Below, one piece after another: positions 1-57,908 of a stretch of DNA of 57,908 nt. The position numbers and the translations under genes were made by a program. Positions within the stretch are counted from its first letter, which is position 1; the number at the start of each line of letters is the position of its first letter. Origin of the DNA: Euzebyales bacterium (GTDB lineage: Bacteria; Actinomycetota; Nitriliruptoria; Euzebyales; JAHELV01); the NCBI GenBank assembly GCA_036374135.1, contig DASUUK010000010.1, forward strand, positions 1 to 57,908. Direction: 5' to 3'. A model generated the notes under the pieces. It made no database searches and was not told where the DNA came from. It was given only the letters and a program-made list of their open reading frames with translations.

Positions 1-250
1 GGCCGTCCTGCAGGACCTCCCGTGGGATCTGGCGGGCCGCCTGGGGCAGCCGCACGGATATCCACTCGAGGTCACGTGCCACCGCGGCGAGGCCGATCAC
101 CAGCAGCAGCCCCACCCGCACCGGCGTGGTGATCGGTGCGAACAGCCCTGAAAGCAGCCACAGCGCGAACAGTGTGCACAGCGCACCACACCACGCGCCG
201 AACCCGAAGGTGGCGACGCTCAGTCGCCCGGTCCACGTCGTCCGCCACAC
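1..250 (-). CDS. Membrane protein of the Mau-like operon (3' end outside window)
   Basis: This reading frame runs off the left edge of the window. It opens just downstream of the stop of the 62-residue membrane gene, and the GTG at 250 is the first good start. The visible ~83 residues hold two hydrophobic segments (around FGFGAWCGALCTLFALWLL and VRVGLLLVIGLAAVA) followed by a charged stretch with RQIPREV. I do not recognise the family. Its codon use and tight spacing make it the sixth member of the operon that starts at 2896. The true start could instead be a non-ATG codon slightly upstream. Confidence 0.5.
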   Translation of the reverse strand, partial: MWRTTWTGRLSVATFGFGAWCGALCTLFALWLLSGLFAPITTPVRVGLLLVIGLAAVARDLEWISVRLPQAARQIPREVLQDG

Positions 251-283
251 GGGCGAACCCAGCGCATCAGCGCCGTTGAGGCT

Positions 284-472
284 TCAGGGTGAGGCGGCGA
301 GCGCGTACGCGGCGCTCGCCGCGGCGAGGAACCACAGCCACCCGGCCGCGCTCGTGACCGCCGCGATGACGGCGACGGTGGCGAGCACGGCCAGCACGCC
401 GTCGGGGCGGTGGCGCAGTACGCCACGCCGCCGTGGTGCGGTCGTGCCCGACTGGGACGTGTCCGTGGTCAC
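284..472 (-). CDS. Small membrane protein (62 aa) in Mau-like operon
   Basis: This 62-residue protein has a short basic N-terminus (about residues 12-24) and two closely spaced hydrophobic segments covering residues 27-60. Its GTG start overlaps the stop of the Cys-rich Tat protein in a GTGA arrangement, the mark of translational coupling. No catalytic motif is visible and I do not recognise a family. By position it is probably a membrane accessory of the Cys-rich exported protein. Confidence 0.6.
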   Translation of the reverse strand: MTTDTSQSGTTAPRRRGVLRHRPDGVLAVLATVAVIAAVTSAAGWLWFLAAASAAYALAASP

Positions 473-1062
473 AGGCAGCCGATCCGCGTGCGGCAGATCG
501 TGCGGAGCGCGCCCGCGTCACCGATCGTGTAGCCGTCGTGGCAGCGGTTGGTGCGCTTGCCGGTCGTGCCGTTGGACTTGCGGCAGTTGCACGCGCGCCA
601 GAACCACCCGTCCTTCGAGCGGTTGCCGCCGCCGGCGTAGCACTGGTTCGGGCGCAGTCGGTGGATGCCGGTGCGTTTGTGCCAGCCGTTGAAGTTGCAG
701 CAGCTGTAGCAGACCGTGCTGCAACAGCAGTCCTTGCAGTTCGCGTAGCCGATGCCGTTGCAGCCGTACCGCGCGATGTCGTAGCCGTCGGCCAGTGCCT
801 CACGCGCCGGGGGGAAGACCCCGAGGGCCGACATGCCGAGCGCCGTCGCGCCGACGAACGCGGTCCGCAGCATTCCGCGGCGCGAGACCCGCGGACGCCA
901 CGACGGCGAGCGCAACGTGGACGCGTCGGCGTTGGCGGGTCGGCGGCCGCCGATCGGCGCGATGGCGTCGAGATCCAGCTCGCACCCGGCGTCGTCGACC
1001 GTCCGTCCGGCGGCCTCGCCGTCTGCGGTGCGCGGAGCGATTCGGGTGTGGTCGTCGATCAC
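469..1062 (-). CDS. Tat-exported cysteine-rich protein (14 Cys in mature part)
   Basis: The 197-residue product has a long N-terminal leader ending in a twin-arginine signal (SRRGMLRTAFVGATALGMSA) and a likely cleavage site near VFPPAREALADG. The ~105-residue mature domain carries 14 cysteines, including CKDCCC, CYSCC and ACNC clusters, plus three tryptophans. That is enough for seven disulfides. The architecture recalls the small subunit of methylamine dehydrogenase (MauA), which is Tat-exported, has six disulfides and carries a Trp-derived cofactor. I cannot align the two convincingly, and no large subunit (MauB) or MauG is visible here. It lies directly downstream of MauE-like and MauD-like genes, overlapping the latter by GTGA, so it is the likely substrate of their oxidative folding. 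Its function is unknown. Confidence 0.75.
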   Translation of the reverse strand: MIDDHTRIAPRTADGEAAGRTVDDAGCELDLDAIAPIGGRRPANADASTLRSPSWRPRVSRRGMLRTAFVGATALGMSALGVFPPAREALADGYDIARYGCNGIGYANCKDCCCSTVCYSCCNFNGWHKRTGIHRLRPNQCYAGGGNRSKDGWFWRACNCRKSNGTTGKRTNRCHDGYTIGDAGALRTICRTRIGCL

Positions 1063-1592
1063 TGGGCCACCTCCGGGCGGGCGTGGTCGGGCAGGTCGAG
1101 GCCGGCGGCGGCGATCAGGGGCAGCAACTGCGACACCCCGCCCACCGGGGTCGCCGCGGCGACGCGACCGTCGGCGTCGAGGGCCACGCCGTACGGCAGG
1201 GCGGTCGCGCCGACCGCAGTGAAGACGTCGTCGGCACCGGCGACGACCGGTGCACCGACCTCGGCGGCCGTCGGGTCGGTCCCGTCGGCGTACAGCAGCG
1301 CGATGTGGTCACGCACGACACGGGACGACAGCGTGGTGCGGACGCCCGCGAGCAGGCCGGCGCAGGCCGAGCAGTCCGCGTCGAGAAGCAGCAGCAGCCG
1401 CACACGTGCGGTATCGATCCCGTGGATGGGGGGAACCACCGCGCCGATCCGTCCCTGCGGTGTCCGTCGGGCCGCGGCCGCCGGCAGATCGCGCTGGAGG
1501 GCGTGCACCTGCCGCACCAGCCCCGCCACGACCAGTCCCAGCAGCAGCAGGGCGACCCACGTCAGGATCAGCGCGCTAGCGGTGAACGACAT
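1059..1592 (-). CDS. MauD-like thioredoxin-fold protein
   Basis: This 177-residue protein has one N-terminal transmembrane helix (residues ~6-26) and an extracytoplasmic thioredoxin-like domain. The redox motif is CSAC (DADCSACAG, about residues 74-77), and an ALPYG loop further on fits the cis-proline position. MauD proteins supply or isomerise disulfides during maturation of the methylamine dehydrogenase small subunit. Here the gene overlaps the MauE-like gene by 17 bases and the Cys-rich Tat protein by 4, so all three should be made together. A general membrane thiol-disulfide oxidoreductase is the alternative reading. Confidence 0.8.
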   Translation of the reverse strand: MSFTASALILTWVALLLLGLVVAGLVRQVHALQRDLPAAAARRTPQGRIGAVVPPIHGIDTARVRLLLLLDADCSACAGLLAGVRTTLSSRVVRDHIALLYADGTDPTAAEVGAPVVAGADDVFTAVGATALPYGVALDADGRVAAATPVGGVSQLLPLIAAAGLDLPDHARPEVAQ

Positions 1593-2154
1593 GTGCGCCC
1601 TCCTCGATCGTCGCGTACGGGCGGTATGTCTCCAGCGCGGACGGTGCCGTCCACAGCAGGACCACGAACGTCGCAGCCGCCAGCCAGGTGACGGTCAGCT
1701 CGGGACCGGTGGCGCCCGTCAACGATGGCGCCGTCGTCGCGGCGACCAGGGCGAGCGCGGCGAGCACGCCGGCGCGCAGTGGCACCAGGCCGGTGACGTC
1801 CGCACCGGTGGGGGAGCACCCGCAGGGCACCCGCTCGTCGTCGGCCCGGCGCAGCAACACGATCGCGTACCCCGTGAACGCGACGTACAGCACGGTGACC
1901 ACGAGGTGCGCCAGCGTGGCCGCCGACGTCGGCAGCCGGCCGGCGACCGCGATGACCGCGCCGACGCCGGCACCCATCTCGGCGACCGGCAGCGCGAAGG
2001 CTGTGGGGCCGACCATGGTCTCCCCGAGGAGTGCCTGGCGCCGCAGGTCCGAGATCAGCACGCGCGGCGCGGCGAGGTGACCGACACCCGCCACGAGCAG
2101 CAGCAGCCCTGGCACGAGACCGGTCAGGAGCTGTCCCAGCGTCTGGTCCGGCAC
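1576..2154 (-). CDS. MauE/DoxX-like redox membrane protein
   Basis: The 192-residue protein has four or more hydrophobic helices and a conserved-looking VPCGCSP motif after the second helix pair, which matches the cysteine motif of the MauE family. MauE works with MauD in forming disulfides in an exported partner, in a role similar to DsbB or VKOR. It starts with GTG one base downstream of the preceding gene's TAG stop. Its partner is most likely the 14-Cys Tat protein two genes downstream. Confidence 0.8.
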   Translation of the reverse strand: MPDQTLGQLLTGLVPGLLLLVAGVGHLAAPRVLISDLRRQALLGETMVGPTAFALPVAEMGAGVGAVIAVAGRLPTSAATLAHLVVTVLYVAFTGYAIVLLRRADDERVPCGCSPTGADVTGLVPLRAGVLAALALVAATTAPSLTGATGPELTVTWLAAATFVVLLWTAPSALETYRPYATIEEGAHVVHR

Positions 2155-2155
2155 G

Positions 2156-2896
2156 CTAGCGCCCCGGTCGACCGTTGGCCCTGTCCGAGGCTGGCGTGCC
2201 CTCGGTGCACGCGACCTTCAGCCGGCCGAGGCCGCGCTGCAGCGACGGGCGGGTCGTGGCCTGGTCGGGTAGGAGCCGCGTCGCCGAGGAGCGGTTGGCG
2301 ATCGTGTAGACCGTCTGATGGGGATTGGACCTGTCGACGTACACCTCGCCACCGCGCGCGGGCGTCCCCGCCCAACGTGGGATCTGGCTGCGCACGTGCG
2401 GATGCATCGGCGCGACGTCGAGCAGCCCGAGGCCCGGCACGACTTTCGTCAGCTGCGCGGGTGCTTCCCACCCCAGCCCGTCCTGCGCCGGATGCAGTGT
2501 CAGACCATGCCGGCCCTCCTCGAGCTCGAGCATGGCCAGCAGGTCGATGACCGTGGCCGGCGCGGCATTGGGGTGGAAGGCGTACAACGACCACCGTCCG
2601 CCGATCCACACAACCGCGGTGTGCTGCTGATCGGGCGCGCCCTGGGCGGGTGCGGACCCGGCCAGGAGCCGCCCACCCGCGAACTTGTAGGTCAGGTCGA
2701 GCTCCAGCCCGGCGACCTCCTCTGCCGCCCAGCGGGCGAAGTCCCCGGTGCCGGTGACGAACTCCTGCCGGTCGTCGTCGACCAGTGCGATCGCGTGGCT
2801 CGTCGCCGGCCTGCCGAGCTCGAAGCCCGGCAGTGAGATGGACACCTGTCCACCAGTGGCAGTCCCGTGACGTACCACCTCGTCCCGCTCGACCAT
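2156..2896 (-). CDS. Hypothetical protein, first gene of Mau-like operon
   Basis: I do not recognise this ~246-residue protein. It has no signal peptide or membrane segment and is rich in beta-type stretches (VSISLPGFELG, HTAVVWIGGRWSLYAF, HQTVYTIANRS). I chose the ATG at 2896, preceded by a G-rich stretch. An in-frame TTG at 3064 would add 56 residues, but that extension has poor third-position GC and includes AT-richer codons, so it is probably the promoter region. It heads an operon in which every following gene is coupled by overlap or a one-base gap. In methylamine-dehydrogenase clusters this place belongs to the beta-propeller large subunit. I see no propeller repeats, so that role is not supported. 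Confidence 0.65.
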   Translation of the reverse strand: MVERDEVVRHGTATGGQVSISLPGFELGRPATSHAIALVDDDRQEFVTGTGDFARWAAEEVAGLELDLTYKFAGGRLLAGSAPAQGAPDQQHTAVVWIGGRWSLYAFHPNAAPATVIDLLAMLELEEGRHGLTLHPAQDGLGWEAPAQLTKVVPGLGLLDVAPMHPHVRSQIPRWAGTPARGGEVYVDRSNPHQTVYTIANRSSATRLLPDQATTRPSLQRGLGRLKVACTEGTPASDRANGRPGR

Positions 2897-3076
2897 CAGG
2901 TGCGCCCCCGCACGTTGCCGCGCTCGTCCGCTCGGACGCGAACAGATCGACGTCAGATTGGCAGCGAACACTACCGTCAGGCGCAGGTCACCGTCAACGA
3001 GGCTCGGGGCGTCCCACCCGGTCCGCGCGTCGATCGCGCGCTGGCCGCGTGACCGGTCGGCCAACTTCGTCGGGGC

Positions 3077-4357
3077 TCAGCGCAGGCAGGGATGAGGGTG
3101 GTCACGTAGCGCCAGGACGCGTGCTGCCGCCTCGTCCAGACGTCGCCGTCGCAGGCGGCCCCGACGGACCGCGTCGACCAGTCGGTCGCGCATGCGTCGG
3201 GCCTGTGTGCCGTCGGTGGCAAGGACAGCGTCCGCACCGGCGCGGATGGCCTGCTCGGCCGCGGCGGGGAACTTCCAGCGCCGGTGCACGGCGCCCATGC
3301 CCACCGAGTCGGTGATCGCGACGCCGTCGAACCCCATGTCGCGCAGCAGGCGGTACGCGGCCGGTGACATGCTGGCCGGCCTCCGCCGATCCAGGTGGCC
3401 GTACGTCACGTGGCTGAGCATCACGACCGGCACGTCGCCGGCGATCAGCCGCTCGAACGGTGAGAGGTGGCGGGTGCGCAACTGCTGCGGCGACGCCGTC
3501 GAGAGGACCTTCCGGCTGTGGGGGTCGATGCCCGCCGGGACGGCGCCATGGCCGGGGAAGTGCTTGGCTGTGGCCAGGATCCCGGCGTCGCGCAGGCCAC
3601 GTGCGAATGCCTGCGCATAGCGCCCCGCGACGTCCGGCATCGAGCCGAACGCACGGTCGCCGATCACGCCCGTCGCCGGGCCATCGTCGACGTCGGCCAG
3701 CGGCGCGAAGTCCCAGTCGACATCCAGATCCGCCAGCGACCGACCGAGCCGGCGCCCATCGGCGCGCACCTGGGCCGGTGTGAGGGTGGCGGCCATCGTC
3801 CGTGGACTCGACGAGGAGCCCAGCAGGGTGCGGAAGCTCGACACCCGCCCACGCTCCTCGTCGGTCGTGATCAGCGGTGCGGGCGCCGGCCCGGTCCGCA
3901 GCGCGCGGACCAGGGCGCCGACCTGGGTGGCCGATGTGACGTTGTAGCCGGTGAGGAACACCCCGCCGACGCCGAGCCGGGACAGTTCGGCGACCAGTGG
4001 GTCCGCCGGGTCGGTCACGTCGGGCATGCCCACGACCAGCACCAGCGCGGCCAGGCGACGCAGCGGCAGGCCGGCGCACGACGGTGGCAGCGTGACCGGA
4101 GGCCGGGCGGCGGTGCCGTCCGGGTCGGCGTCGCCGGACGCTACGTGATCACCCGCCGCCGCGTCGTCGTCCGGTCGGGTCACTTCGGTCTGCGCTCCGG
4201 CACCACCGTCGTCGACGGTGGCGGCGCCTCCGGCGCGGGGCGCGACCTGGCAGCCGACGCTGAGCATGACCGCGAGCAGCGCGGCAAGGATCAACAGCGG
4301 GGGATGGTGGCGGCGACGCACCGCACTACGGTACGCCGCGGCGACGGTGACGCACAC
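3077..4357 (-). CDS. Glycoside hydrolase family 3 beta-N-acetylhexosaminidase-like lipoprotein
   Basis: This 426-residue protein has a hydrophobic N-terminus ending in LSVGC, a plausible though imperfect lipobox, then a low-complexity Asp/Ala/Gly linker and a GH3 N-terminal barrel. Diagnostic motifs are KHFPGHG (265-271), the nearby DPHSRK, and the nucleophile segment ITDSVGMGA with Asp350. Single-domain GH3 enzymes of this length are usually NagZ-type beta-N-acetylglucosaminidases that remove GlcNAc from muropeptides or chitooligosaccharides. Export as a lipoprotein suggests action on the cell wall or external sugars. It is separated from the next minus-strand gene by about 180 bases. Confidence 0.85.
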   Translation of the reverse strand: MCVTVAAAYRSAVRRRHHPPLLILAALLAVMLSVGCQVAPRAGGAATVDDGGAGAQTEVTRPDDDAAAGDHVASGDADPDGTAARPPVTLPPSCAGLPLRRLAALVLVVGMPDVTDPADPLVAELSRLGVGGVFLTGYNVTSATQVGALVRALRTGPAPAPLITTDEERGRVSSFRTLLGSSSSPRTMAATLTPAQVRADGRRLGRSLADLDVDWDFAPLADVDDGPATGVIGDRAFGSMPDVAGRYAQAFARGLRDAGILATAKHFPGHGAVPAGIDPHSRKVLSTASPQQLRTRHLSPFERLIAGDVPVVMLSHVTYGHLDRRRPASMSPAAYRLLRDMGFDGVAITDSVGMGAVHRRWKFPAAAEQAIRAGADAVLATDGTQARRMRDRLVDAVRRGRLRRRRLDEAAARVLALRDHPHPCLR

Positions 4358-4397
4358 CGACCCACCGGCGGACGGCCGGCCACGAGTGTCGCCGCGG

Positions 4398-6026
4398 TCA
4401 TGCCAGGCGACGTGCGATCGCGGGGCGCAGCTCCGCCGGGCCGCTCGGCCGCGTCTGATGCGCCGTCTCGATGCGGACGTCGAGGGCGTCCGCGGCCGCC
4501 GTGACGGTGGCGACGTGGTTGTCGAACAGGGTCTCGCTCACGCGTTCCCAGTGCACGGGTGACGGACCCAGGCCTGCCAGGCGTGCCAAGGCGGCGGCGA
4601 CGAGCCGTCCCGGCGGGCCGACGCCGACGCGGTAGGCGCGCAGCAGCAGCGGCTCGACCGACTGGCGCATCGGCGACGCGACGACCTGATGGACGGGTGT
4701 CGTCGCGTTGGGCACGTCGAGCCGGGCGATGTAGCCGTGATGCACGTCGCCGGACAGCACCGTGACCGACATCGGGCCGTCGCGGCGCAGTGCGGCGTTG
4801 CCGATCAGGTTGACCATGCGGCGGAACCCCACACGGAACGCCGACCAGTGCTCCAGGTCGAACTCCTGACGCACGTCCTCGGCCCACCGGGCCACACGTC
4901 GTCCCCAGGCGCCGCCGACGAGTCGCTCGTTCCACCGCTCCAGGTCGTGCATGCTGCGCGGCATCAGCACGGGCAGGGACGTGGCGAGCAGCAGGTGCCG
5001 GCACTGCTCGGCCGCCTTGGCCTCCAGCCAGCGCCACTCGATGTCGTCGAGCATGTCCCGCTCGCCCTCGGTGAGCACGCGAGCGGCGCGGCTGTCGACG
5101 ACGATCAGGTGGTCATCGCCCAGCCAGCGCTCGAAGCTCCACCGGACGGTCTCCGGGTCGGCGTCGGCGTCCTCGGCGAACCGGTCGAGCAACGTGCCGG
5201 CGTCGTCGGACCGGCGGACCCGCTGGTAGAGGTCGTCGGCTGCCAGCGCGGTGGGGCTGAGGTTGCCGATGTGCTGGTAGATCCAGTAGGCGACCAACCC
5301 GCCGACGATGCGCTCGTGCCACCACCCGGTGGCGCGGATGTCGTGCAGCCAGCGCTCGGAGATGTTCCAGTCGTCGATGATGTCGTGGTCGTCGAAGATC
5401 ATCGCGACCGGAACGGTCGACAGCAGCCACCGCACCAACGGCGCCGACCAGCTCTCGCGGTACAGCTGCGTGTACTCGGTGAAGTCGGCGATCTCCTCCC
5501 ACGGCGGCTGGGTCGTGTCCCGGCGTTCGCGGATGAACGCGCGTGTCTGTGGTGACGCGTCGTCGGCGTACACCTGGTCGCCGAGCAGCAGGAGCAGATC
5601 GGGCCACTCGTCCTCGTCGGCGTCGATCATCCGGTGGGCGTACGCGGTCAGCGCGTCGGGACCGAGGCCACGCTCGTCCTCGTACCGCTCCAGGTTCCAC
5701 GGCGGCTCGAGCGGCGCCGCACCGCGGCACGACCCGAACGCGATCTGCGCGTCCCCGTGGCCGCCCGTGCGGATCACCGGGTCGGGCCGGTCGTAGTCGA
5801 CCGGCGGCCACACCCGGCGGCCGTCGAGCGCGACCTCGTAGGGGTAGGTGGTGCCCGGCTCGAGGCCGTCGATCTCGACCAGGGCGTAGTGGTGGTCATG
5901 GACGGAGAAGGTGGCGACCGTGCTGCCGAGCACCGTGACCTCGCACCGCTCGTCGGTCTCCACCCAGACGGTCGCGGATGTCTCATCGGCGAACCGCTGC
6001 AGGGGTCCGAGGACGAGTTCGGCCAT
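4398..6026 (-). CDS. PhoD-like metallophosphatase
   Basis: The 542-residue protein begins with a fibronectin-like N-terminal domain (LEPGTTYPYEV around residue 55) and continues with a PhoD-type metallophosphatase core. Metal-site motifs are FGSC (97-100), GDQVYADD (149-156), a DDHDIIDDW motif near residue 211 and LSGDVHHGYI near residue 430. PhoD enzymes hydrolyse phosphomono- or diesters with Fe/Ca or related metals. Unlike secreted PhoD it has no Tat signal at the ATG start, so it is predicted to be cytoplasmic. Specificity cannot be read from the sequence. Confidence 0.85.
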   Translation of the reverse strand: MAELVLGPLQRFADETSATVWVETDERCEVTVLGSTVATFSVHDHHYALVEIDGLEPGTTYPYEVALDGRRVWPPVDYDRPDPVIRTGGHGDAQIAFGSCRGAAPLEPPWNLERYEDERGLGPDALTAYAHRMIDADEDEWPDLLLLLGDQVYADDASPQTRAFIRERRDTTQPPWEEIADFTEYTQLYRESWSAPLVRWLLSTVPVAMIFDDHDIIDDWNISERWLHDIRATGWWHERIVGGLVAYWIYQHIGNLSPTALAADDLYQRVRRSDDAGTLLDRFAEDADADPETVRWSFERWLGDDHLIVVDSRAARVLTEGERDMLDDIEWRWLEAKAAEQCRHLLLATSLPVLMPRSMHDLERWNERLVGGAWGRRVARWAEDVRQEFDLEHWSAFRVGFRRMVNLIGNAALRRDGPMSVTVLSGDVHHGYIARLDVPNATTPVHQVVASPMRQSVEPLLLRAYRVGVGPPGRLVAAALARLAGLGPSPVHWERVSETLFDNHVATVTAAADALDVRIETAHQTRPSGPAELRPAIARRLA

Positions 6027-6099
6027 GCGCCCTCCCAGGTCGCGGGGGATTGTGGCGGGTCAAGCGTGCCACGCCGGCCGACCGACCGGCGCATCGTGC

Positions 6100-6131
6100 G
6101 ACGGAGCCGGGCCACAGGGCCCGGCTCCGTC
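6100..6131 (-). terminator. Hairpin terminator downstream of M28 remnant
   Basis: This is a perfect 14-bp inverted repeat (6100-6113 with 6118-6131) around an ACAG loop, between the 3' end of the broken M28 peptidase gene and the start of the PhoD-like gene. There is no U-tract, which is common for actinobacterial intrinsic terminators. It would end transcription coming from the right on the minus strand. Confidence 0.6.
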
Positions 6132-6149
6132 GTCGACTGGAGGGTGCCG

Positions 6150-7695
<1,546 letters not shown>

Positions 7696-7862
7696 CCGAG
7701 AGGGCGCGCGGTTTCGCTCCGCGGCGGCCGAGCACCGGCGACCGGCCTGCCGAGCGCCGGCGATTCGGCCTGCCGGCGCAACGGAACGGGATGCCCGTGT
7801 ACCGTGGACCGCAGTCGGCGTGAAGCGATGACGGTGGCGGCTGGCGTGCTCGACTGGATGCG

Positions 7863-7931
7863 GCGGGTCCGCACGGGGCGTGCGGACCCGCGTGACCTGG
7901 CGCGCGGACCGGTGGCGCGCCCGCCACCGGT
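7863..7931. promoter_or_regulatory. Two adjacent perfect inverted repeats between divergent genes
   Basis: The divergent gap between the YihY gene (starts 7695, leftward) and the alpha/beta hydrolase (starts 7993, rightward) contains two hairpin-forming repeats. The first has a 12-bp stem (7863-7874 with 7880-7891, five-base loop). The second has a 10-bp stem (7908-7917 with 7922-7931, four-base loop). Both are perfect. They may be operators or transcript-end structures. Their presence argues against extending the hydrolase gene upstream to the ATG at 7828. Nothing else is visible in the ~300-base gap. Confidence 0.55.
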
Positions 7932-7992
7932 GCGGTCGGCCGTGCACCAGACGCCGGTGCGCGCGCCCGGGCGGCTGCTGGCGATCCGCGTG

Positions 7993-8829
7993 ATGGCCCA
8001 GTTCGCCATCGCATCCATCGTCTTCGGCCTGGTGTTCCTCGTGCTCCCGCTGGGTGTGCGGGACGCCCTGATCTACTTCCCGTCGAAGACGGTGCCGCCT
8101 CCGGCCGAGGTCGGCCTGGCGGGTGCGGAGGACCTGACGGTGGTCACGCGCGACGGGCTGCGGCTGCGCGCGTGGTACGTGCCGGCTGCCGGAGAACCGG
8201 TGGGCGCTGTGCTTGTGCTGCACGGCAACGCCGGCCACCGGGCGCATCGCGCACCGCTCGCGGCCGCGCTGCGCGAACGCGGGCTCGCCACACTGCTGCT
8301 CGACTACCGCGGCTTCGGCGGCAACCCCGGTTCGCCGTCGCAGGACGGCCTGCTGGCCGACAGCGAGGCGGCCGCCGTCGCCCTCGAACGTCGCAGCGGC
8401 CTCGATCGCGCACGCATCGTCTACTTCGGGGAGTCGATCGGCACGGCGCCCGCGGCCTGGCTCGCCGCCCACCGCCCGCCGGCGGCCGTGGTCCTGCGCT
8501 CGCCGTTCCCGAGCCTGACCGACGTCGCGCGCCGTCGGTTCCCGTGGCTGCCGGTCGGGTGGCTGCTGCGTGACCACTACCCGCTCGCGTCGTGGATCGC
8601 CGGCTACGACGGTCCGTTGCTGGCGATCGCAGGCAGCAGGGACGATCTGATCCCCGTCCGGTACAGCCGACGGGCCGTCGACGCCGCAGGTGGCGAGGGC
8701 CGGCTGGTCGTGGTCGAGGGCGCCGGGCACAACGACCCGGCGCTGCTGGACGGAGACGAGATGCTGGAAGCGATCTCCGGGTTCCTCCGCGACGACGCCG
8801 GACTGGCTGTCCGGGACCCCGCATCGTGA
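7993..8829 (+). CDS. Membrane-anchored alpha/beta hydrolase (BEM46/YfhR-like)
   Basis: The 278-residue protein has one N-terminal membrane helix (residues ~3-20), then [12 protein letters not shown] and an alpha/beta hydrolase fold. Visible elements are the oxyanion motif VLHGNAGHR, the nucleophile elbow GESIGT, a late Asp in SRDDLIP and the catalytic His in GAGHND. This arrangement is typical of BEM46/YfhR-type hydrolases with unknown substrates. I chose the ATG at 7993, as membrane-anchored members start just before the helix and the upstream sequence forms strong hairpins. An in-frame ATG at 7828 is the alternative. Confidence 0.75.
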
Positions 8830-8935
8830 GCGTCGCGTCCCACGGGACGCACGGCGCGCGGACTACTGGTGTCTCACGGATACCATCGCGGTCGCCGCCG
8901 TCGCGGCACACCACCTCGTCGACTGTGAGCCCCCC

Positions 8936-10792
<1,857 letters not shown>

Positions 10793-10834
10793 GCTGCCGA
10801 CGCTGGCGCGACGCGGTCGGAGGGAGGTCGGGGC

Positions 10835-11656
10835 ATGATCGGCGGTGTGCGCCACGCACAGGTCGTGGTGGCCGTCGCCGTGCTCATGTCGGCTGGGTGT
10901 ACGTCTGGAGCCGACGAGGCGTCGTCGGTCGCGACGGCGGCCTCGGACGTTGCGACGACCGCCGAACCGACGGTCGGTGCCCGCGCGGACGACGTCCTGA
11001 GCGAGGATGACACCCTGACCACCGACGGCGCCACGGAGCGCTCGACGGCGTCGGCCGCGCCGCGGCCGCCCCTCCCGGAACGCGATCTGCGCGGTGACGA
11101 TGCCGCCTGGTTCGCGCCGCGGACGTCGCTCATCGTGTTCGGGCTCGGTGGCGATCTGAACGTGCGCAAGCAGCCTGGTGTCGTCGCCCCGATCGTCGGC
11201 TACCTGCGCCCCGCCGACGAGATCGTCGCAACGGGCCGGGCCCGGCGCATCTTCGACGAGGTGTGGGTCGAGGTCAGACTGCCGCGCACCAAGAGGACCG
11301 GATGGGCCGACCGCCGCTTCCTCGGCGTGGTCGGGCGCGCCGAGAGCATCGGTTCGGAACTGCCGGCCGCCGAGCGGCCATGGGTTGGTCCCGATGTCCT
11401 GGATCTCGGTCTCCGGGTGCTCGACGCGCTCGGGCTGCGCCAACTCGGCGATCCCGTGATCTCGGAGACACCGGTCACGCGCAGGACGGTCGCGATCGCG
11501 TTCGATCTCCGCGAGGCCAGCGAGTCGCGACTCGGGTACCGCGTCCGTGTGGTCGCGACACCGGTCGAAGCGTCGGAGCGACAGGTCCAGCTCAGCCGCG
11601 TCGAGCGCACCTACGTCTGCGCGCGTGCCGTCACCCGCGACGGTCGCTGCCGCTGA
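10835..11656 (+). CDS. Lipoprotein with SH3b-like domain
   Basis: This 273-residue protein has a signal peptide with lipobox MSAGC (Cys22), a Ser/Thr/Ala-rich linker to about residue 90, and one bacterial SH3-like domain. The domain runs from LNVRKQPGVV through WVEVRLP to TGWADRRFLG. SH3b domains commonly bind cell-wall peptides. The C-terminal ~90 residues are not recognised and end in a pair of cysteines (YVCARAVTRDGRC). The start is supported by GGAGGGAGGTCGGGGC just before the ATG. A hairpin lies between its stop and the convergent kinase gene. Confidence 0.8.
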   Translation: MIGGVRHAQVVVAVAVLMSAGCTSGADEASSVATAASDVATTAEPTVGARADDVLSEDDTLTTDGATERSTASAAPRPPLPERDLRGDDAAWFAPRTSLIVFGLGGDLNVRKQPGVVAPIVGYLRPADEIVATGRARRIFDEVWVEVRLPRTKRTGWADRRFLGVVGRAESIGSELPAAERPWVGPDVLDLGLRVLDALGLRQLGDPVISETPVTRRTVAIAFDLREASESRLGYRVRVVATPVEASERQVQLSRVERTYVCARAVTRDGRCR

Positions 11657-11671
11657 CGTTCGGCGGAGCGG

Positions 11672-11705
11672 CCGGGTGCTGCGACGTCGTGCCAGCAGCA
11701 CCTGG
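11672..11705. terminator. Hairpin between convergent genes
   Basis: An 11-bp stem with one G-T mismatch (11672-11682 with 11695-11705, 12-base loop) lies in the 61-base gap between the convergent SH3b lipoprotein and FGGY-kinase genes. It is placed to terminate transcription from both sides. Confidence 0.5.
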
Positions 11706-11717
11706 CCGGATCGCGGG

Positions 11718-13142
11718 TCATCGACCGGGGCGGCGGCCACGCCACGCCGACCATGCGCGGTACAGCGCAGCCGCCGTGCGGTCGTCGGGCTGGACGACGG
11801 CCACCGTCCTCGGATCGGGCAGGTCGATCCCGACGCCGGTCGCCGCGGCTGCCAGACGCGCCGCACCCAGCACCGACGCATGGGGTTGGTCGCGCACGTG
11901 CAGCGGCCGGCCGAGCACCGTCGCGAGCAGGTGTCGCCAGCGCGGGTCCAGCGACCCGCCGCCCACGAGGTGCACAGGTCCGAGCGGCACGTCGTCGGCG
12001 AGCAGCGCGTCGACGCCGTCGCGCAGTGCGAAGGCCACGCCCTCCAGTGCCGACCGCAGCAGGGTGGCGCGGTCGTGGTTGGCCGCCAGACCCTGCCAGG
12101 CACCACGCACCGTGGCGTCGTTCAGCGGCGTACGTTCGCCTGTCAGGTAGGCGTGGAACGTGACTCCGTCCGCGCCCACCGGCGCCGTGTCGAGGGCGGT
12201 GTGCATCTCGTCCCAGTCCGCACGCAGTACATCGCACACCCATTCGAGCGCGAGGCCGGCGTTCTGGATCGCAGCCATGGCGTACCACCCCGAACGCTCC
12301 GCCCGCCGGTAGCGGTGGGTCACGGGATCCGCGACCGGTGCGGGCAGGTCCACCGGCACGACGATCTGCGCGCCGGTGCCGACCGACAGCTGGACGTGCC
12401 CGGTTGGCAGGACGTTGCCGTGCAGCGCGCACGCGGTGTCCGCCCCACCTGCGGCCACGGGCACGGGGTCGCGCAGGCCGAGCAGTCGCGCGCCGTCGTC
12501 GGTCAGCCTGCCGGCGACGTCGTCCGAGGCGACGACCGGCGGCAGCAGGTCGCCAGGGATGCCCAGCGCATCGAGCACGGCACCGGACCAGGTGTCGGAC
12601 ATCACATCCCACACCAGTGTGGCGGACGCGTCGGAGGGCTCGGTCGCCGCTTCGCCGGTCAGGACCAGCCGCAACCAGTCCTTGGGTGACAGCGCCCAGC
12701 GCGTGCGGTCACGCAGCCCGTCGTCAGCGTCGAGCGCCATCGCCAGCATCGGACCGAACATGCCGGGGACGACGGGGTTGCCCAGCGCCCGCCGCTGCGC
12801 CACCGGGAGGCGGTCGTACCGCGCGCACGCGCCGGACGCGCGGACGTCCGGCCACAATAACGCGGGTCGTACGGCGAGGCCCGCAGCGTCCGTGCACACC
12901 ACGCCGTGCATCTGGCCGGACAGTCCGACGGCGGTGACCGGGCCGCCGCCCGCCGCGGCCATGGCGTCGCGGGTGGCGGCGGACGCCGATGCGAGCCACG
13001 CGTCGGGTGCGATCTCGGCGGCTCCGGCCTCGGGGCGGTCGATGTGGTGCTGCGCCACCCCGAGGCCGCGTACGTGCCCGCGGTCGTCGACGACCGCCGC
13101 CTTCGTCGATCCCGTCCCGAGGTCGATGCCCAGCACGCGCAT
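11718..13142 (-). CDS. FGGY-family carbohydrate kinase, xylulokinase-like
   Basis: This 474-residue kinase has the two-lobed FGGY fold. The phosphate-binding start is GIDLGTGSTKAAVVD (residues 5-19), the substrate-lobe segment is GLSGQMHGVV near residue 73, and later motifs are GGADTACALHGN and LVGGGSLDP for ATP binding. GQMHG is typical of xylulokinases, which phosphorylate D-xylulose. The gene lies only 30 bases after the betaine-binding-protein gene and is probably in the same transcript. That is an unexpected partner, since no pentose isomerase is nearby. A different polyol or sugar substrate is possible. Confidence 0.85.
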   Translation of the reverse strand: MRVLGIDLGTGSTKAAVVDDRGHVRGLGVAQHHIDRPEAGAAEIAPDAWLASASAATRDAMAAAGGGPVTAVGLSGQMHGVVCTDAAGLAVRPALLWPDVRASGACARYDRLPVAQRRALGNPVVPGMFGPMLAMALDADDGLRDRTRWALSPKDWLRLVLTGEAATEPSDASATLVWDVMSDTWSGAVLDALGIPGDLLPPVVASDDVAGRLTDDGARLLGLRDPVPVAAGGADTACALHGNVLPTGHVQLSVGTGAQIVVPVDLPAPVADPVTHRYRRAERSGWYAMAAIQNAGLALEWVCDVLRADWDEMHTALDTAPVGADGVTFHAYLTGERTPLNDATVRGAWQGLAANHDRATLLRSALEGVAFALRDGVDALLADDVPLGPVHLVGGGSLDPRWRHLLATVLGRPLHVRDQPHASVLGAARLAAAATGVGIDLPDPRTVAVVQPDDRTAAALYRAWSAWRGRRPGR

Positions 13143-13172
13143 GCCGGTCAGGGCCTCGGAAGCCGGGTCGGA

Positions 13173-14189
13173 CTACTCGATGAACCCCTCGTCCTGGAGG
13201 TACTGGGTGGCGACGTCCTCGGGGAACTCACCGTCGACGTCGACCGCGGCGTTGAGCTCGGTCATCCGCGCCTCGTCCAGCGGTGCGGTGACCGTCGGGA
13301 ACAGCTCGGCCAGGTCGGGGTTCTCCTCGTTGAACGACGTCGGCATCATCACCGCGGACAGGTAGCTGATGAACGCGTTGTCGGTGTCCTCCATCAACGC
13401 CAGGTCCAGCCCGGCGATGCGGCCGTCCGTGGTGAAGACCTCACCGAAGTTGCACGGGTTGCCCTGTGCCGTCGAGTCGTAGATGACGCCGAAGTCCTGC
13501 ACGGTGAGCTGGTCGTCCGGCCAGTCGACCCCGTAGGTCTCCTCGAAGCGCGGCAGTCCGTCGTCACGTGACTCGAACGTCGGGTCGAGGCACAGCGTCG
13601 CCTCGTCCGGGTTGCTCTCGACGAGGTCCGCAACGTCCTGCAACGTGGCGAGGTCGTTCTCCTGCGCGAACTGCTGGTTGGTCGCGATGCCGTACGTGTC
13701 GTCGAACGGTGCCGGCTCGGTCCAGAAGATGTCGTTCTGCTCGGCGTCCTGGTCCTTGACCGACTGCCACTGCTCCATCGGATCGTCGATGGGCTCGGCG
13801 TTGCCGAGGTAGTTGATCCAGGCGGTCCCGGTGTACTCCCATGCCGCGTCGAGCTCGCCGGCCAGGATCGCGTCACGTGGACCGGCCGGGCTGGGCAGGT
13901 CCTCGGTCAGCCGGACCTCGGCCCCGGCGGCCTCCAGCGCCTGGCGCGCGATCTGGCCGAGCACCAGTTGCTCGGTGAAGTCCTTCGAGCCGAACCGCAC
14001 GGTCGTACCGGACAGATCGAAGTTGTCGCTGATGAGCTCGCCGCCACCGCCCTCGGAACCGCCGGCCGCGGCCTCGCTGTCGCCGGCGCTGTCCGCGGAC
14101 TCGGCGTCGTCCCCGCCGCATGCGGCGAGTGCGAGGACGAGGGTCAGCGCGAGCGCGAGCCAGCGCGTCGTCGTGACTACCCGATGCAT
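13173..14189 (-). CDS. Glycine betaine/choline-type ABC substrate-binding lipoprotein (system 1)
   Basis: The 338-residue protein has a lipoprotein signal ending LALAACGG, an acidic Ser/Gly linker, then the OpuAC-type binding domain. Typical landmarks are VRFGSKDFTEQLVLGQ and the WEYTGTAW segment near residue 120 that helps form the ligand pocket. It should capture a quaternary-amine osmolyte outside the cell and deliver it to the permeases encoded upstream. The ATG at 14189 directly precedes a basic n-region. It is the fourth gene of the importer operon and is a paralogue of the protein encoded at 46114-47139. Confidence 0.9.
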   Translation of the reverse strand: MHRVVTTTRWLALALTLVLALAACGGDDAESADSAGDSEAAAGGSEGGGGELISDNFDLSGTTVRFGSKDFTEQLVLGQIARQALEAAGAEVRLTEDLPSPAGPRDAILAGELDAAWEYTGTAWINYLGNAEPIDDPMEQWQSVKDQDAEQNDIFWTEPAPFDDTYGIATNQQFAQENDLATLQDVADLVESNPDEATLCLDPTFESRDDGLPRFEETYGVDWPDDQLTVQDFGVIYDSTAQGNPCNFGEVFTTDGRIAGLDLALMEDTDNAFISYLSAVMMPTSFNEENPDLAELFPTVTAPLDEARMTELNAAVDVDGEFPEDVATQYLQDEGFIE

Positions 14190-14241
14190 GTGCTCGATCC
14201 TTCCGTGTCTACGTGCAGGGTTGCCTTGTGTGATCCGCCCG

Positions 14242-15027
14242 TCACAGTCCCCTTGGGCGCAGGAAGTCCTCGGCGATGCCACCGAGCCAGTCCGCCATGA
14301 TGGCCATGCTGGCAGCGCCGACGCTGCCGACGGCGACGGCGAGCATGCGGGTCTGGGCGAACCCGCCGACAATGAGCGCGCCGAACGTACCGGCACCGAC
14401 GAACGCGCCCAGCACGGATGTCGCCACCGTGAGCACGAGCGTGGTCCGTACGCCGGTCAGCAGGATCGGTACAGACAGCGGGAGCTCGACCTTCAGCAGC
14501 ACGGCCGCCTTGCTCATGCCCATGCCCCGCGCGGCCTTGATCACGCCGCGGTCGACCTGCTGCAGCCCGACCATGGTGCCTCGCAGCACCGGCAACACGG
14601 CGTAGATCACCATGGCGATGATGGTGGCCCGCGTCGGAACCCGCGAGATGCGCAGGACGAAGACCAGGAACACGAGCCCGACCGCGGGCGTGCCCTGCCC
14701 GATGTTGGCGATCGCGACCGCGTACGGGGTGATCCGTCGTGCCCATGGACGCGTGAGCGCGACGCCCAGCGGCACCGCGATCAGCAGGATGAACAGCGTT
14801 GCCCACAGGGAGATCGTCAGTTGCTCGACCGCAAAGCGGCGGATGTTCGGCGCGTTGATCAGACGGCCCTCGATCGAGTCGAGCTCGCGGCTCTGCACAT
14901 ACAGGTACATCGCGCCACACGCCACGGTGACGGCGAGCGGCACGCCCACATAGCGCGACAGGCGTAGCAGGTGCCGTTCCCGTCCGGCAACGCGCGCGTC
15001 GGCCTGGCCTGTCGCGACCGCCGTCAC
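14242..15027 (-). CDS. Betaine-type ABC permease B (system 1)
   Basis: This 261-residue permease has a polar N-terminal extension, a first helix near residue 30, and the ProW/OpuAB-type core. The ATPase-contact (EAA) loop reads GVIKAARGMGMSKAAVLLKVELP. The GTG start overlaps the ATPase stop as GTGA, indicating coupled translation. It should pair with the smaller permease at 16217-16861 to form the channel. The ELDSIEGR segment after the first helix is shared in similar form with the system 2 permease (ELDSIEAR), showing common ancestry. Confidence 0.9.
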   Translation of the reverse strand: MTAVATGQADARVAGRERHLLRLSRYVGVPLAVTVACGAMYLYVQSRELDSIEGRLINAPNIRRFAVEQLTISLWATLFILLIAVPLGVALTRPWARRITPYAVAIANIGQGTPAVGLVFLVFVLRISRVPTRATIIAMVIYAVLPVLRGTMVGLQQVDRGVIKAARGMGMSKAAVLLKVELPLSVPILLTGVRTTLVLTVATSVLGAFVGAGTFGALIVGGFAQTRMLAVAVGSVGAASMAIMADWLGGIAEDFLRPRGL

Positions 15028-16220
15028 GGCGTGTCCGCCCCGGTGTGCACGTCCTTGGCGTCCCGCTCCAACGCCTCGTCGCGCATCTGGTGGATCGCCG
15101 CCGTGATCGTGTCGAGGTCCAGCGTGCCGGCGTACGTGCCGTCCCGGTCGACCACCACCGCGACGCCGTGGTCGCTGACCAGCATCTCCTGCAGGGCGTC
15201 GTTGAGCGTGGCGAGCTCGTCGACGGTGGCCTCCACCTGCGTGCCGGCGTCGCGGAGGCTGTCGTGGTGCTCGAGGTCACGGACGCTGACCCAGCGCTGT
15301 GGACGGCGCTGGTCGTCCAGGAGCAGCAGATGTCCGCGGCCCGCGTCCTGCAGGGCCTTGCGGGCGTCGGTGACGTCGGCGTCGGCCGTCAGCGTGGGCC
15401 AGTGGGCCCACGAGATGTCGAGATCGGCGATGCGGGTGAGATTCAGCCGCTTGAGCACGATTCCCGAGCCGAGGAACTGCTCGACGAACTCACTCGCTGG
15501 ATCGGACAGGATGTGCTCGGGCGTGTCGTACTGCGCGATGTGGGAGCCCTCCCGTAGGATCGCGATGCGGTCGCCCATCTTGATCGCCTCGTCGATGTCG
15601 TGCGTGACGAACACGATCGTCTTGCGGATGTCCTCCTGGATCCGCAGGAACTCGTTCTGCAACCGCTCGCGCGTGATGGGGTCGGTCGCTCCGAAGGGCT
15701 CGTCCATGAGCATGACCGGCGGGTCCGCGGCCATTGCGCGCGCCACCCCGACGCGCTGCCGCTGCCCGCCGGACATCTCCTTCGGGTAGCGGTCGCGGTA
15801 GGTCTCCGGATCGAGCCCGACGAGGTCGAGCAGTTCGTCGACGCGGTCGCCGATGCGCGCGTCGTCCCAGTCGAGCATCTTCGGCACCGTGGCGATGTTC
15901 TGTGCGATCGTCTGGTGCGGGAAGAGGCCTATCTGCTGGATCACGTACCCCATGCGACGCCGCAGGTGGTCGGCGTTGACGTGGGTGACGTCGTCGCCCT
16001 CGAGGAAGATGCGCCCCGAGGTCGGCTCGATCAGGCGGTTGATCATCTCGAGCGTCGTGGTCTTGCCGCAGCCGGACGGCCCGACCAGGATGACGATCTC
16101 GCCCTCCGGGATGTCGAGATCGATCGCGTCGACCGCGGGCGTCTCCTGACCGGGGTAGCGCTTGGTCAGCTCGTCGAGTCGGATCATCGTCTCGGCGGTC
16201 CGTGGCGTCGCGGCGGTCAC
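15024..16220 (-). CDS. Betaine-type ABC ATPase with two CBS domains (system 1)
   Basis: The ~398-residue ATPase has Walker A GPSGCGKTT, Q-loop VIQQIGLFP, signature MSGGQRQRVGVA, Walker B VMLMDEP and switch His in FVTHDIDEA. About 130 C-terminal residues form a CBS pair (WPTLTADADVTDARKAL... and ...LDTITAAIHQMRD). In OpuA the CBS pair senses ionic strength or nucleotides to gate osmolyte import. I chose the GTG at 16220 because it overlaps the upstream permease stop as GTGA; the ATG at 16187 is the alternative. Energises betaine import at the inner face of the membrane. Confidence 0.92.
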   Translation of the reverse strand: MTAATPRTAETMIRLDELTKRYPGQETPAVDAIDLDIPEGEIVILVGPSGCGKTTTLEMINRLIEPTSGRIFLEGDDVTHVNADHLRRRMGYVIQQIGLFPHQTIAQNIATVPKMLDWDDARIGDRVDELLDLVGLDPETYRDRYPKEMSGGQRQRVGVARAMAADPPVMLMDEPFGATDPITRERLQNEFLRIQEDIRKTIVFVTHDIDEAIKMGDRIAILREGSHIAQYDTPEHILSDPASEFVEQFLGSGIVLKRLNLTRIADLDISWAHWPTLTADADVTDARKALQDAGRGHLLLLDDQRRPQRWVSVRDLEHHDSLRDAGTQVEATVDELATLNDALQEMLVSDHGVAVVVDRDGTYAGTLDLDTITAAIHQMRDEALERDAKDVHTGADTP

Positions 16221-16861
16221 TGCAGTCCCCTCGGTGTCGTCAGCCGTGTGAGCAGCGCAAGGAGCGCGTCGAGGACCAGCGCGACGAGCACGATGCCGAC
16301 GGTCCCGACGATGATCTGCGGCCGCGCACGCACGGACGGGAACGCCCCGATCCCACTGAACAGCTCCGCGCCCAGCCCGGGCCCGCTGATCCAGGCGCCG
16401 ATGGCCGCGATGCCGACGATGAGCACGGTCGACACCCGCACCCCGGACAGGATCACGGGGTAGGCCAGCGGCAGCTCGATGCGCAACAGGCGGTTCCAGC
16501 GCCCCATGCCCATGCCGGTCGCGGCCCGCACGATCGCGGGGTCGACCTCGCGCAGCCCGGTCACCGTGTTGCGCACGATCGGCAGCAGCGCGTAGATGAC
16601 GAGCACCGTGATCGCCGGCGTCCAGCCGAGCCCGACGATCGCGAGCAGGGCCCCGAAGTACGCCAGCGCCGGCACCGTGAACAGGGTGCTGGTCGCGACG
16701 AGGAGCAGGGTGACCGCTCGGTCGCTGCGGTACACGAGCACGGCCAGCAGCACGCCCAGCAGGGTCGCAATGCCCACCGCCATGACCACGGCGATGAAGT
16801 GCTCGATCGTGAGCTCGAGCACGGTGTCCCACCGTCGGGCGAGGTAGTCGGTGACGCTCAC
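16217..16861 (-). CDS. Betaine-type ABC permease A (system 1)
   Basis: This 214-residue permease has about five to six transmembrane helices and the EAA-type loop PAIVRAATGMGMGRWNRLLRIELP. It is the first gene of the importer operon, read from the GTG at 16861, which has an AGAGG ribosome-binding match just upstream. The smaller size compared with permease B is normal for split OpuC/ProW-type systems. The operon reads away from the divergent choline-sulfatase gene across a repeat-containing gap. Confidence 0.9.
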   Translation of the reverse strand: MSVTDYLARRWDTVLELTIEHFIAVVMAVGIATLLGVLLAVLVYRSDRAVTLLLVATSTLFTVPALAYFGALLAIVGLGWTPAITVLVIYALLPIVRNTVTGLREVDPAIVRAATGMGMGRWNRLLRIELPLAYPVILSGVRVSTVLIVGIAAIGAWISGPGLGAELFSGIGAFPSVRARPQIIVGTVGIVLVALVLDALLALLTRLTTPRGLQ

Positions 16862-17049
16862 GGTGCCTCTGCCTGCACGCGGGATCCCCCTTTGGCGGGG
16901 CCTGTCCACACCGCGCGTCGACGCGCTCGCGGAGGGCCCTACGACATGACCAGTATAGGGGTGGTTCCCCGGGGCGTGAATCAGATGACGTGAGACCAGC
17001 GGGTGTGCGGGAGCTGAAACCAGGTGGTCTGACGTCCACCAAGGGCATT

Positions 17050-17083
17050 GAACTTCGTGGAGCCTGGTTCCACGAAACACGCG
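17050..17083 (+). repeat. Dispersed palindromic repeat, copy A
   Basis: The 34-base unit contains an imperfect 23-bp palindrome (17054-17076, TTCGTGGAGCC/GGTTCCACGAA) followed by ACACGCG. It matches copy C at 55684-55717 (reverse orientation) at all but one position, and copy B in its first 27 bases. It is not part of any gene. Confidence 0.75.
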
Positions 17084-17105
17084 GTGGACCGGCTTCGCCG
17101 GGCAG

Positions 17106-17132
17106 GAACCTTCGCGGAGCCTGGTTCCACGA
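17106..17132 (+). repeat. Dispersed palindromic repeat, copy B
   Basis: This shorter copy of the same palindrome (core CGCGGAGCCTGGTTCCACGA) lies 23 bases after copy A in the same orientation. It diverges after the palindrome. Confidence 0.7.
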
Positions 17133-17236
17133 GCCTTGGTCGTCTCGCTGTCGCTCGACTTCCAACGGCCGAGGGAGGCTTCGCCGGACGAGAACTGCCC
17201 ATTTCGCCCGGTTGACCGCTCTGGTAGACATCTGCC

Positions 17237-18796
17237 ATGTCGGACCGCTGCAACGTACTGTTGGTGATGGCCGATCAGCTGGCCGCACCCTTCCTGCCGA
17301 TCCACGGGCACCCGGTCGTCAAGGCGCCGCACGTCGAACGCCTGGCGGCCGACGGCGTGGTGTTCACCTCGGCGTACACCCCAAGCCCGCTGTGCGCACC
17401 GGCGCGCTTCGCCATGCTCAGCGGCCAGCGCAACAGCCGGATCGGCGGGTATGACAACGCCTCCGAGCTGCCCGCGTCGGTCCCGACGTTCGCGCACCAC
17501 CTGCGTGCGCTGGGCTACCGCACGACGCTGTGTGGCAAGATGCACTTCATCGGTCCGGACCAGCTCCACGGATTCGAGCGGCGCCTGACCACCGACATCT
17601 ATCCCGCCGACTTCGGCTGGACGCCGAACTGGGAGCAGCCCGACAGTCGGTTCGAGTGGTGGTTCCACAACACCGACAGCGTGGTCAACGCGGGTGTGGC
17701 CGAGGCGACCAATCAGCTCGACTACGACGACGAGGTCGGCTTCCTGGCGGTGCGAGAGTTGCGCGACGCGGCGCGCAGCACCGACGAGCGGCCGTGGATG
17801 CTGACCGTGTCGTTCACGCACCCCCATGACCCGTACGTGATGCGCCAGCGCTACTGGGACCGGTACGCCCACGACGACATCGACCTGCCGCGCATCGGCG
17901 CATCAGATGTCGACCAGGACCCGCACAGCCGGCGGTTGCGCCACGTGTCCGCGCTCGACACGGTCGAGGTGACCGACGACATCGTGCGCAACGCCCGTCA
18001 CGCGTACTACGCCGCCGTCACCTACGTGGACGACTGGCTCGGGCTGCTCCTCGAGACGTTGGAGATGACGGGCCAGGCCGATGACACGGTCGTCATCTTC
18101 ACGGCGGACCACGGTGATCAGCTGGGCGAGCGCGGCCTCTGGTACAAGATGGCGTTCTTCGAGCACGCCGCACGGGTGCCGCTCGTCATCAGCGCACCGG
18201 GCGCGGACAGAGGCGTCGAGGTCGCCGACCATGTGTCGCTGCTCGACATCCTGCCGACGCTGGTCGACCTGGCCGGCGGCGATGCGACGTCCGACCTGGG
18301 TCACGTGGTCGACGGCGGGAGCCTCGTGCCACAGCTGCACGGTGACCGCGACGCCGGTCGCACGGTGCGCGGTGAGTACCTGGGGGAGGGGGCGATCGCA
18401 CCGATCCTCATGATCCGGCGGGGACGTTGGAAGTTCGTGTGGTCGGCGCCCGACGGGCCGCAGCTGTTCGACCTGGTGTCCGATCCCCACGAGCGGTCGA
18501 ACCTGGCACACCAGCAGGCGTACGCCCCGGTGATCGCCGACCACCGCGCCGAGATCGACGAGCACTGGGACCACGAACGCATCCGCCGGGAGGTCATCGC
18601 CAGCCAGCGTGCCCGCCGTGTCGTCGACCGGGCGCTGCGCATCGGCCGCCACGTCCCGTGGGACCATGTGCCCATCCCTGACAGCGCCAACCAGTACATG
18701 CGCAACCACCTGGACCTCAACGCCTTGGAGCTCGCCCGCCGGCTTCCGGCGGCCACGGCGCGGCGCCGAGCCGTCGGCGATCGCGGCCGCGCCTGA
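17237..18796 (+). CDS. betC: Choline-sulfatase
   Basis: The 519-residue protein is a type I sulfatase. Its formylglycine motif is SPLCAPAR, with Cys53-x-Pro55-x-Arg57, and is followed by GKMHFIGPDQLHGFERRL and TTDIYPADFGW, both hallmarks of choline-sulfatases. Metal and sulfate ligands lie in FTADHGDQLGERGLW. The C-terminal ~90 residues fit the choline-sulfatase oligomerisation tail (DSANQYMRNHLDLNALE). It hydrolyses choline-O-sulfate to choline and sulfate in the cytoplasm, feeding osmoprotection and sulfur supply. It is divergent from the betaine-type importer, which could bring in choline-sulfate or choline. Cys53 needs a formylglycine-generating enzyme not seen here. Confidence 0.92.
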   Translation: MSDRCNVLLVMADQLAAPFLPIHGHPVVKAPHVERLAADGVVFTSAYTPSPLCAPARFAMLSGQRNSRIGGYDNASELPASVPTFAHHLRALGYRTTLCGKMHFIGPDQLHGFERRLTTDIYPADFGWTPNWEQPDSRFEWWFHNTDSVVNAGVAEATNQLDYDDEVGFLAVRELRDAARSTDERPWMLTVSFTHPHDPYVMRQRYWDRYAHDDIDLPRIGASDVDQDPHSRRLRHVSALDTVEVTDDIVRNARHAYYAAVTYVDDWLGLLLETLEMTGQADDTVVIFTADHGDQLGERGLWYKMAFFEHAARVPLVISAPGADRGVEVADHVSLLDILPTLVDLAGGDATSDLGHVVDGGSLVPQLHGDRDAGRTVRGEYLGEGAIAPILMIRRGRWKFVWSAPDGPQLFDLVSDPHERSNLAHQQAYAPVIADHRAEIDEHWDHERIRREVIASQRARRVVDRALRIGRHVPWDHVPIPDSANQYMRNHLDLNALELARRLPAATARRRAVGDRGRA

Positions 18797-18837
18797 CCGC
18801 GACCATGAGACCGCGCAGGCGATTCGGACCACACGCG

Positions 18838-19608
18838 ATGTCCGTCGGCCGCCGTGCCTTCCTGGCACGTGCCGGGCGCATCGGCCTCGGGCTCCTGCTC
18901 TCATCGGCGACGGTCGCATGCGCCGACACCGTCTCCGGAACGCCCCCGTCGCCGGGCCCGGCCCCACCATCGGGGGCCACACCGACGACGGGCGACACGA
19001 GCGAGCGCGCGGCCGCCGGGCTCGACTGGCACCGCGTCGATCTGGGGTTCGTGTCGGCTTACCTGCTGGTCGGCGGGTCCGAGGTCGTGGTCGTGGACAC
19101 CGGCGTCGACGGCAGTGCCGGTGACATCGAGGAGGCGCTCGACGAATTGGGTCTGGGGTGGTGGGCGGTCACGCACGTCGTGCTCACCCACCACCATCCG
19201 GACCACGTCGGGGGTCTACCGGAGGTCGCGTCGGCGACCGACGCGCGGGTGTACGCCGGCGCCGACGACATCGTCAGCATCACCGGTACATCCGACATCA
19301 CCCCACTGGAGGACGGGGACGAGATCGCCGGCCTCCGGGTCATCGCCACACCTGGTCACACACCGGGCCACATCAGCGTGCTCGAGCCCACCACGCGCGT
19401 GCTGGTTGCCGGCGACGCGCTGGTGGGACGCGCCGACGGGTCCGGGGTCTCCGGTCCGGACCCGGCGTACACACAGGACATGGAGACGGCGCAGGCGTCG
19501 GTGCGGACCCTGGCGACCTACGACGCCGAGACCGTCGTGTTCGGCCACGGCGAGCCGTTGGAGGCCGGTGCCGGACCGCTGCTCGAGGAACTCGCCGCTC
19601 AGCTGTGA
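18838..19608 (+). CDS. Tat-exported metallo-beta-lactamase-fold lipoprotein
   Basis: This ~256-residue protein starts MSVGRRAFLARAGRIGLGLL, a twin-arginine-like leader, and has a possible lipobox ending TVACAD. After a Pro/Ser linker comes a metallo-beta-lactamase fold. It has the zinc motif THHHPDHVGG, later zinc ligands in TPGHTPGH and AGDAL, and a C-terminal FGHGE. Such small MBL proteins are hydrolases of the glyoxalase II or lactonase type; the substrate is unknown. An upstream in-frame ATG at 18805 adds 11 residues. It follows betC by 41 bases and may be cotranscribed. Confidence 0.8.
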   Translation: MSVGRRAFLARAGRIGLGLLLSSATVACADTVSGTPPSPGPAPPSGATPTTGDTSERAAAGLDWHRVDLGFVSAYLLVGGSEVVVVDTGVDGSAGDIEEALDELGLGWWAVTHVVLTHHHPDHVGGLPEVASATDARVYAGADDIVSITGTSDITPLEDGDEIAGLRVIATPGHTPGHISVLEPTTRVLVAGDALVGRADGSGVSGPDPAYTQDMETAQASVRTLATYDAETVVFGHGEPLEAGAGPLLEELAAQL

Positions 19609-19631
19609 CGGGTGCCGTCGTCCGAGTACGA

Positions 19632-19690
19632 ATCACGTGGTGGTTGCCATATGACCGAGTTTTCGCGACATCGGGCAACCACCTCGTGAT
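19632..19690. terminator. Long inverted repeat between convergent genes
   Basis: A 17-bp inverted repeat with one mismatch (19632-19648 with 19674-19690, 25-base AT-richer loop containing GTTTTCG) fills the gap between the convergent MBL and MFS genes. A third partial copy of GGTGGTTG lies at about 19702. It is probably a bidirectional terminator. Confidence 0.5.
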
Positions 19691-19730
19691 CGCTGACGGA
19701 AGGTGGTTGTCGAATGACGAGGTGGGGTCG

Positions 19731-20972
19731 TCAGGAGGGGTCGGCGGTGGTGGCGGGGATGGCGCGCCCCAACCAGGTGTGCAGGCCGAAGGCCGCCGCC
19801 GCGGCTGCGGCGCCGACCAGCAGGCCGTCGCCGAAATCGCCGCCGTCGCTGAGCCGTGCGCCGATCTGTGGGCCCGCCAACCCGGCGACGCCCCACCCGG
19901 TGAACACCCGGCCGTAGATCACCCCGAAGTTGTCGGTGCCGAACATGTCGGCGGTGAGCGCCGGGACGAGAGCGGACTGCACGCCGTAGCCGACGCCGAC
20001 CATCGTGACGAGCACGAGCACCGGAACGGCCGCACGTGCCACCGGCAGCATCAGGCAGCAGGCCGCGAGGCCGACGGTGGCGGCGCGCAGGCCCGGCACA
20101 CGGCCCGTCCGGTCCGACAGCCAGCCACCGCCGGTCCTGCCGATCAGGTTCCCCGCGCCCACGAGCGCCACCGCGGCTCCCGTCGCAGCGGCGCCGAGCC
20201 CGGCGCCGCGTGCCATCGGCGCGGCGTGGGCGACGACCAACAGCGCCGGAAGGGTGCCCAGCAGGAAGGCCGACCAGAGCAGCAGGCCGGCCGATCGCGC
20301 TCGCGCGGTCGGCCCGGACGTCGCGTGGCGCTCGCCCGCTCCCGTTGGATCCCCGCCCGCCGCTCGCTGGCGCTCGCCCGCTCCCGTTGGATCCCCGCCC
20401 GCCGCTCGCTCACCCGCGCCCAGCAGTGCGGCGCCGACCGTCAGCACGACGCCGACCCCGACCGCCAGCGCGACCATCGCCGCGCGCCAGTCGGCGCGAG
20501 CCAGCAGGGCCGTGATCACGGGGGACGCAACGAGCGGCCCGGCCGCGTAGGCGCCGACCACCACGCCGACCGCGAACCCCCGGCGTCGGCCGAAGCAGCG
20601 GCTGGCCACCGCCACGGCGCTCGCGTACCCAAGGCCGTTGGCGACGCCGAACAGCCCGCTGTAGCCGACGACCACCCAGGCCAGCGACGGGGCGCGCGCC
20701 GCTACGAGCAGGCCCAGCGGGGCGCACACGGCGGCGGCCAGCACGGTCCGCGCCGGCGGCCAGCGGTCGACGGTCCTACCGCTGACGAGGACGATCGTCG
20801 CGAACACCGCGACGGCGGCGGAGAACACCGTCGAGATCGTGGCGGCAGTGGCCTCGAAGGCCGCGGCCAGCGGTTCGACGAACAAGCTCCAGGCGAACAG
20901 CGAACCCAGGCAGAGGTTGACCGACGCACCGCCGATCAACAGGCGTGCGCGCTCCCGCGGCGCCGACGTCAT
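19731..20972 (-). CDS. MFS transporter, OFA (oxalate/formate antiporter)-like
   Basis: This 413-residue transporter has 12 predicted helices in two halves. Segments such as SLFAWSLFVEPLAAAF near the N-terminus, ASRCFGRRRGFAVGVVVGAYAAG and NLIGRTGGGWLSDRTGR resemble the OFA subfamily of monocarboxylate or oxalate transporters. The substrate is unknown. The central cytoplasmic loop contains a tandem 14-residue repeat (ERxRAAGGDPTGAG twice, coding strand near 20330-20413). The ATG at 20972 begins a short basic N-terminus before helix 1. Its 5' end faces the kinase-LLM gene across a 36-base divergent gap. Confidence 0.8.
   Translation of the reverse strand: MTSAPRERARLLIGGASVNLCLGSLFAWSLFVEPLAAAFEATAATISTVFSAAVAVFATIVLVSGRTVDRWPPARTVLAAAVCAPLGLLVAARAPSLAWVVVGYSGLFGVANGLGYASAVAVASRCFGRRRGFAVGVVVGAYAAGPLVASPVITALLARADWRAAMVALAVGVGVVLTVGAALLGAGERAAGGDPTGAGERQRAAGGDPTGAGERHATSGPTARARSAGLLLWSAFLLGTLPALLVVAHAAPMARGAGLGAAATGAAVALVGAGNLIGRTGGGWLSDRTGRVPGLRAATVGLAACCLMLPVARAAVPVLVLVTMVGVGYGVQSALVPALTADMFGTDNFGVIYGRVFTGWGVAGLAGPQIGARLSDGGDFGDGLLVGAAAAAAAFGLHTWLGRAIPATTADPS
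20327..20413 (-). repeat. 42-bp tandem repeat inside the MFS gene
   Basis: Two near-identical 42-bp units sit side by side in the central loop region, each containing CTCCCGTTGGATCCCCGCCC on the + strand. They keep the reading frame and add 14 residues per unit to the loop between the two halves of the transporter. Confidence 0.75.
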
Positions 20973-21008
20973 CGAGGGCACGCTACCCGTGCGGCAGACT
21001 GAGACCCC

Positions 21009-22535
21009 ATGGGACTCGATGATGTGGTGCGATCGCACGGCACCATCCGGTTGCCGAGCGACGCTCTCGTCGTGCTCGTGGGACCGTCGGGGTCCGGCAA
21101 GTCCTGGTGGGCGCGCCGCCAGTTCGAACCCGCGCAGGTGGTTTCGTCCGACAGGTTGCGGGCGCTGGTGGGCGAGGGGGCACACGATCAACGGGCCGGC
21201 GGCGACGCGTTCGCGCTGCTCGACGACATCGTCGACCGTCGGCTGCGGCGCGGACTGCTGACCGTCGTCGACTCGCTCGCGCTCGACGACGACCGGCGGC
21301 ACAACTACCGGCAGACCGCAGGCCGCCATGGGCGGCCGTGCTACGCGATCGCGTTCGACGCCGATCCCGCGACGTGTCGCGCGCGCAACCGGGACCGTGA
21401 GCGACCCGTGCCGGCCAAGGTGCTGGCTGCGCAACTGCGATCCTGGTCGCGGGTGCGCGACCTGCTCGGCGGCGAGGGGTTCGACCGTGTGGCATCCCCG
21501 AGCGATGTCGTCGTCGTGCCGCCCGCGCTGCTCGCGGCCCCCGACGAGGCGGGACGCCGTCACCGTGACGTCGGACTGCGCTTCGGGCTGCACATCTCGA
21601 CGTTCCAGTGGCCGGGGCGGCCGGAGCAGACCGCCGAACGGCTCGCATCCATCGCACGCGCCGCCGAGGACGTCGGCTTCGCGGGCCTCTGGGTGATGGA
21701 CCACATGATCCAGGTGCCGCAGGTGGGGCGTGAGTGGGAGGACATCCTCGACAGCTACTCGACCCTGGCGTACCTCGCCGCGGTCACGCGTCGGGTTCGC
21801 CTGGGCACGCTGGTCACGGCCGTCACGTTCCGCAACGTGATGCACCTGGCCAAGATCATCGCGACGCTCGACGTGCTGAGCGGCGGTCGGGCGGTGTGCG
21901 GTCTGGGTGCCGCGTGGTTCGCCAGGGAGCACGAGGCGTACGGTTGGCCGCTACCGCCACCGGTGGAGCGGTTCGCGCTCCTCGAGGATGCCCTGCAGTT
22001 GCTGCCCCTGTGCTGGGGTCCCGGCGCACCGGTGTTCGACGGTGGCGTGCTCGGGAGGCGGGAAACGATCTGCTACCCGCGGCCCATCCAGGAGCGTGTG
22101 CCGATCCTCGTGGGCGGCGGCGGTGAGCGGCGCACCCTGCGGCTGGTGGCGCGGTACGCCGACGCGTGCAACCTGATGGGTGAGCCCGGGACGGTGCGTC
22201 ACAAGGTCGGCGTGCTGCACGCGCACTGTCGCGATGTGGAGCGCGATCCCGGTGCGGTGGAGATCACCCACTTGTCGCCGGTGCTGGTCGGACGCGACCG
22301 TGGGGAGGTGGATGCGCTGGTCGACCGGCTGCGCGGCCGGGCGACGCGTGCCGCCACGGCGCGGCGGCTGACCGCCGGTACCGTCGACGACCACGTCGAC
22401 CGGTTCCGGCGGCTCGCCGACGCGGGCGTGCGCACGGCGATGGTCAGCCTCGCCGATCTGGAGGACGCCGCGGCCGTCGAACGGTTCGCGCCGGTGATCG
22501 CGGCGTTCGGCCCCACGTCGACCACGCGCGCGTGA
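21009..22535 (+). CDS. Fusion: P-loop kinase + LLM-class F420-type oxidoreductase
   Basis: The 508-residue protein joins two domains. Residues ~15-180 are a P-loop kinase of the zeta-toxin/polynucleotide-kinase type, with Walker A GPSGSGKS (25-32), VVDSLALDDDRR and a lid-like CRARNRDRERPVP. Residues ~190-505 are a luciferase-like monooxygenase fold typical of F420-dependent oxidoreductases. Landmarks are RFGLHISTFQWPG, GFAGLWVMDH, RVRLGTLVTAVTFRNV, GRAVCGLGAAWF and RVPILVGGGGERRTLRLVARYAD. No stop, frameshift or new start separates the domains. The kinase half may act on a nucleotide, RNA end or small molecule that is related to the redox substrate. Both activities are inferred from the fold. 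Confidence 0.85.
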   Translation: MGLDDVVRSHGTIRLPSDALVVLVGPSGSGKSWWARRQFEPAQVVSSDRLRALVGEGAHDQRAGGDAFALLDDIVDRRLRRGLLTVVDSLALDDDRRHNYRQTAGRHGRPCYAIAFDADPATCRARNRDRERPVPAKVLAAQLRSWSRVRDLLGGEGFDRVASPSDVVVVPPALLAAPDEAGRRHRDVGLRFGLHISTFQWPGRPEQTAERLASIARAAEDVGFAGLWVMDHMIQVPQVGREWEDILDSYSTLAYLAAVTRRVRLGTLVTAVTFRNVMHLAKIIATLDVLSGGRAVCGLGAAWFAREHEAYGWPLPPPVERFALLEDALQLLPLCWGPGAPVFDGGVLGRRETICYPRPIQERVPILVGGGGERRTLRLVARYADACNLMGEPGTVRHKVGVLHAHCRDVERDPGAVEITHLSPVLVGRDRGEVDALVDRLRGRATRAATARRLTAGTVDDHVDRFRRLADAGVRTAMVSLADLEDAAAVERFAPVIAAFGPTSTTRA

Positions 22536-22602
22536 CGGCGGCCCCCAGTCGACCCGGCTGCGGTCACGTCGTAGGCTGCGCACAGACCACGGGAGGTCGG
22601 AC

Positions 22603-23662
22603 GTGTACCGCATGCCGGAGTCCATCAGCGCCCGCCACGTCGACACCGACCGGTTGCGCATGCACTGCCTGGTCCGCGGCCGGGACGACGCCGCGCCGGT
22701 CGTGCTCGTCCACGGCAACCTGGCGACCGGGCTGTTCTTCGATGACCTCATGGACCGGGGGCCCGACGACCTGCTCCTCGTCGCACCCGACATGCGTGGC
22801 TTCGGCGCGACGCAACGGGCGCCGATCGACGCGACCCGGGGGGCTGCGCGACTGGGCCGACGACGTCCATGCGCTGGTCCGCGCCCTCGCGATCGCGCCG
22901 CCGCTCCACCTGATCGGATGGTCGACGGGCGGAGCCGCGATCATGCAGTACGCGATCGACCACCCCGGTGACGTCGCGTCGCTGACGCTGATCGACACGG
23001 TGTCGCCGTATGGCTTCGGCGCGACGCGCGGCGCCGACGGCGTGCCCGTGTCCGACGACTTCGCCGGCAGCGGCGCCGGCCTGGCCAATCCCGAGTACGT
23101 GCGACGCCTCGCCGACGGCGACGACGGGACCGACAGCGACGTGTCGCCACGCAACGTCATGCGCGCCTTCTACTGGCGGCCGGGGCTCGCGATGGACCCC
23201 GACCGGGAGGACGCGCTCGTCGCCGAGGTGCTCGCGACGTACGTCGCCGACACGGGCTACCCGGGCGACGCGACCGCCTCGGACAACTGGCCGGGCGTGG
23301 CTCCCGGCCGTTCGGGCATCCTCAACGCGCTGTCGGGCCGGTACCTCGACACCAGCGGCATCGTCGACATCCCGCACAAGCCGCCGATCCTGTGGCTGCA
23401 CGGTGACGACGACCTCGTCGTCGGCGACCAGTCGATGTTCGACGCGGGAACCCTGGGCAGTCTCGGGGTGCTGCCGGACTGGCCGGGTGCCGACGTGCAT
23501 CCGCCGCAACCGATGGCCACCCAGATCCGTGCGGTGCTCGACGCCTACGCCGCTCGCGGTGGCCTCGTCGTCGATCATGAGGTCGCCGAGTCGTCGCACG
23601 GTCCCTTCATCGACCATCCCGGCGCCTGTGCCGAGCGCATCTATGCCTTCCTGCGCCGATAG
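22603..23662 (+). pseudogene. Alpha/beta hydrolase gene broken by one frameshift
   Basis: The start is clear: a GTG at 22603 with GGGAGGTC at 22591. The first ~80 codons give a hydrolase N-terminus (VVLVHGNLATGLFF, VAPDMRGFGAT). At a run of six G (22838-22843) the frame shifts. The remaining ~270 codons continue in another frame with GLRDWADDVHAL, the nucleophile elbow GWSTGGAA, a late Asp in HGDDDLVVGD and the catalytic His in SSHGPF. Restored, the product would be about 352 residues. One extra G would explain it. A sequencing or assembly error, or phase-variable slippage, cannot be excluded, so the gene may be functional. Confidence 0.75.
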
Positions 23663-23742
23663 GCCCGCTGGTCGGTTGGTCGGGTGGAGCGACGAAGGAG
23701 CGGTCGGCGGGCAGGTTCGCCAGCAAGCCGTGTGAACGGCCG

Positions 23743-23775
23743 GAGCCCGCCGCATCTCGTCGACGCAGCGGGCTC
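23743..23775. terminator. Hairpin between convergent genes
   Basis: An 8-bp perfect stem (GAGCCCGC, 23743-23750, with GCGGGCTC, 23768-23775) lies in the 130-base gap between the convergent alpha/beta hydrolase and 5'-nucleotidase genes. It is a likely bidirectional terminator. Confidence 0.5.
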
Positions 23776-23792
23776 GTAGTGGACGCCCGGCG

Positions 23793-25517
23793 CTACGGCA
23801 CGGGGATGATCCGCGTCCGGTCCGCCGGGTTCACCGGATCGCTGTACTCGGCCGCTGTGATGGTGCCCACCCCCGCGATGTAGTCGGCCAGCGACTGCTG
23901 GTACGACACGCCGAGCGTCGTGAAGTCATACGTCTCGAACATGTCGTAACCGTCGTTGCCGGCCGCGAGGAAGTCGATCGTCGCGATCGTGACGGGCTCT
24001 GACGACACGATCGCGCCACCGGAGACGACGACCGTGCCATCGTCGAGCACCAGATCGACGATGCGGCTGCCCGCCGGCGCGGTCGCGTCGTAGGTGACCG
24101 TCATCCCGGCCCACTGCGCGAACGATCCGGCCGCGTCGGGCAGGCCGGCGAGGCCGTGCTCGACCGCTGCGACGAAGTCGGTCGTCGCGACGTCCTCGAG
24201 CACCGAGATGAAGTTCGCGAAGGGTGCGATGTCGAACGTGTCGAGCAGGGTGATGTCTCCCGGCCCGATGATCGAGTCGTTGCGGATCCCGCCGCCGTTC
24301 TGCAGTGCGACGTCCGGTTCGTTGACGCCGAACTCCGCCGCCCGGCTGGTCGCTGCGGCGAGGTGGGCGTCGGCCATCAGGTTGCCGAGGTTCGTCTCGC
24401 GCGTGCGGACGTCGGCCCGGACGCCGTTCAGGCCGACCTCGCTCGTGGCGATGACGGTCTCTGCCAGCGTCTCGAGGTAGGCCGCGACGGGCTGCTCGAC
24501 GTTTGTCAGGACGAACTGGTCCTGCGGCAGGTCGCCGGTCACCGGTTCGAGCGCGCCGTCGTACCCGACGACCTCGCCCGCCTTGTTGAACTGCAGCACC
24601 AGACGACCGACGTCGAAGTAGTCGCCGGGCACGGTCACGACCGGCACGATGTTGCCGTCGGCGTCGATGGCCGTCAGGGGGTAGCTGCCGGCGATGTCTT
24701 CGCCGCCGCCGCCGCCGATCACGGCGTCGACGCCCGACAACGACGCGACGAGCGCGAGCTCGTTGTCGATGTCCTGCAGGTGACTGGACACGAGGATCTT
24801 GTCGATGCCCTGGGCCGTCAGCGCCTCGACTTCTGCCTGGATGACACGGACGAGTTCCTCGTCGATCACGACGTCGCCGGGGCTGGTGACCTCGCGGAGC
24901 TCGGGAGTGGTCACGCCGATGATGCCGATCAGCTCACCGCGCTCCTTGACGACGATGCTCGGGCGGATGCGTCCCTCGTCGACGAGCGCCTGCAGCGCCG
25001 GCTCCTGCGAGAAGTCGAGGTTGGCGGACAGGAAGAAGTCGTCGTTGCCCGAGAAGCTGTTGATGAAGTCCGCGAGCACGTCGGGACCGAAGTCGAACTC
25101 GTGGTTGCCGATGGTGAACGCGTCATAGTCGAGCGAGTCGAGCGCGATCGCGTCGTACCAGGGGATGCCCTTGTCGAAGCTTGCCTGTAGCTCCGGGCTC
25201 GCGAGGAAGTTGTCACCCGCGGTGATCGTCACGACACCCGTCTTGCCGCGCGCCTTCGTCGATCCGGTCAACGCATCGTCGCGCAGGTCATCCAGCAACC
25301 AGGCGAACCGGCTGATGCTCCCGGCACCGTTCTCGTCGGGTAGCAGATCGGACTCACCGTCGTTGTTGTGCAGCACGGTGAGGGTGAAGTCGACCTTTGC
25401 TTCCTTGTCGGGCGGAGCGGCCGCCGCTGGCATGACCAGGCCGACGACCATGAGCAGTGCCAGCAGCGCGGCCGACACGGCCGTGCCACCGCGGCGCCGA
25501 GGCGGGTGCGAGTGCAT
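23793..25517 (-). CDS. Secreted 5'-nucleotidase / metallophosphatase (UshA-like)
   Basis: The 574-residue protein has a Sec signal peptide (cleavage near PAAAAPPDK), an N-terminal calcineurin-like phosphatase domain and a C-terminal 5'-nucleotidase domain. Metal motifs are HNNDGESDLL (where classical UshA has an HTND-type motif), GDNFL, GNHEFDFG and SSHLQDID. The C-terminal domain has the substrate motif LQNGGGIRND. It probably releases phosphate and nucleosides from extracellular nucleotides. There is no LPxTG or other anchor at the C-terminus, so it is likely released. Confidence 0.87.
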   Translation of the reverse strand: MHSHPPRRRGGTAVSAALLALLMVVGLVMPAAAAPPDKEAKVDFTLTVLHNNDGESDLLPDENGAGSISRFAWLLDDLRDDALTGSTKARGKTGVVTITAGDNFLASPELQASFDKGIPWYDAIALDSLDYDAFTIGNHEFDFGPDVLADFINSFSGNDDFFLSANLDFSQEPALQALVDEGRIRPSIVVKERGELIGIIGVTTPELREVTSPGDVVIDEELVRVIQAEVEALTAQGIDKILVSSHLQDIDNELALVASLSGVDAVIGGGGGEDIAGSYPLTAIDADGNIVPVVTVPGDYFDVGRLVLQFNKAGEVVGYDGALEPVTGDLPQDQFVLTNVEQPVAAYLETLAETVIATSEVGLNGVRADVRTRETNLGNLMADAHLAAATSRAAEFGVNEPDVALQNGGGIRNDSIIGPGDITLLDTFDIAPFANFISVLEDVATTDFVAAVEHGLAGLPDAAGSFAQWAGMTVTYDATAPAGSRIVDLVLDDGTVVVSGGAIVSSEPVTIATIDFLAAGNDGYDMFETYDFTTLGVSYQQSLADYIAGVGTITAAEYSDPVNPADRTRIIPVP

Positions 25518-25753
25518 GCGGGCTACCTTTCGGACGGGACGGGAATGTCGTCGCGCATCAAACGGTACGCGATCCGCGCCGAACGCACGAACCGGTGGAC
25601 CGGCAACGTCCGGTGAATGTCTGAGGGACCGCGGGCGACGCGCTCCGTTGCGTCGCCGGTCGCGGGCCGGGCTCCGTGTCGACCGGCCGTGTGGCAGGGT
25701 CGGCGCCCGAGCGCACATGGGCCGTGTGAGGTGACGATGCGACCTGGGGTGTC

Positions 25754-26685
25754 GTGAGGCGCTGGCGGATCGTCCTCGCGGTGCTGGGTGGCCTGCTGGC
25801 GGCTGTGGTGCTGGCCGCCGCTGTCGGTGCCGCGGTGGCCGTGCGCCGGCCTCGACCGCAGATCGACGGCACGGTGCGCCTCGACGGGCTCGAAGGTCCT
25901 GGCGAGGTGTACCGCGACGCCTTCGGGGTGCCGCACGTGTACGCCGACACGGTCGACGACCTGTTCACCGCCCAGGGTTACGTGCACGCGCAGGACCGCT
26001 TCTGGCAGATGGACGTGCGCGGGCACACGACGGCGGGACGGCTGTCGGAGCTGTTCGGCGCGGGTCAGATCGACGTCGACCGCGTCATCCGCACCATGGG
26101 CTGGCGGCGGATCGCAGAGCGCGAGCTCGAGCTGCTCTCCGCCGACAGCGTGCGGATCCTCGAGGCGTACGCCGACGGCGTCAACGCCTACCTGGCGGAC
26201 CGCGGGACCGCCGCGATCGCACTGGAGTACACGGTGCTCGGCCTGCAGCGTCCCGGTACGAGCCCGAACCGTGGACGCCGGTCGACAGCCTGGCATGGCT
26301 CGACCTGCCGGCGAACGACCTCCATCCGCCGAACGTGCGCAGCAGCAGGTGGCGCCACACGGCCGCCTTCAACCGCGGTCCGGTGGCGGTCGGCGGTGGA
26401 CCGTCCATCGTCCTGGCGACGGGCTGGACGGCCAGTGCGGGCTACGAGGTCGACTGGGTGCCGTCGATGCGCATGGTGGTGGATCTGGCCGACCTCGACG
26501 CGTCGCGCTGGATCGACCTGACCGGAGTGTCCGGCCACGCGTTCTCGGACCACTACACCGACCAGGTGCGGCGGTGGGCCGACGGACGCTCGCTGCCCAT
26601 GCGCTGGAGCGCCGAGGCGGTCCGCGCCGGCGCGACCGACCGGCTCCGGCTGCTCCCGCCGGCCGGGACCGGGAGGCAGTCCTAA
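25754..26685 (+). pseudogene. Penicillin acylase-family gene with large internal deletion
   Basis: The 5' end encodes a signal-anchor and the alpha-chain start of an Ntn amidohydrolase: LEGPGEVYRDAFGVPHVYAD, then AQGYVHAQDRFWQMDVRG and YADGVNAYL. Near 26255 a one-base loss shifts the frame (YEPEPWTPVDSLAWL continues in a second frame). About residue 190 the sequence jumps to the beta-chain C-terminus (GPSIVLATGWTASAGYEVDW, GVSGHAFSDHYTDQV, RWADG). Family members are usually 700-850 residues; some 500 residues are missing, including the beta-chain with its catalytic Ser. The product cannot be an active acylase. Confidence 0.85.
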
Positions 26686-26719
26686 GGGGCGACGGAACGG
26701 GCGCACGGCCGCCCGGGGG

Positions 26720-26725
26720 TATCGT
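26720..26725 (+). promoter_or_regulatory. Possible -10 element for a leaderless transcript
   Basis: TATCGT lies eight bases before the ATG at 26734. The spacing fits the TANNNT-plus-6-to-8-bases arrangement of actinobacterial leaderless promoters and recurs at several other genes in this window. No clear -35 was identified. Confidence 0.4.
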
Positions 26726-26733
26726 GGCGGACC

Positions 26734-26781
26734 ATGAACGCCGATCCCATGTGGCGCGTTGGGACGGGGTGGATCGCATGA
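26734..26781 (+). CDS. Possible 15-codon leader peptide
   Basis: A short frame encoding MNADPMWRVGTGWIA ends in a TGA that overlaps the ATG of the pseudokinase gene (ATGA). A TATCGT hexamer sits eight bases before its ATG, so it may be translated from a leaderless transcript and couple translation of the downstream gene. It could also be chance. Confidence 0.35.
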   Translation: MNADPMWRVGTGWIA

Positions 26782-28886
26782 GTCCCGCTGCCGGCCGCTC
26801 GTTCGGGGGCTACCGGCTCCTCCGGTCGATCGCGTCCGATGCGATCAGCACCACCTACCTCGCCATGACCGACGACGCGGCCGCCGGCGACAGCGGCGGC
26901 CCCCGGTTTGCCGTGCGCGTGATCGGTCGGGTCAGCCAGCGCGATGAGCAGGCAGACGAACTGGTGCAGCAGTTCCTCGCCGAGGCGCAGCGGGCGGGTG
27001 CCGTGGATCACCCGTCGATCGTGCGTCCGCGGGATCTCGGCGTGATCGACGGGCATCCGTACGTCGTCGCCCCGTTCATCCGAGCCGTGCCGCTGCGCGA
27101 CATGCTGTCGCACGGCGGCACCATCAACGAGGCCGCCGCCCTCGCGATCTTCGCGCAGCTCGCCGGTGGGCTCGACGTCGCGCACCGCGCGGACGTCGTG
27201 CACGGGTCACTGAGCACCCGGTCGATCTGGATCGGCCCGAGCACCGGCAAGGGGGTGGCCTACGTCGGGTACCTGACGGGGTTTGGGTCGTCGGGACTGC
27301 TGCGGGAGCGGTTCGCGCACGAACCACGGGGAGCGCCGGTCGACGACCTGCTGTACGTCGCGCCCGAGCAGTTGCGCGCGCAGTCGCCGACGCGCGCCAC
27401 CGACCAGTACGCGCTGGCGTGTGCGCTGTACCACACCCTGACGGGTGAGCCGCCGTTCCGGCGCGAGGACCGTGCCAAGCTCTACGGCGCTCACCTGATG
27501 GCGCCCGTGCCGACGCTGCTCGACATCGATCCGGCGGCCGATCCAGCCACCAGCGCGGCGCTGCAGCGGGGCATGGACAAGTACCCGTCCAGGCGCTTCG
27601 CCAGCTGCGGGCGGCTGATCAACGCGGCGCTCCCGGATCGCGGCGAGACGGACCCTGCGTTGACGGTGACGCCCGCGGCGTCGCAGTCACCGCCCGACCC
27701 CTCAGCTGCGCGGCCACGGTGGCCGCTGCTGCTGGTCGTCGGGCTGGGCGTGCTGCTGCTCGGGGTTGTCTGGTTCCTGGCGCGATCCAACGGCGTGGAC
27801 GCGTCGACGGCACCGGTGGCCGCGCTCGCATCGCAGCCCACGACCGAAACCGGCCGCCCGGCGGCCGCCGCCCCGCCGCGTACGGCACCGCTCGGCCCGG
27901 ACACCACACGGTGGTCCACCCAGGTCTCCAACGCGGCGGTGACGGCGGTGCACCCGATGAAGGGCAGCGTGCTGGTCGTCGACGAGGACGGAACCGCCGC
28001 CCGGGTGGCCGCCGGCGGCGGACGCGTGCGCTGGCGGGCGCTGGTAGGGACCGGATCGGTCACCGTGGGTGGCGGGCTCGTCGTCCACGGCCTCGACGAT
28101 CTGGGCGCCGTGGACGCCGCGGACGGCGACGACCGCTGGTCCCGCGGCGACGGGCCGACCGCGTCGTTGCACCTGTTCGACGGCACGGTGGTCGGCGCAG
28201 CCGAGACGGACGATGGCGCCGAGGTGCTGGCCGTCGCGGTCGCCGACGGTGCGGAGGTCTGGCATGCCAGCGGGCCGGCGCCGCAGTCCGACGCGCGCAT
28301 CACACTGGCCACCGGCCGTGACCTGATCTACGGCCGGCAGCACGACGTGCTGTTCGCGGTCGAGCCCTCCGGTGCGCTCGGGACCGAGCAGGGCCGCCGA
28401 CAGGTGGCCACGCCCCGCTGGCAGGTCGACGTACCCGGGCTGTGGCCGGCATTGACCGCGACCGACACGGGTGTCGCCGTGGCGACGCGGTCCGGCGAGG
28501 TCTGCCACCACGGGGGCGGTGGCGGGATCGTCGACTGGTGCGCGGACGTCCCGGGTGCCGATCGGGAGCAGCCGCGGCTGTCCGTGACGGGGGACGCGGT
28601 CGTCGCCGCCACGTCCCGGGCCGTCGTGGCGCTCGGCCTCGACGACGGCACGGCGCTGTGGAGCTCGGCACCCGGTAGCCCGGCGAACCTCGTCGCGGTC
28701 GGCGACGCGGCCGTCGCCATCGCGGACGGCGCGGGTGGCGTGCTCGTGCTGGACGCCGCCACCGGTGACCGGGTGCTCGCCCTGACCGACGTGGGTGTTG
28801 TGACGGCGATCGCGAGCCGGGCCGGCTGGATCGCGGTCGGGACCGCCGACGGACGCGTCCTGCGGTTCGATCTCGAGACCGCGTAA
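26778..28886 (+). CDS. Receptor-like pseudokinase with PQQ-type beta-propeller
   Basis: The 702-residue protein has a cytoplasmic Ser/Thr-kinase fold (residues ~9-290), one transmembrane helix (315-336) and an external domain of PQQ-like repeats (DDRWSRGDG, AEVWHASG, TALWSSAPG). The kinase lacks its catalytic residues. The ATP-binding Lys is Arg47 (FAVRVIG), the HRD triad is His142-Gly143-Ser144, DFG is replaced by TGFG (167-170), and the Gly-rich loop is absent. APE (195-197) and the C-lobe are kept. It should sense or scaffold but not phosphorylate. A membrane-protein gene follows after 17 bases. A GTG three codons upstream is an alternative start. Confidence 0.85.
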   Translation: MSPAAGRSFGGYRLLRSIASDAISTTYLAMTDDAAAGDSGGPRFAVRVIGRVSQRDEQADELVQQFLAEAQRAGAVDHPSIVRPRDLGVIDGHPYVVAPFIRAVPLRDMLSHGGTINEAAALAIFAQLAGGLDVAHRADVVHGSLSTRSIWIGPSTGKGVAYVGYLTGFGSSGLLRERFAHEPRGAPVDDLLYVAPEQLRAQSPTRATDQYALACALYHTLTGEPPFRREDRAKLYGAHLMAPVPTLLDIDPAADPATSAALQRGMDKYPSRRFASCGRLINAALPDRGETDPALTVTPAASQSPPDPSAARPRWPLLLVVGLGVLLLGVVWFLARSNGVDASTAPVAALASQPTTETGRPAAAAPPRTAPLGPDTTRWSTQVSNAAVTAVHPMKGSVLVVDEDGTAARVAAGGGRVRWRALVGTGSVTVGGGLVVHGLDDLGAVDAADGDDRWSRGDGPTASLHLFDGTVVGAAETDDGAEVLAVAVADGAEVWHASGPAPQSDARITLATGRDLIYGRQHDVLFAVEPSGALGTEQGRRQVATPRWQVDVPGLWPALTATDTGVAVATRSGEVCHHGGGGGIVDWCADVPGADREQPRLSVTGDAVVAATSRAVVALGLDDGTALWSSAPGSPANLVAVGDAAVAIADGAGGVLVLDAATGDRVLALTDVGVVTAIASRAGWIAVGTADGRVLRFDLETA

Positions 28887-28903
28887 CGGACGACCGCCCT
28901 GTC

Positions 28904-29488
28904 GTGCCGAGCGCTCCCCGACAGCTTCCAGTTCCGCCGCCACCCCCGTCGTGGCGCACGCGGCTGCGATCGTGGGTCCGGCGTCGGGACCGGAGGGGCC
29001 ATCGCTGGCAGCTGCTGGGGACAGCCGCCGTGTTCGGCGGCCTGCTGGCGTGGCTGCTCGTCGGTGGCCTCGGACTGTTGCTCCAACCGAGGTTCACGGT
29101 GCTCGAGCTCGCCGCCCAGCGGCTCGCGCCGGCGTCAGGCGACGTGCAACCGCCCGTTGAGCAGGTGGCGCCCGACGGCGCGTTCGATCGCGGTTACACG
29201 GTCCGGTTCCCCACGCCGGAAGGTGGCCTGGGCACGCTGCTCGACCAGGCCAGGCGGCAACGTTGGCGTGTCGTGGCCACGCCGGGCGGGGGCCGCGCCA
29301 CACTCGACCGGGAGGGGGTCGTGGCCGTGGTGCGTGCAGGTCCGGCCGTCACGACGGTCCGGACGCGCGTGGCGTCGTGGGTGCGCAGCCGCCAGCGGTG
29401 GGCACGGCGGCTGGCCGCCGTCATCGGCGCCGTGCTCGCGACCGGGTGGGTGTGGCGTCAGATCCGCCGGCGCCCGCGTGCGATCTGA
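28904..29488 (+). CDS. Two-helix membrane protein of unknown function
   Basis: This 194-residue protein has a proline-rich, then arginine-rich N-terminus. A first helix lies near residues 36-60 (LLGTAAVFGGLLAWLLVGGLGLLL), an external segment of ~100 residues follows, and a second helix near 168-185 is followed by a basic tail. I do not recognise the family. The GTG start comes 17 bases after the pseudokinase stop, so the two are probably cotranscribed and the proteins may interact in the membrane. Confidence 0.65.
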   Translation: MPSAPRQLPVPPPPPSWRTRLRSWVRRRDRRGHRWQLLGTAAVFGGLLAWLLVGGLGLLLQPRFTVLELAAQRLAPASGDVQPPVEQVAPDGAFDRGYTVRFPTPEGGLGTLLDQARRQRWRVVATPGGGRATLDREGVVAVVRAGPAVTTVRTRVASWVRSRQRWARRLAAVIGAVLATGWVWRQIRRRPRAI

Positions 29489-29605
29489 CGGGCCCGCGCG
29501 GCCTGTCCCGTACGCAACATTGGTGAGAATCGTCAGAGTTGATGATGCCTGACCGGCACGATGCGACCATCCTTTCGCTCGAGCCGTTCGCATTGCGGGA
29601 GGTGC

Positions 29606-29775
29606 ACACGGCTCCGGGGCCAGGCTGCGTCTCCCCCCTCCGTAGCCTGGCCCCGGATTTCTCCCACACGAGTGGTCCACAGTCATCTCAATGAGAGTGT
29701 GCGGCCACCGTCTGCGGTGGCCCGACTGTTCGAGGGCGAGACGTGTTCCCCCCACACGGCTCGCCCTCGAACGCT
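29606..29775 (+). ncRNA. 6C-like small RNA
   Basis: The 396-base gap between 29489 and 29884 holds two strong stem-loops, each with exactly six C in the loop, the defining feature of the actinobacterial 6C RNA. Stem 1 is a perfect 14 bp (29613-29626 with 29644-29657; loop C6 at 29633-29638). Stem 2 is a perfect 12 bp (29729-29740 with 29760-29771; C6 at 29748-29753) with an inner CGTGT/ACACG helix. A third perfect 8-bp hairpin lies between them (29703-29710 with 29715-29722). 6C/B11 RNA in mycobacteria represses mRNAs by pairing its C-rich loops with G-rich ribosome-binding sites. The ends are estimated. The two stems are further apart than I would expect. Confidence 0.7.
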
Positions 29776-29884
29776 GTCCGTGCGGTCCGCCAGTTCCCCA
29801 TTTCTGCGGATGCGGGCGGTCTGCGGTCACGTGACGCTGGCAGCAGCCGCGGAGGACGGTCCGTGGAGGAACGGCGGGAGCACC

Positions 29885-29992
29885 ATGTCCACGATCACCA
29901 GCATGTTCCAGAGCGCGTCGCTGCGACGGACGGCGCTGTTCGGGTTCGCCATCGGCTTCGTCGCAGGGCTCATCCCACCACTGCTCACCTGA
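29885..29992 (+). CDS. 35-residue membrane peptide
   Basis: The short frame encodes MSTITSMFQSASLRRTALFG and continues with one hydrophobic helix ending in LIPPLLT. A CGGGAG ribosome-binding match lies just upstream of the ATG. The polar start, two arginines and a single helix look like a real small membrane protein. No known family is recognised. It lies right after the 6C-like RNA, on the same strand. Confidence 0.5.
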   Translation: MSTITSMFQSASLRRTALFGFAIGFVAGLIPPLLT

Positions 29993-30032
29993 GTGGGCGG
30001 CCGGCCGGGCGGGCCCCGATGACGGGTGCCGG

Positions 30033-30983
30033 TCAGATGTCCCCGGAGAACGTGTCGCACTGTTCGGGACTGCCGCTCTCGAAGCCACGACGCAGCCACC
30101 GGGACCGTTGCTCCGAGGATCCGTGCGTCCAGTTCTCCGGTGAGATCCGCCCGGTCGTCTGCTCCTGTATGCGGTCGTCGCCGATCGCCGCGGCAGCGCG
30201 CAGTCCCTCGTCGATGTCGCCTGCATCCATGAGCTCGCGCTCATAGACCGAATGCGCCCAGACCCCCGCGAAGCAGTCAGCCTGCAGCTCCTGGCGGACC
30301 GACAACGCGTTGCGTTGGGAGGGGTCGCGCTGTGCCAACCGCCGCACCTGCTCATCGACGCCCAGCAGGTGCTGCACGTGGTGACCGACCTCGTGCGCGA
30401 GCACGTACGCCTGCGCGAAGTCTCCGGACGCCCCGAAGCGCTGCGCAAGCTGGCGGTAGAAGGCGAGGTCGATGTACACCCGCTCGTCCGCCGGGCAGTA
30501 GAAGGGTCCCGTCGCCGCCGACCCCAGCCCGCAGCCGGTGCTGGTGCTGCCGCTGAACACGACCGGACCCGGTCGGGCGTCGGTCTCGGCCAGCGTCCGC
30601 GCGGGGCCGACGGGGTCGTAGCGGCGGCCGGCCGCCTCGAACTCCTGCTCCCACAGCTCCTCGATGTCTCGGGTGACCTGGGCGACGAACTGCCCACCCT
30701 CGTCAGCGGGCGGTGCGTCGGGGACCGACATCTGGCCGTCGGGTGCCGGCGGGGCCTCCCCGGGGAACTGGTCGAGCGGGGCGTCGACGTCGAAGGTGCT
30801 GCCACCGCCGAACCCACCGTTGAACAGGTACAACACGACCGCGGCGATGATGAGGAGCGGCAGGCTGACCCTGCCTCCGATGGGAATGGGGATGCCCGAC
30901 ATGCCCGGACGCGACCGGCCGACGCCGCCCGAGCCCCGGCGGTCGTCGATCCGGCCCCGGCGGCCCATGCGACGCCATTTCAC
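30033..30983 (-). CDS. Neutral zinc metallopeptidase (YpfJ-type)
   Basis: This 316-residue protein has a basic N-terminus, one membrane helix (VSLPLLIIAAVVLYLF) and an external domain with the zinc motif AHEVGHHVQHLLG. The conserved segments TGCGLGSAATGPFYCPADERVYID and RQELQADCFAGVWAH match the putative neutral zinc metallopeptidase family (YpfJ). GTG at 30983 is chosen because GGAG lies seven bases upstream. Its role is probably in processing envelope proteins; substrates are not known. Confidence 0.87.
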   Translation of the reverse strand: MKWRRMGRRGRIDDRRGSGGVGRSRPGMSGIPIPIGGRVSLPLLIIAAVVLYLFNGGFGGGSTFDVDAPLDQFPGEAPPAPDGQMSVPDAPPADEGGQFVAQVTRDIEELWEQEFEAAGRRYDPVGPARTLAETDARPGPVVFSGSTSTGCGLGSAATGPFYCPADERVYIDLAFYRQLAQRFGASGDFAQAYVLAHEVGHHVQHLLGVDEQVRRLAQRDPSQRNALSVRQELQADCFAGVWAHSVYERELMDAGDIDEGLRAAAAIGDDRIQEQTTGRISPENWTHGSSEQRSRWLRRGFESGSPEQCDTFSGDI

Positions 30984-31044
30984 GCGCGCTCCGTTGTCGC
31001 TGTGCGTCCCGTACCCCTGCGGATCGTGTCCCGGGGCGGTCCTG

Positions 31045-31578
31045 TCAAACGCCGCCGCCGACGGTCGGCGACGCCGAGGTCCGAAATCCGGTTCCGTCGA
31101 GCAGCGGGCGGGGGTGCATCTGTCGGTGCACGGCCTCCTGCTCGCAGCGTGCGAGCCAGTCCAGCGCGACGGCACGTGTGAAGGTGGCCGCCGTGCGGTG
31201 ACGCGTGTCCTGCGCCTCGACGACGATGCGCACCCGCGACCCCACCGGCTCGGCCACCACGCCGTGAAGTGCGCGCCACGCGATCTGTGCGGTGTCGAAG
31301 CCCGACCGCACCGCGACGCCGAGGGCCGAGACGGCCACGGCGCTGTGCGCGCGGTTCCACAGGGTCGTGCCGAGCCACAGGCCCGTGCCGAGCACAGCGG
31401 CGACCAGCGGGACCGCCACCGGCAGTGGCGGCAGCGTGGCCGCTCCCGCCAGCACGATCAGCAGCACGCTGAGCACGGTCGACCAGAACGTCATGCGCAG
31501 TCGGGCGCCCCGTCGGTCGGCGGCGAGCCACGTCCAGCCGTCGCCGTCGGCGGCGACGCGGCTGGGTCGCAGGTCCAT
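31045..31578 (-). CDS. PH-domain membrane protein
   Basis: The 177-residue protein has a short N-terminal part (WTWLAADRRGARLRMTFW), two membrane helices (residues ~32-75) and a soluble domain (VAVSALGVAVRSGFDTAQIAW...VRIVVEAQDTRHR) that resembles the small bacterial PH-like domains attached to membrane hairpins. It may be an envelope or regulatory component. It is divergent from the asparaginase gene. Confidence 0.65.
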   Translation of the reverse strand: MDLRPSRVAADGDGWTWLAADRRGARLRMTFWSTVLSVLLIVLAGAATLPPLPVAVPLVAAVLGTGLWLGTTLWNRAHSAVAVSALGVAVRSGFDTAQIAWRALHGVVAEPVGSRVRIVVEAQDTRHRTAATFTRAVALDWLARCEQEAVHRQMHPRPLLDGTGFRTSASPTVGGGV

Positions 31579-31694
31579 GGCTGTGGCTCGGTCTCGTGAA
31601 CGGTGGACGACCGTGCAGCGTATGCGCCGCGGCGTCGGCATGCGCGCCGGGTTGCGGCTCGCCGCCCGGGGGCGGCGTTGCGGGTGCCGGTCGG

Positions 31695-31700
31695 TACACT
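31695..31700 (+). promoter_or_regulatory. Possible -10 element upstream of asparaginase
   Basis: TACACT lies six bases before an ATG at 31707. That ATG opens a 42-codon frame that stops at 31835, in a different frame from the asparaginase. The mRNA may begin here, so the true asparaginase start needs care. Confidence 0.4.
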
Positions 31701-31717
31701 CCGCCGATGCGCAACGA

Positions 31718-32800
31718 ATGCCTGCAGTCGCAGGTCCGCGACCGCAGGCGCCGCCCGTCGGTCGTGCCGATGCGGTCCCACCGACGTCCGGGCCGCACGC
31801 TGGCGGGTGCGCCGATCGAACTGGACGGCACCTGAACCCCGGCGCCCCCCTGGTCCACGTCGTTCGGGACGGCGCGGTCGAGGCGCTGCACACCGGACAC
31901 GTCGCGGTCGTCGAGCCGGACGGCACCCTGGTCGTCGCGCATGGTGACCCCGACGCCGTCATCTATCCGCGCTCGGTCCTCAAGCCGTTCCAGGCGGCCG
32001 CAATCCTGGGCATGGCGGCGTTGCAACCTCCGTCCGACGAATGCGCGGTGATGGCCGCGTCCCACACCGGCAGCATTGCACAGCAGGCGGCGGTCACCCG
32101 CCTGCTCGATCGGGCCGGCGTGACGGTGACCGACCTGCGGTGTCCTGAGGCGCTGCCCGCCGAGCCGGCGGTCCTGCGCCGCGATCCGGTGCCGACACGG
32201 CTGGCGCACAACTGCTCGGGCAAGCACGCCGGCATGCTCCTGGCGACGACCGCGAGCCGTGCCGACCCCACCCGCTACCTGAGCCCGGACGCGCCCGTGC
32301 AGGTCGCGGTGCGCCGGGCCCTCGCCGACGTCTGCGGCGCTGATCCGGTCGGTCCCGGTGTCGACGGCTGCGGTGCGCCGGCGTGGCGCCTGCCGGTGGC
32401 AGCCGTGGCGCGGGCCTTCGCACGCCTGGCGGCGGCCTGCGAACCCGGCGAGCTGTGGAGCGTAGGCGAGGCCATGCGGACGCATCCCGAGCTCGTCGGT
32501 GGTCACGGCGTCGTCGACACCGAGGTGATGCGCGCTGAGCGTCGACTCGTCGCCAAGCGTGGTGCCGAGGGCGTGCTGGGCATCGCCGCGAACACCGCGG
32601 CAGGACCGATCGGCATCGTCGTCAAGGTCGCCGATGGCGGGCCGCGCGCGCTCGGGCCCGTCGCGGTGGCCATCGTCGAGCGCCTGGGCCTGCGTGGGCC
32701 GGACGCCCTGCGCCGGCCGGCCGTGCTCGGTGGGGGTGTGGTCCATGGCTCGGTCGGGCCGTCGCCCGCGCTGGAGCACACGCTGCAGACGCTGAGGTGA
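31718..32800 (+). CDS. L-asparaginase II-type protein
   Basis: The protein is ~315-360 residues, depending on start. Its motifs are those of the serine-hydrolase-like thermolabile asparaginase family (Rhizobium AnsA type): YPRSVLKPFQAAAILG, ASHTGS, HNCSGKHAGML, DGCGAPAW and ANTAAGPIGIVVKVADG. It hydrolyses asparagine to aspartate and ammonia, probably in the cytoplasm. The ATG at 31718 gives an N-terminus ~45 residues longer than the family usually has before LVHVVRDGAVE, so a non-ATG start near 31834 is possible. Confidence 0.85.
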   Translation: MPAVAGPRPQAPPVGRADAVPPTSGPHAGGCADRTGRHLNPGAPLVHVVRDGAVEALHTGHVAVVEPDGTLVVAHGDPDAVIYPRSVLKPFQAAAILGMAALQPPSDECAVMAASHTGSIAQQAAVTRLLDRAGVTVTDLRCPEALPAEPAVLRRDPVPTRLAHNCSGKHAGMLLATTASRADPTRYLSPDAPVQVAVRRALADVCGADPVGPGVDGCGAPAWRLPVAAVARAFARLAAACEPGELWSVGEAMRTHPELVGGHGVVDTEVMRAERRLVAKRGAEGVLGIAANTAAGPIGIVVKVADGGPRALGPVAVAIVERLGLRGPDALRRPAVLGGGVVHGSVGPSPALEHTLQTLR

Positions 32801-32817
32801 CCCGACGCGAAGAGGTG

Positions 32818-32857
32818 CTAGCAGATGGTTGCAGAAGTGCTTGCAAAAGTATATGTT
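32818..32857 (+). promoter_or_regulatory. Promoter and direct-repeat operator of the HTH regulator
   Basis: This is an unusually AT-rich stretch in the short gap before the HTH gene. TTGCAG (32829-32834) and TATGTT (32852-32857) are spaced 17 bases apart and make a good -35/-10 pair. Overlapping them are direct repeats TTGCAGAAGT (32829-32838) and TTGCAAAAGT (32841-32850), with a weaker third unit CTAGCAGATG at 32818-32827. This places a binding site directly on the promoter, consistent with autoregulation by the HTH protein. Confidence 0.6.
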
Positions 32858-32889
32858 GTTCCTGTGATCGATGACCGGAACCCACGCAG

Positions 32890-33303
32890 ATGCCCGACGA
32901 CCGCACCCCCGACGACCTGACCGAATCCGCGGCCGCACGGGTCCGTGACCTCGGCGCGTTCATCCGCGAGCAGCGCAGAGCGGCGAAGCTGTCGCTGCGC
33001 ACGCTGGCGGACCGCGCAGGCGTCTCGAACCCCTACCTGTCGCAGATCGAACGGGGACTGCGCCGGCCATCCGCCGACATCCTCCAGCGCGTCGCCGAAG
33101 CCCTGCGGATCAGTGCCGAATCGCTGTACGTGCAGGCCGGGATGCTCGAGGAGCGGCGCGGCCGCCTCGACGAGCACATCCGCGCGGCGTCCGAGCTCAC
33201 CGAGAGCCAGAAGCGCTCGCTGCTCGAGATCTACCAGGCGTTCGTCTCGGACGGCCAGCGCCCACAGAACACCAGTGACCGCACACCACCCGAACAGGAG
33301 TGA
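32890..33303 (+). CDS. XRE-family HTH transcriptional regulator
   Basis: This 137-residue protein has an N-terminal helix-turn-helix of the XRE type (residues ~22-80: LGAFIREQRRAAKLSLRTLA ... GVSNPYLSQIERGLRRPSAD). A C-terminal helical tail follows. It corresponds by size and position to mycobacterial Rv0474, which precedes hbhA. The downstream HBHA-like gene starts three bases after its stop, so the two form an operon. Direct repeats on its promoter suggest self-regulation. Confidence 0.88.
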   Translation: MPDDRTPDDLTESAAARVRDLGAFIREQRRAAKLSLRTLADRAGVSNPYLSQIERGLRRPSADILQRVAEALRISAESLYVQAGMLEERRGRLDEHIRAASELTESQKRSLLEIYQAFVSDGQRPQNTSDRTPPEQE

Positions 33304-33305
33304 CC

Positions 33306-33872
33306 ATGTCCACGCCAACCCCGGAACGCATCACCCGCACCGTCGTCGATGGCGCCCGCACCGCCGGCCGCTCGACCGTCTCGGTTCTCCGCGATGGCGG
33401 GTACGCCACCATCGGCGCGACCGACGCCGCGGTGTCCTACGTCCGCACCGTCGGTGCCAAGGCCAACGAGGCGGGCGCCACGCTGCGCACGCTCAAGCTG
33501 CCGAAGCCGACCGATGTCACCGCGACGCTGCGGGACCTCGGCACCGGCGTCGAGGAGCAGTTCGAGGCTCTGGCCGGTCGCGGCCGGGAGGTCGTCGGCT
33601 CGCTGCAGGGCAGCCGTGCGACACGCGATGCGGTGGACCGCACGCGTACCGCCCGCAGCCAGGTGAAGGCGGCGGCCACCAGCGTCCGCCGTGCCGGCGA
33701 GGCGACCACCGACGCCGTCGACGAGGCGGTCGAACGTGTCGGTGAGCGCGCCGATGCCGACTACGCGGCCATGACGGTCGAGGAGCTGCGCAGCCTTGCG
33801 CGCGCCCGCGACATCGAAGGCCGTTCCGACATGAACAAGGCCGAGCTGGTCGACGCGCTCAGCAACGCCTGA
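33306..33872 (+). CDS. HBHA-like helical protein with SAP/Rho-N-type C-terminus
   Basis: The 189-residue protein has a mostly helical, Ala/Thr/Arg-rich body, including a weak hydrophobic start and a coiled-coil-like stretch from ~60 to 145. This resembles heparin-binding hemagglutinin-like proteins. It ends not in the lysine-rich tail of mycobacterial HBHA but in YAAMTVEELRSLARARDIEG and NKAELVDAL, a SAP/Rho N-terminal-like motif that often binds nucleic acids. The ATG at 33306 follows CAGGAG by five bases. It lies right after the HTH regulator, as in Rv0474-Rv0475. Confidence 0.7.
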   Translation: MSTPTPERITRTVVDGARTAGRSTVSVLRDGGYATIGATDAAVSYVRTVGAKANEAGATLRTLKLPKPTDVTATLRDLGTGVEEQFEALAGRGREVVGSLQGSRATRDAVDRTRTARSQVKAAATSVRRAGEATTDAVDEAVERVGERADADYAAMTVEELRSLARARDIEGRSDMNKAELVDALSNA

Positions 33873-33889
33873 CACCCACCTCGAACGAC

Positions 33890-33915
33890 ACGCCCCCGGT
33901 GCGCGCCGGGGGCGT
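33890..33915 (+). terminator. Hairpin terminator after HBHA-like gene
   Basis: A perfect 10-bp stem (ACGCCCCCGG, 33890-33899, with 33906-33915) has a TGCGCG loop and begins 18 bases after the stop codon. There is no long U-tract. Confidence 0.65.
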
Positions 33916-34102
33916 CGTCGTGCGGGTGGGTCGGGATGAACCCCGGGTCGGGACGAATCGGGGTGCGGTGCGTGCGTGCCCCGCGCCGGTGGGCATGGTT
34001 CGGCCCGCCAACGTCCACCACGCGCGGTCCGTGGCTACCATCGTCTGTCGGATCGCCCGGAGCGTTGTAGAGGGTGGGATGCCGTCATGGGCAGGAGGCG
34101 AG

Positions 34103-35422
34103 ATGCAGGGCAGGGCCGATGACGGCGTCGACGTGGTCGACGCCAGACCGTCGGACCGTGCAGGGCCGAGGCCGCGTCGCGTCGCGCTGCTGAGCGTGCA
34201 CACGTCGCCACTCGCCCAGCCGGGCACCGGCGACGGTGGCGGCATGAACGTCTTCGTCGCGGCGCTCGCCAGCCACCTGTGCGCGCTCGACATCGACGTC
34301 GACGTCTTCACACGGGCAACGGGCGCCGACCTCCCCCCGACGGTCACGCTCGACGACGGCGCGCGGGTCCACCACATCGAGGCGGGCCCGGTGTCGCTGC
34401 CCAAGGACGATCTCGCGTCCCACCTGTGCGCGTTCTACCTCGCGGTCGCGGCGCACCCCGCGATGGCCTCCGTCGACGTGCTCCACGGCCACTACTGGAT
34501 GAGCGGCTGGGTCGGACGGCGGCTGCGCGCGCGCCGTGGCGTCCCCCTCGTCCAGCGCTTCCACACCCTCGCGCACGTGAAGGACGCCGGGCGGACGGCC
34601 AGCGAGGCGCCGGAGCCGATGCTGCGCCTGGCGGCCGAGCGCCGGGTCGTGGCGGCAGCGGACGCGGTGCTCGCGGCGACCACCTCCGAGGCGGCGATGC
34701 TACGCCGGGAGTACCGCGCGACGCCGGGGCAGTTGCACATCGTCCCACCCGGCGTCAACACCGCCACGTTCACCCCTGCGGCCGACCGCCTCTCGGCACG
34801 TCAGGAGCTCGGCGGAGGCCGCCTGCTGCTGTTCGTCGGGCGGCTGCAGCCGCTCAAGGGTCCCGACACGGCGATCCGCACGTTGGGCGCGCTCGACAGG
34901 TACCTGCCGGACGACGGCGTCCCGACGCGGCTGCTGATCGTCGGTGGGCCCAGCGGCAACGGCCATGGCACGGTCGATCCGCCGGCACTGCGCCGCCTGG
35001 CCGACGCGTTGGGGGTCGGCGATCGCGTCGCGCTCCTGGCCCCACGTCAGCACGCGCAACTCGCGCCCCTGTACCGCGCCGCCGACGTGGTGCTGATGCC
35101 CAGCCGCTCGGAGAGCTTCGGGCTCGTCGCGCTCGAGGCACAGGCCTGTGGCACGCCGGTGGTCGGCGCCGATGTCGGCGGGCTCGGGGAGTTGCTCGCC
35201 GGTGGGGGCGGCACCGTGGTGCGGGGACACCGGCCGGACGCCTACGCGCAGGCAGCACTGCCGTACCTCGTCGACGCGACGCATCGCCACCGCGCGTCCC
35301 AGGCCGCGGTCGCGAGCGCCCAACGCTACAGCTGGCGAACCACCACGGAGCAGACGCTCGACGTCTACCGCGCCGTGCTCGCGGCCCGGTCCGCACCGAT
35401 GCGGGGGCAGCGCGGTGCCTGA
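34103..35422 (+). CDS. mshA: D-inositol-3-phosphate glycosyltransferase
   Basis: The 439-residue GT4 enzyme has the MshA signature LLSVHTSPLAQPGTGDGGGM near residue 30, HGHYWMSGWVG and FHTLAHVKD, then the C-lobe motif LLFVGRLQPLKGPD and the E-x7-E region SRSESFGLVALEAQACGTPV. It transfers GlcNAc from UDP-GlcNAc to 1L-myo-inositol-1-phosphate, the first committed step of mycothiol synthesis. AGGAGG sits eight bases before the ATG at 34103, which decides the start. A YbjN-like gene overlaps its stop, as in mycobacteria. A TACCAT hexamer near 34034 may be its -10 element. Confidence 0.93.
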   Translation: MQGRADDGVDVVDARPSDRAGPRPRRVALLSVHTSPLAQPGTGDGGGMNVFVAALASHLCALDIDVDVFTRATGADLPPTVTLDDGARVHHIEAGPVSLPKDDLASHLCAFYLAVAAHPAMASVDVLHGHYWMSGWVGRRLRARRGVPLVQRFHTLAHVKDAGRTASEAPEPMLRLAAERRVVAAADAVLAATTSEAAMLRREYRATPGQLHIVPPGVNTATFTPAADRLSARQELGGGRLLLFVGRLQPLKGPDTAIRTLGALDRYLPDDGVPTRLLIVGGPSGNGHGTVDPPALRRLADALGVGDRVALLAPRQHAQLAPLYRAADVVLMPSRSESFGLVALEAQACGTPVVGADVGGLGELLAGGGGTVVRGHRPDAYAQAALPYLVDATHRHRASQAAVASAQRYSWRTTTEQTLDVYRAVLAARSAPMRGQRGA

Positions 35423-35885
35423 AGGCCCCCGCCAGCGCGCACGGGCGGCCGTCGACCGCTGGGTCGCAGCGCACGACGGTCCGGTGGAACGGGACGACGG
35501 CCGCTGGATGGTGATGCTCGCCGGCGAGCACAAGCGCACCATCGGGGTGACGCTCTCGGTCGGTGATCACACGCTGACTGCGCAGTCGTTCTTCATGCGG
35601 GCGCCGGACGAGGACCGCGAGCGGGTCTACGACCTCCTGCTGCGCCGGCACATGCGCAGCTACACCCTGCGCTTCGCGCTCCATCCCGACGGCGACGTGC
35701 TCCTCGTCGGCGTGCTGCCGCTCGAGGCCGTGACCGACGTCGAGCTCGACCGCATGCTCGGGCAGTTGCTCGAGGTTGCGGACGCCACCTTCGACGAGGC
35801 GCTACGACGTGGGTTCGCCACGTACATCTCGCGGGAACAGGCGTGGCGCGAGCAGACCGGCCTGCCGCGCAACCCCATCACCTAG
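35415..35885 (+). CDS. YbjN-domain protein downstream of mshA
   Basis: This 156-residue protein overlaps the mshA stop by eight bases from a GTG start. It has the YbjN/sensory-transduction-like fold: DDGRWMVMLAGEHKRTIGV, then TLTAQSFFMRAPDEDRERVY, and a C-terminal helix pair. The same gene follows mshA in Mycobacterium (Rv0487). Its function is unknown; the conserved overlap suggests a link to mycothiol synthesis. Confidence 0.85.
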   Translation: MPEGPRQRARAAVDRWVAAHDGPVERDDGRWMVMLAGEHKRTIGVTLSVGDHTLTAQSFFMRAPDEDRERVYDLLLRRHMRSYTLRFALHPDGDVLLVGVLPLEAVTDVELDRMLGQLLEVADATFDEALRRGFATYISREQAWREQTGLPRNPIT

Positions 35886-35961
35886 GCCGCGGCTGTGCGC
35901 GCGTGGTCGGGTGTCATCGTGGACGACGACACGAGGACGACGACACGAGAGGATCCGGGAC

Positions 35962-36624
35962 ATGGACGACGATGTCGCCGCGCGGCGGACGAGGGAGCGC
36001 CGGCGCCGTGAAGACCTGCTCGCAGGCATGCGCCTCGCGGCGCGCCTCCGTGACGCGAACCCGCCATCGCCGGGCCGCGCAGAGCAGGAACGCCACCAGC
36101 GACGGGACCGCATCGCCGGGTTGCTGCGGCAGATCGAGGAGGGCGACCCGGACGCCAGCTACATCGACGACGAGACGGCGGGGATGCTGCGGGGTGAGCT
36201 GGCGAGGCTCGACGAGGTGACGGGCGCGGACCGGCCCGATGACGCCGTCGTGCGGCCCCTGGTCACGATCACGCGACGCAACACCATCCTGTACTGCGAG
36301 CGGTGGCCTGAGACGGTCGAGTTCTACGGCTCCCACCTCGGCCTGACCGTGCTGGCGCGACGGGACTGGTTCGTCGAGTTCGCGCTCGGCGCGGACTCGG
36401 CGCTGAGCGTCGCCGACGCGTCGCGGACGACCATCGAGCCGGTCGAGGGGCAGGGCATCACGCTGAGCTGGCGCGTCGCCGACCTCGCGGCGACGCGGAC
36501 GCGGCTGGTGGACAACGGGCTCGAGCTGACGCCGGTCCGCCGGGTCTGGGACGCCGTGGCCTGTTACCTGTTCGACCCCGAGGGCCACCGGATCGAGCTG
36601 TGGTCCGACGGGCCCGAGCCGTGA
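35962..36624 (+). CDS. VOC (glyoxalase-fold) protein with helical N-terminus
   Basis: The 220-residue protein has a charged helical N-terminal extension (~95 residues, many Arg/Glu) and a C-terminal vicinal-oxygen-chelate half-fold (ILYCERWPETVEFYGSHLGL, VEFALGADSALSVAD, YLFDPEGHRIELW). A single VOC unit normally dimerises. The two metal-ligand positions are only partly evident, so lyase, dioxygenase or binding roles are all possible. A short tandem repeat of ACGACGACACGAGG lies just upstream (35923-35950). Confidence 0.75.
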   Translation: MDDDVAARRTRERRRREDLLAGMRLAARLRDANPPSPGRAEQERHQRRDRIAGLLRQIEEGDPDASYIDDETAGMLRGELARLDEVTGADRPDDAVVRPLVTITRRNTILYCERWPETVEFYGSHLGLTVLARRDWFVEFALGADSALSVADASRTTIEPVEGQGITLSWRVADLAATRTRLVDNGLELTPVRRVWDAVACYLFDPEGHRIELWSDGPEP

Positions 36625-36770
36625 GCCGGTGGTCGCTGGACCGGGGATCCGCCCCTCCTTGACCGGCGCGCGCGTGCTTGGGAGGACGGGCGGCGCGCCT
36701 CGGATCCGCGCGGCGGGGGCGGTCGCCGCGGGTGTCGCCGTGCTGCACGCCCATGGAAGGCGACGGGCGC

Positions 36771-36776
36771 TACGGT
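36771..36776 (+). promoter_or_regulatory. Possible leaderless -10 element of GNAT gene
   Basis: TACGGT lies six bases before the ATG at 36783, fitting a leaderless transcript and supporting that start over the one at 36756. Confidence 0.4.
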
Positions 36777-36782
36777 CTGCGG

Positions 36783-37220
36783 ATGCATTCCGACGTCGCA
36801 GCTGTGCACGAGGTCACCGACGAGCTCATCGCGGCGATGGCACGGTTGCTGCCGCAGCTGTCGCCCGGGGCGGCGGCGCTCGATGCCCAGCAGCTCCAAC
36901 AGCTCATCGACGCCGACGCCACGACCGTGCTCGTGGCCCGGACGGCCGAGGGGATCGTCGGCACGCTGACCCTCGTGCTCTTCGCCGTGCCGACCGGAAG
37001 GCGGGCGCGCATCGAGGACGTCGTCGTCGACCGGTCCGCACGCGGGCAGGGCGTCGGGGCCGCCCTCACGCTCGAAGCTGTGCGGTTGGCGCGGGCCGCG
37101 GGTGCCCGGACGATCGATCTGACCTCGCGGCCGTCGCGGCAGGCCGCCAACCGCCTGTACGAGCGCCTCGGCTTCAACCCGCGGGAATCACGGGTGTACC
37201 GCTACAGCAGGCAGCTGTAG
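36783..37220 (+). CDS. GNAT-family N-acetyltransferase
   Basis: This 145-residue protein has the acetyl-CoA-binding motif VVVDRSARGQGVGAALTLEA and the C-terminal NRLYERLGF, both typical of GNAT acetyltransferases. The acceptor is unknown. The ATG at 36783 is preferred because TACGGT is spaced for a leaderless mRNA. A 12-base sequence at its start (36777-36788) recurs inverted at 37269-37280 just beyond the gene. Confidence 0.85.
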   Translation: MHSDVAAVHEVTDELIAAMARLLPQLSPGAAALDAQQLQQLIDADATTVLVARTAEGIVGTLTLVLFAVPTGRRARIEDVVVDRSARGQGVGAALTLEAVRLARAAGARTIDLTSRPSRQAANRLYERLGFNPRESRVYRYSRQL

Positions 37221-37342
37221 CTGACGCCGTGCCGGACATGCCGCCGGAACCGTGGCCGCTGTGACACCATGCATCCGCAGTGCGTGAACATCGGCGGTGC
37301 GGGCAAGCCTGACGGTAGCTGCCGGCACGGGAAGGGACGGGC

Positions 37343-37897
37343 ATGGCGCGCGCGCTGATCGTCGTGGACACACAGAACGGGTTCCTGCGCGAAGGCAACC
37401 TCGCCAGCGAAGACTGCCTGGCGGCGCTGCCTGCCATCCAGGCCGAGGTTGAACGTGCGCTCGCGGCGGGCGAGCGCGTGTTCTTCACCGCCGACACGCA
37501 CGAGCCCGACGACAAGGAGTTCGAGATCTTCCCGCCGCACTGCGTCCGCGGCAGCCACGAGGCCGCGCTGGTGGACGAGCTGCGGGGCTACCTCGAGCGT
37601 GACGATTGCCACCTGGTCGCCAAACGCCGGTACTCGGCGCTGTTCGAGACCGAGCTCGAGGGCCTGTTGCACCGCTTTGACATCGACGACGTCCGGATCT
37701 GTGGCGTGTGCACCGACATCTGCGTGCAGCACACGACTGCGGACCTCCGCAACCGCGACATCGCGGTGACCGTGGTCGCGCCGGCGACCGCGACGTTCGA
37801 TGCGCCTGGTCACGATGTGGACGAGGTGCAGCAGTTCTCGCTGGCACACATGGAGCACATCCTCGGCGCGACCATCGAGCCGGCGGCGGCGCCATGA
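37343..37897 (+). CDS. Nicotinamidase/isochorismatase-family hydrolase
   Basis: The 184-residue protein has the cysteine-hydrolase triad Asp9 (VVDTQNGF), Lys94 (LVAKRRYSAL) and Cys127 (GVCTDICVQHT). Metal ligands Asp51, His53 (ADTHEPDD) and His66 (FPPHCVRGS) match nicotinamidases more closely than isochorismatases. It may deamidate nicotinamide for NAD salvage. GGAAGGGACGGGC precedes the ATG. The stop overlaps the proline dehydrogenase start as ATGA, so the two are coupled. Confidence 0.85.
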   Translation: MARALIVVDTQNGFLREGNLASEDCLAALPAIQAEVERALAAGERVFFTADTHEPDDKEFEIFPPHCVRGSHEAALVDELRGYLERDDCHLVAKRRYSALFETELEGLLHRFDIDDVRICGVCTDICVQHTTADLRNRDIAVTVVAPATATFDAPGHDVDEVQQFSLAHMEHILGATIEPAAAP

Positions 37898-38814
37898 AGG
37901 TGCTGCGACAGGCGCTCATCGCGGCGAGCGAGAGCGACGTACTGGAGCGGCAGGTCACCACGCGGGACCTGACACGTCGCATCGCCATGCGCTTCATCGC
38001 CGGCGAGACGCTCGATGACGGTCTCGCGGCCGTCCGGGACGTGGCCGCGCGGGGCTGCACGGCCACGCTGGACTTCCTGGGCGAGGCGGTCAGCAGCGCC
38101 GATGACGCACGTCGCGCGCAGGACAAGATCGTGGCGGCGTGTGCCCGCATCGGCGACGAGTCACTGCCGTCGGGCATCTCGGTCAAGCCGACCCAGATGG
38201 GCCTGACGCTGGACCAGGACCTGGCGTTCAAGCTGATCGCGGAGATCGCGAGCGAGGCGAAGCGGTTCGGGGGCCATGTCAACATCGACATGGAGGGCTC
38301 GGACACGACCGAGGCGACTGTCGCGCTGACGGAGCGGCTGCGCGACGCGGGACACGACAACGTCGGATGTGCGCTGCAGTCCTACCTGCACCGTACGCCG
38401 GACGACATCGAACGGTTGACCGCGGCGGGAGCCAGCCTGCGCCTGATCAAGGGCGCCTACGACGAGCCACCGGAGGTCGCCTACCAGAACAAGGCCGAGG
38501 TCGACGCCAGCTTCCGCCGCAGCACCGACTGGTTGCTCGAACACGGGCACTACCCGAAGATCGCGACGCACGACAACGCGTTGATCGAGTACACGAAGCG
38601 CACGGTGATCCGCCTTGGCCGCTCGCCGGACGACTTCGAGTTCCAGATGCTGTACGGCGTGCGCACGCCGCTGCAGGACGCGCTCGCGTCCGCCGGCTGG
38701 CGGATGCGTGTCTACATCCCGTTCGGTGCACAGTGGTATCCGTACTTCATGCGGCGCATCGCCGAACGGCCGGCGAACATGGTGTTCTTCATGCGGGCGC
38801 TCGTCGGCTCGTGA
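37894..38814 (+). CDS. Proline dehydrogenase
   Basis: This 306-residue monofunctional PRODH has a (beta/alpha)8 barrel with LQSYLHRTPDDIERL, LRLIKGAYDEP, IATHDNALI, FQMLYGVRTPLQD and YIPFGAQWYPYFMRRIAERP, all expected for FAD and proline binding. It oxidises proline to pyrroline-5-carboxylate, passing electrons to the respiratory chain. It overlaps the upstream nicotinamidase-like gene by four bases. A P5C dehydrogenase is not visible in the window. Confidence 0.93.
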   Translation: MKVLRQALIAASESDVLERQVTTRDLTRRIAMRFIAGETLDDGLAAVRDVAARGCTATLDFLGEAVSSADDARRAQDKIVAACARIGDESLPSGISVKPTQMGLTLDQDLAFKLIAEIASEAKRFGGHVNIDMEGSDTTEATVALTERLRDAGHDNVGCALQSYLHRTPDDIERLTAAGASLRLIKGAYDEPPEVAYQNKAEVDASFRRSTDWLLEHGHYPKIATHDNALIEYTKRTVIRLGRSPDDFEFQMLYGVRTPLQDALASAGWRMRVYIPFGAQWYPYFMRRIAERPANMVFFMRALVGS

Positions 38815-38933
38815 CCCGCCGGGACCGCCGGCGCGTCTGCTGAACGTCACCGTCCGCGGTGCCGGCCTGCCGCGGGAGGACGCGCGTCGATCGCGTCGTA
38901 CCACCAGATGCGGTCAACCCGCCGCGCGCCGGT

Positions 38934-38939
38934 TAGGCT
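38934..38939 (+). promoter_or_regulatory. Possible -10 element of proC
   Basis: TAGGCT lies eight bases before the proC ATG. The same hexamer occurs upstream of the genes starting at 10835 and 22603, there with a normal leader. Confidence 0.4.
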
Positions 38940-38947
38940 CGTGGCCC

Positions 38948-39772
38948 ATGAGCGACAGCGAGCTGCAGAACCCACGACTGACCATCCTCGGCGCCGGACG
39001 CATGGGAGAGGCGCTGCTCTCGGGCCTCTTGCGGTCCGGCGCGTGGCGCACCGACCAGATCGTGTGCACGACCCGGAGCGAACGGCGGGCCACCGAGGTC
39101 GCCGAACGCCACGACGTCACCGTCCACACCGACTCTCCGGAAGCGGCGGCTGGCGCGGACATCGTGCTGCTGGCCGTGAAGCCGCAGAGCATGGCGGTGC
39201 TGCTGAACGAGATCGCGCCCAAGCTGCACCGCGGCCAGACGGTGATCTCGGTCGCCGCAGGGGTGTCGACGACGACCATCGAGTCCGCCCTGCTCGAGGA
39301 CATCCCCGTCGTGCGGGTGATGTCGAACGTGCCGGTGCAGGTCGACGAGGCGATGAGCGTCCTGGCGGCCGGCGCCCACGCCGGGCCCGCGGACGTCGAG
39401 GTCGCCCGCACCATCTTCGGGCACGTCGGCAAGGTGCTCGAGCTGGCCGAGGAGCAGTTGGACGCCGTCACCGGCCTGTCAGGTTCGGGCCCCGCCTACG
39501 TGTTCCTGTTGGCCGAGACGATGATCGAGGCCGGCATCCTGCTGGGGATCTCGCGTGACGTCGCGACCGAGCTGATCACCCAGACGATGGTCGGGAGCGC
39601 CAAGATGCTGCGTGACACCGGACGGCATCCGGTCGAGCTGCGCGAGTCGGTGACGTCACCGGGTGGCACGACCATCGCCGGCATCCGCGTGCTGGAGCAG
39701 GAGCGCGTGCGCGCCGCGTTCATCAACGCGATCGAGGCGGCGACGCTGCGGTCGCGCGAGCTCGGCGCCTGA
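38948..39772 (+). CDS. proC: Pyrroline-5-carboxylate reductase
   Basis: The 274-residue enzyme has an N-terminal Rossmann motif (ILGAGRMGEALLSGLL), LLAVKPQSM, the conserved TGLSGSGPAYVFLLAE at the dimer/active site, and LRESVTSPGGTTIAGI near the C-terminus. It reduces P5C to proline with NAD(P)H. It lies 133 bases after proline dehydrogenase. The pair could run a proline/P5C cycle or set the proline pool for osmoprotection. Confidence 0.95.
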   Translation: MSDSELQNPRLTILGAGRMGEALLSGLLRSGAWRTDQIVCTTRSERRATEVAERHDVTVHTDSPEAAAGADIVLLAVKPQSMAVLLNEIAPKLHRGQTVISVAAGVSTTTIESALLEDIPVVRVMSNVPVQVDEAMSVLAAGAHAGPADVEVARTIFGHVGKVLELAEEQLDAVTGLSGSGPAYVFLLAETMIEAGILLGISRDVATELITQTMVGSAKMLRDTGRHPVELRESVTSPGGTTIAGIRVLEQERVRAAFINAIEAATLRSRELGA

Positions 39773-39849
39773 CCTCATCCGCCGGGACCGCACGGTCCGG
39801 GAGACGGACCCGGCGGCGGGAAAGTGTGGGCGAGGCCGGCATGTGCCGA

Positions 39850-39855
39850 TAGCAT
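39850..39855 (+). promoter_or_regulatory. Possible leaderless -10 element
   Basis: TAGCAT lies seven bases before the ATG at 39863, supporting that codon as the start of the 107-residue gene. Confidence 0.45.
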
Positions 39856-39862
39856 TGCCTGT

Positions 39863-40186
39863 ATGAACGCCCTAGACCCCTCCGGTGCGATGACCACCTC
39901 ACGATCCGGTGTGCGTGCCAAGCTGCTCGAGGAGTTCGAGGGCGCCTGGCGCGACGGTTCGCCGGTGTTTGCGTGCTGCCGTCGCAGCGTCGCGACCGCC
40001 GTCGGCGACGTCGACCTCGTCGAACTCGCGGCAGCCGGCCCCACCGAGCGTGTCCACATGCTGCGCGGCCCCGTCGAGGCGGCGCAACCCGAGCACCTCG
40101 CCGCCCACCGGTGCTGCTCGAACCACCTCGCCGATCTGGCGTTCGACGCGCCCGATCTGATCGCCGCGCCGATCCACAGCAGCTGA
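39863..40186 (+). CDS. Hypothetical protein with two double-cysteine motifs
   Basis: I do not recognise this 107-residue protein. It is soluble and moderately acidic, with FACCRRS and HRCCSNHL as its most distinctive segments. Cys and His at these positions could bind metal or form disulfides. The start is supported by a TAGCAT hexamer seven bases upstream. It stands alone between proC and the convergent alcohol dehydrogenase. Confidence 0.6.
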   Translation: MNALDPSGAMTTSRSGVRAKLLEEFEGAWRDGSPVFACCRRSVATAVGDVDLVELAAAGPTERVHMLRGPVEAAQPEHLAAHRCCSNHLADLAFDAPDLIAAPIHSS

Positions 40187-40258
40187 CCGGCGCCCGCCTC
40201 GGCGGGGCGGTAGCCGAAGCCAGGCGTGACGGGGATCCGCGCAACCGCGCGGCGGCGT

Positions 40259-41356
40259 TCAGAGATCCGGGCGCACGACCTGTCGCGCCGTCACCTCGCC
40301 GTCACGGAGCCGCCGGACCGCCTGCGGCAGTCCGTCCAACGGGATCTCCTCGACCAGCGGCGCGAGCACGACGTCGCCGTCGAGCACGTTCCGGGCCAGC
40401 GCCGGGAGGTCGCGCTCGGGCTCGACGCCGCCCAGATAGGTGCCGACCAGGCGCTTCTCCGCGATCAGCTCGAACGCATCCAACGTGATGGTGGCGGTGG
40501 TCGGCAGGAGCCCGACGACCGTCGCCTGACCTCCGGGGGCGAGCGCACGCCAGGCGGCCTCGACCGTCGCGGGAAGACCCAGGACCTCGAAGCAGTGGTC
40601 CACACCACCCCCAATGACCGCGCGGACCAGGACGTCCGCGGGCCGATCGTCGGCCTCCAGCGCATCGGTCGCGCCCAACTCCACCGCCAGGCGCAGCGCC
40701 GCCGCGTTGCGATCGATCGCGATCACCCGCGCGGCACCCGCCCGTGCGGCCGCCTGCACGACGTTCAGACCGACGCCGCCGCAACCGATCACGGCGACGG
40801 ACTGGCCAGTCCGCACCCTGGCCGCGGTGCGGACCGCCCCGAACCCGGTGGCGACCGCGCATCCCAGCAGTGCCGCGTGGACCGCCGGCAGGTCGCAGGA
40901 CACCGGGACAGCCCCCGACCGCGGGACCACTGCGTACTCGGCCCATGACGACACACCGGTGAAGTGGTGCAACGGCGCGCCGTCGAGGCGGAGCGCCGTG
41001 GCGCTGCCGTCGATCGTGCCGGTGCTGGCCAGCGAGGCCGCCCACGCGCACGCACGTCTGTGGCCGGCGGCACACGCGGCACACCGGCCGCACCACGGCA
41101 GGATCGTCAGCACCACCTGCTCGCCCACTGCCAGATCGTCGACGCCGGCACCCAGTTGGACGACGCGTCCGGCCGCTTCATGACCGGGCACGATGGGCAT
41201 GGGCTTCGGCAACCGCCCGTCGACGACACTGACGTCGCTGGCACAGACACCGGTCGCTGTGATCCGCACGAGCACCTCGCCCGCCGCGGGCGGACGCAGA
41301 TCGACCTCCCGGATCTCCAGCGGTCCACCGGCGGCAGTGCATACCGCGGCGCGCAT
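40259..41356 (-). CDS. Zinc-dependent alcohol dehydrogenase
   Basis: This ~365-residue MDR enzyme has the catalytic-zinc Cys in GVCASDVSVVDG and GHEAAGRVVQLG, the structural-zinc set CGRCAACAAGHRRAC, and the NAD-binding GCGGVGLNVVQAAARAGA with an Asp (IAIDRN) that favours NAD. It oxidises an alcohol, possibly a sugar or polyol, to the carbonyl. A GTG at 41362 overlaps the preceding stop as GTGA and may be the true start. It is cotranscribed with the enolase-superfamily gene. Confidence 0.87.
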   Translation of the reverse strand: MRAAVCTAAGGPLEIREVDLRPPAAGEVLVRITATGVCASDVSVVDGRLPKPMPIVPGHEAAGRVVQLGAGVDDLAVGEQVVLTILPWCGRCAACAAGHRRACAWAASLASTGTIDGSATALRLDGAPLHHFTGVSSWAEYAVVPRSGAVPVSCDLPAVHAALLGCAVATGFGAVRTAARVRTGQSVAVIGCGGVGLNVVQAAARAGAARVIAIDRNAAALRLAVELGATDALEADDRPADVLVRAVIGGGVDHCFEVLGLPATVEAAWRALAPGGQATVVGLLPTTATITLDAFELIAEKRLVGTYLGGVEPERDLPALARNVLDGDVVLAPLVEEIPLDGLPQAVRRLRDGEVTARQVVRPDL

Positions 41357-41358
41357 CC

Positions 41359-42501
41359 TCACGGCCGCCCCGCGATGCCGTCGGCGGTCACCACGACCTG
41401 CGCAACCCGCCGGCCCGCGACCTGGTCGGTGTCGAGGGTCACACCGAGCCCGGGCGCGTCGGGCGCGACGACCACGCCGTCGTGCGCGGTGGTGGGCGAC
41501 GCGAGCATGAAGTCGCGCCGCTGGGGCGTCCACCCCGCGGGATCGCAGGGGAATTCCAGGAACGGGCCACCGCCGGCGCCGGCGCACACGTGCAGGTTGG
41601 CCAGCAGGCCGATCCCGTCGTTCCACGTGTGGGGCGTGTACCAGCGCCCGCGCCGCAGCGCGAGCTCGGCGATCGTGCGACCGCGCCACATGCCCGACAG
41701 CACGGCGTCGGGCTGGTGCACGTCGTAGCGGTCGTCCTCGACGTCGGAGACCAGCTGGTCGAACGTGCGTGTGAACTCGCCGCCGGCGATGCGGACGCGT
41801 GAGCGAGCGCGTAGGGTCGCGATCCCGCCGTGGTCGGTGGCCGGCAGCGGCTCCTCGAGCCACGTCACGTCGAGCTCCGCGAACGCGTCGGCGAACCGCT
41901 GCGCAGTCCGCAGGTCGATCGCCGGGGCGGTGTCGCCGACCATGCGCCAGGCCTGGTTCAGGTCGACCATCAACGCCATCGCGGGTCCGACGGCGTCCCG
42001 CACCGCCTGCACCTGACCGATCGAGGTGGCGGGGCGGTGCGCGTCGACCCGCAGCTTGCAGGCCCGGAAGCCATCGTCGCACAGGTCTCGCGCCACGCCT
42101 GCCAGCTCCTCGGCGTCGCGACGTGCGCCCAACGACGCGTAGGCGTCGAGGCGGTCGGCCACGCCGCCGAACAGCCGCCACACCGGCTGGCCGTACACCT
42201 TCCCGATCAGATCCCACAGGGCGGCCTCGACCGGCCACGGCCGGCCCGCGTGCAGATCGATGGTCTCCAGGCGCCGGACCTGCTGCTCGATGCGCAGCGG
42301 GTCGGTGCCGATCAGCCTCGGCAGGTGTTCGACGACCCCGTGCAGGTGGTCGCCGCCTCCGATGCCGACGTGGCCGTCGTCGGTCTCGACCCGCACGATC
42401 GTGGCGGCCAGGGTCGTGCGGGGGACGGGGTCCCAGCTGGCCACGAACGGCGGGTCGAGTGGCAGCTCGAGACGGTCCACGACGATGCGGGTGATCTTCA
42501 C
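41359..42501 (-). CDS. Mandelate racemase / muconate lactonizing enzyme-family protein
   Basis: The 380-residue enolase-superfamily protein has an N-terminal capping domain and a barrel with CKLRVDAHR (catalytic Lys region), metal ligands in MVDLNQAW, WLEEPLP and AGGEFTR, and a later His in PHTWNDG. This residue set fits acid-sugar dehydratases or mandelate-racemase-like enzymes. With an alcohol and an aldehyde dehydrogenase on either side it may be part of an aldonate or polyol breakdown route. The exact substrate is not evident. Confidence 0.82.
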   Translation of the reverse strand: MKITRIVVDRLELPLDPPFVASWDPVPRTTLAATIVRVETDDGHVGIGGGDHLHGVVEHLPRLIGTDPLRIEQQVRRLETIDLHAGRPWPVEAALWDLIGKVYGQPVWRLFGGVADRLDAYASLGARRDAEELAGVARDLCDDGFRACKLRVDAHRPATSIGQVQAVRDAVGPAMALMVDLNQAWRMVGDTAPAIDLRTAQRFADAFAELDVTWLEEPLPATDHGGIATLRARSRVRIAGGEFTRTFDQLVSDVEDDRYDVHQPDAVLSGMWRGRTIAELALRRGRWYTPHTWNDGIGLLANLHVCAGAGGGPFLEFPCDPAGWTPQRRDFMLASPTTAHDGVVVAPDAPGLGVTLDTDQVAGRRVAQVVVTADGIAGRP

Positions 42502-42622
42502 GTGCCGCCTGACGTCATCATCCGGACAGCGATCACACGTCCGGCGGTGTCGTTGGCGTCCGGATCGCGTCGTTGGACCGCGTCGGGCCGCGCCGCGCCA
42601 CCCTGGGTCGACGGATGGCGGG

Positions 42623-44113
42623 TCACAGGGCGATCCAGGTCGTCTTGAGCTGGGTCAGGTGGTCGAACGCGTGCAGCGAGCGGTCGCGCCCGCCGAACCC
42701 CGACGCCTTGTAGCCGCCGAACGGGGTCGCCAGATCACTGATGTCGAAGGTGTTGACCCACACCGTGCCGGCCCGCAGCTCGCGGGCCACACGGTGCGCC
42801 CGCGTGAGGTCACGGGTCCACACCGCGGCCGCCAACCCGTAGTCGGTGTCGTTGCCCAGCGCGATCGCGCGATCGGGTTCGCCATCGAAGCGGTGCACCG
42901 TCAACACCGGGCCGAAGATCTCGTCGCGGGCGATCTGCATCGCGTTGTCGACGCCACCGAAGATCGTCGGCTCGACGTAGTACCCGCCGTCGACCGGAGC
43001 GACGGTTCGGCCGCCGATCCGCACGTCCGCCTCCCGCTGGCCCAGCTCCAGGTAGCCGGTGACGCGTTCGTGCTGCTCGCGACTGACGATGGCGCCCATG
43101 CGCGTCCCGGCGTCCAGCGGATCGCCGGGTCGTAGGCGGTCGGCGGTCTCGGCGATGCCGGCGAGCAGGTCGTCCTCGATGCCGGCCTCGACCACGAGGC
43201 GCGATCCGGCGTGGCAGGTCTGCCCGGCGTTGTAGAAGATCCCGTAGGCGATCGACCGCGCGGCGGCGCCCAGGTCGGGGCAGTCGGCGAAGACGACCTG
43301 CGGGCTCTTGCCACCGAGCTCGAGCGCGACCTCCTTGAGGTTCGACTCGGCAGCGTAGGTCAGGAAGCGTCGTCCGACCGCAGTCGATCCGGTGAACGCG
43401 ACGGCGTCGACGTCGGGGTGCCGGCCGAGCGGCTCGCCGGCCGACGGGCCGTCGCCGGGCACCACGTTGAGCACACCGTCCGGCAGGCCGGCCTCGGCGG
43501 CCAGTCGACCCAGCAGCAGCGCCGACAGCGGTGACTGCTCGGCGGGCTTGAGGACGACGGTGTTGCCGACGGCCAGGGCCGGGGCGATCTTCCACGCGGC
43601 GAGGATCAGCGGGTAGTTCCACGGGATCACCGCGCCCACCACGCCGATCGGTTCACGGCGGACGAGCGCGAGCGCGTCCGGCCCGGTGGGGGCGATCTCG
43701 TCATACAGCTTGTCGATCGCCTCCGCGTACCAGCGGATCGTGTTCGCACAGCCGGGGACGTCGGCGCGCAGTGCGTCGGTGATCGGCTTTCCCACGTCGA
43801 GTGACTCGAGCAGTGCGAGCTCGTCGCGATGCGCGTCGACCGCGTCCGCGAATGCCAGCAGCGTCCGCTTGCGCGATCGGGGCGAGCGGTTGCGCCAGCG
43901 ACCGTCGTCGAAGGCACGGCGCGCAGCGGCGACCGCGGCGTCGATGTCCGCGGCATCGCCGTTGGGCACCTCGGCGAGCACGCGGCCGTCGCGCGGGCTG
44001 ATGTCGGCGAACGTCGATGCCGACCGCGGGTCGCGGTGCTCGCCGTCGATGAAGGGGCGGACCTCGGGTCTGAGATCCGCGGCGCGGTCGCGCCAGTCGG
44101 TGGTGGTCGTCAT
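42623..44113 (-). CDS. NAD(P)-dependent aldehyde dehydrogenase
   Basis: This 496-residue enzyme has the typical ALDH motifs: WNYPLILAAWKIAPAL, FTGSTAVGRR, ELGGKSPQVVF with the general-base Glu, and the active-site Cys in YNAGQTCHAGSRL. The CHAGSR form is common in betaine-aldehyde and gamma-glutamyl-aminobutyraldehyde dehydrogenases (PuuC type). Given two betaine importers and a choline-sulfatase in the window, betaine-aldehyde oxidation is possible but unproven. The ATG at 44113 is preferred over one at 44185 that lies inside the upstream gene. Confidence 0.88.
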   Translation of the reverse strand: MTTTTDWRDRAADLRPEVRPFIDGEHRDPRSASTFADISPRDGRVLAEVPNGDAADIDAAVAAARRAFDDGRWRNRSPRSRKRTLLAFADAVDAHRDELALLESLDVGKPITDALRADVPGCANTIRWYAEAIDKLYDEIAPTGPDALALVRREPIGVVGAVIPWNYPLILAAWKIAPALAVGNTVVLKPAEQSPLSALLLGRLAAEAGLPDGVLNVVPGDGPSAGEPLGRHPDVDAVAFTGSTAVGRRFLTYAAESNLKEVALELGGKSPQVVFADCPDLGAAARSIAYGIFYNAGQTCHAGSRLVVEAGIEDDLLAGIAETADRLRPGDPLDAGTRMGAIVSREQHERVTGYLELGQREADVRIGGRTVAPVDGGYYVEPTIFGGVDNAMQIARDEIFGPVLTVHRFDGEPDRAIALGNDTDYGLAAAVWTRDLTRAHRVARELRAGTVWVNTFDISDLATPFGGYKASGFGGRDRSLHAFDHLTQLKTTWIAL

Positions 44114-44166
44114 CGGCTCGGTCGCTTCCTGTCGTCGGACGTCGTGCGGAGGTACCGGCGTCGGTG

Positions 44167-45924
44167 TCATCGCCCGCCGGAGCACATCTCGATGGCCGCC
44201 GCGGCGGGATCGCTCGGGAAGCGCAGCCGAGTCAGCGACGCGGCTGCGGCGATGTTGGCGACGAACCTCTGGGGGGTCAACGGCTGCGTGATGGCAGCGT
44301 CGAGCTCGCGGAGCGGCGGGCAGGACATCGCCTCAGCCGCCGCGGCCGCGGCATCCCGCACGTCCGCCGGCACGGCACCGTCGGCGCCGTAGCGGCCCCA
44401 CACCCACGACAGCGGCAACGGCTTGTCGTGGCCGGGCCGCCTGCGCTCGTCCAGCCGCAGGCGTGCCGTGTACGCGTCCGCGAGACCGAGGCGGTCGAGC
44501 ACGTACACGTCCCGGCCGGCCGCCATGCCGGGCAGCCCGATGGCGCCCGCCTCGTACACGACGGTGGCGGTCGTGTGGTCGGTCAACGGGTGGGCGCCTT
44601 CGTCGACGATGAGCGAGCGCCGCCCGGCCGCGGCCAGTCGCGCCGCCCGCCGCCCATGTTCCACGCGTGCGTAGCCCGCGAAGTCGTCGAGTGTGACCGG
44701 ATGCTGCGTGTCCGTCGCGAGGACGTAGAAGCTGCGCTGGTCGGAGATCCCGTCGCGCACGCCTGCGGTGCCGGCCGGCGGACGCAGTGCCACAGCGGCC
44801 ACGAATGCCCAGCAGGCGACGACGGCGACCGCGCCGGCCTGGACCGGTGACCGCACGCGTAGCACGGCGACCGGAGCGAGCAGCGCGAACAGCGCCGGCA
44901 GCAGCATGCGCGCGTGCATGAAGTCGCCGCCGCCCCGTACGACCGCCAACGCGTGCAGCGCACCCGCCAGCGGTAGCGCGACGCGGACGATGCGGCGCCG
45001 ACCGTCGTCGCGCGCCGCCGCAGAGGCGACGAGCGCGATGAGGGCCGCGACGGGCACGACGATGGCGTAGGTGCGCGCCAGATCGGTGACGTACAGCCAG
45101 CCCTGCGCCCAGTTGGCCTGCGTGGCCTCCTTGGCGATCGCCGTGGTCGGGACCAGCGCCGCGTAGTATCCCATCCGCAGGACCTCGACCACCGTGGGCA
45201 GCGCTGCGGCGGCGATGACGAGCGCGACCAGCGTCCGCCGGCCGTGGTGGCGGCAGATGACGAGCAACGCGACGCCGGTCACGGCACTGAACACGGCGAA
45301 GTCGGGCCGCAGCAGGGGACCGAGGCCGATGAGCACGGCCGCACCGATCAGCCGTGGCCGGCTGGCGCCTGTGTTCGGCGCGCCCGGCAGGTCCGTGCTG
45401 GCGAGCCGGGCCAGCACCGCGCAGCAGGCGCCGAGCCAGGCCGTGCCGAGGCCGGTCTCGAGACCCGACGTCGCGAAGTCCCATGCCGGTGAGAGCCCGA
45501 TCCACACCAGTGCGCCGACCGGGATCAGGCGGCCGGCACGTGGCTCCAGGCGCCGCGCGCCGATCATCGCCAGACCCAGGCCCGCCACCGCGAAGGCCAG
45601 ACCCATCACCACCGCCAGCCATTCGACGGGAGCCGGCACGACGACGCGGGCGACGACGAGGAGCGCGAGCCACACGGGGCTCGTCACCGCCTCGACGCGC
45701 TCGCCGATGTTGTAGACCGCACCGTGCCCGTCGAGGATGTGCTCGACGACGCGGAAGACGATGAACGCGTCATCGCCGTTCCAGCGGCGCGACCATCCCA
45801 GCAGAGCGGCGATGGCGAGCGTCGCCACCAGCACCACCGTGGTTGCTGTGGGCCGCCGGACAACGGCGCGCGCGGCCGGCGCCGTGCGCCGCCGCGTCGC
45901 GTCGATCACCGATGCCCCGGACAT
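44167..45924 (-). CDS. GT-C membrane glycosyltransferase, AftB-like
   Basis: The 585-residue protein has about nine to ten transmembrane helices and a C-terminal external domain of ~200 residues. The first external loop carries the GT-C Asp-Asp motif WNGDDAFIVFRVVEHILDGH, then AVYNIGERVEAVTSP. This resembles arabinofuranosyltransferase AftB and related decaprenyl-phosphate-sugar users that build cell-wall arabinan. Sugar and acceptor are not certain. It lies upstream of the ALDH gene on the same strand, separated by only 53 bases between the two reading frames. Confidence 0.75.
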   Translation of the reverse strand: MSGASVIDATRRRTAPAARAVVRRPTATTVVLVATLAIAALLGWSRRWNGDDAFIVFRVVEHILDGHGAVYNIGERVEAVTSPVWLALLVVARVVVPAPVEWLAVVMGLAFAVAGLGLAMIGARRLEPRAGRLIPVGALVWIGLSPAWDFATSGLETGLGTAWLGACCAVLARLASTDLPGAPNTGASRPRLIGAAVLIGLGPLLRPDFAVFSAVTGVALLVICRHHGRRTLVALVIAAAALPTVVEVLRMGYYAALVPTTAIAKEATQANWAQGWLYVTDLARTYAIVVPVAALIALVASAAARDDGRRRIVRVALPLAGALHALAVVRGGGDFMHARMLLPALFALLAPVAVLRVRSPVQAGAVAVVACWAFVAAVALRPPAGTAGVRDGISDQRSFYVLATDTQHPVTLDDFAGYARVEHGRRAARLAAAGRRSLIVDEGAHPLTDHTTATVVYEAGAIGLPGMAAGRDVYVLDRLGLADAYTARLRLDERRRPGHDKPLPLSWVWGRYGADGAVPADVRDAAAAAAEAMSCPPLRELDAAITQPLTPQRFVANIAAAASLTRLRFPSDPAAAAIEMCSGGR

Positions 45925-46066
45925 GTCGCACCGAGCCTACGTGCCTGACGAGGCGGAGCGGTCGGCACAGTCACGTGCCCCCGGGCGTGCGGTGGCGGTT
46001 GGTGCCGGGGTCGCCCGTTGGGTTGCCACGGTGGTGGGTGACGCGTTCGTCGTGGCGCGGACGCGG

Positions 46067-46094
46067 CACGGCCCCCGCCATGGCGGGGGCCGTG
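46067..46094 (-). terminator. Perfect 28-bp palindrome after second betaine operon
   Basis: CACGGCCCCCGCCA and its exact complement follow the stop of the second binding-protein gene by 19 bases. As RNA this is a very strong hairpin, so it probably terminates the importer transcript. The 28-bp symmetry could also bind a protein. Confidence 0.65.
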
Positions 46095-46113
46095 GTCGGT
46101 CAAGTGGTGCGGA

Positions 46114-47139
46114 TCAGCCGCCCTCGCAGCCGCCCAGCAGGTCGTTGTCGTTCAGGAACGACTCGGCGACCGCCTGTGGCCGCTCGCCGTCGGACGACCT
46201 GCGCTTGTTCAGCTCGGTCATCTGCTCCTGCGACAGGGCCTCGGCGATCGGCGCGAAGCACGCCTCCAGCGCCTCGCCGTACTGCTCGTAGACGTCGCGC
46301 GTGAACACCGGCGACGCGTTGTACAGCGGGAAGAACGACTGATCGTCCTCCAGCACGGACAGGTCCAGAGCGGCGATGCGGCCGTCGGTGGTGAAGATCT
46401 CACCGAAGTTGCACGGGTCGCCCTTGTCGATGGCCGAGTAGATCACGCCCGTGTCAAGACCGGTGACCTCGCTGTTCGGGAACTCGTAGCCGTACTGCTC
46501 CTCCATGCCGGGCAGGCCGTCCTCGCGGGACTCGAACTCGGTCTCGACGCACAGTGACGCCTGCTCTGGGTTGTTCTCGATCAGCGGACCGAGGTCGCTG
46601 AGCGCCTCGGGATTGCCGAGCTGGTCCGCGGCCTCGCTACGGAACGCCAGGCCGTAGGTGTTGTTGAACGGCGCCGGTGCAAGCCACACCAGGTTGTTCT
46701 CCTGCAGGTCCTCCTCCCTGACCGCGTTGTACTGCTCCTCGCGGTCGGGGATCGGATCGGTGTGGCCCAGGTGGTTGATCCAGCCGGTGCCGGTGTACTC
46801 CCAGTAGTGCTGGATCTGGCCGCTCAGCAGGGCCTGGCGATTCGCGTCGGTGCCGCCCAGGTTGACCTGGTCGTCGACGCTCGCGCCGGCGGCCTCGAGC
46901 GCCGTCACGGAGATGTAGCCGAGGATCTGCTGCTCGTCGAAGTCCTTCGACCCGACGGTGATCTGCGCGCCATCGAGCGCCTCGGTGCCGGCCGTGAGCT
47001 CACCCCCCTCGCTGCCGCCGGACGCGGTCGTGGCCTCGCCACCGCCACCGCTCTCCAGCTGATCACCGCCGCCGCATGCCGCGGCGAGCAGTGCCAGCGC
47101 GGCGAAGAGCGCCAGCAGAACTGATTTCGAGCGTCGCAC
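46114..47139 (-). CDS. Glycine betaine/choline-type ABC substrate-binding lipoprotein (system 2)
   Basis: This 341-residue lipoprotein has a signal ending LLAAACGGG, a Gly/Ser linker, and an OpuAC-type domain with ITVGSKDFDEQQILGY and HYWEYTGTGWINHLG. GTG at 47139 is preferred since AAAGGA lies eight bases upstream; ATG codons at 47169 and 47154 are weaker. It delivers a quaternary amine to the system 2 permeases. Its likeness to the protein at 13173-14189 shows that the two systems are paralogues. Confidence 0.9.
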   Translation of the reverse strand: MRRSKSVLLALFAALALLAAACGGGDQLESGGGGEATTASGGSEGGELTAGTEALDGAQITVGSKDFDEQQILGYISVTALEAAGASVDDQVNLGGTDANRQALLSGQIQHYWEYTGTGWINHLGHTDPIPDREEQYNAVREEDLQENNLVWLAPAPFNNTYGLAFRSEAADQLGNPEALSDLGPLIENNPEQASLCVETEFESREDGLPGMEEQYGYEFPNSEVTGLDTGVIYSAIDKGDPCNFGEIFTTDGRIAALDLSVLEDDQSFFPLYNASPVFTRDVYEQYGEALEACFAPIAEALSQEQMTELNKRRSSDGERPQAVAESFLNDNDLLGGCEGG

Positions 47140-47200
47140 GTGGGTTCCTTTCGCATTCCTCGGATGCACGGCGCAGGCGCTGCCATGGCGCCAGCGTTTG

Positions 47201-48049
47201 TCAGAGCCCCTTGGGCTTCAGCCACTCCTCGATGAGGCCCCCGACGTAGTCGACCAGCAGCGCCAGCACGGCAGCCATCACCGCGCCGGTGATGAGCACG
47301 GGCGTCCGCTTCAGGTTGAAGCCGGTGAAGATGATGAAGCCGAGGCCACCGCCGCCGAACAGGAACGCCAGGGTCGCGGTGCCCACGTTCAAGATCAGGG
47401 CGGTCCGGACCCCGGCGAGCACGACCGGGATCGCAAGGGGCAGCTCGATCTTGCGCAGCACCTGACGCTGGGACATGCCCATGCCGCTGCCAGCCTCGAG
47501 GATGTCGCGGTCGACGCCATCCAGCCCAACCATCGTGTTGCGCAGGATCGGCAGGAAGGAGACCGCGACGAGGGCGGCGACCACGGGCACCACACCGGTG
47601 CTCGGGAGGACCGGCACGGCCCCGAAGGCGATGAAGATGATGGCCAACAGCCCCAGTGACGGGATGGCCTGCCCGGCATTGCCGATGCCGATGATCACCG
47701 GCGCCAGTCGTCGCGTCCCAGGACGGGTCGCCACGATGCCGAGTGGCACGGCCAGCGCCACGACGATGATGGTCGACAAGACCGTCAGGTAGATGTGACG
47801 TTGTGTCTGGCCCAACACGTTGTCCAGGGTGATGTTGCGCGCCTCGATCGAGTCGAGCTCCTGACCGCTGAGCCACACGACCAGCAGCACCAGCACGATG
47901 GTGACGAACACCGGGATGCTGGCGTAGTGCACCAGCTTCTGCCGCGTGGTCATCGCGTCCGGGTCGGTGCGGACCTCCGACCTGGCCGCCTGCGTGTCCA
48001 GCTGGGCCCGTCTATCGAGGCCGTCGTCGGTCTGCGTGGGCGCGCTCAC
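47201..48049 (-). CDS. Betaine-type ABC permease B (system 2)
   Basis: The 282-residue permease has a long polar N-terminus (~40 residues), a first helix, the ELDSIEARNI segment and a ProW-type core with EAA loop RDILEAGSGMGMSQRQVLRKIELP. The GTG start overlaps the ATPase stop as GTGA, exactly as in system 1. Confidence 0.9.
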   Translation of the reverse strand: MSAPTQTDDGLDRRAQLDTQAARSEVRTDPDAMTTRQKLVHYASIPVFVTIVLVLLVVWLSGQELDSIEARNITLDNVLGQTQRHIYLTVLSTIIVVALAVPLGIVATRPGTRRLAPVIIGIGNAGQAIPSLGLLAIIFIAFGAVPVLPSTGVVPVVAALVAVSFLPILRNTMVGLDGVDRDILEAGSGMGMSQRQVLRKIELPLAIPVVLAGVRTALILNVGTATLAFLFGGGGLGFIIFTGFNLKRTPVLITGAVMAAVLALLVDYVGGLIEEWLKPKGL

Positions 48050-49221
48050 GCGATCGCCTCCTCCGGCGGGAGCTTCGCGGCCCGGTAGTACTCTTCGGTC
48101 TGCTCGCGCATGCCCTGGATCGCCTGCATGATCGTGTCGATGTCGACCAGGCCCTGATAGGAGCCCTTGCCGTCGACCACGACCGCGCAACCGGCGTTGC
48201 TGACGATCATCTCGTTGAGCGCGTCCGACAGCGTGGCCTGCGGCTCGACCTGCGCCTCGTGGGGCAGCCCGCTGTTGCGCAGATCGCCTTCGCGCTTGAA
48301 GTCGGTGGCACGCAGCCACCGTTGTGGACGTCCCTGGCTGTCGAGCACCAGCAGGGCGGTCCAGTGCGACTCGTGCAGCTTGTTGAACAGCGCGTCCCGT
48401 GAGTCATCGAAGGTGCCCGTCGGTACGTCGCTGTGGTAGTCGACGTCACGCACCCGGGACAGGTTGAGCCGCTTCAGTGAGGCGCCCGATCCGATGAAGT
48501 CCTCGACGAAGTCGTCCGCGGGTGCGGTCAGGATCGTCTCGGGGGTGTCGAACTGCGCGATCACCGACTGGTCCCGCAGGATCGCGATGCGGTCGCCCAT
48601 CTTGATCGCCTCGTCGATGTCATGGGTGACGAAGACGATGGTCTTGTTGATCTCTTCCTGCAGGCGCAGGAACTCGTTCTGCAGGCGCTCACGCGTGATG
48701 GGGTCGATCGCGCCGAACGGCTCATCCATCAGCATGATGTCGGGGTCGGCACTCATGGCGCGAGCGACGCCGATGCGCTGGCGCTGACCGCCCGACAGCT
48801 CCTTAGGGTAGCGGTCCCGGAACCGTGCGGGATCCAGCCCGACCGTGTCGAGCAGTTCGTCGACGCGGTCGTCGACCTTCTTCTTGTCCCAGCCCAGCAA
48901 TCGCGGCACCGTCGCGATGTTGTGGTGGATGGTGCGGTGGGGGAACAGACCGATCTGTTGGATGACGTAGCCGATCTGGCGTCGCAGCTGATCGGGGTCG
49001 GCGCTCATCACGTTCTCGCCCGACAGGTAGATCTCCCCCGAGGTCGGCTCGATCAGACGGTTGATCATCTTCATGGTCGTGGTCTTGCCGCAGCCCGACG
49101 GACCGACGAGCACGACGATCTCGCCCTCGGGGATGTCCATGTTCACCGACTTCACGGCCGGCTCGGACATGCCGGGATAGATCTTTGTCAGCTCCCTGAG
49201 CTGGATCTTGTACTCGCTCAC
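48046..49221 (-). CDS. Betaine-type ABC ATPase with two CBS domains (system 2)
   Basis: This 391-residue ATPase has Walker A GPSGCGKTT, Q-loop VIQQIGLFP, signature LSGGQRQRIGVA, Walker B IMLMDEP and switch His FVTHDIDEA. A C-terminal CBS pair (SDVPTGTFDDSRDAL... and DIDTIMQAIQGMRE) follows, as in osmoregulated OpuA. It energises betaine uptake and may gate it by ionic strength. It starts with GTG 52 bases after permease A. Confidence 0.93.
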   Translation of the reverse strand: MSEYKIQLRELTKIYPGMSEPAVKSVNMDIPEGEIVVLVGPSGCGKTTTMKMINRLIEPTSGEIYLSGENVMSADPDQLRRQIGYVIQQIGLFPHRTIHHNIATVPRLLGWDKKKVDDRVDELLDTVGLDPARFRDRYPKELSGGQRQRIGVARAMSADPDIMLMDEPFGAIDPITRERLQNEFLRLQEEINKTIVFVTHDIDEAIKMGDRIAILRDQSVIAQFDTPETILTAPADDFVEDFIGSGASLKRLNLSRVRDVDYHSDVPTGTFDDSRDALFNKLHESHWTALLVLDSQGRPQRWLRATDFKREGDLRNSGLPHEAQVEPQATLSDALNEMIVSNAGCAVVVDGKGSYQGLVDIDTIMQAIQGMREQTEEYYRAAKLPPEEAIA

Positions 49222-49273
49222 GTCGCATCCACCTTCTGTCTCGACGCCCGGGCCGGCCGCTCCACCTGATGTG

Positions 49274-49924
49274 TCACTGCAGTCCTTTCGACGTGGTCAG
49301 CCGTCCGATGACCTGGTACAGAGCGTCGAACAGCAGGGCGAGGATGAGGATGGCCAACGTGCCGCCGAAGATGGACTCGGTCGCTCCGACGCTGCCGATC
49401 CGCCGGATGCCGTTGTAGATCTCATTGCCCAGGCCGCCGCCGCCGATCAGGGCGGCGACCGCGGCGATGCCGACGGTCAGCTGCGTGGCGACCCGGATCC
49501 CGGTCAGGATGACCGGCCAGGCGACGGGCAGCTCCATCTGCAGCAGGCGCTGGGCGTTGCCCATGCCCATGCCGCGTGCCGACTCGATCATCGCGGGGTC
49601 GACCGACTGCAGGCCCGCGAGCGTGTTGCGCGCGATCGGCAGCAGTGCATACCCGGTCAGCGCGACGATCACCGGGCGGTTGCCGATGCCGAGGTAGGGG
49701 ATCAGGGCGGCGAACAACGCGAGCGACGGGATCGTCAGGATGAGTGACGTCGTGTTCATGATCGGCCCACGCAGCAACGAGGACCGGTGGGCGATGATCC
49801 CGAGCACCATGGCGATGATCGTCGCCAGCACAATGGGGACGACGACCAGCCAGATGTGCTCGAGCGACTGCTCGATCAGGACGTCAATGGTGCCGGGTGC
49901 GGTCAGGTACTCGATGAAGCTCAT
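49274..49924 (-). CDS. Betaine-type ABC permease A (system 2)
   Basis: The 216-residue permease has about six helices and the EAA loop PAMIESARGMGMGNAQRLLQMELP. It is the first gene of the second importer operon. The ATG is preceded by GGAGGGACGACGCAGACG. About 270 bases separate it from the divergent MacA-like gene; that gap has no gene but should contain both promoters (for example GGTATGACAACGGTAGCAGAT near 50036). Confidence 0.9.
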   Translation of the reverse strand: MSFIEYLTAPGTIDVLIEQSLEHIWLVVVPIVLATIIAMVLGIIAHRSSLLRGPIMNTTSLILTIPSLALFAALIPYLGIGNRPVIVALTGYALLPIARNTLAGLQSVDPAMIESARGMGMGNAQRLLQMELPVAWPVILTGIRVATQLTVGIAAVAALIGGGGLGNEIYNGIRRIGSVGATESIFGGTLAILILALLFDALYQVIGRLTTSKGLQ

Positions 49925-50195
49925 CGTCTGCGTCGTCCCTCCTGTCCGCTGTGACCGCGTCGCGCGCGGCTCGTCAACGCGGCACAGCCCTCGCTCCCAA
50001 GGTTGCGGACTGCGCAACGGCCGCGGGCACCGGGCGGTATGACAACGGTAGCAGATGCCGCCGGATGGATGATAGGGGCATTTGGCGGCGGCCGGTAGGC
50101 GGTCCCGCAACGTTCGGACGGCCTCGCCCGCAACCGCTTACGCGCCGACCTACAGTGGCGCACCGGCAGGGCATCGTCGGAAGGACCGTAGCGCG

Positions 50196-51599
50196 GTGGA
50201 CGTCGCCGGATCGCCGAGCGGGCGTCGGCTGTTGTGTGCCGCGGTCGCGGTCGTGCTGCTCGGCGGCTGCTCAGCCGACGACACGCCGGTGGTCGAGGTC
50301 ACCACCGTGTCCGTCGGTGATGTGACCGAGACGATCTCCGCGCCTGCAGTCGTGCAGGCCGCCAACCGACAGGACGTCGCGGCATCGGCGCCCGGCGTGG
50401 TCGCGGAGATCCGACGGCGTGACGGCCGCCGGGTCGCCGCGGGCGAGCTGGTGGTGCGCCTCGTCAACGACGACGTCGAGTTGGCGCTCGAACAGGCGCA
50501 GGCGGCACAGGCAGCTCTGGACGCGTCGCGGTCCGGCGTGCGCATCGACCCGCCCGGAGACGCCGCCGTGGCGGCCTCGCGCCAGTCGGTCGCCGACCTC
50601 GACGCCGATGTGGGCCCTGACCTCGCGGCCGCACGCCGTCGGGCGGCGGCCATCGACGACCCTGCTGCGCGGCAGGCCGCGCAGCAGACCGTTGCCATGC
50701 TCGAGGAGACCTACCACGACGTGCGCGACGCGCTGCTCGCGACCGGTCGGGCGGCGGCACAGCAGCAGAACGCCGTCGCCGCGTCCTTCGCAGACGCACT
50801 GAACCAGGCGCTCGCGCAGGCCACCGCCGGACAGGCCGCGCAGGCGGCGGGCGCCGCCGACGCGGCCGAGGCGCAGGCCGAGGACCTCGACCTGTTCGCG
50901 CCGATCGACGGGGTCGTCGAACTCGGGCGCGCCGCCACCAGCACCACGCCGGTCGTTCCCGACGAGCTGGGGAATGGTGCCGCGGAGGCGCTCGCGGGTG
51001 GTCTGGGCGCCGCGTCCGCCGCGCAGGGTGGCAGGCTGCAGGTCGGCAGCGAGGTCGCGCCGGGACAAACAGTGTTCACCGTGTTCAACACCCGGCAGCT
51101 GTACGTGCAGGCGGACGTCGACGAGATCGACGCGCCCGCGTTGCAGGCCGGGCAGCGGGCGGAGGTGCTGCTCGACGCGTTCCCCGACCGGGCGTTCGAC
51201 GGCGAGGTGACCAGCGTGGCCATCGAGGCACAGACCGGCACGACCGGCGGCGTGTCGTATCCGGTGCGCATCCGGTTGCTCGACGTCCCTGACGAGCAGC
51301 GCAGGCGCCCCCGCCTGGGCATGACGGCGAGCGCCGAGATCGTCACCGACACGGTCACGTCCGATCAGGTTGTGCCGGCCCGTTCGATCGTGCGCCGCGA
51401 CGGGGGACAGGCGGTGTTCATCGTCCGGGACGGTCGTGCAGAGCTGGTCCGCGTGGACGTCGACGCGCTCGGTGAGGAGCGGGCGGCCGTGACGTCGTCG
51501 CAGCTGAGCACGGACGACCCCGTGATCGTGTCCGGGTACGAAGACCTGCTCGACGGCGATGCCGTCCGCGTCACCGATGCGTCCGCCAGCGAGCGCTGA
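50196..51599 (+). CDS. MacA/HlyD-like efflux adaptor lipoprotein
   Basis: This 467-residue protein has a lipoprotein signal (lipobox LLGGC), a biotinyl-lipoyl-like half (VVAEIRRRDGRRVAAGELVVRL), a long Ala/Gln-rich helical hairpin (residues ~90-220), the second lipoyl half (LDLFAPIDGVVELG) and barrel domains. It is a membrane-fusion-type adaptor for the MacB-like ATPase and permease encoded next. In a Gram-positive it may couple the permease to wall-side substrates. AAGGA lies about 12 bases before the GTG start. Confidence 0.85.
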   Translation: MDVAGSPSGRRLLCAAVAVVLLGGCSADDTPVVEVTTVSVGDVTETISAPAVVQAANRQDVAASAPGVVAEIRRRDGRRVAAGELVVRLVNDDVELALEQAQAAQAALDASRSGVRIDPPGDAAVAASRQSVADLDADVGPDLAAARRRAAAIDDPAARQAAQQTVAMLEETYHDVRDALLATGRAAAQQQNAVAASFADALNQALAQATAGQAAQAAGAADAAEAQAEDLDLFAPIDGVVELGRAATSTTPVVPDELGNGAAEALAGGLGAASAAQGGRLQVGSEVAPGQTVFTVFNTRQLYVQADVDEIDAPALQAGQRAEVLLDAFPDRAFDGEVTSVAIEAQTGTTGGVSYPVRIRLLDVPDEQRRRPRLGMTASAEIVTDTVTSDQVVPARSIVRRDGGQAVFIVRDGRAELVRVDVDALGEERAAVTSSQLSTDDPVIVSGYEDLLDGDAVRVTDASASER

Positions 51600-51609
51600 G
51601 GCGCCGCCC

Positions 51610-52307
<698 letters not shown>

Positions 52308-52311
<4 letters not shown>

Positions 52312-53492
52312 CCTTCATCGAGTCGATGCGCGTGGCGCTGACAGCGATCCGCGCCAACCGCCTGCGTTCGGGGCTGACGGTGCTCGGGGTCGTCATCGGC
52401 GTGCTGTCGGTCGTGCTGCTCGTCGCGGTCGGCTCCGGGGCGCGCGCGGTCGTGACGGCCGGCGTCGAGGATCTGGGATCGAACCTGCTGCTCGTCGCGC
52501 CGGGCAGCTTCGAGTTCGGCCAGGCGCCCACCCGCAGCCAGTTCACGCTCGAGGACATCGAATCGCTGTCGCGCCAGCTGCGTGACCGGGCGCGGGTCAC
52601 CGGCTCGATCGCCAGCGGCGAACGGGTGCGCAGCGACACGGGCGCTGCGTTCACCAGCGTCATCGGCGTGACCGCTGACTTCGACGACGTGGTCAACCGA
52701 CCGATCGCGCGCGGCGAGTTCCTGAACGAGTCGGACCTGGCCACGGCGCGCCGCGTCGCTGTGCTCGGTGCCACCGCCGCCGACGGCCTGTTCGGCGGGA
52801 TCGACCCGATCGCGCGGCAGATCACGGTCGGCGGCCTGCGCTTCCGCGTGATCGGCACCGTCGAGCCACTGGGCTCGGCGCTCGGCGTCGACCGTGACAG
52901 CCAGGTGTACGTGCCGCTGACCGCTGCCCAGCGGCTGTTCGGCATCCGCACGATCGACACGCTGTTCGTCCGGGCCGACGACCGCGACGGTCTCGACGAC
53001 GTGACGGCGACCATCGAGCGGGTGCTCTCCGAGCGGTTCGAACCCGACGAGTTCTCGATCCTGTCCCAGGATGAGATCCTCGGCGTGGCCGGCCGCATCC
53101 TCGACACGCTGACCCTGGTGCTGGCCGCGATCGCGGGCATCAGCCTGCTCGTGGGCGGCATCGGTGTGAGCAACATCATGTTGGTCTCGGTCAGCGAGCG
53201 GACCCGCGAGATCGGCTTGCGCAAGGCGCTGGGGGCACGCACGAGCGAGATCACCCGACAGTTCCTCGTCGAGGCGATCGTGCTGTGCGGCATCGGCGGC
53301 GTGCTCGGTGTGGCGGGTGGGGTGGGGTTGTCCTATGTGGCCGAGCGCTTCACACCGGTGCCCGCCGAGGTGACGTGGTGGAGCGTGGCACTGGCGTTCG
53401 GGGTGAGCGTCGCCGTGGGTGTGATCTTCGGGGTGTTCCCCGCGCGACGGGCGGGGCGCATGGACCCGGTCGCCGCCCTGCGCCGCGAGTGA
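52308..53492 (+). CDS. MacB-type ABC permease
   Basis: This 394-residue permease has an N-terminal helix (SGLTVLGVVIGVLSVVLL), a ~220-residue extracytoplasmic MacB periplasmic-core domain, and three C-terminal helices with the FtsX-type motif SVSERTREIGLRKALGAR. With the adaptor and ATPase it forms a tripartite-like exporter for antibiotics, peptides or lipids. The substrate is not known. Confidence 0.9.
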
Positions 53493-53606
53493 GCGGCCCA
53501 CCTGGCCGTGGCAGCGCGCCCCCGTGGGGCGGGGCGGGTCGGCACGCAGGTGGGGGTTGACGGCACCGGCAACAATGGGCGACGCCGTGTCCAGCGAGGA
53601 GGCCTG

Positions 53607-54767
53607 ATGACGACCGCACTCATCTGGGGCGACGACGACCTGCACTACGACTTCGGGCCTGACCACCCGCTCAATCCCATCCGCGTGAAGCTGACGGTGG
53701 CACTGATCCGCGCATGTGGCCTCGTCGATGCCGACGGCGTCGAGGTGCTGCCCAGGGCGGCGTTCACGACCGACGACGTCCTGACCATCCACGACGCTCC
53801 CTATGTCGAGGCCGTGATGGCGGCATCCGAGGACCCCCACAGCGGCGCCGGGTTCGAATTCGGACTGGGATGGGGCGACAACCCGACCTTCGCCGGCATG
53901 CACGACGCGTCGCTCGAGGTCTGCGGTGCGTCCGTCGCCGCCGCCGAGAACGTGTGGACGGGGCGCGTCGCGCATGCCTTCAATCCCGCCGGGGGCCTGC
54001 ACCACGCGATGCGCGGCCGCGCATCGGGGTTCTGCATCTATGACGACCCCGTCGCGGCCATCGAGTGGCTGCTGGCCAACGGCGCCGGCCGCGTCGGTTA
54101 CGTCGACGTCGACACCCACCACGGCGATGGTGTCCAGGCCTACTACTACGACAACCCGCGGGTCCTGACGATCAGCTTGCACGAGTCCGGTCGCTATCTG
54201 TTCCCCGGCACCGGGTTCACCGATGAGATCGGAGAGGGTGACGCGCGCGGGACCGCGCTCAACGTGCCGCTCGAGCCGGCCACGACCGGTGACATCTGGT
54301 TGTCGGCGTTCGACGCGGTGGTGCCCGACGCGCTGGACGCCTTCGCTCCCGACGCGCTGGTCACGCAGCTCGGGTGTGACACCCACGCGACCGATCCGCT
54401 GGCGCACCTCGGCCTGATCACCGACGACTACATGAGCGTCGCGACACGATTGCACGACCTCGCCCACCGCCACGCGCATGGTCGGTGGGTCGCGCTGGGG
54501 GGTGGTGGCTACCAGCTGGCGACTGTGGTGCCGCGTGCCTGGACGATCTACTTCGCCGAGCTGTGTGGCGGCGACCTGCCGCACGAGGTGCCGTGGGGCT
54601 GGTTGCACGAGGCGGAGGCGGCGGCGGGCGTGCGGCCGCCGCCGACCTTCCACGATCGCCAGGTGATGCTGCTACCCGAACGGGAGGAGCGGGTGCGCCA
54701 CGCAGCCGACGACGCGGTCGAGCGCCTGCGACGGACGGCCTTCGACCACCTCGAGCGGCACACCTGA
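53607..54767 (+). CDS. AcuC-like histone deacetylase-family protein
   Basis: The 386-residue protein has the class I deacetylase fold. Motifs are HDAPYVEAVM near the start, the zinc/charge-relay DVDTHHGDGVQ, LGCDTHATDP, and GGGGYQLATVVPRAW at the end. AcuC enzymes deacetylate acetyl-CoA synthetase and other proteins. CGAGGAGGCCTG before the ATG decides the start. The next gene follows within about 110 bases. Confidence 0.88.
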   Translation: MTTALIWGDDDLHYDFGPDHPLNPIRVKLTVALIRACGLVDADGVEVLPRAAFTTDDVLTIHDAPYVEAVMAASEDPHSGAGFEFGLGWGDNPTFAGMHDASLEVCGASVAAAENVWTGRVAHAFNPAGGLHHAMRGRASGFCIYDDPVAAIEWLLANGAGRVGYVDVDTHHGDGVQAYYYDNPRVLTISLHESGRYLFPGTGFTDEIGEGDARGTALNVPLEPATTGDIWLSAFDAVVPDALDAFAPDALVTQLGCDTHATDPLAHLGLITDDYMSVATRLHDLAHRHAHGRWVALGGGGYQLATVVPRAWTIYFAELCGGDLPHEVPWGWLHEAEAAAGVRPPPTFHDRQVMLLPEREERVRHAADDAVERLRRTAFDHLERHT

Positions 54768-54875
54768 GCGGCGCCGGTCGGGGCCGTGCGGCACTCTGGC
54801 AGCAGTCGGCGCCGGTCCCGGGACGAACGGGCGGCCGCCGGCGTGCGATGCTCGACCGACGCGACGGGGACGCCG

Positions 54876-55655
54876 ATGACCACCGAGCTCACGACGGAGC
54901 TGGCCGACCATCTGGTGCACGCGCAGCTGGCCGGCGAGGTCCAGACGAGCCCGCGAAGCACGATCAACAACTGTCACCGGATGGCCCGCGGCCACGACAA
55001 CTACACATTCGGTCTCGACGACTGGCGGGAGATCACAGCGCAGGACGCCATCGACGCCGTGCGCGTGATCTGCGGCAGTGACCCGCTCGACGCCGACGAT
55101 CCGGACGGCCCGGGATGGATCGATCCCGACGCCGCGCTCCGTGGCATCGCGGTGCACCGTCGCCGGCTGCGCCAGGCCGCCGGGTCGGGCGGTGTGCGCG
55201 CGTTGTTCGCCACCGGGCATCCCACAGGGCTGCTCGCCCATTACCAGGCGCTGGCGCGTGCGTTGCAGCAGCACGGAAGTCTGCTGCTTTCGCCACTGGA
55301 CGACGAGTGGGTCGACTGGGACCGTACGGGGCGGCAGCTCGGCATCCGCTTCCTCGACGGTGTCGCGTGCGTGTACGACGGCGGATCGCTGCGCCACACG
55401 CACCGCAGCGTCTTCATGGAAGCGATGCTCGGGGCGCTGGACGTCGGGACCGTGGACCTGGTGGTGGGTGACCACGGCATGGCGGGTGCCGCGATCGCCG
55501 CAGGTGTGCCGGCGCTGTCGATCGCCGACGTCAACGACCCCGCCCTGCCGGTCGCGCAGGTGCGCGGTCGCACCGACGGGGTGCTGCCGATCGACGACAA
55601 CCTCGCGCCCGCGAAGTTCGTGCCCGTCACCGCCGCGATGCTGGATTGGCGCTGA
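54876..55655 (+). CDS. Conserved hypothetical, possibly a phosphatase
   Basis: I only tentatively recognise this 259-residue protein as similar to a conserved actinobacterial protein annotated as a phosphatase. Distinctive segments are HRMARGHDNYTFGLDDW, GVRALFATGHPTGLLAHYQ, LSPLDDEWVDWDRTG and a late DHGMAGAAIAAGVPALSIADVND that may be an active-site loop. It is soluble. Its last 46 bases are duplicated downstream (55709-55754), after a dispersed palindromic repeat. Confidence 0.65.
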   Translation: MTTELTTELADHLVHAQLAGEVQTSPRSTINNCHRMARGHDNYTFGLDDWREITAQDAIDAVRVICGSDPLDADDPDGPGWIDPDAALRGIAVHRRRLRQAAGSGGVRALFATGHPTGLLAHYQALARALQQHGSLLLSPLDDEWVDWDRTGRQLGIRFLDGVACVYDGGSLRHTHRSVFMEAMLGALDVGTVDLVVGDHGMAGAAIAAGVPALSIADVNDPALPVAQVRGRTDGVLPIDDNLAPAKFVPVTAAMLDWR

Positions 55656-55656
55656 G
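55611..55656 (+). repeat. 46-bp direct repeat, copy 1 (3' end of the preceding gene)
   Basis: This is the end of the coding sequence from GCGAAGTTCGTGCCCGTC to the stop. It matches copy 2 at 44 of 46 positions. Confidence 0.85.
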
Positions 55657-55683
55657 GGAAGGGTGGCGGCGGTGGCGGTCCTG

Positions 55684-55717
55684 CGCGTGTTTCGTGGAAC
55701 CAGGCTCCGCGAAGTTC
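55684..55717 (-). repeat. Dispersed palindromic repeat, copy C
   Basis: This matches copy A at 17050-17083 in reverse orientation, differing at one position. Its left end (GCGAAGTTC in + orientation) is also the first nine bases of the second copy of the duplicated gene end, so the two elements overlap. Confidence 0.75.
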
Positions 55718-55754
55718 GTGCCCGTCACGGCCGCGATGTTGGATTGGCGCTGAG
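55709..55754 (+). repeat. 46-bp direct repeat, copy 2
   Basis: A second copy of the 3' end of the 54876-55655 gene, including its stop, 98 bases downstream. It has two substitutions relative to copy 1 (C to G, C to T). It is fused to the palindromic repeat. Confidence 0.85.
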
Positions 55755-55757
55755 CGG

Positions 55758-56459
55758 TCAGGTCAACGGTTCGAGACCTCCGCGCAGGACGCTGTCGGTG
55801 GAGTGCGTGGGATCACCGTCGGCTGGTTCACGTGAGATGTCGACCACCGAGAACACGTCCACGTCGACCGCTGCCGGGACCTGGTAGACACGCCCGGCGT
55901 CGATCGGACCGAGTGACACCATCTCGGTACCGTCCGCCGCGAGCAGCCACAGCTCGTAGTAGCCGTCGATCGCGGGCAGGGTCACCGTATCGACCCGCAA
56001 CGCACGCTGGTCGCCCTCGGCGGTGAGCACCGCCGAGCCCCCGTCGATCTCGGCGAGCGGCTCGAGCGTCGCCTCCGCGACCACATCACCGCCGTCGGCG
56101 CCCCCGTCGCCCATCATCGGCAGGAGCGCTGCCGCGGCCAGCACGACGACGAGGACGAGCGCGGCCGCGGCGGCCCAGGGCTGTCGCCACGCGGACTGTC
56201 GAAGTTCGGCGGCGGTCGGTACCGGGATCTCGCCGACGTCACTCAACTCGCGCACGACCCGATCCCAGATCGCCTCGGGTGGCGCGGGTGGCATGTCGTC
56301 GGGCTCGGCGTGTCGAGCGCGCTCCGACACGTTGCGCAGCACCTCGACCTCGCGGGCACACCGTGCGCAGTCGTCCAGATGCTCGACGTCTCCGGAGTCG
56401 ATCGACTCCGGGTCGACCGCGATCGCGGCCAACTGGTCCGGGTGCAGGTGGTCCATCAT
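55758..56459 (-). CDS. Anti-sigma factor, RskA-type
   Basis: The 233-residue protein has an N-terminal zinc anti-sigma motif (His27, Cys31, Cys34 in HLDDCARC), one transmembrane helix (~94-114) and an external anti-sigma-K domain (ALRVDTVTLPAIDGYYELWL...VYQVPAAVDVDVFSVVDIS). It should hold the cotranscribed ECF sigma factor inactive at the membrane until proteolysis or redox change releases it. The ATG at 56459 is preferred over one inside the sigma gene. It follows the sigma gene by 55 bases. Confidence 0.88.
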   Translation of the reverse strand: MMDHLHPDQLAAIAVDPESIDSGDVEHLDDCARCAREVEVLRNVSERARHAEPDDMPPAPPEAIWDRVVRELSDVGEIPVPTAAELRQSAWRQPWAAAAALVLVVVLAAAALLPMMGDGGADGGDVVAEATLEPLAEIDGGSAVLTAEGDQRALRVDTVTLPAIDGYYELWLLAADGTEMVSLGPIDAGRVYQVPAAVDVDVFSVVDISREPADGDPTHSTDSVLRGGLEPLT

Positions 56460-56514
56460 CGTCTGATCGCCGCCGCGGTCTCCGCGGACGTGTCGCCACG
56501 TTGCTGCATGCGCG

Positions 56515-57096
56515 TCACGGGCCGTCCGTTTCGTCGTCGAGGAAGCGTCGCAGCCGCTGCATGCCACGACGAACGTGGCTCTTGACGGTGCCCAGCGGCA
56601 TGCCGAGCTTGTCGGAGATCTGCTGGTGCGTCAGATCATGGTAGAAGGCCAGTTCGAGGACGAGTTGCTGCTCGGGACGCAGCCAGCTGAGTGCCTCGGC
56701 GACCAGCAGGCGGTCGGCGGTCGTCGAGGCCTCGTCGACGATGCTGGTGCGGTCCTCCATGACCGTCCTGCGCTCACGTTCGAGGCGTCGCAGTCGGTCG
56801 ATCGCCTTGAACCGGGCGATGCCCAGCAGCCATGACAGCAGGCTCGCGCGCTCCGGGTCGTACCTGCGGCGCTGCCGCCACGCTGCGACGAAGACCTGCT
56901 GCACGAGATCCTCGGCATCCTCGTTGGACGGCAACAGCCGTTGGCCGTAGGCCAGCACCGCGCCGCCGCAGATGTCGAACGCGGCGCGCAGGACGGCCGG
57001 GTCGTCGCTGCCGAACCGCGACTCGACATCGGCCTCCAGCGGCGTCCGTGGGTGCAGCCGTCCGTCCCTTGCGGAACCCCGCCGGCCGTCGATCAT
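56515..57096 (-). CDS. ECF sigma factor, SigK-like
   Basis: This 193-residue protein has sigma region 2 (DAEDLVQQVFVAAWRQRRRY and LLSWLLGIARFKAIDRLRR) and region 4 (LRPEQQLVLELAFYHDLTHQ ... KLGMPLGTVKSHVRRGMQRLR). The pairing with a RskA-type anti-sigma factor fits the SigK group. It probably activates envelope or secreted-protein genes. It begins seven bases after the sortase stop, in the same operon. Confidence 0.92.
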   Translation of the reverse strand: MIDGRRGSARDGRLHPRTPLEADVESRFGSDDPAVLRAAFDICGGAVLAYGQRLLPSNEDAEDLVQQVFVAAWRQRRRYDPERASLLSWLLGIARFKAIDRLRRLERERRTVMEDRTSIVDEASTTADRLLVAEALSWLRPEQQLVLELAFYHDLTHQQISDKLGMPLGTVKSHVRRGMQRLRRFLDDETDGP

Positions 57097-57103
57097 CGCT
57101 CGC

Positions 57104-57814
57104 TCAGCCGGTCGGCGTGGCGAACACGACGATGTTGTCGCGGTAGTGGCGGCTGGACGGATCGAACTCGCCGCCGCACGTGATCAGCGCCAGGCGCGGG
57201 TCTCCGTCACGGCGGAAGATGTCCCCTGTCGGCAGGTCCACCTTGGGGATCTGACGGATCTCGTCGACCACGAAGGCGCGCGTGGTGCCGTCGCTCATGT
57301 CCACCTCGACGATAGCGCCTGCCTCGAGCGCATCGAGGTGGTAGAAGACGCCCTTGCCCTGCGTGCGGCTGTCGATGTGCGCCGTGAGCACCGCTGAACC
57401 GGCGTCGTCACCCGGCGCGGGCCCGTACTCGTACCAGCCGATGCGTGAGATGTCGACGGGAACCGTCATCTTGCCGTCGGGATCGACGCCGACCGGGTCG
57501 ATCGGCGATCCGGCCACACCCATCGCGTCGACGGTCAGGCTCGTCGGGATGATCTGCTCGGTCTGCACGTCCTCGAGTCGTGCCGAGGAGGTCGCGATCT
57601 TCGGCGGGCTCGGCGATTCGGACGCCGTCGCCACGCTGGGCACGGAGGGTTCGGGGGACGGGTCGGGCGCGGGCGGTGACGGCTCCGGCGATGTCGGCGA
57701 GGCGCTCCGAGACACGGTGGTGGCCACCGGCGACGCGTGCCGCGCCGTCAGGAGCGTCAGCACCATCGCGACGACGGCGGTCACCACGGCTGCCGTGATC
57801 GCTCCCGCGAGCAT
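57104..57814 (-). CDS. Class E/F-like sortase
   Basis: The 236-residue protein has an N-terminal signal anchor (residues ~3-24), a Ser/Pro-rich linker (to ~75) and a sortase beta-barrel. The catalytic His is in LTAHIDSR, Cys213 in ALITCGGEFD and Arg225 in HYRDNIVV. Sortases cut a sorting motif on exported proteins and join them to the wall or to other proteins. It is the first gene of the sortase - sigma - anti-sigma operon. No LPxTG-type substrate gene is seen in this window. GAGGTGACC upstream is 19 bases from the ATG. Confidence 0.87.
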   Translation of the reverse strand: MLAGAITAAVVTAVVAMVLTLLTARHASPVATTVSRSASPTSPEPSPPAPDPSPEPSVPSVATASESPSPPKIATSSARLEDVQTEQIIPTSLTVDAMGVAGSPIDPVGVDPDGKMTVPVDISRIGWYEYGPAPGDDAGSAVLTAHIDSRTQGKGVFYHLDALEAGAIVEVDMSDGTTRAFVVDEIRQIPKVDLPTGDIFRRDGDPRLALITCGGEFDPSSRHYRDNIVVFATPTG

Positions 57815-57882
57815 TCGTCGGCTCAGTAGGTCACCTCGTGGTCGGGGCGGTCCCGCGCGTCATGGGGAAACGAGGAACCGGG

Positions 57883-57908
57883 CGTGGGCGCTGGCATCAG
57901 CGCCCACG
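57883..57908. terminator. Perfect hairpin at right window edge
   Basis: An 11-bp perfect stem with a GCAT loop (57883-57893 with 57898-57908) lies upstream of the sortase gene. It is probably the terminator of a gene beyond the window, although an operator for the sortase operon is possible. No gene is visible in the ~90 bases from 57815 to the end. Confidence 0.5.

What the first reader, a model, noticed from the sequence alone, without database searches (positions are those of the whole stretch)
1..2896. Mau-like maturation operon built around a Tat-exported 14-cysteine protein, without a visible methylamine dehydrogenase
Six tightly coupled minus-strand genes encode a soluble unknown protein, MauE-like and MauD-like disulfide-forming proteins, a Tat protein with 14 Cys in ~105 residues, and two small membrane proteins. 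MauD and MauE are known as dedicated maturation factors for MauA. Here the obvious partner has a similar design (Tat signal, dense Cys, several Trp) but does not visibly align with MauA, and MauB, MauG and MauC are absent. This may be an uncharacterised secreted enzyme, cofactor-bearing subunit or toxin-like peptide with its own oxidative-folding pair.
Basis: partly seen in the sequence, partly recalled or inferred. Interest (0 to 1): 0.8.

Follow-up and report, generated by a model that had tools for sequence, protein, structure and literature searches.

The report
Selenoprotein MauF in a disulfide-maturation operon

Summary
The genes are real and the operon is closed: the contig edge overlaps another contig of the same genome by a unique 141 bp, and no mauB or mauC lies in the completed operon. 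The Tat protein (14 Cys in 106 residues) is an orphan and not detectably MauA. The main correction is that the 'two small membrane proteins' are one gene. They share a frame split by a single TGA (284-286). The joined product is a homologue of MauF, the third Mau maturation factor, and the TGA sits on MauF's conserved Cys (SP-C-G). Of 44 readable MauF-like genes from other genomes, 40 carry TGA at that codon, 4 carry TGC, none TAA or TAG. A hairpin with significant pairing follows the TGA, and the window has all six pairs. One relative carries tRNA-Sec, selA, selB and selD beside its operon. So this is very probably an undescribed selenoprotein family. A Tat-type Cys-rich protein accompanies 34 of 42 MauD+MauF loci by script (41 on inspection) against 1 of 26 MauE-only loci. 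MauDEF thus looks like a maturation module for exported disulfide-rich proteins. Unproven: Sec genes in this genome (30% sampled, none found), disulfides in the client, and the client's function.

The parts
2156..2896 (-). Soluble protein of unknown family, 246 aa, first gene of the operon (P0004)
   Evidence: no Pfam/NCBIfam match; not alignable with the soluble protein that accompanies type-1 clusters
1576..2154 (-). MauE homologue, 192 aa, with PCGC motif (P0003)
   Evidence: Pfam PF07291 E 2.4e-13, 50.9 bits against a cut-off of 27
1059..1592 (-). MauD homologue, 177 aa: N-terminal membrane segment, thioredoxin-like domain with CSAC (P0002)
   Evidence: NCBIfam MauD is the only family hit but far below cut-off (E 0.003); profile of MauD-like proteins from related clusters, E 2e-14 (Z=5000), which also finds P. 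denitrificans MauD
469..1062 (-). Tat-exported Cys-rich client protein, 197 aa; SRRGML at residues 60-65, mature part about residues 92-197 with 14 Cys (P0001)
   Evidence: no homologue found; not MauA by profile
2..472 (-). MauF-like membrane protein read through one TGA; 257 aa in all, TGA at residue 63; the C-terminal part lies on contig C114 (stop at C114:16686)
   Evidence: TM2 part matches the MauF-like profile E 4e-15, P. denitrificans MauF matches it E 1.5e-32; both ORFs in one frame, joined through the 141-bp overlap
284..286 (-). In-frame TGA, proposed selenocysteine codon, context ..LAASP-TGA-SLNG..
   Evidence: same alignment column as 39 other TGA codons and Cys79 of P. denitrificans MauF
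260..275 (-). Hairpin 9-24 nt after the TGA (6 bp, 4-nt loop), candidate bacterial SECIS element
   Evidence: 6 of 6 pairs here; 208 of 246 pairs over 41 genes against at most 142 when partners are slid; 0 of 2000 shuffles reach the pairing or the two-sided changes; fold
240..258 (-). Second hairpin 26-44 nt after the TGA
   Evidence: a similar second hairpin in many relatives

Best explanation
The operon is a complete disulfide-maturation module, MauE + MauD + MauF, dedicated to one exported Cys-rich protein (P0001). MauF is a selenoprotein: its TGA at 284-286 is read as selenocysteine, helped by the hairpin just behind it, and the Sec replaces the Cys of MauF's SPC motif in the first part of a DsbD/CcdA-like membrane fold. 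Proposed working: P0001 leaves through the Tat system; MauE (quinone-linked membrane oxidoreductase) and MauD (membrane-anchored thioredoxin) introduce and shuffle its up to seven disulfides; MauF carries thiol/selenol electrons across the membrane to keep MauD in its isomerase state. Shown by sequence: gene identities, frame, the Cys/TGA equivalence, hairpin, gene association. Inferred: Sec insertion itself, the direction of electron flow, disulfides in P0001, and what P0001 does outside the cell.
For: TGA equivalence: 46 MauF-like genes found near MauE in other genomes; of the 44 readable at this codon 40 have TGA and 4 have TGC, none TAA/TAG; 30 of 40 tabulated TGA codons (window included) are preceded by SP and all fall in one alignment column with Cys79 of P. 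denitrificans MauF. Homology: profile E 1.5e-32 for P. denitrificans MauF, 4e-15 for the window protein; read through, a relative (L059) matches Pfam DsbD_2 above cut-off (E 1.4e-10) over a stretch that includes the Sec position, another (L036) matches DsbD_2 and DsbD_TM weakly. Hairpin. Machinery: locus L050 has tRNA-Sec (Rfam 62.4 bits against 47), selA (357 bits against 268), selB and selD beside its TGA-MauF cluster; L105 has selA. The same TGA occurs in Thermomicrobium roseum NC_011961 beside an unannotated MauA-like ORF. Association: Tat Cys-rich ORF in 34 of 42 MauD+MauF loci by script against 1 of 26 loci with MauE only, Fisher p 1e-10; on inspection seven of the other eight also have one.
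Against: No tRNA-Sec, SelA, SelB or SelD was found in the 1.2 of 3.98 Mb of this genome that could be read; inconclusive, but support for the window itself is by homology only. The window's MauF is divergent (Ser, not Gly, after the TGA) and alone gives no Pfam hit. Part of the hairpin signal may come from the conserved protein motif, and T. roseum and some relatives pair less well. The column match used C in place of the TGA, which favours it. P0001 has no homologue, so its partnership with the module rests on gene order, coupling and analogy.
Confidence: 0.82

Rival explanations
1. The TGA is a true stop and MauF is made as two separate membrane proteins (a split gene), as the first reader and standard annotation have it.
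For: Gene callers split it; in T. roseum the RefSeq gene starts after the TGA. Both halves have possible starts and membrane segments.
Against: Always TGA, never TAA/TAG, in 40 genes from divergent genomes; TGC at the same codon in four relatives and in P. denitrificans a Cys; sense-like SP motif before it; conserved pairing behind it; Sec machinery beside one cluster.
Confidence: 0.08
2. The Cys-rich protein is a divergent MauA-type light chain that carries a cofactor made from Trp side chains.
For: Same operon company and export route as MauA; three Trp in the mature part; one client of the same module (L076) does match the MauA profile (0 of 1000 shuffles).
Against: P0001 does not match MauA (96 and 101 of 1000 shuffles score as well); no MauG-type peroxidase in the genome (control rings); no mauB in the completed operon.
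Confidence: 0.12
3. The Cys-rich protein is a secreted modified peptide or antimicrobial (RiPP-like).
For: decRiPPter put three Streptomyces families with mauE and precursors of at least 8 Cys among candidate RiPPs (PMC7794033).
Against: Tat leader and 100-200 residue products; several clients of the module are fused to LGFP repeats or other long C-terminal parts, which suits cell-surface proteins; no dedicated modification enzyme or exporter in this operon.
Confidence: 0.1

Closest known systems
mauFBEDACJGMN cluster of Paracoccus denitrificans (methylamine dehydrogenase)
   Same: MauE, MauD and MauF homologues with a Tat-exported, Cys-rich small protein in one cluster
   Different: No MauB, MauC, MauG or MauJ in the operon; client not alignable with MauA; MauF has TGA where P. 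denitrificans has Cys79
DsbD/CcdA transmembrane thiol-electron carriers (Pfam PF13386, PF02683)
   Same: Read through, relatives of the MauF-like protein match DsbD_2 (E 1.4e-10) and DsbD_TM (2.6e-4) over a stretch that includes the Sec position
   Different: The window's own protein gives no match; no second Cys or Sec motif identified in the family; Sec instead of Cys
Known bacterial selenoprotein families
   Same: UGA in place of a redox Cys, with Cys homologues and a hairpin just downstream
   Different: MauF is not named in the passages found in the 2006 survey or among the top 20 families of the 2016 survey, and no paper in the library holds both 'selenoprotein' and 'MauF'; supplements were not read
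decRiPPter mauE/mauD candidate families in Streptomyces (PMC7794033)
   Same: mauE (one also mauD) with a precursor of at least 8 Cys and no other mau genes
   Different: Read there as RiPP clusters; MauF, Tat export and selenocysteine were not noted in the passages read

Membership tests
Selenoprotein | In-frame UGA at a position where homologues have Cys | tested here: met
   40 TGA and 4 TGC of 44 readable relatives; P. denitrificans Cys79 in the same column
Selenoprotein | Hairpin (SECIS) just downstream of the UGA | tested here: met
   conserved 6-bp hairpin at +9 to +24, 0 of 2000 shuffles reach the pairing; window 6 of 6 pairs
Selenoprotein | tRNA-Sec, SelA, SelB, SelD in the same genome | tested here: inconclusive
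   met in the L050 locus (all four) and partly L105 (selA); not found in the 30% of the window's genome that could be read
Selenoprotein | Selenium physically present in the protein | not testable with these tools
   needs 75Se labelling or mass spectrometry
MauF | Sequence homology to MauF | tested here: met
   profile matches P. denitrificans MauF at 1.5e-32 and the window protein at 4e-15
MauE | Pfam PF07291 above cut-off | tested here: met
   50.9 bits against 27
MauD (TIGR02661 equivalog) | Score above the NCBIfam cut-off | tested here: not met
   16.9 bits against 188.6; it is a distant MauD-like protein by a cluster-derived profile, not the equivalog
MauA, methylamine dehydrogenase light chain | Profile match of P0001 to MauA | tested here: not met
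   no Pfam PF02975 hit; 96 and 101 of 1000 shuffles score as well
Methylamine dehydrogenase system | MauB large subunit and MauG | tested here: not met
   absent from the completed operon; MauG family absent from the genome with working control; MauB search negative but without a ringing control

The most novel reading that the evidence does not exclude
MauF is an unrecognised, widespread selenoprotein family, and MauE-MauD-MauF(Sec) is a general machine that matures many unrelated Tat-exported, disulfide-dense proteins; methylamine dehydrogenase is only its best-known client, and P0001 is a new client type.
Probability: 0.78. Interest if true: 0.85.

Novelty: new variant of a known kind. Interest (0 to 1): 0.8.

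Why it matters
MauD, MauE and MauF are known from one enzyme, methylamine dehydrogenase. If MauF is usually a selenoprotein in these bacteria and the module serves many exported Cys-rich proteins, then (i) a selenoprotein family has been overlooked because annotation cuts the gene at its TGA, (ii) the Sec/Cys position names the likely catalytic residue of MauF, a direct test of a protein whose role is unclear, and (iii) a dedicated route for making exported proteins with five to thirteen possible disulfides becomes testable, with many natural clients to choose from.

Tried and rejected
Close relatives of P0001: none in 66 genomes of the class, 396 of the phylum, genome contigs, viral contigs or plasmids. 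Two hits at E about 1e-3 are not credible: L002 (a P0001 hit) covers only residues 11-106 and has a stop inside; L004 (a MauE-protein hit) lies opposite an ATP-sulfurylase-like gene. By eye P0001 seemed to align with MauA and type-1 clients; profile scores against shuffles did not support it, so the claim was dropped. AlphaFold of P0001 alone gave pLDDT 32, unusable, so no fold search was run. Apparent SelB hits in this genome are not selB: L291 lies just behind rpsL-rpsG-fusA (position of EF-Tu), and L343 and the window's own hit are weaker against the SelB of L050 than against E. coli SelB. P0004 was not alignable with the soluble protein of type-1 clusters.

Full report
What is there. The ORFs are as described. 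The window is on contig C10 of a 3.98-Mb, 115-contig assembly and starts at the contig edge.

The operon is closed. A gene that directly follows the PhoD-GH3 pair in two congeners lies on contig C114 of this genome. C114 ends with the first 141 bases of the window, a sequence present only at those two contig ends. Across the junction the last ORF runs on to its stop, and then comes the conserved gene. The operon is therefore complete, lies between GH3 and that gene where the congeners have nothing, and contains no mauB, mauC or mauG. MauG-type peroxidases are absent from the genome with a working control.

The proteins. P0003 is MauE. P0002 is a distant MauD-like protein. P0001 is a Tat-type precursor with 14 Cys in 106 mature residues and no relative in any collection searched. 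It is not MauA by sequence.

Neighbourhoods elsewhere. PF07291 is found in 196 of 396 genomes of the phylum. I read 110 of those loci. Many hold Tat-type Cys-rich proteins of several unrelated-looking kinds. Some are fused to long C-terminal parts such as LGFP repeats. One of them, in L076, matches the MauA profile (0 of 1000 shuffles). Scoring loci of at least 4.2 kb by script, a Tat Cys-rich ORF occurs in 34 of 42 loci that have both MauD-like and MauF-like genes and in 1 of 26 loci that have neither (Fisher p 1e-10). Of the eight missed, seven have one on inspection (motif variant, masked stretch or other frame) and one ends at a contig edge. These loci were chosen by MauE, so the counts describe MauE clusters only. 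In the reverse direction, the commonest client family (29 genomes) lies within 4 kb of MauE in 27; the other two are at contig ends (comparison).

The hidden selenoprotein. The second membrane ORF matches a profile of membrane proteins from those clusters (E 4e-15) that also matches P. denitrificans MauF (E 1.5e-32). The training set did not include the window. Most relatives in that set start abruptly after a stop codon. Looking upstream, the stop is TGA and the frame before it is open and usually ends in SP; P. denitrificans MauF reads SPCG there. Of 46 such genes, 40 have TGA, 4 have TGC, one is masked and one is truncated; none has TAA or TAG. In the window the same holds: the ORFs 284-472 and 2-250 share a frame, split by TGA at 284-286, giving ..LAASP-TGA-SLNGADALGSP... 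The read-through product has 257 residues with the TGA at residue 63; P. denitrificans MauF has 277 with Cys79. All 40 tabulated TGA codons, the window's included, fall in the column of Cys79 (the alignment used C at the TGA, which favours this). Read through, a relative matches Pfam DsbD_2 above cut-off over a stretch that includes that residue, so MauF looks like a DsbD/CcdA-type carrier and the Sec would sit at a redox position.

Supporting features. A hairpin lies 9-24 nt after the TGA in most of the 41 genes: 208 of 246 possible pairs form, against at most 142 when partners are slid by 1-4 nt. No shuffle of 2000 reaches the observed pairing or the number of two-sided changes; the count of pair types is not significant (157 of 2000). 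The window's hairpin has all six pairs with different bases from most relatives; by energy alone it is unremarkable (z -1.6). In L050 tRNA-Sec, selA, selB and selD stand beside the cluster; L105 has selA. In T. roseum NC_011961 the same arrangement occurs with an unannotated MauA-like ORF, and the RefSeq gene starts after the TGA.

Limits. Only 1.2 Mb of this genome could be read for Sec genes and none was found; that is not a test. The window MauF is divergent. Nothing here shows selenium in a protein, disulfides in P0001, or what P0001 does.

Mechanism. Established knowledge (van der Palen et al. 1997, cited in PMC7794033): MauE and MauD are essential for methylamine metabolism, and MauE was proposed to act in disulfide formation. 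From that, the DsbD-like nature of MauF and the Cys-dense clients, I infer an oxidase (MauE), a thioredoxin-like isomerase (MauD) and a transmembrane reductant carrier with Sec (MauF) acting on an exported client. The direction of electron flow is a guess.

Prior work. decRiPPter noted mauE with precursors of at least 8 Cys in Streptomyces and read them as candidate RiPPs (PMC7794033). I found no paper joining selenoproteins with MauF; the one paper holding both 'selenoprotein' and 'MauE' is about Huntington's disease. The 2006 and 2016 surveys do not name MauF in the text read; supplements and closed literature were not searched.

Noticed in passing
L122 (NC_011961.1, Thermomicrobium roseum), about 3701-4320 and 6744-6746: Unannotated MauA-like ORF with Trp at both places that form the TTQ cofactor in MauA (SSWYMCC, NNWCG), followed by MauE, MauD and a TGA-containing MauF.
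   Followed up: partly
L050 (other genome), 5546-9821: Complete selenocysteine cluster (selD, selB, selA, tRNA-Sec) directly beside a TGA-MauF cluster.
   Followed up: yes
L081, L083, L086, L104: Cys versions of the MauF-like gene (TGC at the TGA position) in clusters of two different client types, suggesting repeated Sec/Cys exchange.
   Followed up: partly
L107 3869-4339 and L091 3799-4227: Further kinds of Tat-type Cys-rich proteins (24 and 13 Cys in the ORF) between MauD and MauF, no family.
   Followed up: no
L048, L049, L075: Clients with a Cys-rich N-terminal domain and a long C-terminal part that resembles cell-wall-binding repeats by eye (no Pfam hit on the piece tested).
   Followed up: no
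window 3077-6026: GH3 glycosidase (Pfam E 1.9e-61) and PhoD-like phosphatase, a gene pair conserved in two congeners; the Mau operon is inserted next to it in this species only.
   Followed up: yes
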